40,156 nucleotides of DNA, taken from the NCBI GenBank assembly GCA_913061145.1, contig CAJXUQ010000028.1, forward strand, positions 1 to 40,156. The letters are read 5' to 3'. This stretch comes from an uncultured Haliea sp. Lineage in GTDB: Bacteria; Pseudomonadota; Gammaproteobacteria; Pseudomonadales; Halieaceae. Below the pieces are notes generated by a model, which saw only the letters and a program-made list of their open reading frames with translations, was not told the origin of the DNA and did not search any database. Positions 1 to 40,156 of the stretch are shown here, one piece after another (position 1 is the first letter of the stretch; each line of letters starts with the position of its first letter). The translations under genes and the position numbers were made by a program.

Positions 1-821
1 GGTTCATCCAGTGTGGGCGCGTGGCCGCGGTTGGCGATCTCGGCGACCACCAGGTCAGGTTTGCGCGCGCGCATGGCGGCAAGCCCCGCCGCAGACAGAA
101 TGTCTGAATGCTCTCCGCGCAGCACCAGCAGCGGCAGAGCGGACAGGGCCCCGAACACCGGCCACAGGTCAGGGGGCACGGCGTTGTCGTCGGCGGCAGA
201 CAGCGGCGTTGAGATGGCAGGATCGTAGGCGAGTTCAAGTCCCCCACCCTGGGCCCGGGAGCGATAGAGTCCCCGGGCGAAGTGCAGCCAGTCCTCGGGC
301 GAAAAGTCGGGAAAGGCAGCCCCGTTGATGGCACGGGTTTGCGCCACGGCAGCCGCCCAGTCCGCCACAGGCTCGGCCTTGCCGACATAGGCCTTGATGC
401 GCGCCAGGCCCGCGGGATCGACTTCTGGACCGATATCATTGAGTACGATCGCGCTGACCCGCGCAGGCTGCATCGCCGCCATCATCATCGCCATCAGCCC
501 ACCCATGGAGGTGCCGACCAGAACAGCGCGCTGTATCGCCTGGCTGTCCAGCAAACGGAACATGTCCTGCACATAGGTCAGGGGCTGGTAGCGTGTCGGA
601 TCAGGGTCGTAGTCGGAGCGGCCGCGGCCACGCTGGTCGGCAACCAGCACACGGTAGCGTTGCGCCAGGTGTGGGGCGAGGCCGGCAAAATCTGCGGCGT
701 TGCGGGTCAGGCCGTGCATGCACAGCGCCACAGGCGCGTCGCCGCCAGGGCCCGCGTAGTCGCGCACGTACAATGTCAAACCGTCGTCGCTGCGATACCA
801 GAGGTCGTCAAATCCACTCAC
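1..821 (-). CDS. Alpha/beta hydrolase, C-terminus cut by window edge
   Basis: Cytoplasmic alpha/beta-hydrolase fold enzyme, 273 codons visible, with the C-terminus lost at the left edge. It shows the oxyanion-hole HG (about residues 36-37, MHGLTRN), a DQRGRGRSD strand-loop (62-70), the nucleophile elbow GTSMGG with Ser105, a probable acid region LRGEHSD, and the catalytic His266 in NRGHAPTLDEP. As the His normally lies near the end, perhaps only 15-25 residues are missing. The start is GTG at 821, four bases after the ligase stop, with GGAG overlapping that stop; translational coupling is likely. There is no signal peptide. The family includes esterases, enol-lactonases and C-C hydrolases, so the substrate cannot be told. 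Being last in a receptor-ligase-hydrolase operon suggests it hydrolyses the imported compound or a derived intermediate (inference). Confidence 0.85.
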   Translation of the reverse strand, partial: MSGFDDLWYRSDDGLTLYVRDYAGPGGDAPVALCMHGLTRNAADFAGLAPHLAQRYRVLVADQRGRGRSDYDPDPTRYQPLTYVQDMFRLLDSQAIQRAVLVGTSMGGLMAMMMAAMQPARVSAIVLNDIGPEVDPAGLARIKAYVGKAEPVADWAAAVAQTRAINGAAFPDFSPEDWLHFARGLYRSRAQGGGLELAYDPAISTPLSAADDNAVPPDLWPVFGALSALPLLVLRGEHSDILSAAGLAAMRARKPDLVVAEIANRGHAPTLDE

Positions 822-825
822 AGGC

Positions 826-2397
826 TCACTCCGCAAACTGCAGTCGCAATTCCCGCTTCAGTATCTTGCCATTGGGATTGCGCGGCAAGGCGTCGATGAA
901 TTTCAGGTCAGCGAGGCGCTGCTGCTTGCCCAGCCGCGCGTTGGCCCAGGCCAGCAGCTCGCCCTCGGCCACCGCAGCCCCCGGCGCGGGGACCACCAGC
1001 GCCAGCGGAGACTCACCCCAGCGCGCGCTCGGCACGCCGATGACCGCAACATCGCTGACACAGGGGTGTTGTACCAGCACCGCCTCGATATCCTGGGGGT
1101 ATATATTCTGTCCACCGGAGAGAATCATGTCCTTCTTCCGGTCCACGATGTACAGGAAGCCCTCTGCGTCCACGTAGCCGATATCTCCGGAGCGCAACCA
1201 CTGACGCCCATTTGCATCGATGTACTGCGCCTCGGCGTTGGCATCCTCCCGGCGCCAGTACCCGGGCATGCTGATGCGACCACGGGAGACAATCTCGCCG
1301 GACACGCCGTGCGGCAGCTCCCGGTTGTGCTCATCAACAATCCGCAGGTCTGTTCCGATCAGCGGCCGCCCCACCGACGCCCATCGGCCTTCCGCGTCCT
1401 CCGGGTCCAGGGTGGTAATGATGCCCTCGGTAAGCCCGTACAGTTCAATAATGCCGCAGGGAAAATGGGCAAAGATGTCGCGCTTCAGCCCTTCACGCAG
1501 CGGCGAACCACAACTCATCATGGCCTGCAGGCTGCTCACATCGCCGCCGTGCGCCTGCAGGTGTTCCACCACCCGCTGGAACTGGATGGGCACCATGGCG
1601 GTGTGCGTGATGCGCTCGCTGGCCGCCGTGGCGACGAACGCGGCAGGGTCAAAGCGCTCGTGCAACACCAGAGTGCCGCCGGCCAGAACCGTGCAGAGCA
1701 TGGCCACCCAGGAAATATTCGAGTACAGGCCGATGGTCAGCAGGGTCCGCGCCGCACCGTGATAGCGCAAGGCAATAGCCAGGTCATAGGCCCAGTCGCG
1801 CCGGGTGCGCTGGGTATGCAGAATGCCCTTGGGCAACCCGGTCGTACCGGAGCTGTAAATGATGTTCAGGGGCGCATCAGGATCCAGCGCACGCACGACA
1901 TCCGGCAAGGTATCAGGCTGCCCGGCACAGAATACGTCCAGGGACTCCCAGGCGTCCTCACCCGGACCACTGGTGACGGTGACGCGCAGGGCGTCGGGCA
2001 ACTGCTGGAGCAGCGGTGTCAGCCGGTGCTGCTGGTCCGCCGAGACCACCAGCGCGCGAATGCCCGCATCCACCAGCATGGCGACCAGCGCCTCATCGCT
2101 GACCGAGAGGTTTATCGGCACGGATACGGCACCGGCTGCCAGGCTGCCAAACAGCACCTGCACCATCGGCAATCCGTTGGACATCACCACGCCCACGCGG
2201 TCGCCGGCGGCAATACCGCGACTTGCCAGGGCGTGTGCAAAGCGGTGATTGGACGCCGTGAACGCCCGCCAGTCGAGCGTGGTGTCGCCACAGATGACGG
2301 CCGCCCTGGGCGCCCGCCACTGACCGTGCAGAGCAAGAATTTCCGGCAACAAGGGCACCGGGGCCTCAAATCCAGTCACAGTGTCTATCCCTGTCAT
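826..2397 (-). CDS. AMP-dependent acyl-CoA synthetase/ligase (ANL superfamily)
   Basis: A 523-residue adenylate-forming ligase that should activate a carboxylic acid with ATP and join it to CoA. The phosphate-binding loop IIYSSGTTGLPKG is at 179-191. Other motifs are YGLTEG (about 321-326), RSGDIGYVDAEG with the ribose-binding Asp, the hinge DRKKDMILSGGQNIYP, and the catalytic C-terminal lysine K511 in PRNPNGKILKREL. All core motifs are intact and length is normal. It starts at ATG 2397, 43 bases after the TonB receptor stop, and a strong hairpin (2408-2428) sits in that gap. Closest in style to medium/long-chain fatty acid or aromatic acid CoA ligases; the acid cannot be named from sequence. 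The operon suggests its substrate enters through the adjacent receptor and symporter (inference). Confidence 0.9.
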   Translation of the reverse strand: MTGIDTVTGFEAPVPLLPEILALHGQWRAPRAAVICGDTTLDWRAFTASNHRFAHALASRGIAAGDRVGVVMSNGLPMVQVLFGSLAAGAVSVPINLSVSDEALVAMLVDAGIRALVVSADQQHRLTPLLQQLPDALRVTVTSGPGEDAWESLDVFCAGQPDTLPDVVRALDPDAPLNIIYSSGTTGLPKGILHTQRTRRDWAYDLAIALRYHGAARTLLTIGLYSNISWVAMLCTVLAGGTLVLHERFDPAAFVATAASERITHTAMVPIQFQRVVEHLQAHGGDVSSLQAMMSCGSPLREGLKRDIFAHFPCGIIELYGLTEGIITTLDPEDAEGRWASVGRPLIGTDLRIVDEHNRELPHGVSGEIVSRGRISMPGYWRREDANAEAQYIDANGRQWLRSGDIGYVDAEGFLYIVDRKKDMILSGGQNIYPQDIEAVLVQHPCVSDVAVIGVPSARWGESPLALVVPAPGAAVAEGELLAWANARLGKQQRLADLKFIDALPRNPNGKILKRELRLQFAE

Positions 2398-2407
2398 GCT
2401 GGCAAAC

Positions 2408-2428
2408 GCCCCGGCCCAAGGCCGGGGC
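2408..2428 (-). promoter_or_regulatory. Strong intercistronic hairpin between receptor and ligase genes
   Basis: A perfect 9-bp inverted repeat, GCCCCGGCC-CAA-GGCCGGGGC on the plus strand, lies in the 43-base gap between receptor stop and ligase start. In the transcript it is followed by GUUUGCC and not a U-tract, so it is a poor intrinsic terminator. Its 3' arm contains GGGGC about 11 bases before the ligase ATG, so it could mask the ribosome site or protect the receptor mRNA from 3' decay. The role is inferred. Confidence 0.5.
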
Positions 2429-2440
2429 AGGGAGCTGGCT

Positions 2441-4690
2441 CTAGAAACGGTATTCCACTGTCGCCGTCAGCGTACGCGGGGGGGCATAGAACACGGTGGT
2501 GTTGTTTTCCAGGCCGAGGGTCGAGGGACAGCCACCTTCACCGAAACAGTACCCGGCTGTCTTGATTTCCTCGTCACCAAGGTTCTTGGCGTGCAGGCCC
2601 ACCAGCCACTGTTCGTCACCGCTCATCCAGACCAGACTGGCGTTGATCACGTCGTAGGCGTCCTGATCGATCACGGGAACCGGCGCCTCGAACTGCGTCA
2701 CATCGCCCTTGTAGGACCAGTTCAGGTTGGCGGTCAGGTCACCCGCAGCGAAATCCGTGGTGTAGGTGACGCCGAGGTACAGCATTTCCTCCGGCGTGTT
2801 CTGCACCGCGCGCTGATCGGCAACGTTCACGCCGTTCAGCAGCCACTCCTTGATCTCTGCATCGAGCAGGCTCATCGCCAGCTGCACGCTGAAGTGCTTG
2901 CTCAGCAATACGTTACCTTCCACCTCGATGCCAGAGATTTCCGCCTGGCCGGCATTGGTGACCGTACCGACAAAGCCGTCATTGATGCCGTCACCGTCGC
3001 TGTCTACGCCCACGGAGCCGGGAATCTGCATGTCCTGGTAGTCGCTGTAGAACACCGCAATGTTGGTGAGTGCGCGACCATCCAGCCAGGTAGTTTTCAG
3101 GCCCAGTTCCCATGAGTCCAGCGTTTCCGGGTCGAAGCCGCGCTCGACTTCAGGGGTGGCGAAGTTGGCGCCGCGCGGGTCGAAGCTGCCAGCCTTCCAA
3201 CCCTGGCTGTAGCTGCCATAGACCGTGGTGTCATCATTGATGGTGTAGCTGAGGTTTATCCGCGGCGAGAAATCGGTGTAGGTTTTCTCAGCCTCGTAAT
3301 CACTGGTTGTCGCCAGGAGCAGGGCGGTGTCATTGCCGAAGAACGGCGAGCCGAAGCCGAGGTAGGTACCGCGGAAAATGTCCGCGCTGCGCTTGTCTTC
3401 GGTGTAGCGGCCGCCTACCGACAGCGCCAGCGACTCAGTCAGGCGGTAGGTAACATCTGCAAACACCGACCAGGCCTCGGTATCCACGGTGCCGCCGGTG
3501 TAGGCGGTCACCGGGCCGATCTGGCCCAGCACCACGTCAAAGTCGTTGGAGGCCGTGGCGTCGAGGTAGTAGAAGCCGGCCACCGCATTCCAGCGATCGG
3601 CGTTGTACAGCATCTGGAATTCCTGGCTGAACTGTTCGTTGTCATAGACAACCGGTGCGTCAAAATCGATGACCTCCAGGCCGTCGAAGTCGATCACGGA
3701 CTCCGTGTAATCCTCACGCCAGGCGCTGATCGAACGCAGCGTCGTCGTGTCGCTTAGGTTCCAGTCCACCGACAGCATGGCGCCTTCGCCATCGATCTCG
3801 TTGTTGCCGTTGATACCTGCAGTGGCGATGGAGTCCTGGGCGCCGGCAGTGGTGTCGTAGCGGTCAGACAGCACCGGTACACCGCTAACCGCACCGGGGA
3901 AAGGCCGGTAGCCCGCCACTGGATCGGTCTTGTCGTTCAGCTTGTCGTAGGCCAGACGCACCAGCCAGTTTTCGCTGGGCAACCACTCGGCACTGGCGCG
4001 CCAGGCAAACAGGTCCTTGTCGTAGTGCTCGTCGCCAGTGGTCAGGTTCTCCCCGTAGCCATCCCGGGTGAGCGAGGCAACCGTCGCTCCCACGCGGAAT
4101 GTATCGGTCACCGGCGTTGACGCAGTGCCCACCAGGTCGAGCTGGCCATAGCTGCCATAGGAGGCCTTCAGGCGCACATCCGTTTCGTCGCTGAGGCGAC
4201 GGGTCACATACTTGATCGCCCCGCCAACCGCATTGCGGCCATACAGCGTACCCTGCGGCCCGCGCAGTACCTCCACACGCTCCACATCGTAGATATCCAG
4301 CAACGCGCCCTGCGGCCGAGCGATGTAGACGTCGTCAAGGTACAGTGCCACGCCCTGCTCAAAGCCGGCGAGGGGGTCCTGCTGGCCGACGCCGCGAATG
4401 AAGGCCGTCAGCGTGGTACTGGTCGCCCGCGAGGGCTCCAGCGTGACACTGGGAATAATCTGCGCCAGTTCGCTGATATCGGAGGCGCCGCGCAGACGCA
4501 GGGCATCGCCGGAGAGGGCCGTAACCGCGATCGGGACATCCTGTAGATTCTCCGCGCGGCGACGGGCGGTGACGACCACCTCTTCCAGAGCCAGGGCAGG
4601 ACCGTCCTGCGCCTGAACGGTGGACAGGGGCAGTGCGGAGGCCAGGGAAACGGCGAGCGCGACAGCGGAGCGCGGAGCAAATGCTTTCAT
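2441..4690 (-). CDS. TonB-dependent outer-membrane receptor
   Basis: A 749-residue outer-membrane active-transport receptor. The signal peptide MKAFAPRSAVALAVSLASAL...VQAQ (about 1-28) is followed by a TonB-box-like LEEVVVTARRRAENLQDVP. The plug has IRGVGQQDP, LYLDDVYIARPQG and VEVLRGPQGTLYGRNAVGG. A large 22-strand-type barrel ends in the canonical aromatic TATVEYRF. I chose ATG 4690 because it gives a signal peptide and has AAGGTG upstream; an upstream ATG at 4810 would translate across the operators. The loop DSDGDGINDG (near residue 560) resembles a calcium-binding EF-hand loop, and a Cys pair lies near YCFGEGGC. This broad subfamily (often labelled iron-complex receptor) is widely used for non-iron organic substrates in marine Gammaproteobacteria and sphingomonads. 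The neighbours (symporter, CoA ligase, hydrolase) favour an organic ligand (inference). Confidence 0.93.
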   Translation of the reverse strand: MKAFAPRSAVALAVSLASALPLSTVQAQDGPALALEEVVVTARRRAENLQDVPIAVTALSGDALRLRGASDISELAQIIPSVTLEPSRATSTTLTAFIRGVGQQDPLAGFEQGVALYLDDVYIARPQGALLDIYDVERVEVLRGPQGTLYGRNAVGGAIKYVTRRLSDETDVRLKASYGSYGQLDLVGTASTPVTDTFRVGATVASLTRDGYGENLTTGDEHYDKDLFAWRASAEWLPSENWLVRLAYDKLNDKTDPVAGYRPFPGAVSGVPVLSDRYDTTAGAQDSIATAGINGNNEIDGEGAMLSVDWNLSDTTTLRSISAWREDYTESVIDFDGLEVIDFDAPVVYDNEQFSQEFQMLYNADRWNAVAGFYYLDATASNDFDVVLGQIGPVTAYTGGTVDTEAWSVFADVTYRLTESLALSVGGRYTEDKRSADIFRGTYLGFGSPFFGNDTALLLATTSDYEAEKTYTDFSPRINLSYTINDDTTVYGSYSQGWKAGSFDPRGANFATPEVERGFDPETLDSWELGLKTTWLDGRALTNIAVFYSDYQDMQIPGSVGVDSDGDGINDGFVGTVTNAGQAEISGIEVEGNVLLSKHFSVQLAMSLLDAEIKEWLLNGVNVADQRAVQNTPEEMLYLGVTYTTDFAAGDLTANLNWSYKGDVTQFEAPVPVIDQDAYDVINASLVWMSGDEQWLVGLHAKNLGDEEIKTAGYCFGEGGCPSTLGLENNTTVFYAPPRTLTATVEYRF

Positions 4691-4745
4691 GAGGTTCACC
4701 TTGATCGTTATCTTATCGTTTGTCTTGAGCCGGATGTCTGGCCGG

Positions 4746-4761
4746 TTCAACACTTGTTGAA
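4746..4761. promoter_or_regulatory. Putative TetR operator O1, receptor promoter
   Basis: TTCAACACTTGTTGAA, a perfect TTCAAC-N4-GTTGAA palindrome. It lies just downstream of the predicted receptor transcription start (about +4 to +19). Its centre is 32 bp from O2, close to three helical turns, so two repressor dimers would sit on the same DNA face. Its assignment to the TetR protein at 6386 is inferred from placement. Confidence 0.7.
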
Positions 4762-4771
4762 TTACGCGTGA

Positions 4772-4800
4772 AACATATTCAACGTTTGTTGAAATGTCAA
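4772..4800 (-). promoter_or_regulatory. Sigma70-type promoter of the receptor-ligase-hydrolase operon
   Basis: On the minus strand, TTGACA (4795-4800) is a perfect -35, followed by a 17-base spacer and TATGTT (4772-4777) as -10. The 16-base operator O2 occupies almost the whole spacer. The predicted start is near 4765, giving a leader of about 75 bases before ATG 4690. Confidence 0.7.
4778..4793. promoter_or_regulatory. Putative TetR operator O2, inside the -35/-10 spacer
   Basis: TTCAACGTTTGTTGAA, the same TTCAAC-N4-GTTGAA palindrome as O1 and O3. It fills the spacer of the receptor promoter, so an occupied site would exclude RNA polymerase directly. This layout is typical of TetR-family repression; binding itself is inferred. 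Confidence 0.75.
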
Positions 4801-4811
4801 GCGCGATCACC

Positions 4812-6260
4812 TCATTCCGTCACAGCGTCTGCATGCCGGGTGCGCTCCCGGGTGCACCAGAGCCCCAGCAACCCGTAGGCCAGGGAGAGCAGGATCGCGT
4901 AGCTCGCGGACACCGCCGGGTTGACCACCGCACCTGACAGGTTCAGCAGCAAATGCCCGCCGAGGCCAATCAGCGCAGCGCCCACCACCACCCACAGCGG
5001 TATGTGACGACGCACCAGCACACCGAACAGCACCGGCACCAGGGACGCGGCCGCCAGCCCGTAAACGCCTTTCTGCGCAAACAGCCCAATCAGGGGCGGC
5101 GGATTCCAGGCCAGCACAACGGCAAGCAGGCCCACGGCCACCAACACGTAGCGCGACAGGGCAAGCGCGTTGTAACGCTCCCCGTACAGTGGCTGCACGA
5201 TGTCGTTGACGACCATCGCCGAAAGCGACACCAGTATTCCATCCAGTGTGCTCATACCCGCCGCGAGCAGCGTGAGGAAAATGAACACGAGGACATACTC
5301 ACCCCACAGCGATGTACCGAACTCGAACAGCAGGTATTCACGCACCACCGTGTCCTGCTCGGGAATATCGAGCCCCGCCAGCCGCGCATAGAAGCCGATC
5401 ATCAACATCAGTGTAAAGACGCTGCCGACGACCACGGTGGTGCCAATGAACTTGCCAATGTCGCGCTCACTGCGCAGATACAGCACTTTGGTCAGGATGT
5501 GGGGCTGCAGCATGAGGGCAAAGGTCACGACAAACCCGCTGACAAACACGGAAAAGAAGTCCGAGTAAAGGTCACTGCCCGCGTTGAAGGCGTCGGCATA
5601 GCCCGTTCCCACGGCGCGCAGCGCTGCCAGCGGTGCATCGCCAAAGTACTTCCAGCCCTGCACTACAAGGATCACGGTGATGGCCAGCATCATCACGCCC
5701 TGCAGCGTGTTGGTATAGGCGTGCGCATAGGTTCCGCCCATCAACACGTAAGCGAAAACAAACAGCAGCACGAGGACCAGCGCGGTTTTCTGTTCCACCG
5801 GGAACAAGCCGGTGAGCAGCAGGCTGCAACCCACCAGAATGAGCACCACAAAGGTAATCGACAGGAGATTGATGAAAGCGAAAAACAGGCTGAAACCGCG
5901 ATGGTTATAGCGGTAGAAGATCCACTGGGGGATGGTCAGGGCGTTGTGACTTTCGCCGAGGCGCAAAAAGCCCCGGGTCAGCACCAGAAACGCGCTCAGA
6001 ATTCCCAGCGAACCGGCAAGGCCGTAATGCAGATAGGCACTCAGGCCGTGGCTGTACACAAACCCCGGGTTGATCACGAAGGTGGCCGTGGAGGCGATGG
6101 ACGCGGCGAGCGTGATCCCGATCAGGTAGGGGTTCATATCCTTGTTGCCAATGGAGAACCCGCGAATATCCCGGGTTCGGCGCATACCCACCCAGGACAG
6201 CCAGAACACCAGAATCACATAGGCGAGGGACATGGCGTACTTGAACAGTTCGGGTGTCAT
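4812..6260 (-). CDS. Sodium:solute symporter (SSS family) permease
   Basis: A 482-residue inner-membrane protein with about 13 hydrophobic helices, of the sodium/solute symporter family (relatives: PutP, ActP, PanF). N-terminal SLAYVILVFWLSWVGMRRTRD and GNKDMNPYLIG, helix-breaking LAASIASTATFVINPGF, and LAAGMSTLDGILVSLSA (about 330-346), which holds the family's sodium-site Ser/Thr pattern. The start at ATG 6260 (MTPELFKY) gives a normal amino end; an in-frame upstream ATG at 6332 would overlap operator O3. It probably takes the compound delivered to the periplasm by the receptor into the cytoplasm with Na+ (inference). The substrate class (monocarboxylate, amino acid, other) cannot be fixed. 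It ends 121 bases before the receptor start, and the receptor has its own promoter. Confidence 0.88.
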   Translation of the reverse strand: MTPELFKYAMSLAYVILVFWLSWVGMRRTRDIRGFSIGNKDMNPYLIGITLAASIASTATFVINPGFVYSHGLSAYLHYGLAGSLGILSAFLVLTRGFLRLGESHNALTIPQWIFYRYNHRGFSLFFAFINLLSITFVVLILVGCSLLLTGLFPVEQKTALVLVLLFVFAYVLMGGTYAHAYTNTLQGVMMLAITVILVVQGWKYFGDAPLAALRAVGTGYADAFNAGSDLYSDFFSVFVSGFVVTFALMLQPHILTKVLYLRSERDIGKFIGTTVVVGSVFTLMLMIGFYARLAGLDIPEQDTVVREYLLFEFGTSLWGEYVLVFIFLTLLAAGMSTLDGILVSLSAMVVNDIVQPLYGERYNALALSRYVLVAVGLLAVVLAWNPPPLIGLFAQKGVYGLAAASLVPVLFGVLVRRHIPLWVVVGAALIGLGGHLLLNLSGAVVNPAVSASYAILLSLAYGLLGLWCTRERTRHADAVTE

Positions 6261-6300
6261 GGGCGCGGTCTCGCTGCATCGTATTATTGGAGTGCGCCCG

Positions 6301-6329
6301 ATTCTGACGAAAGCCCGACCGCATTTCAA
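6301..6329 (-). promoter_or_regulatory. Candidate promoter of the symporter gene
   Basis: Minus strand TTGAAA (6324-6329), 17-base spacer, CAGAAT (6301-6306), upstream of the ATG at 6260. The -35 lies in operator O3's left half-site, so a bound repressor would block it. Hexamers match consensus 4-5 of 6; moderate support. Confidence 0.5.
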
Positions 6330-6340
6330 CAAGCGTTGAA
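6325..6340. promoter_or_regulatory. Putative TetR operator O3, symporter/tetR intergenic
   Basis: TTCAACAAGCGTTGAA, third copy of TTCAAC-N4-GTTGAA, in the 125-base divergent region between the symporter start (6260) and the TetR start (6386). It overlaps the candidate symporter -35 and lies just upstream of an AT-rich stretch that could hold the tetR -10 (TATGCT, 6349-6354), so it could serve repression and autoregulation together. Confidence 0.75.
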
Positions 6341-6385
6341 AAATATTCTATGCTATTGTCCCCGCGATTTAGGGCGGATTCCTGC

Positions 6386-7042
6386 ATGACGAAATCCCGG
6401 CAAGCACCAAAACGAGAGCGGATTCTGGATGTCGCCGAGGAGCTGTTCGCCCTGCGCGGCTATGACGGCGTTACCCTGCGCCAGATTGCCAAGGACGCCG
6501 GCGTCGATGTCGCCCTCGCCAGCTACCATTTTGGCAAGAAGCTGGACCTCTTCAACGCGGTTTTCGAGCGCCGCGCCGCACATCTGAACAGCGCCCGACT
6601 GGATGCACTGAAAGCCTGCCAGGCCTCGGCCGGCGCCGCGGGCCCCAGCGTCGAACAGATTATCGAAGCCTTCCTGCGCCCCCTGGAACTGGCCCAGGAA
6701 ACCGGTGACCCGGGCTGGCAGAACTACCTTGCACTGATCGCCTACATCAACAACTCTCCCTACTGGGGCCCACGCATGATGTCCAAGCTGTTCGACAGCC
6801 TGGTGAGTGCCTTCATAAGCGCCCTGCGCGACGCGCTGCCCGGCGCACGCGACGAAGACATCTACTGGTGCTACCACAACCTGTCCGGCGCCCTTACCCT
6901 GACACTGGCGCAGACCGGCCGCATCGACAAACTCTCCGGCGGCAAGTGCCGGTCAGCCGACTTCCAGGCCGCCTACGATCATATGATTCCCTTTGTCGCC
7001 GCGGGCTTTCGCGAGGTATGCGGACGCGCGAACGGGCGGTGA
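6386..7042 (+). CDS. TetR/AcrR-family transcriptional regulator
   Basis: A 218-residue one-component regulator. The N-terminal TetR DNA-binding domain spans about residues 8-60: RERILDVAEELFALRGYDGVTL, then the helix-turn-helix RQIAKDAGVDVALASYHFGKK with the family's typical Y-x-x-F-K/G-x-K end. The C-terminal ligand domain (FLRPLELAQETGDPGWQNYL and onward) resembles the CecR/YbiH-like class. I prefer ATG 6386 (GGGCGGA upstream) over ATG 6350, which has no ribosome site. Divergent from the symporter, with the palindrome O3 between them and two more at the receptor promoter. Most likely a local repressor relieved by the transported compound or its CoA thioester (inference). Confidence 0.92.
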   Translation: MTKSRQAPKRERILDVAEELFALRGYDGVTLRQIAKDAGVDVALASYHFGKKLDLFNAVFERRAAHLNSARLDALKACQASAGAAGPSVEQIIEAFLRPLELAQETGDPGWQNYLALIAYINNSPYWGPRMMSKLFDSLVSAFISALRDALPGARDEDIYWCYHNLSGALTLTLAQTGRIDKLSGGKCRSADFQAAYDHMIPFVAAGFREVCGRANGR

Positions 7043-7098
7043 CAGGGGGCCACCGGATGCCAGACGACACAGCGCCATAAACACAGCGAGGCCGGACC

Positions 7099-8160
7099 AT
7101 GATGCAATGGCTTGAAACCGCGGTAGCCCTTTTCCCGGCCGGCGTGGTCGTGGCCCTGACGGCGGCGCTCATCGGTGCCGGCTACTGGCTCGCCAGGCGC
7201 CAGGATGCGGGCACGGAGACCCTGCTGTTCCAACTCGGTGTGTGGCTGACAGGCTCCGCCGGCATCATTGCCTGCGTGGTCGTGCTGCCGATCAGCGATG
7301 AGACCCAGGGACAGATTCTGGGCTTGCTGGGGGTTCTGCTCACCGCGGTGATTGCGCTCTCATCCACGACCTTCGTTGCCAACGCCATGGCGGGAATCAT
7401 GTTGCAGACCACGCAACCCTTCCGCCCGGGCGACTACCTGCGGGTGGGTGAGCAGTTTGGCCGGGTCACCCGGCGCTCGCTGATCAACACCCAGTTGCAG
7501 ACCGAAATGCGTGACATGACGACATTGCCGAACATGTTGCTGGTCGCGAATCCAATCACCGTTATGCACCGCGACGGCACCATCATCTCCGCAGAGGTGT
7601 CATTGGGCTACGACATACCCTACACCGACGTTCAGGACCTGTTGTTGCAGGCCGCGGAAAACGCCGGCCTCAGCGATCCCTTTGTCCTGCTGCTGGAGCT
7701 GCTGGATCACGCCGTGCTGTACCGGATATGCGGGTTCCTGACCGAAAGCAAGACGCCGCTCACCGCACGCTCCAATCTGCGCAAGAACATGCTGGAACAG
7801 TTGCACGGACACGGCATCGAGATCGTCTCGCCGAGTTTCGTCAACCAGCGCCGGCAGGACCCGGCCAGCAAGGTCATCCCCGCCACACCGGTGATGCATG
7901 CCGGCACATCCCGCCGCGCAGAGGCGGCACCCGAGGAGCGCATTTTCGACAAGGCGGAGGAAGCTGCCACACTGGAGCAGTTAAAGGACGAGCGCGGCGC
8001 CACCAAGGAAGCACTGGCCGCCGCCATCGACCGGCGCGAAGCCGCGGCAGACCAGCAGAAACCTGCGTTGGAGGAGGAAGTTCGTCAACTGGAGCTGCGC
8101 GATGCCTGGCTTCAGGAGCGCATTGAGCAGGAAGAGGAACCGAAGAGCAAAACCTCGTAG
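7099..8160 (+). CDS. MscS-family mechanosensitive ion channel protein
   Basis: A 353-residue inner-membrane protein. Three hydrophobic segments (about 6-30, 42-66, 74-95) precede a pore/beta-domain junction typical of MscS: ALSSTTFVANAMAGIMLQTT, then the beta-domain FRPGDYLRVGEQFGRVTRRS and MTTLPNMLLVANPITV. An alpha/beta region follows (SAEVSLGYDIPYTDVQDLL). The C-terminal 90 residues are charged and predicted coiled coil (EEAATLEQLKDERGATKEAL...), longer than in plain MscS. It would open under membrane tension to release solutes on osmotic downshift. It starts 56 bases after the TetR stop on the same strand, with GAGG before ATG 7099; co-transcription with tetR is possible but unproven. Confidence 0.85.
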   Translation: MMQWLETAVALFPAGVVVALTAALIGAGYWLARRQDAGTETLLFQLGVWLTGSAGIIACVVVLPISDETQGQILGLLGVLLTAVIALSSTTFVANAMAGIMLQTTQPFRPGDYLRVGEQFGRVTRRSLINTQLQTEMRDMTTLPNMLLVANPITVMHRDGTIISAEVSLGYDIPYTDVQDLLLQAAENAGLSDPFVLLLELLDHAVLYRICGFLTESKTPLTARSNLRKNMLEQLHGHGIEIVSPSFVNQRRQDPASKVIPATPVMHAGTSRRAEAAPEERIFDKAEEAATLEQLKDERGATKEALAAAIDRREAAADQQKPALEEEVRQLELRDAWLQERIEQEEEPKSKTS

Positions 8161-8169
8161 CCAGGCGCG

Positions 8170-8610
8170 CTACAAGTCCACCTCGCGCTGAAAGTCACGC
8201 TCGATACGTTGCTGCTGCTCAAAGCGGGATACACCGTTGAGACGCACGCTGTCGCGCATGCGCTGCTGGAACCGCTGCCGGCGGTAATCAGCCACCAGCC
8301 GCGGAAAGCGCTCCGCCTCCAATTCCCCGGCAATCAGTGCCTCGATGAACGCAATATCAATACCCACGCGATAGGCAATACGACTGGGACGGATCTTGTG
8401 GGCATGGAACTCCGCGACAATATGCAGCTGCCGTTCCCTGCTGTAGTGGCACTCCCGCGAGTACCCGTAGGGGGGCGACGGGGTGCGCGTGTCCACCGCG
8501 GGTGACTCGGTGGCGTGCCCCGGGCTGGCGTACCCCGGGCTGGCGTGCCCCGGGCTGGCGTGCCCCGGAACCGCAGCGAACGGCCGCGTGCTGTCAGTGT
8601 CTCTGCTCAT
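8170..8610 (-). CDS. Hypothetical protein with PGHAS tandem repeats
   Basis: A 146-residue cytoplasmic protein that I do not recognise. Residues about 12-32 are four five-residue repeats (PGHAS/PGYAS/PGHAT) encoded by a 15-bp minisatellite. The rest is charged and helical: RECHYSRERQLHIVAEFHAH, then RIAYRVGIDIAFIEALIAGE, which looks like a helix-turn-helix-type segment, and a basic C-terminus (VADYRRQRFQQRMRD, EQQQRIERDFQREVDL). Start chosen at ATG 8610 (MSRDTD); an upstream in-frame start at 8655 has no clear ribosome site. Its stop is 9 bases from the end of the convergent channel gene. A nucleic-acid-binding role is possible from the basic helices but is only a guess. Confidence 0.6.
   Translation of the reverse strand: MSRDTDSTRPFAAVPGHASPGHASPGYASPGHATESPAVDTRTPSPPYGYSRECHYSRERQLHIVAEFHAHKIRPSRIAYRVGIDIAFIEALIAGELEAERFPRLVADYRRQRFQQRMRDSVRLNGVSRFEQQQRIERDFQREVDL
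8511..8570. repeat. Four tandem 15-bp repeats in coding sequence
   Basis: Four head-to-tail copies of TGGCGTGCCCCGGGC (8511-8525, 8526-8540, 8541-8555, 8556-8570). Copy two has one change (TACCCC) and the last copy diverges at its end. The unit is a multiple of three and encodes PGHAS-type repeats, so copy number can change without a frameshift. Confidence 0.9.
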
Positions 8611-8721
8611 GAGCGTGTTGTAACAGGCGCCCCGTACTTTGCCAAGCCCGGACAACAGCGCGCGGCCGTACTGTCCGGGTTGCGTCAGGCTGTGGTGGCC
8701 ACAATAAACCCGTTGCTGCGG

Positions 8722-8750
8722 TTATCATTGTCTCCGGCGCCTTCTATACT
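8722..8750 (+). promoter_or_regulatory. Sigma70-type promoter of the aldehyde dehydrogenase operon
   Basis: TTATCA (8722-8727), 17-base spacer, TATACT (8745-8750). The predicted start near 8757 leaves a 30-base leader containing GAGGATAAGAG before ATG 8787. Since the next three genes follow with gaps of 13, -4 and -4 bases, it may drive all four. Confidence 0.6.
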
Positions 8751-8786
8751 TGAGTGTTAGGTCAGGCCGACTCGAGGATAAGAGCC

Positions 8787-10247
8787 ATGAATGCACCACA
8801 GAGTATTGGATCCATAGAGGACATCGAACAGCGCATGCAGCAGGTCCTTGATGCGCAGCGCCAGGATTACCTGCGCGAGGGCGTGGTCTCTGCCGAGACG
8901 CGCATCGACCGCATCGACCGCGGCATTGACGTGCTGCTCAAGTACCAGGGCAAAGTGGTCGACGCGCTGAACACCGATTTCAGCTGCCGTGCGCGCGAGG
9001 TCAGCCTGCTGACCGACGTTGCCGCCTCGGTCACGCCCCTCAAGCATGCACGCAAACACCTGCGCAAATGGATGAAGCCGCAGCGACGGCCCACCATGTT
9101 TCCGCTTAACCTGCTCGGCGGGCGCTCCCGCATCGAGTACCAGCCACTGGGTGTCGTCGGTGTCATCTCACCCTGGAATTTCCCGGTCAACCTGACCTTT
9201 GGACCGCTGGCCGGCATACTTGCCGCAGGCAACCGCGCGTTGATCAAGCCCTCGGAGTTCACTCCCGCCACCAGTGAAGTGATGGCCGAGATGGTCGCCG
9301 AAGCCTGGGATGAAAAGGAAGTCGCGCTGTTCACCGGGGGGCCGGAGGTCGGCCAGGCTTTTTCCGGGCTGGCCTTCGACCATCTGCTGTTCACCGGCGC
9401 CACCTCGGTTGCGCGGCACATCATGACCGCCGCCGCACGCAACCTGGTACCGGTAACGCTGGAACTGGGTGGCAAGTCTCCCGTGATCATCTCCCGCAGT
9501 GCCGACATTGAGAAAAGCCTGGAACGGATCATGCTCGGTAAAACCCTGAATGCGGGACAGATCTGCCTGGCGCCGGATTACCTGATGGTGCCCGAGGAAA
9601 AACTGGACGAGGTTATCGCCGCCGCCCAGAAGGCGGTAAGCGCCATGTATCCCACCATTCTCGACAACCCGGAGTACACCGCGGTGGTCAACCAGCGCCA
9701 CTATGAGCGTCTGACAGGCTACCTCCGGGAAGCCGAGGAGCGCGGTGTAAAGACGATTCCGATCAACCCGGCCGGCGAGAACTTTGCATCGGGTGAAGGC
9801 AGCCGCAAGATTCCACCCACACTGATTCCACAGCCGGCGGAAGACCTGAAAGTCATGCAGGAGGAACTGTTCGGCCCGCTGTTGCCGATTCGCACCTACA
9901 AGGACTTCAACGAAACCATCGACTACGTCAACGCGCATCCCAGGCCCCTGGCCGCCTATTACTTCGGGCAGGACAAGAGCGAGGAACGCGCGGTGCTGAC
10001 GCGCACCACCTCCGGCGGTGCCTGCATCAACGACGTCATCATGCACATCATGCAGGAGGAACTGCCCTTCGGCGGCGTGGGTCCCAGCGGTATGGGTGCC
10101 TACCATGGCGAGGAGGGGTTCCGCACCTTCAGCCATGCCAAGTCGATCTATCGCCAGGCGGGCGTGAATGTGGGCAAACTTGGGGGCATGCTACCGCCCT
10201 ATGGCAAAGCCACAGAGAAAACCATCAGTATGCAGGTCAAGAAGTAA
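8787..10247 (+). CDS. Coniferyl-aldehyde-type NAD(P) aldehyde dehydrogenase
   Basis: A 486-residue cytosolic aldehyde dehydrogenase of the coniferyl aldehyde dehydrogenase (CalB-like) group, oxidising an aldehyde to its acid with NAD(P)+. Motifs: GVVGVISPWNFPVNL (cofactor binding), ALIKPSEFTP with the conserved Lys, FTGATSVARHIM, the general base Glu in VTLELGGKSPV, the nucleophile Cys in NAGQICLAPDY, and EELFGPLLPI. The C-terminal ELPFGGVGPSGMGAYHG is typical of this group. The start at ATG 8787 (GAGGATAAGAG upstream) matches family ends better than 8754. In Gammaproteobacteria this family usually handles general medium-chain or lipid-derived aldehydes, so the coniferyl label need not mean lignin metabolism. 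It precedes the glycerophosphodiesterase by 13 bases. Confidence 0.9.
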   Translation: MNAPQSIGSIEDIEQRMQQVLDAQRQDYLREGVVSAETRIDRIDRGIDVLLKYQGKVVDALNTDFSCRAREVSLLTDVAASVTPLKHARKHLRKWMKPQRRPTMFPLNLLGGRSRIEYQPLGVVGVISPWNFPVNLTFGPLAGILAAGNRALIKPSEFTPATSEVMAEMVAEAWDEKEVALFTGGPEVGQAFSGLAFDHLLFTGATSVARHIMTAAARNLVPVTLELGGKSPVIISRSADIEKSLERIMLGKTLNAGQICLAPDYLMVPEEKLDEVIAAAQKAVSAMYPTILDNPEYTAVVNQRHYERLTGYLREAEERGVKTIPINPAGENFASGEGSRKIPPTLIPQPAEDLKVMQEELFGPLLPIRTYKDFNETIDYVNAHPRPLAAYYFGQDKSEERAVLTRTTSGGACINDVIMHIMQEELPFGGVGPSGMGAYHGEEGFRTFSHAKSIYRQAGVNVGKLGGMLPPYGKATEKTISMQVKK

Positions 10248-10260
10248 CGGGCGAGGCGGG

Positions 10261-11307
10261 ATGAGGCGCCTGCAGCGGCTTCGTCATCTCGCCCTGATCA
10301 GCGCTATCCTGCTACCATGGGCGGCTATGACAGCCGCCGCTTCCCTTCCCATCGTGATCGCCCACCGCGGCGCCAGCGGCTATCTGCCGGAACATACCCT
10401 CCCGGCCAAGGCCATGGCCCACGCGATGGGTGCCGATTTCATCGAACAGGATGTCGTGCTGACCCGCGACGGCGTGCCCGTAGTGCTGCACGACATCCAC
10501 CTGGACGCCACCACCGACGTCGCGGCGCGCTTTCCCGACCGGGCGCGGGCTGATGGGCGCTACTACGCGATTGACTTCAGCCTCGACGAGATCCGCAGCC
10601 TGCGCGCGCAGGAACGACTGGGCAGCGACGGGCAAGCGGTCTATCCGGGTCGCTTCCCGGCGCACACGGGGAATTTCCGGGTGCCGACACTGGCCGAGGA
10701 GATCGACCTTATCAGCGGCCTCGACCACAGTCGCCAGCGCCGCACCGGGCTCTACATTGAACTCAAGGGCCCCCGCTTTCATCGCAACGAGGGCCAGGAT
10801 ATTGCCCTGCGGGTGCTCGAGGTATTGCGCGAGAAAGGCTACGACCAACGCACGGGGCAGGTATTCCTGCAGTGCTTCGACGATGTCACGTTGCGCTATC
10901 TGCGACACGAGCTGCAAACGCCCCTGCCCCTGATCCAGCTCATTGCCGACCCGGGCTGGGGCGAGGACAGCGCCGTCGACTATGCGTTTCTGCAAACTGC
11001 CGCCGGGCTCGACGACGTCGCCCGCTATGCCGACGGCATCGGTCCGTGGCTGGAACAGATCTACCTGGGCCGCGATGCCAACGGCGAGCCGCTGCTCAGC
11101 GACCTGGTTGCGCTGGCCCATGCCCGTGGCCTGCAGGTGCACCCCTATACGTTCCGCGCCGATGCATTGCCCGAGGGGATCGACAGCTTTACCGCCCTTC
11201 TCGACCTGTTCTTCAATCAGGTGGGCGTGGACGGGGTCTTCACCGACTTCCCCGACCTCGCCCGTGAATTCTTGCAGGATCACCGCCAACACAGGAACCA
11301 ACAGTGA
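10261..11307 (+). CDS. glpQ: Periplasmic glycerophosphodiester phosphodiesterase
   Basis: A 348-residue exported GDPD-family enzyme that hydrolyses glycerophosphodiesters from phospholipid turnover to glycerol-3-phosphate and an alcohol. The signal peptide LALISAILLPWAAMTAAAS covers about residues 10-28. The catalytic barrel opens with IAHRGASGYLPEHT (His35, Arg36), then metal ligands FIEQDVVLTRDG (Glu62, Asp64) and the second catalytic His in VLHDIHLD, followed by YIELKGP and GVFTDFPDLAREFL near the end. Length and the long insert match GlpQ more than the short cytosolic UgpQ. Start ATG 10261 has GAGGCGGG just upstream and gives a clean signal peptide. Its stop overlaps the next start (GTGA). 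Confidence 0.88.
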   Translation: MRRLQRLRHLALISAILLPWAAMTAAASLPIVIAHRGASGYLPEHTLPAKAMAHAMGADFIEQDVVLTRDGVPVVLHDIHLDATTDVAARFPDRARADGRYYAIDFSLDEIRSLRAQERLGSDGQAVYPGRFPAHTGNFRVPTLAEEIDLISGLDHSRQRRTGLYIELKGPRFHRNEGQDIALRVLEVLREKGYDQRTGQVFLQCFDDVTLRYLRHELQTPLPLIQLIADPGWGEDSAVDYAFLQTAAGLDDVARYADGIGPWLEQIYLGRDANGEPLLSDLVALAHARGLQVHPYTFRADALPEGIDSFTALLDLFFNQVGVDGVFTDFPDLAREFLQDHRQHRNQQ

Positions 11308-12752
11308 CACCCAAAGTGAATCGCCGCACCAAGATCGTGGCTACGATCGGCCCCGCCAGCGAGTCGGAGGACATGATCGCTCGCCTGATCCATGCCGGCG
11401 TCAACGTTTTTCGCCTGAATTTCAGCCATGGCTCGGCAATGCAGCACGCGCGGGTGGCAGAGCGCATTCGCAAGCAGGCCGCGCTGGCCGGACGCTATGT
11501 CGGCATTCTCGCCGACCTGCAGGGCCCCAAGATTCGCATCAGCACCTTCCGTGACGGTTCCGTCAAACTGGAAAACGGGGATCGCTTCCGGCTTGACCTT
11601 ACCGTAGGCGAGGGCGAAGGCGACGCCAGCTGCGTGGGACTCGACTACCGAGAACTGACCCGCAGCGTATTCCACGGCGACACCCTGTTGCTGGACGACG
11701 GCCGCCTGCGGCTGCGGGTAGATGAAGTACTCGATAGCGCCGTGGAGTGCACTGTACTGGTCGGTGGTACGCTGGGCTCGCGCAAGGGTATCAACCGTCT
11801 TGGCGGTGGCCTGGCTGCGCCGGCACTGACGCCCAAGGACATTGCCGACATCGATAGCCTCGCCGAGGTCCGTCCGGATTTCGTCGCCGTGTCTTTCGTC
11901 TCCAGCGCCCAGGATATTTTCCAGACCCGCGAGTTGCTCCTCGCGCACCAGTTGACCTCCGCCATTATCGCCAAGATAGAGCGCGCCGAGGTGGTGTACG
12001 ACGATGCCACGCTCAACGGTATCATCGATGCGTCCTTCGGCATCATGGTAGCGCGCGGTGATCTGGGCGTGGAGGTCGGTGATGCAGAGCTCATTGGCCT
12101 GCAGAAGACGCTGATCTCCCGGGCGCGCAAGATGGACCGGGTGGTGATCACGGCAACCCAGATGATGGAATCCATGATCAACAGCGCGATGCCTACACGC
12201 GCTGAAGTGTTCGACGTGGCCAATGCCGTGCTGGACGGCACCGATGCGGTTATGCTCTCGGCCGAGACCGCGGTGGGCAGCTTTCCGGTCGAGGTGGTCA
12301 CCGCCATGGCCGAGGCGGCACTGGGTGCCGAGCGCCACCCGGTGGCCCGCACCTCGCGCTACCGCCTCGACAAGCAGTTCGCCAGCGCCCAGGAAGCCAT
12401 CGCCATGTCCGCAATCTATGCGGCGAACCACTACAGCGCCGTGCGCGGCATTGCCTGCCTGACGGAGTCGGGGACCACGCCGCTGCAAATGTCGCGCCTG
12501 TCATCCGGTCTGCCGATTTTCGCACTCAGCCACCGCAGCGAAACCCTGCAGCGTCTCTGCCTCTGCCGTGGCGTTGTTCCGCTGTTCTTCGATGCCAGCG
12601 TATTCGACCCCGAGACCATTGAGGCCAGTGCAATCGAGTTTCTCTGCGACGAAGGCCAGCTGCACAAGGATGACGCCGTTCTCCTGACCAAGGGCTCTGT
12701 GATGGGCCGCCCGGGGTCGACCAACATCATGAAGATACTGTCGGTGCCGTGA
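11304..12752 (+). CDS. pyk: Pyruvate kinase
   Basis: A 482-residue glycolytic enzyme transferring phosphate from phosphoenolpyruvate to ADP. It begins RRTKIVATIGPAS, then VFRLNFSHGS, the B-domain hinge DLQGPKIRIS, VAVSFVSSAQDI, the signature IIAKIERAEVV with the catalytic Lys, the metal-binding MVARGDLGVEVG, VITATQMMESMI and DAVMLSAETAVGSFP. The C-terminal allosteric-type domain is complete. The start is GTG 11304, overlapping the stop of the glycerophosphodiesterase; an in-frame GTG at 11316 is an alternative. It sits directly before glucokinase with another GTGA overlap, so the first and last kinases of glycolysis are co-translated. Confidence 0.95.
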   Translation: MTPKVNRRTKIVATIGPASESEDMIARLIHAGVNVFRLNFSHGSAMQHARVAERIRKQAALAGRYVGILADLQGPKIRISTFRDGSVKLENGDRFRLDLTVGEGEGDASCVGLDYRELTRSVFHGDTLLLDDGRLRLRVDEVLDSAVECTVLVGGTLGSRKGINRLGGGLAAPALTPKDIADIDSLAEVRPDFVAVSFVSSAQDIFQTRELLLAHQLTSAIIAKIERAEVVYDDATLNGIIDASFGIMVARGDLGVEVGDAELIGLQKTLISRARKMDRVVITATQMMESMINSAMPTRAEVFDVANAVLDGTDAVMLSAETAVGSFPVEVVTAMAEAALGAERHPVARTSRYRLDKQFASAQEAIAMSAIYAANHYSAVRGIACLTESGTTPLQMSRLSSGLPIFALSHRSETLQRLCLCRGVVPLFFDASVFDPETIEASAIEFLCDEGQLHKDDAVLLTKGSVMGRPGSTNIMKILSVP

Positions 12753-13723
12753 ACGGAGAGATCGCGGGATTGCGACTGGTAGCCGATGTGGGGGGTACCA
12801 ACAGCCGGGTCGCCCTGTTCAACCCGGCTGACGGCAGCCTGCACGCGCTGCGCGACTACCGGAACGCAGACCACAGCGATTTCGGTGCCGTGCTGGAAAC
12901 CTGGTTTCAGGACGCACGCGCGGCGTCGCCGGAGGCGGCCTGTATCGCCGTAGCGGCACCGCCGAGCGGCGATACCGCACGGATGAGCAATATCAACTGG
13001 GTTTTGCACGGCCCGCAGCTGGCGCGGCAGTTCGGTATCGGCAGGCTGCGACTGATCAACGACTTCCAGGCCAATGCCTTCGCCCTGCCGCAGCTGCGGC
13101 GGGAGGACTGCTACACCCTGCAGCTAGGCGACACGGCCGTGCCTCGCCGCCTCGCCGTACTGGGGCCGGGTACCGGCCTGGGCGGCGCTGTTCTGGAAAT
13201 GCGCGCCTCCGGACCCCACGTCATTCCCTGCGAGCCCGGGCAGATGGATATCGCACCGCGTGACGCACTACAGGCAGCTCTGTGGGCGGTACTGCAGCGG
13301 CAGCACCCGCGCATATACGCAGAGCTGCTGCTGTCCGGTGCAGGGCTGCAGCGGCTCTACCGTGCGCTGGGGGTGGTCGAGGGCCGGGCTACGCACAACC
13401 TTGAGGCCGCCGGGATTACCACGGCCGGACTGGCCGGGAGCGACCCCCTGTGTGTGGCGGCGCTGGAGCAGTTCTGCGACCTGCTGGGGGCCGCCTGTGC
13501 CAACTTCCTGCTGGCGAACGGCTGCTATGAGGCCCTGTATCTGGCGGGTGGCATTTTACCCCGCATGCTGGCGTTCCTGCAGGACAGCCCCTTTCTGGCC
13601 CGCTTTCACGATACCGGGCCCCTGCAGGCGACGCTGCAGCGCACCGCGGTGAACGTCATCACCCACCGCCATCCCGGGCTTCTGGGGGCGGGGTATGCGC
13701 CGCTTGCCGATGCAGGCGACTAG
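12749..13723 (+). CDS. glk: Glucokinase
   Basis: A 324-residue cytosolic hexokinase-fold glucokinase (bacterial Glk family, not ROK), phosphorylating glucose with ATP. The phosphate-1 loop LVADVGGTNSRVALF is at the amino end. Then come CIAVAAPPSGDTARMSNINW, the substrate site LINDFQANAFALP with the catalytic Asp, the phosphate-2 loop VLGPGTGLGGAVLE, SGAGLQRLYRAL, and the adenosine motif LYLAGGILPRML. The start is GTG 12749, overlapping the pyruvate kinase stop. No terminator is evident in the 210 bases before the cold-shock gene. No sugar-PTS permease appears in this window. Confidence 0.93.
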   Translation: MNGEIAGLRLVADVGGTNSRVALFNPADGSLHALRDYRNADHSDFGAVLETWFQDARAASPEAACIAVAAPPSGDTARMSNINWVLHGPQLARQFGIGRLRLINDFQANAFALPQLRREDCYTLQLGDTAVPRRLAVLGPGTGLGGAVLEMRASGPHVIPCEPGQMDIAPRDALQAALWAVLQRQHPRIYAELLLSGAGLQRLYRALGVVEGRATHNLEAAGITTAGLAGSDPLCVAALEQFCDLLGAACANFLLANGCYEALYLAGGILPRMLAFLQDSPFLARFHDTGPLQATLQRTAVNVITHRHPGLLGAGYAPLADAGD

Positions 13724-13933
13724 CGGCTGCAAACACGTAATATTGCCCAAAATATTTCGCTGGCAGCGGATACCAGCTTTAAAACCCGGTGCTAAACTCT
13801 TGGGAGCTGAGCAATCAGTGGTATTTATGCGCGTGGTCGAAGTTCCCTTAAGTTCCTCGGTACGTTGAACATAAATAGTGACTAACCCCTGGAGCCCCGA
13901 ACCGGGCTTTCCCATGTTATACAGGTAACACAT

Positions 13934-14140
13934 ATGTCTACAGAAACCGGCACCGTTAAGTGGTTCAACGAGACCAAGGGATTCGGCTTCATCGAGCGCG
14001 AAAACGGCCCCGACGTATTCGTACACTTCAGCGCAATCAAGGGCGATGGCTTCAAAACCCTCGCGGATGGCCAGAAGGTACAATTCACCGTCACCAACGG
14101 TCAGAAAGGCCCCCAGGCAGAGAACGTTACACCGATCTAA
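13934..14140 (+). CDS. CspA-family cold-shock protein
   Basis: A 68-residue single OB-fold nucleic-acid-binding protein. RNP1 (KGFGFIER) and RNP2 (VFVHFSAI) are intact, preceded by [12 protein letters not shown]; it ends [10 protein letters not shown]. Such proteins melt RNA secondary structure during cold or stationary stress. The gene has its own unit: 210 bases upstream, including a small hairpin AGCCC-N6-GGGCT (13893-13908) in the probable leader, and a strong terminator 17 bases after the stop. I could not settle on a promoter. The long leader would fit post-transcriptional cold control as in known csp genes (inference). Confidence 0.95.
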
Positions 14141-14156
14141 GCCAGGGTTTTCCAGA

Positions 14157-14195
14157 CCACAAAAAAAGGAGCGCCTGGCGCTCCTTTTTTTGTGG
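14157..14195. terminator. Bidirectional intrinsic terminator
   Basis: A perfect 19-bp inverted repeat around a single T: CCAC, seven A, GGAGCGCC / GGCGCTCC, seven T, GTGG. The GC core GGAGCG...CGCTCC is flanked by A7 and T7, so either strand gives a hairpin followed by U7. It serves the cold-shock gene (plus) and the convergent seven-gene Ttp operon (minus), whose stop is at 14212. Confidence 0.93.
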
Positions 14196-14211
14196 GGCGG
14201 ATCGCGCCGCC

Positions 14212-15558
14212 CTAGCCTTCCTGCAGCTGACGCTGCCGATCCAGTTCGGAATCCATGTACTGGATCCACTGGGAGGCGTACTTCGCTGAACGCTCATCGC
14301 GCCCGGCGGCCTTGAAGGCTTCACGGGCCTTCTCGTACTGCTTGTCGTTGAAGTAGGCCATGCCCAGCACCAGACGCGCTGTATCCGGCCGCTTGACGCC
14401 ACCGCGGGCAAGGCCCTTGTTGATCGCATCAATGGCCTTCTTGAACTCGTCGCCATCCAGATAGATGTTGCCGAGGCGCGCATACAACTCGCCGTCCTCG
14501 GAGCGCGCTGCCGCTTCAGCCATCGCCGGGATCGCCTTGTCGATTTCCTGGGCCTGACGGTAGGCGTTACCGAGAATTTCGTAGTTGCGCGAGGTCGCCT
14601 CTATCGACTTGTTGCCCAGCCCTTTGTCGATCACCTTGGCCGCCTTGTAGGGCACCTCGGCATTCAGGTACAGGTAGGCCATGGTGACCTGCTCAGAACC
14701 CTTGTCGAGCATGTTCTGGACGTAGGCAGCCTCCATGGCAGCGAGCTGCTCGCTGTCACGCTTCTGCTCGCCATACATATGGGACAGCTGAACCCAGTAC
14801 TGTTTGTCAGGGTAGTGCGTCAGCAGCTCTTCCAACACTCGCACAGCGTTGGTGACGTCGTTCTTGTCGAAGTACAGGAAGCGCGCCAGGTTATACCACT
14901 GCTCCTTTGGTATCTTGCCCTTGTCCTTGTACATGCTGATCGCTTTCTCAACATTGTTCAGGGATTTCGGGTAGTCGTTGAGCTGATAGTAACCCTGGGC
15001 CAGCAGGACATAGGCGTCCTCCGGCGGGTTATCGGTCATGGCAAACCACGCAAGCAGGGCGTTCACGCCCTGTTGCCACTGCTCCTGCACGAAGTACAGC
15101 TGGGCGATGGTATACCGGGTGTTGATTTCCATCGCCAGCGGAATGTCAGGCTGACGCACGACATTCTCATAGGCCTGCAGGGCCTTGTTGTAGTCTTCAC
15201 GGGAATAATGAATGAAGGCATACAGGTTGTAGACGTTCGCCAACTCGTAGCTGTTCAACTCATTCTTGCCGCCAGCGCCGAGCATTTCGTCCAGCACACG
15301 GGCGGCTGTGCCGAGATCCTGTGCCTCTGCTGCGGCCTGCGCCTCGGAGAGTTTTTCATAGACCGCGTTGCGCAGCGCCGGGGTTCGACGTGTCTCACGC
15401 TGGTCACCGCCACCTTCCTGGGCAACGGCCGCTGCCAGGGGAGCAAGGCCAAAATCAGCAGCGGCCCGATCCAGCAGGACCGGGGTTGCGGCGAGGGGTA
15501 ACGCCAGCATCGCAGAGCGCAGCCAGCGTGTGGGATCGTACAGTTTCATAACGCTCAC
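14212..15558 (-). CDS. TPR-repeat protein of the Ttp/TonB operon
   Basis: A 448-residue protein with an amino-terminal hydrophobic export segment (WLRSAMLALPLAATPVLL, about 12-29), so probably periplasmic. Several tetratricopeptide-like helical pairs follow, for example ELANVYNLYAFIHYSREDYN, DAYVLLAQGYYQLNDYPKS, ELYARLGNIYLDGDEFKKA and ARLVLGMAYFNDKQYEKAR. TPRs mediate protein contacts. The start is GTG 15558, overlapping the TonB stop (GTGA); ATG 15549 is an equally possible start. It is the last gene of the operon, where a TPR protein is conserved next to TtpC/TonB2-type systems. Its exact role there is unknown to me. Confidence 0.82.
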   Translation of the reverse strand: MSVMKLYDPTRWLRSAMLALPLAATPVLLDRAAADFGLAPLAAAVAQEGGGDQRETRRTPALRNAVYEKLSEAQAAAEAQDLGTAARVLDEMLGAGGKNELNSYELANVYNLYAFIHYSREDYNKALQAYENVVRQPDIPLAMEINTRYTIAQLYFVQEQWQQGVNALLAWFAMTDNPPEDAYVLLAQGYYQLNDYPKSLNNVEKAISMYKDKGKIPKEQWYNLARFLYFDKNDVTNAVRVLEELLTHYPDKQYWVQLSHMYGEQKRDSEQLAAMEAAYVQNMLDKGSEQVTMAYLYLNAEVPYKAAKVIDKGLGNKSIEATSRNYEILGNAYRQAQEIDKAIPAMAEAAARSEDGELYARLGNIYLDGDEFKKAIDAINKGLARGGVKRPDTARLVLGMAYFNDKQYEKAREAFKAAGRDERSAKYASQWIQYMDSELDRQRQLQEG

Positions 15559-16160
15559 TGTTCCAGCTCGTAGGTGAATTTGTTTTGGACGCCGGCGACC
15601 TCAATCGGTTCGCCATCGACCACCCGCGGCTTGTACTTGAACTTCTCCGCTGCCTTCACCGAGGCTGACTCGAATACCCCTGAAGGCTGGCAATCCACCG
15701 GCCGTGGATCGCGGATTGAACCGTTCCGGGTCACCGTATATTCCACGATGCAGTAGCCGCTGATGCCGCGGGTCTGGGCGCGACGCGGATAGACCGGCGC
15801 AACCTTCACGATCGGCAGGTATTCGCCGTCACCACTGGACATGCCGGTGGAGCTGATGGATACGTCCACACTGGCGCGTGGCGCGGTATTCACCACATTC
15901 ATGTCCATGTCCATGTCGATATCCGGGGTATCCAGCTCTGGTGGCGGCTCCTCGGGATCCTCTACTTTCTCTGGCTTCTTCTGCGCCACATTCACTTCGA
16001 TTTCAGTCTCGGGAACGACGATATCCGCAATCTTGCGATTCTCGATCTCTTCCTGCTGGTATTCCCGGCTGATCAGGCTCTGCATGACGAAAAACAGGCC
16101 GATCGCTACAGGGATCGCTACCAGTGCACCCACCAGTACCCTAACAAAGCTGCTGCCCAT
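15555..16160 (-). CDS. tonB: TonB energy-transducing protein
   Basis: A 201-residue inner-membrane-anchored periplasmic protein that couples the proton gradient to outer-membrane receptors. One uncleaved anchor (VLVGALVAIPVAIGLFFVMQ, about 9-28) is followed by a short acidic/proline linker (KKPEKVEDPEEPPPELD) and an unusual DIDMDMDMN stretch. The TonB C-terminal domain (about 115-201) contains PVYPRRAQTRGISGYCIVEY and FKYKPRVVDGEPIEV. The linker is short compared with E. coli TonB, as is usual for TonB2-type proteins working with an extra partner (TtpC). AGGTG precedes ATG 16160. It lies in the operon exactly after the two ExbD genes. Confidence 0.9.
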   Translation of the reverse strand: MGSSFVRVLVGALVAIPVAIGLFFVMQSLISREYQQEEIENRKIADIVVPETEIEVNVAQKKPEKVEDPEEPPPELDTPDIDMDMDMNVVNTAPRASVDVSISSTGMSSGDGEYLPIVKVAPVYPRRAQTRGISGYCIVEYTVTRNGSIRDPRPVDCQPSGVFESASVKAAEKFKYKPRVVDGEPIEVAGVQNKFTYELEQ

Positions 16161-16165
16161 TTCGT

Positions 16166-16582
16166 TTACACCTCGTCGTCCGTTGAAATACAGGGCGGAG
16201 CCGTGAGCAGCGGACGAAGCTCGTCAACCAGCTGTTCAACCGCAAAGGCGGGCGTATCGCGATCCACCTGTACCACAATGTTCGCCTGAGGTGCCTCTTT
16301 CTTGGCACCCTCTGCCAGGCGCGCCGCGCGATCCAGGGACACGCGGTTCTTGTCGTAGTAGATATCCCCACGGTCGTCGACCGCGAAGATAATCGTGCCC
16401 CGCACACAGGCTTCCGTAGTTGTCGCCTGTGGCTTGAACAACTCCACACCCGGCTCCTTCACGAAGGAGGACGTCACGATGAAGAAGATGAGCATAATGA
16501 ACACGACGTCCAACATGGGCGTCAGGTCGATATTGCCCTCGTCCGCCGCAGTCTTTCTGGCTGCGTTATCTCGAATGCTCAT
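16166..16582 (-). CDS. exbD: ExbD-family proton-channel subunit (second copy)
   Basis: A 138-residue ExbD/TolR protein: short cytoplasmic tail, one membrane helix (DLTPMLDVVFIMLIFFIVTS, about 20-39) carrying the proton-conducting Asp, then a periplasmic domain ending in IVVQVDRDTPAFAVEQLVDE. It contrasts with its upstream neighbour in having a Cys-containing FKPQATTTEACVRGTIIFAV segment. The start ATG 16582 has AGGAT just upstream and follows the first ExbD stop by five bases. Two ExbD copies side by side are usual in this operon type; they may form a heterodimer in the ExbB pore (inference). Confidence 0.92.
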   Translation of the reverse strand: MSIRDNAARKTAADEGNIDLTPMLDVVFIMLIFFIVTSSFVKEPGVELFKPQATTTEACVRGTIIFAVDDRGDIYYDKNRVSLDRAARLAEGAKKEAPQANIVVQVDRDTPAFAVEQLVDELRPLLTAPPCISTDDEV

Positions 16583-16587
16583 GGATC

Positions 16588-16992
16588 CTATTTCCCTTCG
16601 CTGGCCCAGTTGACCGCGCCAGCACCGGCTTCACGTGCAGCGTCCGCCACATCCACGACCGCTCCGGCCTTGGCACCTTTTTCGACCTTGATTGTGACCG
16701 CTTGTTCCGGGTCATTGGCGAGCAGGCGCTGGATATTCGCCCGCACCGCCCGGGCGTCAACCCGTCGGTTTTCCATCCAGATCTGGTTGTCGCTGCGAAT
16801 GTTCACCAGAATACTGGTGGCGTCGCTGGGGTCCGACTTCGCGCTGTCCGGCCGGCTTACTTCAATGCCGGCTTCCTTGATAAACGAAGCGACAACGATG
16901 AAGAAGATCAGCATGATGAACACAACGTCCAGCATCGGCGTCAGGTCGATTTCTGCCCCTTCTTCTTCCTGCTGTTTTGCAAGTCTGCGCAT
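16588..16992 (-). CDS. exbD: ExbD-family proton-channel subunit (first copy)
   Basis: A 134-residue ExbD/TolR protein. The cytoplasmic start MRRLAKQQEEEGAEI leads to the membrane helix DLTPMLDVVFIMLIFFIVVA with the functional Asp, then a periplasmic domain (SILVNIRSDNQIWMENRRVD, RRLLANDPEQAVTIKVEKGA-like region). The first 40 residues are nearly identical in pattern to the second copy, which points to tandem duplication. It follows the small ExbB by 25 bases and precedes the second ExbD by five. Confidence 0.92.
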   Translation of the reverse strand: MRRLAKQQEEEGAEIDLTPMLDVVFIMLIFFIVVASFIKEAGIEVSRPDSAKSDPSDATSILVNIRSDNQIWMENRRVDARAVRANIQRLLANDPEQAVTIKVEKGAKAGAVVDVADAAREAGAGAVNWASEGK

Positions 16993-17017
16993 CTGATTGT
17001 TACCTGTCAGCGCCCGA

Positions 17018-17539
17018 TCAGTGATCGGACGTCAAGTTATCCTGTAGGAATTCCTGCTCCCGCGCAGCCACGCGGTTCAGATAGGTGTTCGCGAACAGCC
17101 CGGACAGTGCAGCCACCATGCCTGCCATGGTGGGGATCGTGGAACGCTCCACCCCGCCCGCCATGGACTTGGCGTCGCCACCACCCGTCACCGCCATCAC
17201 GTTGAACACCTCGATCATGCCGGTCACCGTGCCCAGCAGACCCAGCAGCGGGCACAGTGCGACCATGGTGGTGATCACCGGGAGGTTGGCGTTGATGGCC
17301 TCGCGACTCTGGGACAACAGCCGGGCGCGGATCTGCTTGGCATTCCACGACTTGCGCTCGCCGCGCCCCTCCCAGGTGTTGATGATGGCGCGAGCTTCCT
17401 TGCGCCAGGCGAACGTGAAGTACCACAGCCGCTCGAAAATCAGCGTCCACATCACGAACACCAGGATGGCGATGAGCCAGAGCACATCCCCGCCCTTGTC
17501 CATAAAGGCGAGAACACCGTCAAAAATTCCTCCCGACAT
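17018..17539 (-). CDS. exbB: ExbB/TolQ/MotA-family proton-channel protein
   Basis: A 173-residue inner-membrane protein with three membrane helices: DVLWLIAILVFVMWTLIFERLW (about 18-39), the conserved TMVALCPLLGLLGTVTGMIEVF (about 92-113) and STIPTMAGMVAALSGLFANTYL (about 132-153). This is the small ExbB that forms the proton channel with ExbD. Its pair of helices with GLLGTVTGM matches the larger TtpC-like protein encoded just upstream. The start ATG 17539 follows the TtpC-like stop by 14 bases. Confidence 0.93.
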   Translation of the reverse strand: MSGGIFDGVLAFMDKGGDVLWLIAILVFVMWTLIFERLWYFTFAWRKEARAIINTWEGRGERKSWNAKQIRARLLSQSREAINANLPVITTMVALCPLLGLLGTVTGMIEVFNVMAVTGGGDAKSMAGGVERSTIPTMAGMVAALSGLFANTYLNRVAAREQEFLQDNLTSDH

Positions 17540-17553
17540 GGTCGAACCTCTGC

Positions 17554-18945
17554 TTATTTGCCGCTGGATTCAGAGTGCTCGGCTACAATCCCGGTCGCCT
17601 GCTCGTTCAACACGTGGATGATGCGCTGGGCGCGGCCATTCACGATGGTGTGCAGCAGTACAGTGGGGATGGCAACCAGCAGACCCAGTACGGTGGTGAC
17701 CAGTGCGGAGGAGATACCGCCTGCCATCGCCTTGGGATCGCCCGCGCCGAAGATGGTGATCGCCTGGAAGGTGATGATCATACCTGTCACCGTACCGAGC
17801 AGACCCATCAGCGGTGCCACCGCGGCGATGATCTTCAGCAGGGTAAGGCCGGACTCCAGCTTCGGCGTTTCACGCATAACACCCTCGGACATCTTGAGCT
17901 CGAGTGTTTCTGCATCCATGCCCGGGTTGTCCTCGTGGATTTTCAGCACGCGACCCAGCGGGTTGTTGGTGTTGGCAGTTTTGTTCTTCAGCTGGCTGCT
18001 CACCTTGGCGCCGACCGCAGACAGCACGATCAGGCGGAAGATGGCCAGGATGAAGGCGAACACACCCACTGCAGTGATCGCGTAACCGACATAGCCACCC
18101 TGGTGCCAGCGCTCTTCCAGCGTCGGGCTGTCGATGATAGCCGCGAGGAAGGAACCGCCCGTGGGGCCGGTGGGATCGATGCCGAACTGGTGGATCCCGC
18201 TGTCTGCGTTGGCCAGCTCTTTCGCCCAGGCGCTGTAACGCCCGGCCGGCTGACGCGGCAGCACGCTCAGGTTGCCGTTGTTGAAGGCCAGGTAGTTGCC
18301 ATCGGTGTCAATCACGTTGAACGCACCGATCCGCACCACTTCGCGGTCCGCGCGCTCGCCGGTTGCCGTGGCCACTTCGGTATTGAAGCGCACCACGTTG
18401 CCGGTTTCAGTGATTTCGCGCAGCATTTCGTACCACACGCGCTCGATTTCCTCGATGCGCGGCAGCTTGTCGGAACCGCTCATCTTGGCGATCAGCTCTT
18501 TCAGGAACACTTCACGGTCGGGGTACTGCGAGGATACGAGTGACACCTCGATGTTGGAGGACAGGTCGCCCGCCGCCGCAGTCAGGTGACCGAACAGCTC
18601 GGTCAGGGACCCCAGGCGCTCACGCAGCTGTTCCTGCTTGGCGGCGACCAGCAATTCGTTCTCTTCGAACTTGGCTTCCAGCGTGCTGGACAGCTGCTCC
18701 TGACGTGTACGTTCCGCTTTCGCGTCCTGCAGGGCCTTGGCCTGGTTCGCCTTGTCAGCGGCGAAACGACGCTCGCGCTCGGCATTTTCGCGGGCTTCCT
18801 GTGCCTGGCCCTGTTTGACCAGGCCCAGCAGCTCCTCGAGGCTGGCGGCGTCACGCGCAGGCGCATCCTGAGCCATGGCAACGCCGGATACTGCCAGCGC
18901 TCCGCCCAGCACCAGGGCGGAAAAAATCGTGTTAAGCGCTTTCAT
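17554..18945 (-). CDS. TtpC-like long ExbB/MotA/TolQ protein
   Basis: A 463-residue protein with a signal peptide (NTIFSALVLGGALAVSGVAMA, about 5-25) and a long periplasmic, coiled-coil-rich region (about 30-265: ENAERERRFAADKANQAKAL and onward). A C-terminal ExbB-like module of three helices follows: VGYAITAVGVFAFILAIFRL, then IIAAVAPLMGLLGTVTGMII and ISSALVTTVLGLLVAIPTVL. This build matches TtpC, an accessory component needed by TonB2-type systems in Vibrio. ATG 18945 overlaps the DUF3450 stop by one base (TAATG), so translation is likely coupled. The periplasmic part may contact the neighbouring DUF3450 protein (inference). Confidence 0.9.
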   Translation of the reverse strand: MKALNTIFSALVLGGALAVSGVAMAQDAPARDAASLEELLGLVKQGQAQEARENAERERRFAADKANQAKALQDAKAERTRQEQLSSTLEAKFEENELLVAAKQEQLRERLGSLTELFGHLTAAAGDLSSNIEVSLVSSQYPDREVFLKELIAKMSGSDKLPRIEEIERVWYEMLREITETGNVVRFNTEVATATGERADREVVRIGAFNVIDTDGNYLAFNNGNLSVLPRQPAGRYSAWAKELANADSGIHQFGIDPTGPTGGSFLAAIIDSPTLEERWHQGGYVGYAITAVGVFAFILAIFRLIVLSAVGAKVSSQLKNKTANTNNPLGRVLKIHEDNPGMDAETLELKMSEGVMRETPKLESGLTLLKIIAAVAPLMGLLGTVTGMIITFQAITIFGAGDPKAMAGGISSALVTTVLGLLVAIPTVLLHTIVNGRAQRIIHVLNEQATGIVAEHSESSGK

Positions 18946-19730
18946 TATTGAGCCTCCGGTGCAGCAACGGGCATGTTAAGAAGTTCGATGGTCGCCTGGC
19001 GCTTGGCAATGCGGACGCCTTTGCGGATAGCGTTGGCATAGTCGCCAGAGTCCAGCGGCTCCCAGCTCCGGGTTTCGTTGTTCCAGACACCGCTCTCGGT
19101 ACCGTCAGTGGTCTGGTAAACCAGGGCGAGGCGCCCGATGCGCAGGAAGTCCACATCGCGCGTGGTGCCATTGATGTCGATGGCGGCGCTGTAGCTGTCG
19201 AAACCGCGGCCATACTGCAGCTCGATGTTGTAGGCTTCCAGCACCTGGCGGAATTTCTCGGCAACCGTCAGGTCAGAGCGGTCCACATTGCTGCGCAGGA
19301 AGGCAATGCGCTCACGACGCTCTTCGAGGTTGAACGGCACATCCAGTTCGATGAACTGCTCAAGCCCGTCGATCATGCGAATGACCAGCGGGGTCATCTG
19401 GCGCTGGATCACCGTCACTTCATTGATCGACTCCTCAATGTCCGCAATGCGGGCCATCTGGTTGTCAATCTGGCGCTGCAGCCGCGCATTGTAGACCTTG
19501 AGGCCGTCCACCTGCTTCATGACTGACTTGTAGTCGGACAGGAGGTCGCGCGTCTCATCGGCCAGGCGGTCGATTTTCTGCTGCGACTTGCGCGCCGCCT
19601 CGTTGCGGGCTTCCCCCACCTCCAGAACGGAGTCGAGGGTATTGGCTTGCACTGCCGCTACGCCACCCGCGAGGGCGCCGGTCGCAACAAGCGCAGCGAT
19701 CAATACGTTCTTCAATCGATGCATAGTCAT
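18945..19730 (-). CDS. DUF3450 family periplasmic protein
   Basis: A 261-residue exported protein: signal peptide HRLKNVLIAALVATGALAGG...VQA (about 3-29), then a long alpha-helical coiled coil (EARNEAARKSQQKIDRLADE through ADIEESINEVTVIQRQ). A conserved globular region follows with QFIELDVPFNLEERRERI, DRSDLTVAEKFRQVLEAYNI and FLRIGRLALVYQTTDG. DUF3450 is a family of unknown biochemical role that is typically the first gene before TtpC/ExbB/ExbD/TonB. I chose ATG 19730 (AGGAAG ten bases upstream); ATG 19724 and TTG 19757 are alternatives. It is the first gene of the operon, about 75 bases after the predicted transcription start. Confidence 0.85.
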   Translation of the reverse strand: MTMHRLKNVLIAALVATGALAGGVAAVQANTLDSVLEVGEARNEAARKSQQKIDRLADETRDLLSDYKSVMKQVDGLKVYNARLQRQIDNQMARIADIEESINEVTVIQRQMTPLVIRMIDGLEQFIELDVPFNLEERRERIAFLRSNVDRSDLTVAEKFRQVLEAYNIELQYGRGFDSYSAAIDINGTTRDVDFLRIGRLALVYQTTDGTESGVWNNETRSWEPLDSGDYANAIRKGVRIAKRQATIELLNMPVAAPEAQ

Positions 19731-19811
19731 GGGAATTGTGCTTCCTATTTCCGACAAGAGTGATTCAGTGCTGAGATAGCATGGTTCGTTACTATTCAGG
19801 TTGCTGTTACG

Positions 19812-19840
19812 TTTATAGTGAAAAATTAACTAACGGTAAA
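19812..19840 (-). promoter_or_regulatory. Sigma70-type promoter of the Ttp/TonB operon
   Basis: Minus strand TTTACC (19835-19840), 17-base spacer, TATAAA (19812-19817), predicted start near 19805. It is the only good promoter I find ahead of the seven-gene operon. I see no convincing Fur-box palindrome across it, so iron control is not supported by inspection alone. Confidence 0.65.
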
Positions 19841-19979
19841 CCGAGGCGGAGACTTTAAACCCAATACCCCGGTATTTTCAATCAATCAAGAGCGCGCCCG
19901 CAGGCATTTTTCTCAAACGTGTAGATCGGTGACAATCCAGGCGACGCAAAACGCCTAAAGTAACACTTGTTCGAGTCTA

Positions 19980-20507
19980 CTAACTATCAGAGTGCGTGCT
20001 CCGGCGCTCAAAACAGACGAACGCATAGGCGTATGGGTTATCTTCCGACGCGGGCAGCTCTTCGCGCTGTATTTCCTGCCAGTCAGCCCGGTCGACGGGA
20101 GGAAACCAGGTATCACCCTCCACGTCCGCGTGCACTTCCGTAACATAAAGTCGCTGGGCCAGCGGCAATGCTGCGGCATAAATCGTCGCTCCGCCGATCA
20201 CCACCAGCTCGTCCACACCCTCCGCGCGCGCCAGCTCACGCGCCAGTTCCAGGGCGGCCGGAACCGAATCGGTCACGGTCACACCCTCGACCTGCCAGCC
20301 AGGCGTGCCCGTGACGACGATATTCGGCCTGCCCGGCAAGGGCCGGCCGATGGATTCGAAGGTCTTGCGGCCCATGACCACTGGTTTGCCGAGGGTCGTG
20401 CGCCGGAAATGCCGGAGATCTTCGGGCAGGTGCCAGGGCAGGGCGTTATCGCGGCCAATCACGCCGTTGGCGGCCACCGCCACCATCAGTGCCACGCGTA
20501 TGGCCAC
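19980..20507 (-). CDS. folA: Dihydrofolate reductase
   Basis: A 175-residue cytosolic enzyme reducing dihydrofolate to tetrahydrofolate with NADPH. The amino end VALMVAVAANGVIGRDNALPWHLPEDL includes the substrate-loop and Trp/Leu-Pro motifs. Then come GKPVVMGRKTFESIGRPLPG (cofactor site), VIGGATIYAAALPLA, and VYVTEV-type strand LYVTEVHADVEGDTWFP. The start is GTG 20507; ATG 20486 would remove the first strand. It follows thyA by two bases, which puts the enzyme that regenerates tetrahydrofolate next to the one that oxidises it. Confidence 0.96.
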   Translation of the reverse strand: MAIRVALMVAVAANGVIGRDNALPWHLPEDLRHFRRTTLGKPVVMGRKTFESIGRPLPGRPNIVVTGTPGWQVEGVTVTDSVPAALELARELARAEGVDELVVIGGATIYAAALPLAQRLYVTEVHADVEGDTWFPPVDRADWQEIQREELPASEDNPYAYAFVCFERRSTHSDS

Positions 20508-20509
20508 CG

Positions 20510-21343
20510 CTAAACCGCCACCGGTGCCGGAATATGCGGATGTGGGTCGTAGCCCACCAGGCGGAAATCCTCGAAGCGGTAGTCGTAAATAGTCGGTGGC
20601 CGGCGCAGGATCTCCAGCTGCGGCAGTGCACGCGGCTCACGCGCCAGCTGCTCACGCACCTGCTGCAGGTGATTGCTGTAGAGGTGCGAATCCCCGGTGG
20701 CGATAATGATTTCCCCGGGCACCAGATCACACTGCTGCGCCAGCATCATGGTCAGCAGGGCGAGGCTGGCCATGTTGTAGGGCAATCCCAGGAAGGAGTC
20801 GCTGGAGCGGATGTACAGTTGCGCCGACAGACGCCCCTCGGCGACATAGAACTGGTACAGGAGGTGGCAGGGCGGCAGCGCCATACGCCCGGCGCGGGCG
20901 TTGTCCTGCGGGCTCAGGGTTTCATCGGGCAGGAACTCCACATTCCAGCCGTGAAACAGAATACGCCGGCTGTCCGGGTTGTGCCGCAGGCACTGCAGCA
21001 CGTAGTCGATCTGATTGATGGTGCCGCCGTCCCGGGTTGGCCAGGCGGTCCACTGGGCACCGTAAATCGGGCCGAGATCGCCACTCTCTGTTGCCCATTC
21101 ATCCCAGATGCTGACACCGTTTTCCTTCAGCCACGCGATATTCGTATCACCGCGCAGAAACCACAGCAGCTCGTTGACGATGCTCTTCAGGTGCAGCTTC
21201 TTGGTCGTCAGCAGCGGAAACCCGTCCGCCAGGTTGTGCCGGAACTGGCGGCCGAACACGGACAAGGTCCCGGTGCCGGTGCGGTCGCCCTTGGCGACCC
21301 CGTTGTCGAGAATATCCTGCAGCAGCGCGTGGTACTGCTTCAT
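20510..21343 (-). CDS. thyA: Thymidylate synthase
   Basis: A 277-residue enzyme methylating dUMP to dTMP with 5,10-methylene-tetrahydrofolate. Motifs: [20 protein letters not shown] (phosphate Arg loop), the [20 protein letters not shown] block, [17 protein letters not shown], the nucleophile Cys in [12 protein letters not shown], and the dUMP-binding [19 protein letters not shown]. It is slightly longer than the 264-residue E. coli enzyme because of an insert around [18 protein letters not shown]. The start ATG 21343 has a strong GGGAGGAAAG site and overlaps the lgt stop (ATGA). An in-frame extension to 21556 runs into lgt and is rejected. Confidence 0.97.
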
Positions 21344-22152
21344 GCGACTTTCCTCCCACTGCCCGCAGGCGTCTGACGGTGATAGGCCCACCACAACAGG
21401 AACAGGCCCAACGCAATCATCGGCAGGCAGAGCAATTGGCCGCGGGTCAGCCAGCCAAAGGCCTGGAAGCCGATGTGCGCGTCTGGCTGGCGAAAGAATT
21501 CCGCGACGAACCGCAGGCAGCCATAGCCGACCGCGAAGAGTCCGGAGGTTGCCCACATTGGCCGGGGCCGGGCACTGAACAGCAGCAGGATAACAAACAG
21601 CAACACCCCTTCCAGGGCAAACTGATACAGCTGCGACGGGTGCCGGGCCAGCTGCAGTGGGTCCGCCGGGAACACCATGGCCCAGGGCACGTCCGTCGGG
21701 CGACCCCAGAGCTCCTGGCCGATAAAATTACCGAGGCGGCCCAGCGCCAGGCCCATCGGGGTCAGCAGCGCGGCGAGATCCAGCACCGCACCGAATGCGA
21801 GGCCGCGACTGCGGGCGAACCAGGCGACCGCAATGATCACCCCGATCATCCCACCGTGAAAGGACATACCGCCCTGCCAGACCCGCAGCAACCACAGCGG
21901 ATCCTGCATCAGGCGCTCACCGCCGTAGAACAGGGCGTAGCCAATCCGCCCGCCCAGAACCACCCCCAGGGCGCTGAAGAAAATCAGGTCGTCCACCTGC
22001 GCCCGGGACAGGGGCACGTCCGGACGCGCGCTGCGCCGCACGCCCAGCCACCACGCAAAGGCCAGGCCGGCGAGGTAGGCCAGCCCGTACCAGTGCACCT
22101 GGATCGGTCCCAGAGAAACGGCGACGGGGTCGATATCAGGGTAAGGCAACAT
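21340..22152 (-). CDS. lgt: Prolipoprotein diacylglyceryl transferase
   Basis: A 270-residue multi-span inner-membrane enzyme that moves diacylglycerol from phosphatidylglycerol to the lipobox Cys of prolipoproteins. Seven hydrophobic helices are visible. Signatures: [41 protein letters not shown], the Lgt signature [20 protein letters not shown] with conserved Arg/Asn/Glu, and [19 protein letters not shown]. The start at ATG 22152 gives the usual [16 protein letters not shown] end. The rppH-ptsP-lgt-thyA order of E. coli is retained except for the NRDE gene between ptsP and lgt. Confidence 0.96.
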
Positions 22153-22228
22153 GGCGTTGTTCCCGAGTAAAAAGATGCAGCGTATGACAACGGTCCAGCG
22201 CTGTCGCGCGCCGGGCGAGCGAGCGGGC

Positions 22229-22257
22229 ATTATCCGGCACGCGCGCGCGATTCACAA
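22229..22257 (-). promoter_or_regulatory. Sigma70-type promoter of lgt-thyA-folA
   Basis: Minus strand TTGTGA (22252-22257), 17-base spacer, GATAAT (22229-22234), predicted start near 22222 and a leader of about 70 bases before ATG 22152. It lies in the 154-base divergent region shared with the NRDE gene. Confidence 0.6.
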
Positions 22258-22306
22258 TTCTCACCGCGGATGGCACGATGGTCAGCCGGATTAGGGAAGA
22301 CACGGC

Positions 22307-23113
22307 ATGTGCCTGATTGCTTTTGGCTGGAAAGTCCTCACCGATACACCGCTGGTGCTCGCGGCCAATCGGGACGAATTCTACCGCCGGCCCACCGCCG
22401 CAGCCGAATTCTGGCAGGAGCACCCGGCAATGCTGGCAGGGCGCGATCTGGAGGCTGGCGGCACCTGGATGGGCGTAACGCGCAACGGACGCTTTGCCGC
22501 GGTCACCAACTTCCGCGACCCCGCGCAAACCGCACCGGCCGCACGCTCCCGCGGAGAACTCGCCGTCAATTTCCTCACGGGGGAAACCACGCCGGAGGAC
22601 TATCTGCGCAGTCTGGCCGCTGCCGCGGACGACTACGCGGGGTTCAATCTGCTGGTCGGGACCGTGGGGGAACTCTGGTATTACAGCAATCGCCTGGGCG
22701 ACGAGCCGGCATGGCCCCTGCCTCCCGGCATTTACGGCTTGAGCAATGAACGTCTGGACACGCCCTGGCCCAAGCTGTTGCGCGCCCGCTCACGGCTGTC
22801 GGCGCTGATTGACGCCGGCACCCTGGACCACGACGCCCTGCAGACCGCCGTCGCAGACCGCAGCCTCGCGCCCGGGCACGCCCTGCATCCGTCGGAGCAC
22901 GGGGCGCGCATGGACCGCAGGCTTTCCGCGCAATTCATCGTCACCCCTGATTACGGTACCCGGGCCACCACGACACTGACGATACAGCGTGCGGGCAACG
23001 GCGCCGAGACCACTATCGCCTGGCGGGAAACCCGGTTTGACCACAGCGGCCAACAGGCCGGGCGCACTGACTACCGGTTCGTCGCGGCACTCAGCCCAGG
23101 GGGGCGTGGATAA
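22307..23113 (+). CDS. NRDE (TANGO2-like) family protein
   Basis: A 268-residue protein of the NRDE/TANGO2 family. It begins MCLIAFGW with the family Cys2, has the name-giving motif VLAANRDEFYRRPT (about 24-37), then GRDLEAGGTWMGVTRNGRFA and VTNFRDP, YAGFNLLVG, YYSNRLGD, and GIYGLSNERLDTPWPKL. The eukaryotic relative TANGO2 has been tied to Golgi organisation and haem or lipid handling; the bacterial function is not settled. AGGGAAG lies ahead of ATG 22307. Its 3' end overlaps the convergent ptsP 3' end by 23 bases. Confidence 0.9.
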   Translation: MCLIAFGWKVLTDTPLVLAANRDEFYRRPTAAAEFWQEHPAMLAGRDLEAGGTWMGVTRNGRFAAVTNFRDPAQTAPAARSRGELAVNFLTGETTPEDYLRSLAAAADDYAGFNLLVGTVGELWYYSNRLGDEPAWPLPPGIYGLSNERLDTPWPKLLRARSRLSALIDAGTLDHDALQTAVADRSLAPGHALHPSEHGARMDRRLSAQFIVTPDYGTRATTTLTIQRAGNGAETTIAWRETRFDHSGQQAGRTDYRFVAALSPGGRG

Positions 23114-25373
23114 ACTGTTGCAGGCCATGCGCAGCCATGAAGGCCTGCAGACGCAACTGCACCGCCTCGGCGTGCTCCAGCAACATGATCTCCGCCAGCA
23201 GTTCGCGCGCCTCGGCGTGGGTCAGGCTGCGCAGGGACTTCTTGACCCGCGGCAAGGCCGTGGCATTCATGGACAGTACCTCGTAGCCCATGGCCATCAA
23301 CAGCACGGCGGCCAGCGGGTCGCCGGCGAGTTCACCGCAGATGCTCACCGGCTTGCCCTCTGCGACACCGGCATCCGCGACCATACACAGCGCCTGCAGC
23401 ACCGCCGGGTGATAGGCGTGATACAGGCCGGCGACGCGGGCGTTGTTGCGGTCGACAGCGAGCAGGTACTGCGTCAGGTCGTTACTGCCCACCGAGAGAA
23501 AATCGGCGCGCCGTGCCAGGGCCCGCGCCTGATACACGGCGGACGGCACCTCCACCATCACACCGATGGGCGGCAGGGCCACCTCGGTACCTTCCTGCAC
23601 GATCTCCCGGTGACCGCGGTGGATCAGCGCCAGGGCCTCTTCGAATTCCGCGATATTGCTGATCATGGGCAACATGATGCGCAGGTTGCCGTAGCCGGCA
23701 TTGGCCTTGAGCATGGCGCGCACCTGTGCCAGGAAAATCTCCGGGTGGTCCAGCGTGACGCGGATGCCACGCCAGCCCAGAAAGGGGTTGTCTTCGGCGA
23801 TCGGGAAGTACGGCAGCGCCTTGTCACCGCCGATGTCCAGTGTGCGCATGGTGACCGGACGCGGGGCAAAGGCGGCAAGCTGCTCCCGGTAGATCTGCCG
23901 CTGCTCTTCCTCACTGGGGAAACGGTCCCGCAGCAGGAACGGCACTTCGGTGCGGTACAGGCCGACGCCCTCCGCGCCCTGCTCCAGTGAACGCGTCACA
24001 TCGGCCATCAGCCCGGTGTTCACCCACAGCGGCAGGCGGTGACCGTCCAGAGTCTCGCAGGGCAGGTCGCGCAGGGACTCGAGATCGCGGGAGACGGCGC
24101 GGTCCTGGTCCACCACCTCCTGAAACCGCGCCCGCACCTCCGGCAGCGGGTTCAGGTGTACGATGCCGTTGTAGCCATCGACCACCAGCTCCCGGTCCTG
24201 CAGGCGGGTGTAGGGCAGGTCGACAGCGCCCATCACCGTGGGCACACCCATGGCCCGGGCGAGAATGGCGACATGCGAATTGCCTGAGCCGCGCACCGAA
24301 ATCAGCCCGGCCAGCTGCTCCCGGGGCACCTCGCCCAGGGAGGATGCGGTCAGTTCTTCGCCCACCAGGATCGTCTGTGGCGGGTACACCACCTGCTCAG
24401 AGCGGGCCGCGTCTTGCAGGTAAGCAAGCACTCGCGTACCCAGATCCTTCACATCCACCGCACGCTCGCGCAGGTAGCTGTGCTCCATGCGCTCGAAATG
24501 GCGGATGTGGCGAATCATCACTTCGCTCAGGGCGCCCTGCGCCCATTGCCCGGCCTTGATCAGGCTCGCCACCTCGCCGCCGATGGCCGAGTCGTCGAGG
24601 ATGCCGAGGTAGACGTCAAACAGAGCGTGATCCTCGGCGCTCATCTCCCCGCGCAGGTTATCGGAGACGCCCTGGATATCGGCGCGCACACTGGCCAGTG
24701 CCGCCTTGAACGCGCGCAGCTCCTGGCGCCGGTCGCTGGCGGTCTTGCGCGGTACCGCATACAGGTCGGCCACCGGCGAAACCACCACTGCGGTGCCGAT
24801 CGCCACACCCGGCGCACCGGGTATGCCGTTGATCCGCGCCGGGGCCGCAGCGCCCCCGAGCAATTCCTCCTGCACCGCACCGGTAACCCGGGCGTGGGCA
24901 ATGACCGCCGCCAACTGCGCGGACATGGTCACCAGGAAGGCTTCCTCGCTTTCGTCAAAACGGCGCCGTTTGGCCTGCTGAATGATCAACACGCCCAGTA
25001 CATCGCGCTGGTGAATGATGGGCACACCCAGGAAGGCGTGGAACGGCTCTTCGCCGAGACCTTCCAGCAGCTGGAAGCTGGGGTGGCTCTCTGCGTCCTC
25101 GAGGTTGACCGGTTCTTCCCGCTGGGCGACGAGGCCGACCAGGCCCTCACCCGGCGCCAGGCTGGCCTCGCCCACCTGCAGTGGGTTCAAGCCTTCCGTG
25201 GCGCGAAACACAAAACGTCCGCTGGCCTCATCGCGCATGTAGACGCTGCAGACCTCGGTCCCCATGGCATCGCGGACCCGCTTGACGATGATCTGCAACG
25301 CATCATTGAGCCCCTCGGCGGCGTTCACCTCCTGCACAATGTTGCGGAGCGTCTCAAGCATCATGGCTGCCAT
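23091..25373 (-). CDS. ptsP: Phosphoenolpyruvate-protein phosphotransferase EI-Ntr
   Basis: A 760-residue first enzyme of the nitrogen-type phosphotransferase system, passing phosphate from PEP to NPr. An amino-terminal GAF domain (about 5-165) with FRATEGLNPLQVGEASLAPGEGL distinguishes it from sugar EI. The PEP-utiliser amino domain follows, with the phospho-His at about 367 in GSGNSHVAILARAMGVP. The PEP-binding barrel has LYRTEVPFLL, GWRGIRVTLDHPEIF, GVMVEVPSAVYQA, FLSVGSNDLTQYLLAVDRNN and the catalytic Cys in VSICGELAGDPLA. ATG 25373 overlaps the rppH stop (TGATG). NPr and EIIA-Ntr genes are not in the window. Confidence 0.96.
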   Translation of the reverse strand: MAAMMLETLRNIVQEVNAAEGLNDALQIIVKRVRDAMGTEVCSVYMRDEASGRFVFRATEGLNPLQVGEASLAPGEGLVGLVAQREEPVNLEDAESHPSFQLLEGLGEEPFHAFLGVPIIHQRDVLGVLIIQQAKRRRFDESEEAFLVTMSAQLAAVIAHARVTGAVQEELLGGAAAPARINGIPGAPGVAIGTAVVVSPVADLYAVPRKTASDRRQELRAFKAALASVRADIQGVSDNLRGEMSAEDHALFDVYLGILDDSAIGGEVASLIKAGQWAQGALSEVMIRHIRHFERMEHSYLRERAVDVKDLGTRVLAYLQDAARSEQVVYPPQTILVGEELTASSLGEVPREQLAGLISVRGSGNSHVAILARAMGVPTVMGAVDLPYTRLQDRELVVDGYNGIVHLNPLPEVRARFQEVVDQDRAVSRDLESLRDLPCETLDGHRLPLWVNTGLMADVTRSLEQGAEGVGLYRTEVPFLLRDRFPSEEEQRQIYREQLAAFAPRPVTMRTLDIGGDKALPYFPIAEDNPFLGWRGIRVTLDHPEIFLAQVRAMLKANAGYGNLRIMLPMISNIAEFEEALALIHRGHREIVQEGTEVALPPIGVMVEVPSAVYQARALARRADFLSVGSNDLTQYLLAVDRNNARVAGLYHAYHPAVLQALCMVADAGVAEGKPVSICGELAGDPLAAVLLMAMGYEVLSMNATALPRVKKSLRSLTHAEARELLAEIMLLEHAEAVQLRLQAFMAAHGLQQFIHAPLG

Positions 25374-25867
25374 CAGCTGTGCGCATCCGTGAGACGTGCG
25401 AGCGGCGGCGCCAGTTCCTTCAGTGCGCGGCGATAGACTTCACGCTTGAACGACACCACCTGGTTCAGGGGGTACCAGTAACTCACCCATTGCCAGTGGT
25501 CGAACTCGGGTTTCTGGTTCGCCGTGAGGCACACGGCCTCGTCGGCAGCACGCAGGTGCAGCAAAAACCATTTCTGTTTCTGGCCAATGCACACCGGGTT
25601 CTGATCCTTGCGCACAAAGCGCCGCGGCAGGCGGTAGCGCAGCCAGCCCCGGGTGGCTGCGACGACATTGACTGCTTCGGGGCCGAGGCCGACTTCTTCG
25701 TGCAACTCGCGGTACAGAGCTTCTTCAGGCGTTTCGCCGGGGTTGATACCCCCCTGGGGAAACTGCCAGGCATCGCGGCCGCCAATACGGCGCGCCCACA
25801 GAAGCTGGCCCGCGTCATTGGCCAGTATGATCCCGACGTTGGGCCTGAATCCCTCTGAATCGATCAC
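25373..25867 (-). CDS. rppH: RNA pyrophosphohydrolase
   Basis: A 164-residue Nudix enzyme that removes pyrophosphate from 5'-triphosphorylated RNA and so triggers RNase E decay. It starts with the conserved [15 protein letters not shown] from a GTG codon at 25867 (AAGGAT upstream). The Nudix box runs from G39 to G60 ([20 protein letters not shown] within it), and [14 protein letters not shown]-like [16 protein letters not shown] and [20 protein letters not shown] are RppH hallmarks. The partnership with ptsP is conserved in Gammaproteobacteria. Confidence 0.96.
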
Positions 25868-25977
25868 CGGATACCATCCTTATTATGCGACCGACTATTG
25901 TTCCATACTTTCCGGTGTCTGAGAAATTTACTCTGCCGGCACAGCACGCTATTCTCGCGCCCTGCTTGGAGCGCGCC

Positions 25978-26634
25978 ATGACACTTGCCATTTTCGACCT
26001 CGACAACACCCTCATCAAGGGTGACAGCGACCACCTCTGGGGTCAGTTCGTCTGTGAACAGGGCCTGGTGGACAGCAGCCGGTTCGCCGAGGACAACGAG
26101 CGCTTCTACCGCGATTACCAGGCCGGCACGCTGGATATCGAGGCCTACCTGCGCTTCGCGCTGGGTCCGCTACGCGGGCGCTCACCCGAGGAACTGGCGC
26201 CGCTGCACCGGCAATTCATGCGCGAGAAAATCGAGCCCATCATGCTGCCCCGCGCGCGCGCCCTGATCGCCAACCACCGCGAACAGGGGCACCACCTGCT
26301 GGTGATTACCGCGACCAACCATTTCATCACGCGGCCCATTGTGGACGCCCTGGGTATCAGCGATCTGCTGGCCTGTGAAGCCGAACTGGAGGAGGGACGC
26401 TACACCGGCGAGCCCACGGGTATTCCGTCCTATCACCAGGGCAAGGTGCTGCGCCTGCAGGCCTGGCTGGAAAGCAGGCAGCTGGACCTCGCAGGCAGCT
26501 GGTTCTACAGCGACTCCCACAATGACCTGCCGCTGCTGGAGTGCGTCGACTTCGCCGTCGCCGTGGACCCCGATGCGACCCTCAGGGCCCACGCGATAGC
26601 CGCCGGCTGGCCGGTTATATCGCTGCGGGACTGA
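25978..26634 (+). CDS. HAD-superfamily IB phosphatase (SerB-like)
   Basis: A 218-residue cytosolic HAD hydrolase of subfamily IB. Motif I is IFDLDNTLIKGDSD with nucleophile Asp7 and acid Asp9. Motif II is VITATNHFITRP, motif III the Lys in YHQGKVLRL, and motif IV FYSDSHNDLPLLE. The helical cap lies between I and II. Relatives include phosphoserine phosphatase-like enzymes; a similar gene sits next to rppH in pseudomonads. The substrate is not determined. Start ATG 25978 has GGAG just upstream; the upstream in-frame ATG 25885 lacks one. Its 3' end overlaps that of rlmI by 20 bases. Confidence 0.88.
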   Translation: MTLAIFDLDNTLIKGDSDHLWGQFVCEQGLVDSSRFAEDNERFYRDYQAGTLDIEAYLRFALGPLRGRSPEELAPLHRQFMREKIEPIMLPRARALIANHREQGHHLLVITATNHFITRPIVDALGISDLLACEAELEEGRYTGEPTGIPSYHQGKVLRLQAWLESRQLDLAGSWFYSDSHNDLPLLECVDFAVAVDPDATLRAHAIAAGWPVISLRD

Positions 26635-27814
26635 GCCGCCGGCAGAACACCGACTTCAGGTATTCGGTTTCAGGGATCAGCGGGTGGACGGGATGATCCG
26701 GCCCCTGACCGCCCTGCTCCAGCACGCGCACGTCACACTCACTGCGCCGCGCCGCGCCCTGTATGGCCAGCAGCAGGTCTGCCCGTGACAGGTGCATGGA
26801 GCAGGAGGCGGACACCAGCACGCCGCCGGGGCTGAGCAGGCCCAGACCGAGCTCATTGATCCGCTGGTACGCCTTGATACCTTTCTTGATATCCCTGCGC
26901 CGCTGGATAAACGCCGGCGGATCAACAATCACCAGATCGAACTGCCGGCCCTCGTCGCGCAGGGCCTGCAGCACATCGGCGGCCTGCCCCTGGCGCACCG
27001 CCACCCTGCTTTCCAGGCCGTTGAGCCGGGCATTCGCCTCCACGCCGGCCAGGGCCGCCGCCGAACTGTCGACACAGAGCACGGCGCTGGCGCCGCAGGC
27101 CGCTGCCTGAATTCCCCAGCCACCTATGTAGCTGTAGACGTCCAGCACCCGCTGACCGGGTGCATAGTCCCGCAGGCGGGCCCGGGCCATGCGGTGATCG
27201 TAGAACCAGCCGGTCTTCTGCCCCTGCAACACCGGTGCCGCAAACGCCACACCGTTTTCCTGCAGAGGCAGCACCTCGGGCACCTCGCCGAATACCACCT
27301 CCACCCGGTCTGCAAGGCCCTGCTCGCGACGACTGCGACTGTCTGCCCGCAGCAGGATGCCGGCGGGCTGCAGCACACGGGCCAGCGCCTCAATGACTGC
27401 GGCCTCATGCTGCTCTATTCCTGCATTGTGGAACTGCATGACCAGGTAATCGCCGAAGCGGTCGACCACAAGGCCGGGGATGCCGTCACTGTCGCCGTAG
27501 ATCAGGCGGTAGCACTGCCCGGGCAGCAACGCCTCACGACTGGCGAGCGCGCGCGCCACCAGGGCGGAGAGCCACTGGCTGGACAGCGCCTGCTCACGGC
27601 CGTGGGCGTACAGCCGGGCACATATCAGGGATTGCGGCTCCATGTAGGCAGAGCCAAGCAGGGCGCCGTTGGCGCGACGCACCTGCACCAGGTCACCCGC
27701 GGCAAAGGACTGCAACGGGCTGCGCTGGACATCGACTTCGTTGGAAAATACCCAGAGGTGCCCCGCGGCCAGGCGCCGGTCGGCCCCAGCGCGCAGGAAC
27801 AGGTCGGTGTTCAC
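26615..27814 (-). CDS. rlmI: 23S rRNA m5C methyltransferase RlmI-type
   Basis: A 399-residue SAM-dependent RNA methyltransferase. The amino-terminal PUA domain (about 1-75: [36 protein letters not shown]) is followed by the linker strand [20 protein letters not shown] and a Rossmann domain with [20 protein letters not shown] (SAM binding) and [17 protein letters not shown]. The catalytic Cys region is [10 protein letters not shown], ending [14 protein letters not shown]. RlmI of E. coli methylates C1962 of 23S rRNA; the exact target here is inferred. Its ATG 27814 overlaps the gcvH stop (ATGA). Confidence 0.92.
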
Positions 27815-28200
27815 TCGTCGGCGCAGTGGTTGGCGTAGTCCTCGGCACTCAGCAGTTTCTCGAGTTCACTGGTGTCATCGGGCTGCAGGCGGAAAAACCA
27901 GCCGTCGTTGTACGGGTCGGAGTTAACCGTCTCGGGCTCGTCTTCCAGTGCCTCGTTCACCGCGATGACTTCACCGCTGATGGGCGCATAGATATCCGAT
28001 GCGGCCTTGACGGACTCCACGACGCCGGCCTCGTCGCCGGCCGCCAGTCGATCACCCACACCGGGCACTTCAACAAACACCACATCGCCCAGAGCCTCCT
28101 GCGCGTGGTCGGTGATACCGATCGTCACGGTGCCGTCCTCTTCCAGACGCGCCCATTCATGGCTGCTCGCGTACTTCAATTCACTCGGGGTCATGCTCAT
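27811..28200 (-). CDS. gcvH: Glycine cleavage system H protein
   Basis: A 129-residue lipoyl carrier that shuttles the aminomethyl group of glycine between the P and T proteins. Features: [39 protein letters not shown], the lipoylated Lys65 in [20 protein letters not shown], and [15 protein letters not shown] 28200 has AGAGGA seven bases upstream. In E. coli the ubiI neighbour is followed by gcvT-gcvH-gcvP; here only gcvH is present, coupled instead to rlmI. gcvT and gcvP must be elsewhere if the system works. No glycine riboswitch is recognisable in the 111 bases upstream. Confidence 0.96.
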
Positions 28201-28250
28201 GGTGCGTCCTCTCGTACGGTGATCGGCGTCGGCCGACAGGGGAAACGCGC

Positions 28251-28278
28251 ATTCTACCGGGAGACCTCTGAAAAACAA
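28251..28278 (-). promoter_or_regulatory. Candidate promoter of gcvH-rlmI
   Basis: Minus strand TTGTTT (28273-28278), 16-base spacer, TAGAAT (28251-28256), about 50 bases before ATG 28200. The -10 is good, the -35 weak. Confidence 0.45.
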
Positions 28279-28311
28279 TCTGTCCCCGTATCGGGTGCCG
28301 CCGACAGTGCG

Positions 28312-29547
28312 CTACTCGAGGGCGCCTGATTCCGTCAGCCCCATGGCCTGGCGCATCAGCTGGTGCTTCAGCGGTCCGGCGCGATCAACACCGCGCATGC
28401 CGGCATTGCGCAGCCAGCGCAGGGGCAGCGCAGGCTGCTCGAACAGGCGTTTGAACCCCTCCATCGCTGCCATCATCGCCAGGTTCTCGCCCTTGCGCCG
28501 ACGCTGGTAGCGGCGCAATACCGCAATACTGCCCGGCTGCTCGCCGCGCTCCCGTGCACGCAAGACTTCTTCCGCCAGCACCGCCACATCCTGCAGACCG
28601 AGGTTGATACCCTGTCCCGCCAGCGGGTGAATGGTGTGCGCGGCATCGGCCACCAGCGCGGCGCCGGGCTGCACGTAGTCCACCGCGTGGCGTTGGCGCA
28701 GAGGGAACGCGAAGCGCCGCGAACAGCCCACTACCCGCCCGAGGCGCCCCTCGAAGGCGCGCTCCAGCGCGACGCAGAACTCCGCTGCCTGCAACGCCTG
28801 GATGCCCTCTACGCGGGAGGAGTCCAGCGACCAGACAATCGAGCAGTACTGTGCGTCGGGGGTGGACGGCAACGGCAGGAACGCCAGCGGACCGGTCGGC
28901 AGGAAGCGCTGCCAGGCGGTGGTCTGGTGCGATCGCTCGACCTGCACCGTCGCGACCACGGCGTGGTGGCCGTAATCCCACTCCCGGGTACGGAAGGCGA
29001 GCAGCTCCCGCAGGCGCGAATGCGCCCCATCCGCGGCCACCACGAGTTCAGGGCGCAACTGCGCACCCGAGGCCAGAGTCAGGGTCAGGGTACCATCGGC
29101 GGCGCGCTCGCAGCCGGCGAGGGATTCGGGGGCCAGCAGGCGGACATCGGGGCACGCCGCCAGCCTGCCCAGCAGCGCGCGCACCAGGGCGCGATTCTCC
29201 ACAATGTAACCGAGCGCTGCAGCACCGACATCGGCGCTGTCGAAATCAATGGAGCCGGTGCCCTCGGCGTCCCAGACCGTCATGTGGTCGTAGGCACAGA
29301 GCCGGTAATCAGCCACCGCCTGCCATGCCCCGAGCTCATCGAGCAGGCGGCGGGAGCGGGGGTTCAGCGCGACCACGCGAGGATCGAAGCTCTCCAGTGC
29401 CAGGGCATCCGGCAATACCGCGCGCTCATCTCCCTGGGCCTCAATCACCACAATCTGCAGCCCGCGGCCAGAGAGCGCCGCCGCCAGCGCCGAACCGGCA
29501 ATGCCAGCGCCAACAATGGCCACATCACAGGGCGGCAGCTCAGTCAT
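28312..29547 (-). CDS. ubiI: FAD-dependent UbiI/VisC-family hydroxylase
   Basis: A 411-residue flavoprotein monooxygenase of the UbiH/UbiF/UbiI family, which hydroxylates the ubiquinone ring. The dinucleotide fold is CDVAIVGAGIAGSALAAALS. The second FAD motif is the DG region VVAADGAHSRLREL, and the third is GAALVADAAHTIHPLAGQGI followed by NLGLQDVAVLAEEV. ATG 29547 overlaps the ubiH 3' end by eight bases. Position after pepP-ubiH matches E. coli ubiI (visC), which supports a C5-hydroxylase role, but family members are hard to tell apart by eye. Confidence 0.85.
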   Translation of the reverse strand: MTELPPCDVAIVGAGIAGSALAAALSGRGLQIVVIEAQGDERAVLPDALALESFDPRVVALNPRSRRLLDELGAWQAVADYRLCAYDHMTVWDAEGTGSIDFDSADVGAAALGYIVENRALVRALLGRLAACPDVRLLAPESLAGCERAADGTLTLTLASGAQLRPELVVAADGAHSRLRELLAFRTREWDYGHHAVVATVQVERSHQTTAWQRFLPTGPLAFLPLPSTPDAQYCSIVWSLDSSRVEGIQALQAAEFCVALERAFEGRLGRVVGCSRRFAFPLRQRHAVDYVQPGAALVADAAHTIHPLAGQGINLGLQDVAVLAEEVLRARERGEQPGSIAVLRRYQRRRKGENLAMMAAMEGFKRLFEQPALPLRWLRNAGMRGVDRAGPLKHQLMRQAMGLTESGALE

Positions 29548-30781
29548 GCGCGGCCTCCAGTGCCTGCAGGCCGGCGGCTTGTGCCACAAAGGCGCGCTTC
29601 AGCGGTGCCACCCAGTCCAGGCCGGACAGGGCGAGGTCGCGGGCCAGGGCCAGCATCGGGTCGTTGTGCATGAACAGCGCCGGCAAGCGGTCGCTGAACT
29701 CGATCGTGCGCCGCTGATCGGCCTGTTGCCGCGCACGGTACTGCTGCAGCAGGCTCAGAGCGCCGGGGCTCTGGCCGCGCGCCACACCCGCTGCCAGTAC
29801 ATCACAGAGCGCCCAGATGTCGCGCAAGGCCAGGTTGAATCCCTGGCCCGCTACCGGATGCAGGGCGTGGGCGGCATTGCCCATGACCGCGATACCGGCA
29901 CGCACCTGCTCATCGCAGTGGCGCAGGGTGAGCGGGTAGGCGTGGCGCGCCCCCACCTGCTGCAGGCGCCCCAGCCGGTAGCCAAAACGCTGCTGCAGGG
30001 CGGCGAGAAACGCGTCCTGCGGGCACTCCAGTAGCTGCGCCGCGCGCTCCGGTGGCAAGGTCCAGACCAGCGCGCTGCGATGCTGGGCACCCGCCGCGGG
30101 CAGCAGTGGCAACAGGGCCAGCGGCCCTTCATCCGTGAAGCGCTCGAAGGCGCAACCGGCATGAGGCTCCGCGGTCGCGACATTGCAGATCAGGGCATGC
30201 TGGCGGTAGGACTTTTCCGCTGCGGCGACGCCCAGGCCTTCCCGCAGGCCGGAGTCGGCACCGTCGGCAACCACCAGCAGCGCCGTGGTCAGCGTGGCGG
30301 GGGCCTCCCCGTCCAGCGACAGCACCACACCCTCGGGCGTCGGCCTGGCTGCGGTCACACGCGCCGGATTCAGCAGCTCCACGCGCTGCTCGCTGCGCAG
30401 CGCATGCAACAGGGCCTGCCCCAACCATGCGTTCTCGACCACATGGCCCAGGGCACCCCAGCCATAGTCCGCCCCGCGCAGAATGCTGCTGCCAAAATGG
30501 CCCCGGCTGGAAACATGAATAGTGCTTATCGGACACAGCCAACGCTGCAACAGCGGCCACAGCCCCAGGGACCGGTAAATGCGCTCGGAACTGTAGCTCA
30601 GTGCCGTGGAGCGTGCGTCAAAGGCGGGGTGATAGTCCGGCGCTGCAGCAGCCGGCGGTGGCAGTGTAAAGCCCTCGACCAGCGTGATGCGTACCTGCTC
30701 GGGCAGCTTTCGGGCAAGGGCAAGGGCCAGGCTGATGCCCACCATGCCGCCGCCGGCGATGACGACATCCCGCGCGCTCAT
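29540..30781 (-). CDS. ubiH: FAD-dependent 2-octaprenyl-6-methoxyphenol hydroxylase UbiH
   Basis: A 413-residue ubiquinone-biosynthesis flavin hydroxylase. The amino-terminal FAD site is DVVIAGGGMVGISLALALAR. Next come FDARSTALSYSSERIYRSLG (family motif ARxxALs), VVADGADSGLREGLG, and GIAVMGNAAHALHPVAGQGF with NLALRDIWALCDVL. ATG 30781 overlaps the pepP stop (ATGA). Gene order UPF0149-pepP-ubiH-ubiI equals that of E. coli, which is the main reason to call this one UbiH. It likely works with the other hydroxylase in a soluble Ubi complex. Confidence 0.9.
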   Translation of the reverse strand: MSARDVVIAGGGMVGISLALALARKLPEQVRITLVEGFTLPPPAAAAPDYHPAFDARSTALSYSSERIYRSLGLWPLLQRWLCPISTIHVSSRGHFGSSILRGADYGWGALGHVVENAWLGQALLHALRSEQRVELLNPARVTAARPTPEGVVLSLDGEAPATLTTALLVVADGADSGLREGLGVAAAEKSYRQHALICNVATAEPHAGCAFERFTDEGPLALLPLLPAAGAQHRSALVWTLPPERAAQLLECPQDAFLAALQQRFGYRLGRLQQVGARHAYPLTLRHCDEQVRAGIAVMGNAAHALHPVAGQGFNLALRDIWALCDVLAAGVARGQSPGALSLLQQYRARQQADQRRTIEFSDRLPALFMHNDPMLALARDLALSGLDWVAPLKRAFVAQAAGLQALEAAHD

Positions 30782-32100
30782 CGCCGCCCCGCCGCCATCA
30801 GTTCCTCAATCGCGTCCGGCTCTCGTGGCACCAGCCCGGTGAGCAGCTCACAGCCGTCCTCCGTGACCACGACATCGTCTTCGATGCGCACACCGATCCC
30901 GCGCCAGCGCGGTGCCACGTCGCTGTTGTCCGGCGCAATGTAGATACCGGGCTCAACCGTCAGCACCATCCCGGGTTCCAGCTGCCGCCAGGTGCCGGCC
31001 ACGCGATAATCTCCCACGTCGTGCACATCCAGCCCGAGCCAGTGACCCGCCCGGTGCATATAGAAGGGGCGGTAGGCCCCCGCGGCCACCAGGTCGGCGA
31101 CGTCGCCGGCGAGCAGCCCGAGGTCGCGCAGGCCGCGGGTAATCACCTCCACCGTGGCCTCGTGCGGCGCGTTCCAGTGATTGCCGGGGCGCACCGCGGC
31201 AATGGCGGCCTGCTGCGCTTCCAGCACGATGTTGTAGATCGCCCGCTGCTGCCGCGAGAAACGGCCGTCCACCGGGAATGTGCGCGTGACATCGGCGGCG
31301 TAGCCCTGGTATTCACAGCCCGCGTCGATCAGCACCAGCTCCCCTTTGCGCATCGCGCGCGCGTTCTGGGTGTAATGCAGAATGCAACTGTTCGGCCCGC
31401 TGCCGACGATGGACGGATAGGCCGGAAAACGGGCGCCGCCCTGCGCGAATTCATGCAGCAATTCGGCCTCCAGCTGGTACTCATACACGCCAGGCGCCGC
31501 ACTGCACATGGCGCGGCGGTGGGCCCGGGCGGTGATCTCCCCCGCCCGGGCCATCAGGCGCAGTTCGGCGGCACTCTTTTTCAGGCGCAGGTCGTGCAGC
31601 ATGTGGTCGAGGTCGGTGAATTCACCCGGTGGCACCGAGCCGCTGGCCTCTTTACTGCGGATCAGGTTGACCCAAGCCATGATGCGGCGGTCGAAGTCCG
31701 CGCTGCGCCCCATGGAGTAGTACACGCGCTCGCGGCCCTCGATCAAGCCGGGCAGAATGTCATCGATATCGCCAATCGGAAAGGCATCGTCAGCGGCGTA
31801 GTCACTGCAGGCGCCCTCAGGGCCCGCGCGATAGCCGTGCCAGAGCTCCAACGTCGGGTCCCGCTCGCGGCAGAACAACACGTATTCGCCATGTCCGCGG
31901 CCCGGAATCAGCACCAGCACCGCCTCCGGTTCCGGGAACCCGCACAGGTAGTGGAAATCGCTGTCCTGACGGAAGGGATATTCGGTATCGCGGCTGCGCA
32001 ACTGCTCGCGCGCGGCGGGTATGATCGCGATACTGTTCGGCTCCATGAGGGCCATCAGCCGCTGGCGCCGCCGCGCGAATTCCTGTCGACTGATTTTCAC
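30778..32100 (-). CDS. pepP: Xaa-Pro aminopeptidase P
   Basis: A 440-residue dimanganese peptidase releasing N-terminal residues before proline. The amino-terminal creatinase-like domain has RDTEYPFRQDSDFHYLCGF. The catalytic pita-bread domain contains SIVGSGPNSCILHYTQN, the metal ligands LIDAGCEYQGYAADVTRTFP (two Asp), HRAGHWLGLDVHDVG (His), TVEPGIYI (Glu) and GIGVRIEDDVVV (Glu). I prefer GTG 32100 (MKISRQEFARRR, AGGGG upstream) over ATG 32139 because it matches the E. coli SEISRQEFQRRR end and length (441). Confidence 0.95.
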   Translation of the reverse strand: MKISRQEFARRRQRLMALMEPNSIAIIPAAREQLRSRDTEYPFRQDSDFHYLCGFPEPEAVLVLIPGRGHGEYVLFCRERDPTLELWHGYRAGPEGACSDYAADDAFPIGDIDDILPGLIEGRERVYYSMGRSADFDRRIMAWVNLIRSKEASGSVPPGEFTDLDHMLHDLRLKKSAAELRLMARAGEITARAHRRAMCSAAPGVYEYQLEAELLHEFAQGGARFPAYPSIVGSGPNSCILHYTQNARAMRKGELVLIDAGCEYQGYAADVTRTFPVDGRFSRQQRAIYNIVLEAQQAAIAAVRPGNHWNAPHEATVEVITRGLRDLGLLAGDVADLVAAGAYRPFYMHRAGHWLGLDVHDVGDYRVAGTWRQLEPGMVLTVEPGIYIAPDNSDVAPRWRGIGVRIEDDVVVTEDGCELLTGLVPREPDAIEELMAAGRR

Positions 32101-32139
32101 GCCGTGATCCCCTCGCCACTGCGCTGCGCAGCGTTCCAT

Positions 32140-32751
32140 TCAATGCAGCGCATCGGGCTTGCCCTTGAGCGCGCGCTCGCGATCCTCCTGGCGGGCGCGC
32201 GTGTCAAGAAACACGTTCACCGCGGCCACGCGCAGGTATTCGACCAGCGCGAAATAGGCATTCTCCGCGTCCTCATCGTCTTCATCCTCGTCCTCGGCGC
32301 TGGCCTGGGCCATGGCGGCGAAGTCGCGCAGTATTTCCGTGCTGTCACCGGGCAGTGTTTCACCCCCGGTGCCACTGGCGGCCACCGTCCGGGCGAAGCC
32401 GGTAAGAAAGCCCCGGCACCAGTCGGCCAGGGCTTCTGTGCGCACCGCGAGATCGTGACTTTCATCCGCCAACAGCGGCGTAAAATCGAACAGGTCCTCT
32501 CCCAGCGCCTCGCTGCACTGCGCATACAGCTGCATGACCTCATCCGCGAGGGCGCCGTGCAAATCGAGATCCAGGGCCTGGTTCAATGCATTGAGCCCCG
32601 CACCCGGTTCCGCGCTGTGGCCCGCGGCGAGCAGCCCGACCAGGCAGCCGTGCACCTCCGCTGGTGACAGGGACACGCCCTGCTCCAGCAACTGGTCGGC
32701 GACGTCGTCGAAGTCAAACAGCCCGGTATCACCGGGTAGCCTGTCGAACAT
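32140..32751 (-). CDS. UPF0149 (YgfB/YecA-like) family protein
   Basis: A 203-codon reading frame giving a helical cytosolic protein of the UPF0149 family. Features: FDDVADQLLEQGVSLSPAEVHGCLVGLLA (family signature, about 14-42), LADWCRGFLTGFA, and an acidic run EDEDEDDEDAE followed by NAYFALVEYLRVAAVNVFLD. The E. coli member ygfB also precedes pepP. In Pseudomonas a YgfB homologue has been linked to control of ampDh3 and beta-lactam tolerance; whether that holds here is open. Start ATG 32751 has AGGGAG upstream; an in-frame extension to 32835 is not supported. Confidence 0.9.
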   Translation of the reverse strand: MFDRLPGDTGLFDFDDVADQLLEQGVSLSPAEVHGCLVGLLAAGHSAEPGAGLNALNQALDLDLHGALADEVMQLYAQCSEALGEDLFDFTPLLADESHDLAVRTEALADWCRGFLTGFARTVAASGTGGETLPGDSTEILRDFAAMAQASAEDEDEDDEDAENAYFALVEYLRVAAVNVFLDTRARQEDRERALKGKPDALH

Positions 32752-32859
32752 CCAAGTTACTCCCTGTTGCGCCCGTTTTCGGCGTAAACCACCACCGCAG
32801 TTCCACCGGATACTACGAAAAGGTCGGCAGGCCATTGAAATTTAAAAACTTTTGCTGCG

Positions 32860-32888
32860 TTGACCTGTCACACAGCCGGCTCTATAGT
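32860..32888 (+). promoter_or_regulatory. Sigma70-type promoter of the zapB-like/zapA unit
   Basis: TTGACC (32860-32865), 17-base spacer, TATAGT (32883-32888), each 5 of 6 to consensus. Predicted start near 32895. The -10 lies in a small inverted repeat TATAG-N6-CTATA (32883-32898), a possible regulator site. Confidence 0.7.
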
Positions 32889-32922
32889 AAGCGCTATATC
32901 CAGACAGCCCAAGTAGCACGTC

Positions 32923-33132
32923 ATGGCAGATACCCAGCTCCAGACTCTGGAGACCAGAATCGATGAACTGATCGCCCTGTGCCGGGATCTTAACCGGGAA
33001 AATCAGCGCCTGAAACGCGAGAATGACGGCTGGCGCCTGGAGCGTGAGGACCTCATCAGTAAAAACAACCTGGCGCGTAACAAAGTCGAAGCAATGATCG
33101 CCCGCCTGCGGTCCATGGAGCAACGCCAGTGA
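32923..33132 (+). CDS. ZapB-like small coiled-coil protein (TIGR02449 type)
   Basis: A 69-residue protein that is almost entirely coiled coil: LQTLETRIDELIALCRDLNR then ENQRLKRENDGWRLEREDL and ARNKVEAMIARLRSMEQ, with heptad spacing of Leu/Ile. It matches the small family found directly before zapA in pseudomonads and relatives and is often annotated TIGR02449 or ZapB-like. A role in the FtsZ-ring network through ZapA is suggested by position. Its stop overlaps the zapA GTG start (GTGA), so the two are probably co-translated. Confidence 0.85.
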   Translation: MADTQLQTLETRIDELIALCRDLNRENQRLKRENDGWRLEREDLISKNNLARNKVEAMIARLRSMEQRQ

Positions 33133-33455
33133 GTACGGTCAACACCGTTTCGGTGCATATTCTGGACAAGGAATACCAGGTCGCCTGCCCCGAAGACCAG
33201 CAGGCTGAGCTTATCATCTCAGCCCGCTACCTCGACAAGCAGATGCGCGCGATACGTGACACCGGCAAGGTCATCGGCCTGGAGCGCATCGCGGTCATGG
33301 CGGCACTCAACATCAGCCACGAACTGCTCAAGGCCTCCGGACAGGGCACGGTGCCTGCGGTGGCGGATGAAGCGGTCGACACGACGGCAGTCGCCAGCCT
33401 GCAGCGCAAAGTGGATGAGGCACTCTACCAGCTGCGGCAGCTGGAAATCGGCTGA
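33129..33455 (+). CDS. zapA: Cell division protein ZapA
   Basis: A 108-residue FtsZ-ring-associated protein that cross-links FtsZ filaments. The amino domain VSVHILDKEYQVACPEDQQAEL and YLDKQMRAIRDTGKVIGLER match ZapA, followed by IAVMAALNISHELL and a C-terminal helix (ASLQRKVDEALYQLRQLE) for tetramer formation. GTG 33129 overlaps the preceding stop. 6S RNA follows directly, as in E. coli and Pseudomonas. Confidence 0.95.
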   Translation: MSTVNTVSVHILDKEYQVACPEDQQAELIISARYLDKQMRAIRDTGKVIGLERIAVMAALNISHELLKASGQGTVPAVADEAVDTTAVASLQRKVDEALYQLRQLEIG

Positions 33456-33483
33456 TCGCAGCCAGCCCGACCTCCAGATCGTG

Positions 33484-33489
33484 TATACT
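33484..33489 (+). promoter_or_regulatory. -10 element for 6S RNA
   Basis: TATACT is placed about seven bases ahead of the predicted 6S RNA 5' end and just after the zapA stop. No good -35 is visible at 16-18 bases (GCCAGC at 33461-33466). Confidence 0.55.
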
Positions 33490-33497
33490 GGCCGCTG

Positions 33498-33675
33498 GAT
33501 CCCTGGCATGGGCGCCAGGCAGACAGTCCTCGAGCCGATAAGTCTATACCCGGAGGTTCCTCGTTGCTGTTGGTGTGCATGTCCGGCGCTGTCCGGAAAG
33601 CCTGATACAGTACAGGGCCCTCCTCCTTGAACCGTCGGGTTCAGGGCAACTCTGTCAACGTCATGCCGGGAATCC
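33498..33675 (+). ncRNA. ssrS: 6S RNA
   Basis: About 178 bases between zapA and the 5-formyl-THF cyclo-ligase gene, its conserved place. The ends pair as a terminal stem (CCTGGCATG at 33502-33510 with CATGCCGGG at 33662-33670). Primary-sequence hallmarks shared with E. coli 6S are ACAGTC-N2-CGAGCCGATA on the 5' side, TTGGTGTGCATGTCCGG and GTCCGGAAAGCCTGA near the apical arm, and CCTTGAACC-N-GGGTTCAGGGCAAC on the 3' side. 6S RNA mimics an open promoter and sequesters sigma70 RNA polymerase in stationary phase. Ends are estimates to within a few bases. Confidence 0.92.
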
Positions 33676-33684
33676 ACCTCTCTC

Positions 33685-34284
33685 ATGCCATCTGAACCGG
33701 ACGCACGCGACGCCCTGCGGCGCCAGCTCCGCGAGCGACGCAAGGCACTCCCAGCCGAACAACAGGCCACAGCCGCACGCGCCGTTGCCGAGCACATCCA
33801 CAAGCTGCCCGGCTGGGACGCTGCGCGGCATATCGGCCTGTACTGGCCCAACGATGGCGAACTCGGCACGCAGCCTCTGGCACAGGCCTGCCGGGCACAG
33901 GGCAAGCGAACCTATCTCCCGGTCCTGACGCAACAGCGAACGCTGGTCTTTCGCGAGTGGCTGGACAATCAGGCAATGCAGGCCAACCGTTACGGCATCC
34001 CCGAACCCGACAGCAGCCACCGCAGCCGCACCGCGGGGGAACTGGACGTGCTGGTTATGCCGCTGGTGGGTTGGCAGCGTGACGGCTACCGTCTGGGCAT
34101 GGGTGGTGGCTTTTATGATCGGACCCTGGCGGACGCCCGGGGTCTATTGTGTGTGGGCCTGGCTTACGCATGCCAGCAGATTACCGGCTTGAACGGAGCA
34201 GCCTGGGACATCCCAGTACACTGGGTTTTGACGGAGTCGGGCCTGACAGCCTGCGACGTGCAGGAGAGGGCGCCTACTCGATGA
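33685..34284 (+). CDS. 5-formyltetrahydrofolate cyclo-ligase
   Basis: A 199-residue enzyme (YgfA/MTHFS family) converting 5-formyl-THF to 5,10-methenyl-THF with ATP. Features: ALRRQLRERRKALPAEQQ (amino helix), IGLYWPNDGELGTQPLAQAC, YLPVLTQQRTLVFREW, YGIPEPDSS, and the nucleotide loop DGYRLGMGGGFYDRTLAD. It begins about 10 bases after the 6S RNA 3' end and probably shares its transcript, as with E. coli ssrS-ygfA. Its 3' end overlaps the small convergent gene by 11 bases. The ATG 33685 has only a weak ribosome site in the 6S tail region. Confidence 0.93.
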   Translation: MPSEPDARDALRRQLRERRKALPAEQQATAARAVAEHIHKLPGWDAARHIGLYWPNDGELGTQPLAQACRAQGKRTYLPVLTQQRTLVFREWLDNQAMQANRYGIPEPDSSHRSRTAGELDVLVMPLVGWQRDGYRLGMGGGFYDRTLADARGLLCVGLAYACQQITGLNGAAWDIPVHWVLTESGLTACDVQERAPTR

Positions 34285-34417
34285 TAACGCCGGCCTGTAA
34301 CTCGGAGGCGGGTGCGGCAACCGAATCGCTCGCGGACAGGGGCAACAACATGGTCACCAGCACGCCGATGCCGAAGGCGGCAGCAATCAACAGGAAGAAG
34401 TCTGGCTTATTCTTCAC
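34274..34417 (-). CDS. Small single-span membrane protein, 47 residues
   Basis: A short reading frame from GTG 34417: a basic start (KNKPDFF), one hydrophobic helix LLIAAAFGIGVLVTMLLPL (about 8-26), and a polar tail SASDSVAAPASELQAGVIIE. It looks like a true small membrane protein because hydrophobicity is concentrated in one clean helix and it ends exactly against the convergent cyclo-ligase gene. The longer frame up to 34585 is Arg/Ser/Gly-rich and looks non-coding. The ribosome site (AAAGAG) is weak. I do not recognise the family. Confidence 0.5.
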   Translation of the reverse strand: MKNKPDFFLLIAAAFGIGVLVTMLLPLSASDSVAAPASELQAGVIIE

Positions 34418-34664
34418 AACGACACTCTTTGTACACAGTTCTCGCAATCCAAGACGGCAGGCGGCTTCGCACCTGGCAAGCCACCCTACCGCACCCCCGG
34501 ATGACGCCGACACAGACCGCCGGCGCCCTCCACTTTCCCAAGGCTCTTTTCGGCCCTGCACTGAATTTTTTTGGCAATTTTTCACACTATTTTTGAAGTC
34601 TAGCTCAGCGTTTATCGAAAGAAAACCCCGAAACTATTGAAATCTCGACATTTTCCTTATCAAC

Positions 34665-34680
34665 GGGGCATTACTGCCCC
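34665..34680 (-). terminator. Possible weak hairpin at the ilvA stop
   Basis: GGGGCA-TTAC-TGCCCC straddles the ilvA TAA stop (34671-34673). In the transcript it is followed by GUUGAUAAGG and no U-run, so termination is doubtful. Confidence 0.3.
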
Positions 34681-36206
34681 ATTTGGGGTTGGCCGAGGTA
34701 CAACTGATAGGCGCGATTATCGGATTCATCCCACCACGGGTAACCTACCGCATCGAGCACGTCGCGAAACGCCCTGCGCTCCGCGCGCGGCACCTGCACA
34801 CCGAGCAGGATGCGGCCATAGGCCGCGCCGTGGTTGCGGTAGTGGAACAGGGAGATGTTCCAGCGCTGCCCGAGGCCCGACAGGAACTTCAGCAGCGCAC
34901 CCGGCCGCTCGGGGAATTCCACGCGAAACACCGCTTCATCCGTCAGGTCAGCGGGCGCTCTGCCGCCCACCATATGCCGGATATGCAACTTGGCCATCTC
35001 GTTGTTGGTCATGTCTTCTGTGGCGTAACCCTGCTCGCCGAGGTCCTGCAGCAGGTCGCTCAGGTCACTGCCGCCAGGAATCACAGAGAGGCCCAGGAAC
35101 ACCAGCGCAGACCCGGCATCGGAATAGCGGTAATTGAACTCGGTGATATTGCGCCGGCCGAGGGCACTGCAGAAGGTGCGGAAACTGCCGGGGCGCTCGG
35201 GAATCGTCACGCTGATCACCGCTTCGCGGTGCTCGCCCACCTCGGTGCGCTCGGAAATATAGCGCAGCCGGTCAAAGTTGGTGTTCGCCCCGCTGACAAT
35301 CGCCAGCAGGTCCTGGTCGCGCACTCCCGTTGTTTCGACATATTTCTTCAGGCCAGCCAGCGCCAGCGCGCCCGCAGGCTCGGCAATGCCGCGGGTATCC
35401 TCGAAGATATCCTTGATAGCGGCGCAGATCTCGTCCGTGGTGGCGGTGATCACCTCATCGACCGTACTGCGGATAACGCGGAAGGTCTCCTTGCCGATCT
35501 GCGCCACGGCACAGCCGTCCGCGAACAGGCCGACTTCCGGCAGTACGGCGCGGCGGCCCTTGCGCAGTGCCAGTTGCAGGCAGGCGGCGTCCTCCGGCTC
35601 CACGCCGATCAACCGCGTTTCGGGCCAGACGTACTTGATATAGGCGGCGACGCCGGCAAGCAGGCCACCGCCGCCCACCGGCACGAAGATCGCGTCCAGC
35701 GGCCGCTGCAGCTGACGCACGATTTCCATGCCAACCGTGCCCTGCCCGGCAATCACATCCGGGTCGTCGAAGGGGTGCACGTACACCATGAATTTTTCCG
35801 CCACCAGCTTCTGCGCGTAGACCGATGCCTCGTCGAAGGTGTCTCCGTGCAGAACCACCCTCGCGCCCCGGTTGCGCACCGCATCGACTTTGATCTGTGG
35901 GGTGGTGCGCGGCATCACGATGGTGGCCTTGACGCCCATATGCTGCGCCGCCATGGCCAGGCCCTGGGCATGGTTGCCGGCAGACGCGGCCACCACGCCA
36001 CAGGCGCGCTGTTCGGCGGACAGCTTCTGCATCTTGTTGTAGGCGCCACGCAGCTTGAAGGAAAACACGGGCTGCAAGTCCTCGCGCTTGAACAGCACGC
36101 GGTTGCCGAGGCGACGCGACATCAACATGGCTTCATCGACCGGGGTCTCGCGCGCGACGTCGTACACGCGAGCATCGAGAATGCGCTTGATATACGAGGA
36201 GGGCAT
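34671..36206 (-). CDS. ilvA: Threonine ammonia-lyase, biosynthetic
   Basis: A 511-residue PLP enzyme deaminating threonine to 2-oxobutyrate, the first step of isoleucine synthesis. The PLP Lys51 is in FKREDLQPVFSFKLRGAYNK, followed by ACGVVAASAGNHAQGLAMAA and the phosphate loop VPVGGGGLLAGVAAYIKYV. Two C-terminal ACT-like regulatory domains (EREAVISVTIPERPGSFRTF, then FRVEFPERPGALLKFLSGLG) mark the isoleucine-inhibited biosynthetic type. Start ATG 36206 (MPSSYIKRILDARVYDVARE) fits pseudomonad IlvA; the frame continues to 36596 but runs over rpiA. It is divergent from rpiA, as in Pseudomonas. Confidence 0.95.
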   Translation of the reverse strand: MPSSYIKRILDARVYDVARETPVDEAMLMSRRLGNRVLFKREDLQPVFSFKLRGAYNKMQKLSAEQRACGVVAASAGNHAQGLAMAAQHMGVKATIVMPRTTPQIKVDAVRNRGARVVLHGDTFDEASVYAQKLVAEKFMVYVHPFDDPDVIAGQGTVGMEIVRQLQRPLDAIFVPVGGGGLLAGVAAYIKYVWPETRLIGVEPEDAACLQLALRKGRRAVLPEVGLFADGCAVAQIGKETFRVIRSTVDEVITATTDEICAAIKDIFEDTRGIAEPAGALALAGLKKYVETTGVRDQDLLAIVSGANTNFDRLRYISERTEVGEHREAVISVTIPERPGSFRTFCSALGRRNITEFNYRYSDAGSALVFLGLSVIPGGSDLSDLLQDLGEQGYATEDMTNNEMAKLHIRHMVGGRAPADLTDEAVFRVEFPERPGALLKFLSGLGQRWNISLFHYRNHGAAYGRILLGVQVPRAERRAFRDVLDAVGYPWWDESDNRAYQLYLGQPQMGQ

Positions 36207-36363
36207 ATGCGTGATCCAGTAAAAAGCCAGCCCGCCATGGTAATGGAGCTGACGCGGATTTTCAGCACTGATTGCAGGCGCGGTGCGGGTTTTTTCGATA
36301 TCCGCCGGACACGCCCCGTTATGCTTTATACTTTCTCTTTTGGCATGAAGCGGGCAGGCGAAT

Positions 36364-37038
36364 ATGACACAGGACGCGCTCAAGCAGGCGGTCGCACAGG
36401 CTGCGCTGGATTTCATCAAACCCCATCTGGAGCACGACACCGTGCTCGGCATCGGCACAGGCTCCACCGCCAACCTGTTCATCGACTTGCTCGCCGCACT
36501 GCGGGGTGACTTCCATACCACCGTCGCCAGCTCCGAGGCCTCTGCAGCCAGACTGCGCCAACACGGCATCCAGGTGAGCGACCTGAACAGCGTCAACCAG
36601 GTCGACTTCTATATTGATGGTGCGGACGAAGCCAATGCTGCGTTGCAACTGATCAAGGGCGGCGGTGCGGCGCTGACCCGTGAGAAAATTGTCGCCGCCG
36701 TGGCGCGCACCTTTATCTGCATTGCAGACGAAAGCAAGCGCGTGCACACCCTGGGTCAGTTCCCGCTGCCCGTGGAGGTTATCCCCATGGCCCGCAGCCA
36801 CGTAGCGAGGGAGCTGGTGAAGCTGGGCGGCGACCCGGTCTACCGGGAGGGCGTGGTCACTGACAACGGCAACGTCATCCTCGACGTCCACAACTTCTCC
36901 ATCCCGCAACCGCTGGCCATGGAGGCGAAAATCAACAATATCACCGGCGTGGTCACCAACGGCCTGTTCGCCCTGCGGCCGGCAGATGTTCTGCTGCTGG
37001 GCACAGCGCAGGGTGTGGAAACCCTGCGCGCCAGCTGA
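36364..37038 (+). CDS. rpiA: Ribose-5-phosphate isomerase A
   Basis: A 224-residue pentose-phosphate enzyme interconverting ribose-5-phosphate and ribulose-5-phosphate. Motifs: [15 protein letters not shown], the catalytic loop [32 protein letters not shown] with the base/Lys region, [23 protein letters not shown] and [14 protein letters not shown] 36364 is preceded by CGGGCAGGCG. A TATACT (36327-36332) upstream is a candidate -10, without a clear -35. Its 3' end is 10 bases from the convergent dehydrogenase. Confidence 0.96.
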
Positions 37039-37048
37039 GTCCGCGCGC

Positions 37049-38449
37049 CTACAGGTCGAAAATCTTGCCCGGGTTCATAATGCCCTGGGGGTCAAAGACC
37101 TGTTTGATCTGTTTCATGATTGCGATTTCCGCCTCCGAACGGCTGTAGTGCAGGTAATCCTTCTTCAACAGGCCAACACCGTGCTCTGCTGACACACTGC
37201 CTTCGTGGCGCTGCACAATCTCAAACACCCAGCGGCTCACCTCTCCACAGCGCTGCTGGAACTCGGCCATGGGCAACTCATCCGGCTTGAGCACGTTCAG
37301 GTGCACATTGCCGTCGCCGATGTGCCCAAACCAGACGATCTCGAAGTCGGGATAGGCCCGGTTGACCACGGCTTCCACCTCTGCAAGGAAGTCGGGCACG
37401 CGCACGATCGTGGTGGCGATGTCGTTTTTGTAGGGCGTCCAGCGGGAGATGGTTTCCGAGATATCCTCACGCAGCCGCCACAGGGCCTGCGCCTGGGCCA
37501 CGCTCTGGCTGACCACGCCATCCACCACCCAGCCCTGTTCCACACAGTGCTCAAACAGCGCCATGGCCTGATCGAGTTCCGCCTCGGTGTGCTGCTCGAA
37601 CTCCAGCAGGGCATAAAACCCGCTGACGGTCTCGAATGGCCGCTGCAGACCCTGGTGCGCCACGACCTTCTGCAGCGCCAGTTCGGAGAAGAATTCGAAG
37701 GCCTGCAGATCCATGGCACCCTGCCAGGTTTCGAGCACCTGCATCACGGCGGCCATATCCGGCACTCCGAGCACCATCACCGTCAGGTTCTGCGGGGGCC
37801 GCGCCAGCTGCATGGTGGCCTCTACAACGATGCCCAGGGTGCCCTCGGCCCCGATGATCAGCTGGCGCAGGTCGTAACCGGCATTGTTCTTGACCAGGCC
37901 GCGATTCAGGTCGAGCAGTTCGCCACGACCGGTCACCACCTTCAGGCCCGCCACCCAGTCACGCGTCATGCCGTGGCGTATGACCTTGATACCACCGGCG
38001 TTGGTGGAAATGTTGCCGCCGATCTGGCTGGACCCGCTGGAGGCAAAATCCACCGGGTAGAACAACCCCTGCTCCGCAGCGAAAGCCTGCAGCTGGGCTG
38101 TCACCACACCGGCCCCGCAGCGCACCGTGCGGTCAACCGGGTTGAATTCGTCGATCCGGTTCAGGCGGTCGAGCGCGATGACCACCTCTCCCTGGCAAGC
38201 CACGGCCCCGGCACTGAGCCCGGTGCGACCACCGGAAGGCACCAGCGCCAGCTGCCGGGCCAGCGCGACCTCGACCAGGGCCTGCACCTCCTCGATGCTG
38301 CCGGGTAGCACGACGGCGGACGGCGCGGGGGTGTGCACCCGCGTCCAGTCGCGACCGTAGCGCTCGAGGGAGTCTGCGTCGGTCAGGACACGGGACTCGC
38401 CAACACAGGCTTGCAACGCCTGCAACACTTCCGGGCTGATGGTGGACAC
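37049..38449 (-). CDS. FAD-linked D-2-hydroxyacid dehydrogenase (D-2-hydroxyglutarate type)
   Basis: A 466-residue flavoprotein of the GlcD/DLD/D2HGDH family. The FAD-binding PCMH domain (about 40-220) has LVPSGGRTGLSAGAV, ASSGSSQIGGNISTNAGGIK and NNAGYDLRQLIIGAEGTLGI. The C-terminal FAD-oxidase domain has the metal-site motif FGHIGDGNVHLNVLKP and SAEHGVGLLKKDYL, ending DPQGIMNPGKIFDL. The gene is divergent from serA, as in Pseudomonas, where a D-2-hydroxyglutarate dehydrogenase is known to recycle the D-2-hydroxyglutarate made by SerA. That context makes D-2-hydroxyglutarate the leading substrate; D-lactate or glycolate remain possible. Confidence 0.85.
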   Translation of the reverse strand: MSTISPEVLQALQACVGESRVLTDADSLERYGRDWTRVHTPAPSAVVLPGSIEEVQALVEVALARQLALVPSGGRTGLSAGAVACQGEVVIALDRLNRIDEFNPVDRTVRCGAGVVTAQLQAFAAEQGLFYPVDFASSGSSQIGGNISTNAGGIKVIRHGMTRDWVAGLKVVTGRGELLDLNRGLVKNNAGYDLRQLIIGAEGTLGIVVEATMQLARPPQNLTVMVLGVPDMAAVMQVLETWQGAMDLQAFEFFSELALQKVVAHQGLQRPFETVSGFYALLEFEQHTEAELDQAMALFEHCVEQGWVVDGVVSQSVAQAQALWRLREDISETISRWTPYKNDIATTIVRVPDFLAEVEAVVNRAYPDFEIVWFGHIGDGNVHLNVLKPDELPMAEFQQRCGEVSRWVFEIVQRHEGSVSAEHGVGLLKKDYLHYSRSEAEIAIMKQIKQVFDPQGIMNPGKIFDL

Positions 38450-38561
38450 AGGGATACTCCGCAGTCGAGTTAGTCGAGGGACGCAAACAGGGCGCAGTAT
38501 GGTAGCATACGCGCCCGCTTATTCCCGCCCACTACACACCGTTCAGGGAGCACCACCGCGT

Positions 38562-39791
38562 ATGGCGCCAAAGTCGCTTGAAAAGAGCAAAATCCGCTTC
38601 CTGTTACTGGAGGGTGTCCACCCGTCCGCGGTCGATACCCTGCGCAATGCCGGCTATGACAATATAGAGCTGCATCAGAAGGCGCTGGCGCCCGCCGACC
38701 TGAAGAAGGCCATCGCAGACGCACACTTCGTCGGCATCCGCTCGCGCACGCAGCTCACCGAGGACGTGCTGGATGCGGCGCGCAAACTGGTCGCCATCGG
38801 CTGCTTCTGCATAGGCACCAACCAGGTTGACCTCCCGGCCGCCACACGCCGCGGTATCGCCGTGTTCAATGCCCCCTTCAGCAACACCCGCAGCGTGGCG
38901 GAGCTGGTGATCGCCGAGGCCATTCTGCTGTTGCGCGGTGTGGCGGCCCGCAATGCCGCTGCGCACCGCGGCGAATGGCAGAAAAGCGCCACCAACGCCT
39001 ATGAAATCCGCGGCAAGCGGCTGGGCATCGTCGGCTACGGCAACATCGGCATGCAGCTCGGCGTGATCGCGGAGGGCCTGGGCATGCAGGTGCAGTTCTG
39101 TGACGTGGTGAGCAAGCTGCCCCTGGGAAACGCCCGTCAGCTGCCCTCCCTGGAGCAACTGCTGGCGCAATCGGATGTGGTCAGCCTGCACGTTCCGGAG
39201 ACCCGCGGCACGCGCAACATGATAGGCGCCGCACAACTGGCACAGATGCCCAAAGGCAGCATCCTGCTGAACGCATCGCGGGGCACCGTGGTGGATATCG
39301 ACGCCCTGGCCGCCAGCCTGGAATCCGGTCACCTGGGCGGTGCGGGTATCGATGTGTTCCCGGTTGAGCCACGCGCCAATGACGAGGAGTTCATCTCTCC
39401 GCTGCGGGCTTTCGACAACGTCATCCTCACCCCGCACATCGGCGGCAGCACCGTGGAGGCACAGGCCAATATCGGTGTTGAAGTGGCCGAAAAACTCGCC
39501 CGTTACAGCGATACCGGGGCCACCACGTCGTCCGTCAACTTCCCCGAGGTGTCCCTGCCGGAGCACGAGGGCAGCCATCGCCTGCTGCACATCCACCACA
39601 ACGTCCCCGGGGTCATGAGCGCCATCAACCGGGTGTTTTCCGAGTACGACATCAACGTGTCGGCCCAGTTTCTGCAAACCAACGAGGCGGTGGGCTACGT
39701 GGTGATCGATGTCGACGCCGAATACTCGGACGTCGCGCTGGCAAAGCTGGCCAGCATAGACGGTACAATCCGCAGTCGCGTACTATTCTAG
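38562..39791 (+). CDS. serA: D-3-phosphoglycerate dehydrogenase
   Basis: A 409-residue NAD-dependent dehydrogenase opening serine synthesis. The amino end KIRFLLLEGVHPSAVDTLRN and VGIRSRTQLTEDVLDAA are typical. The NAD fold is LGIVGYGNIGMQLG (GxGxxG at 158-163). Catalytic residues lie in LLNASRGTVVDIDAL (Arg), DVFPVEP (Glu) and ILTPHIGGSTVEAQANIG (His). The C-terminal ACT domain (HHNVPGVMSAINRVFSEYDI) senses serine. Length equals E. coli SerA (410). Start ATG 38562; the frame opens earlier at 38439 inside the divergent gene and is rejected. The Lys/Arg-rich amino end allows 2-oxoglutarate reduction as in related SerA enzymes (inference). Confidence 0.95.
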   Translation: MAPKSLEKSKIRFLLLEGVHPSAVDTLRNAGYDNIELHQKALAPADLKKAIADAHFVGIRSRTQLTEDVLDAARKLVAIGCFCIGTNQVDLPAATRRGIAVFNAPFSNTRSVAELVIAEAILLLRGVAARNAAAHRGEWQKSATNAYEIRGKRLGIVGYGNIGMQLGVIAEGLGMQVQFCDVVSKLPLGNARQLPSLEQLLAQSDVVSLHVPETRGTRNMIGAAQLAQMPKGSILLNASRGTVVDIDALAASLESGHLGGAGIDVFPVEPRANDEEFISPLRAFDNVILTPHIGGSTVEAQANIGVEVAEKLARYSDTGATTSSVNFPEVSLPEHEGSHRLLHIHHNVPGVMSAINRVFSEYDINVSAQFLQTNEAVGYVVIDVDAEYSDVALAKLASIDGTIRSRVLF

Positions 39792-39833
39792 GCCACGCCC
39801 GCTGGCATACCGCGCTACCACGAGGGATTCGCC

Positions 39834-40109
39834 ATCACTGTCGTAGCAAACCGCAAGAATGCGTTCCTCGCGCGCCTGGTCAACGACCATGGCGGCGCCC
39901 TGGAACGCTATCTCGCCCGCAAACTGGACAGCCCGGAGGACGCCGCCGAAGTCGCCCAGGAGGCCTTTTTGCGCCTGCACCGGCTGGAGTCGCCGGAAAC
40001 CCTGGACAACGCCCGCGCCTTCCTGTTTCAGGTGGCGACCAACCTCGCCGTCGACCAGTTGCGGCGGCGCAAGCTGCATCTGCAGTTCATGCACGGCGAA
40101 CGGCAGCAG
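39834..40109 (+). CDS. ECF sigma factor (FecI-like), 3' truncated, non-canonical start
   Basis: The first 92 codons of an extracytoplasmic-function sigma factor. Region 2 is clear: NAFLARLVNDHGGALERYLA, DSPEDAAEVAQEAFLRLHRL (sigma2.1-2.2) and ARAFLFQVATNLAVDQLRRR (sigma2.3-2.4). The frame is open from the serA stop (39789-39791), but it has no ATG, GTG or TTG before the conserved domain. The best site is ATC at 39834, preceded at the right distance by GAGGGA, giving (M)TVVANRKN. Either a rare ATC start or a G-to-C error near the contig end explains this. Real sequence stops at 40109, where adapter begins. FecI-type factors usually control TonB receptors via a FecR partner; none is visible. 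Confidence 0.8.
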
Positions 40110-40156
40110 CTGTCTCTTATACACATCTCCGAGCCCACGAGACAGGCAGAAATCTC
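40110..40156. other. Illumina Nextera adapter contamination (not genomic)
   Basis: From 40110 the sequence reads CTGTCTCTTATACACATCT, the Tn5 mosaic end, then CCGAGCCCACGAGAC (read-2 adapter), then AGGCAGAA, which equals a standard i7 index (N703), and the first bases of the flow-cell P7 arm (ATCTC). Translations of this segment give the database-familiar artefact peptides SLIHISEPTRQ on the plus strand and MYKRQ on the minus strand. These bases should be trimmed. Confidence 0.98.

Follow-up and report, generated by a model that had tools for sequence, protein, structure and literature searches.

A TetR-Family Regulator and Its Putative Palindromic Operators at a Local Nutrient-Uptake Cluster of Haliea, with a Possible Role in the Use of PHB-Derived 3-Hydroxybutyrate

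The DNA analyzed here (the window) is a stretch of 40,156 nucleotides from an uncultured Haliea sp. (GenBank assembly GCA_913061145.1, contig CAJXUQ010000028.1), in which a TetR-family gene (tetR) is accompanied by three palindromes of the form TTCAAC-N4-GTTGAA. We consider it probable that the encoded protein is an autoregulated local repressor that would occlude the promoters of an uptake system for a nutrient of the 3-hydroxybutyrate (3HB)/PHB type. The predicted regulon consists of tetR itself, a sodium/solute symporter gene, and an operon for a TonB-dependent receptor, an acyl-CoA ligase, and a hydrolase (Table 1). The initial annotation had interpreted the palindromes as the operators of a private TetR regulon; this interpretation is supported, having survived both a search for unlinked copies and an inspection of orthologous loci. 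To it we add the extent of the operon (receptor, ligase, and hydrolase), the promoter geometry, and a probable function in PHB/3HB use.

Results

Table 1. Features of the tetR locus in the window and, in the last two lines, operator-associated reductase genes at two other loci
Feature	Position	Strand	Basis or remarks
TetR-family regulator, TetR_N + TetR_C_30 (PsrA/NicR2-like)	6386..7042	+	profile matches, structure model
Sodium/solute symporter (SSF family)	4812..6260	-	divergent from tetR
TonB-dependent outer-membrane receptor	2441..4690	-	after symporter, same strand
AMP-forming acyl-CoA ligase	826..2397	-	gene directly after receptor
alpha/beta-Hydrolase-like gene	3..836	-	cut by contig end; relatives have an alpha/beta hydrolase after the ligase, in the same place
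Putative operator O1, TTCAACAAGCGTTGAA	6325..6340	.	tetR/symporter divergent promoter region; overlaps predicted TTGAAA -35 of symporter
Putative operator O2 (distal), TTCAACGTTTGTTGAA	4778..4793	.	inside 17-bp spacer of TonB-receptor promoter
Putative operator O3 (proximal), TTCAACACTTGTTGAA	4746..4761	.	immediately past predicted -10, in start-site region; O2-O3 spacing 32 bp
Predicted receptor-operon promoter, sigma-70 type	4772..4800	-	TTGACA 4800-4795, 17-bp spacer, TATGTT 4777-4772; 10/12 consensus matches
Symporter promoter-like site (prediction)	6301..6329	-	TTGAAA 6329-6324, 17-bp spacer, CAGAAT 6306-6301; 9/12 consensus matches
FabG-like reductase with operator, locus L173	4146-5081		PRK08217 above cut-off
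FabG-like reductase with operator, locus L121	5134-5959		PRK08217 above cut-off

A rescan of the window returned exactly three exact matches to the palindrome, at the positions first annotated and with the identical half-sites described there. Allowing up to two mismatches added none, so that the motif is indeed confined, within the window, to the two intergenic regions flanking the symporter gene. One hundred dinucleotide shuffles of the window gave a mean of 0.59 matches, and none of the 100 reached three. O1-O3 are likewise the sole exact matches in the whole assembly (3,521,245 bases, or 3.52 Mb, in 53 contigs, 97.8% complete), where the reversed control gave none. The original description also noted that the four central bases differ among the sites; they are not free, as the center reads R-N-N-Y in 122 of the 124 sites at orthologous loci. 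When the assembly was searched with the RNNY form and up to two mismatches, 16 matches were found versus 16 for the control, and this lack of excess gives no sign of a wider regulon in the host genome; the sole additional site of this form with one mismatch is at C2:17136.

The tetR gene and the symporter gene beside it, as first annotated, are both real genes. The NCBIfam matches listed for the symporter, the receptor, and the ligase (the best 25 for the receptor and the best 25 of 106 for the ligase) all fall below cut-off, and subfamily names for these three proteins were dropped. The name of the hydrolase rests on its relatives because no NCBIfam profile matches the window protein at 1e-20. 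By its nearest named loci, those of Halieaceae bacterium UBA5044 (98%) and Haliea alexandrii (95%), the host falls with Haliea. An MscS-like channel gene (7099-8160) and an aldehyde dehydrogenase gene (8787-10247) come after the regulator in the window; both recur near the regulator in Halieaceae, in 7 and 16, respectively, of 53 loci by ORF clustering, and no operator lies beside either gene in the window.

Profile matches to PF00440 (53.7 bits, cut-off 24) and PF17939 (122.7 bits, cut-off 26.3) place the regulator in the TetR family. Its AlphaFold model (mean pLDDT of 90.1) has the all-helical TetR fold and matches TetR structures in the PDB; the closest solved fold is NicR2 (PDB 5FGL/5FHP), with a TM score of 0.78-0.81 on the query and 24-25% identity. 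PDB 2FBQ/PA3006, which we take to be PsrA, is 23% identical to the regulator in the structure comparison and ∼24% identical by alignment (49 identities over 206 columns).

PsrA deserves attention, as it tops the NCBIfam matches of the regulator, which is in turn the sole full-length match to the PsrA profile in the host genome. PsrA sites are given as TTCAAACN4GTTTGAA and GAAACN4GTTTC, with the consensus C/GAAAC-N2-4-GTTTG/C, in passages of PMC13104628, and they resemble the palindrome described here. A plain PsrA orthologue governing fatty-acid degradation is nevertheless improbable. The match amounts to 89.7 bits (89.1 in a second search), far under the cut-off of 300, for a model that may be narrow, its name pointing to Vibrio and its cut-off being exceeded in 0 of 14 control genomes, and the identity to 2FBQ is low. 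The local sites depart from the PsrA consensus, having a half-site one base shorter, and the host has only three exact sites, whereas reconstructed PsrA regulons have a mean of 11.1 genes per genome according to passages of PMC5343134. The assignment was rejected on score, identity, and operator. The position of a site near the regulator's own gene and the conservation of the palindrome support a dimer binding there; the protein is predicted to act like a local repressor of the PsrA/NicR2 type, and we do not file it as PsrA.

Conservation was examined in two collections. The family sample contained 140 genomes, including the window's own, with the regulator called at E ≤ 1e-80 and the results sorted by hand from tables. 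The motif is present in 42 of the 42 genomes that have the regulator, counting G019, where the match is split over two pieces, and G138, where it covers residues 24-214; it is present in 11 of the 98 others, at 12 sites (p = 7.5e-26). The second collection began with 104 relatives in named genomes, from which 80 loci were kept. Exact sites occur in 52 of the 54 loci whose regulator is at least 58% identical and in none of the 26 with remoter homologues. The two exceptions are L132, which has a site with one mismatch, and L142, for which the stored DNA starts 53 bases before the match. Because the two collections overlap (the L086 contig matches that of G020), their counts cannot be treated as independent; near-identical strains also account for some of the loci. 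Among all 6-Nx-6 words counted in the 200 bp upstream of tetR, the motif ranks first, with exact copies at 49 of 53 loci. On the shuffles, the uniqueness in the assembly, the co-occurrence within the family, and this word count, a chance origin of the palindromes was rejected.

The symporter (E ≤ 1e-100) is found in 40 of the 140 family genomes, and all 40 also have a tetR orthologue. Receptors that have been displaced keep their operator pair, whether 4.4-6.6 kb from O1 (L100 and L101), ∼180 kb away (G001), or on other contigs (G003 and G004). G112 has one operator between the regulator and the ligase gene, and the symporter and receptor genes are absent from the 18 kb examined.

Several loci show other arrangements. 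At L183 (genome G024, 9325-10401), the regulator was recovered only as a 3' fragment immediately beside the hydrolase gene, and the symporter and the motif are absent from that genome; the locus looks like a remnant, as if the rest had been removed in one deletion. The TonB receptors of L099 and L102, from genomes named Parahaliea, are 42-44% identical to that of the window, versus 77% in L093, which suggests that the receptor was replaced and the operators were kept. In L123 and L119, no symporter gene was found between the divergent regulator and receptor genes, which directly flank the tandem pair. The alphaproteobacterial homologues at L138, L139, and L140 (46-49%) have receptor and ligase homologues nearby and an altered recognition helix. 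No motif within two mismatches occurs in the 300-400 bp upstream of them, where L139 and L140 have only short palindromes, and they probably use another operator.

In front of the receptor gene, the operators form a tandem pair; among 31 exact pairs, the spacing is 32 bp in 15 and ranges from 27 to 34 bp. In many loci where an exact partner is lacking, a site with one mismatch takes its place. Upstream of the receptor gene, L120 retains one site only and L137 has no site. We aligned 47 pairs of exact or one-mismatch sites (from the window, the named loci, G001, and G004). The distal site fills the promoter spacer, next to a TTGAC[A/T] hexamer in 44 of the 47 pairs (TTGACA in 37 and TTGACT in 7); one of the 3 other pairs belongs to the L121 depolymerase gene and was read in the wrong orientation. 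At the aligned -10 position, the first base is T in 96%, the second is A in 81%, and the sixth is T in 91%. The receptor promoter of the window reads TTGACA-T-operator-TATGTT, in agreement with the promoter prediction. The geometry at O1 is not conserved as it is at the receptor, and a fixed promoter arrangement at that site was dropped because the flanking columns are only weakly conserved. Since the distal site lies in the -35/-10 spacer and O1 overlaps the -35 hexamer predicted for the symporter gene, repression would likely proceed by occlusion of RNA polymerase. The transcript could also fold each palindrome into a 6-bp stem with a 4-base loop, but a scan for terminators reports nothing at the sites, and O2, in the predicted promoter spacer, lies upstream of transcription. 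We rejected an RNA stem-loop or terminator on these two grounds and regard its probability as negligible.

The composite of promoter and operator was then searched, with up to one mismatch, in an order-wide sample of 390 genomes that included 18 members of the host's family. It occurs in 35 of the 390; the reversed control gave 4 matches in 4 genomes. Outside the family, 17 of the 25 genomes with the composite have the regulator (E ≤ 1e-40): a tetR orthologue is present in 14 of the 15 with an exact composite and in 3 of the 10 whose composites all have one mismatch. One genome (G432) has an exact composite and no regulator, and tblastn over 18 kb of it detected no cluster gene. The predicted regulator/operator circuit is conserved over several families of one gammaproteobacterial order.

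The exact copies in G432 and in the 11 family genomes devoid of tetR would fit a palindrome that belonged to a different regulator encoded elsewhere, with tetR a mere neighbor, and the binding of the TetR protein is itself predicted from sequence. Such a reading is very improbable, however, given that every family genome with tetR has the motif, that the sites persist where the targets sit away from tetR, and that they are absent in G024, where only the 3' fragment of tetR was found. The 12 family sites without tetR include 11 whose surroundings were searched by tblastn with the cluster proteins, and no match was obtained around any of these 11, nor in G432. The stray sites fall in long open frames in 11 of 11 cases examined, versus 78 of the 124 sites that accompany the regulator, and have a frame of at least 100 bp on both sides in 8 of 11 versus 26 of 124 cases. 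O1-O3 of the window also fall in long open frames; position in a frame discriminates only weakly between stray and locus sites, and we do not rely on it. The pairing of the TetR protein with these operators can be considered highly probable.

The gene content of related clusters bears on the nutrient. A 3HB dehydrogenase above the TIGR01963 cut-off lies beside the cluster in L125, L132, and L259, and the dehydrogenase of L107 is above the PRK12429 cut-off and below that of TIGR01963. In three genomes, PHB depolymerase genes above the NF050058 cut-off are preceded by operator-like sites. The depolymerase gene of L121, next to the regulator, has a promoter-like TTGACA-N18-TATGAT enclosing a site with one mismatch, and a second site with exact halves and a non-RNNY center follows 32 bp on. 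That of G047, on a contig other than that of tetR, has two exact sites, the first in the arrangement TTGACA-N-operator and the other 37 bp further along, with a poor -10. G236 brings together in one cluster the regulator, dehydrogenase, hydrolase, receptor, symporter, and depolymerase, and TTGACA with a single adjoining one-mismatch site stands at its depolymerase gene. In L134 and L135, a depolymerase gene (151.9 and 154.1 bits, cut-off of 150) is near the receptor gene, and no site with up to two mismatches occurs in the gap just upstream of it. A FabG-like reductase (PRK08217, above cut-off) also has an operator in two genomes, those of L121 and G014, in the latter on another contig.

The system is read as one for the use of PHB-derived 3HB or its oligomers because of the dehydrogenases and depolymerases in the clusters of these other genomes, and we regard PHB/3HB as a fairly likely substrate. 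Growth on DL-3-hydroxybutyrate is described in passages of PMC3679898 for Chromatocurvus halotolerans, whose genome has the cluster (L100), and equally for all the other strains compared with it. Neither a PHB depolymerase nor a 3HB dehydrogenase exceeds its cut-off in the host genome, where the best matches score 53.5 bits (cut-off of 150) and 191 (cut-off of 307), respectively, and a depolymerase above cut-off occurs in only 5 of the 140 family genomes. The host would therefore use products released by others, or a related compound. These absences, in a host whose cluster has a ligase, also fit a different nutrient, such as another hydroxy-acid ester, a short-chain acid, or a lipid-like compound, with the operator and regulator as described and the PHB genes as add-ons in some lineages. 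The TonB receptors beside the regulator are 36-98% identical, which may mean different cargo, and neither the ligase nor the symporter has a specific family match. The operators that precede PHB depolymerase genes in three genomes and the 3HB dehydrogenases that adjoin the cluster in several loci argue against another nutrient, and we consider this alternative rather unlikely.

Discussion

These findings support a model in which the TetR protein would bind as a dimer to TTCAAC-RNNY-GTTGAA and regulate its own gene along with its neighbors, with O1 placed between tetR and the divergent symporter gene, and O2 and O3, about three helical turns apart, at the promoter of the receptor-ligase-hydrolase operon. 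Repressor bound at O2, between the -35 and -10 elements, would exclude RNA polymerase. In the presence of an inducer, the repressor would be released and the receptor, symporter, ester hydrolase, and acyl-CoA ligase made, the TonB receptor serving for uptake across the outer membrane and the Na+/solute symporter for uptake across the inner one. As the nutrient, we regard 3-hydroxybutyrate or its oligomers, set free from the polyester PHB, as the most likely, and the inducer would most likely be 3HB, an oligomer, or the CoA thioester.

The full proposal, of a regulator-defined polyester utilization locus with TonB-dependent uptake of 3HB oligomers from PHB, Na+-driven import, intracellular hydrolysis and activation, and switching by a PsrA/NicR2-like TetR repressor with a new operator, is put forward tentatively. 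If it is true, Haliea-type bacteria would scavenge PHB fragments that the depolymerases of other species set free. An otherwise anonymous TetR gene gains a defined putative operator, a probable mode of promoter control, a predicted set of target genes, and a candidate ligand class. Should the PHB reading be true, the operator could serve as a marker in searches for genes that degrade polyester in the sea, and the receptor would be a candidate TonB-dependent importer of PHB oligomers. We found no paper with the exact operator strings, and among the titles and abstract openings listed in a search of literature on 3HB/PHB with TonB receptor, TetR, symporter, or depolymerase, no such regulon appeared; passages of PMC10100682 name PHB once and do not name a depolymerase.

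The predicted locus can be compared with several known systems. Utilization loci centered on a TonB receptor (CUT/PUL-like loci) similarly combine a receptor, an inner-membrane transporter, enzymes, a local regulator and, in some members, a secreted hydrolase, whereas the locus described here points to a polyester monomer or oligomer and not to a glycan. PhaR and HbcR share with the present regulator the control of PHB or 3HB metabolism, HbcR being a 3HB/PHB regulator, and belong to protein families other than TetR. PhaR is, according to abstracts, a PHB-granule-associated regulator of storage and not of extracellular uptake. NicR2, the regulator of nicotine degradation, is the closest solved fold and a local repressor of a catabolic cluster, for another substrate pathway. 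PsrA, which governs fatty-acid use in Pseudomonas, is alike in its TetR fold, in the AAC-N4-GTT dyad core with TTCAA flanks, in having a site at its own gene, and in its connection with acyl-type metabolism. It differs in its half-site, which is TTCAAAC or GAAAC in PsrA and TTCAAC here, and in its broad regulon, in contrast to the local one predicted for the Haliea regulator.
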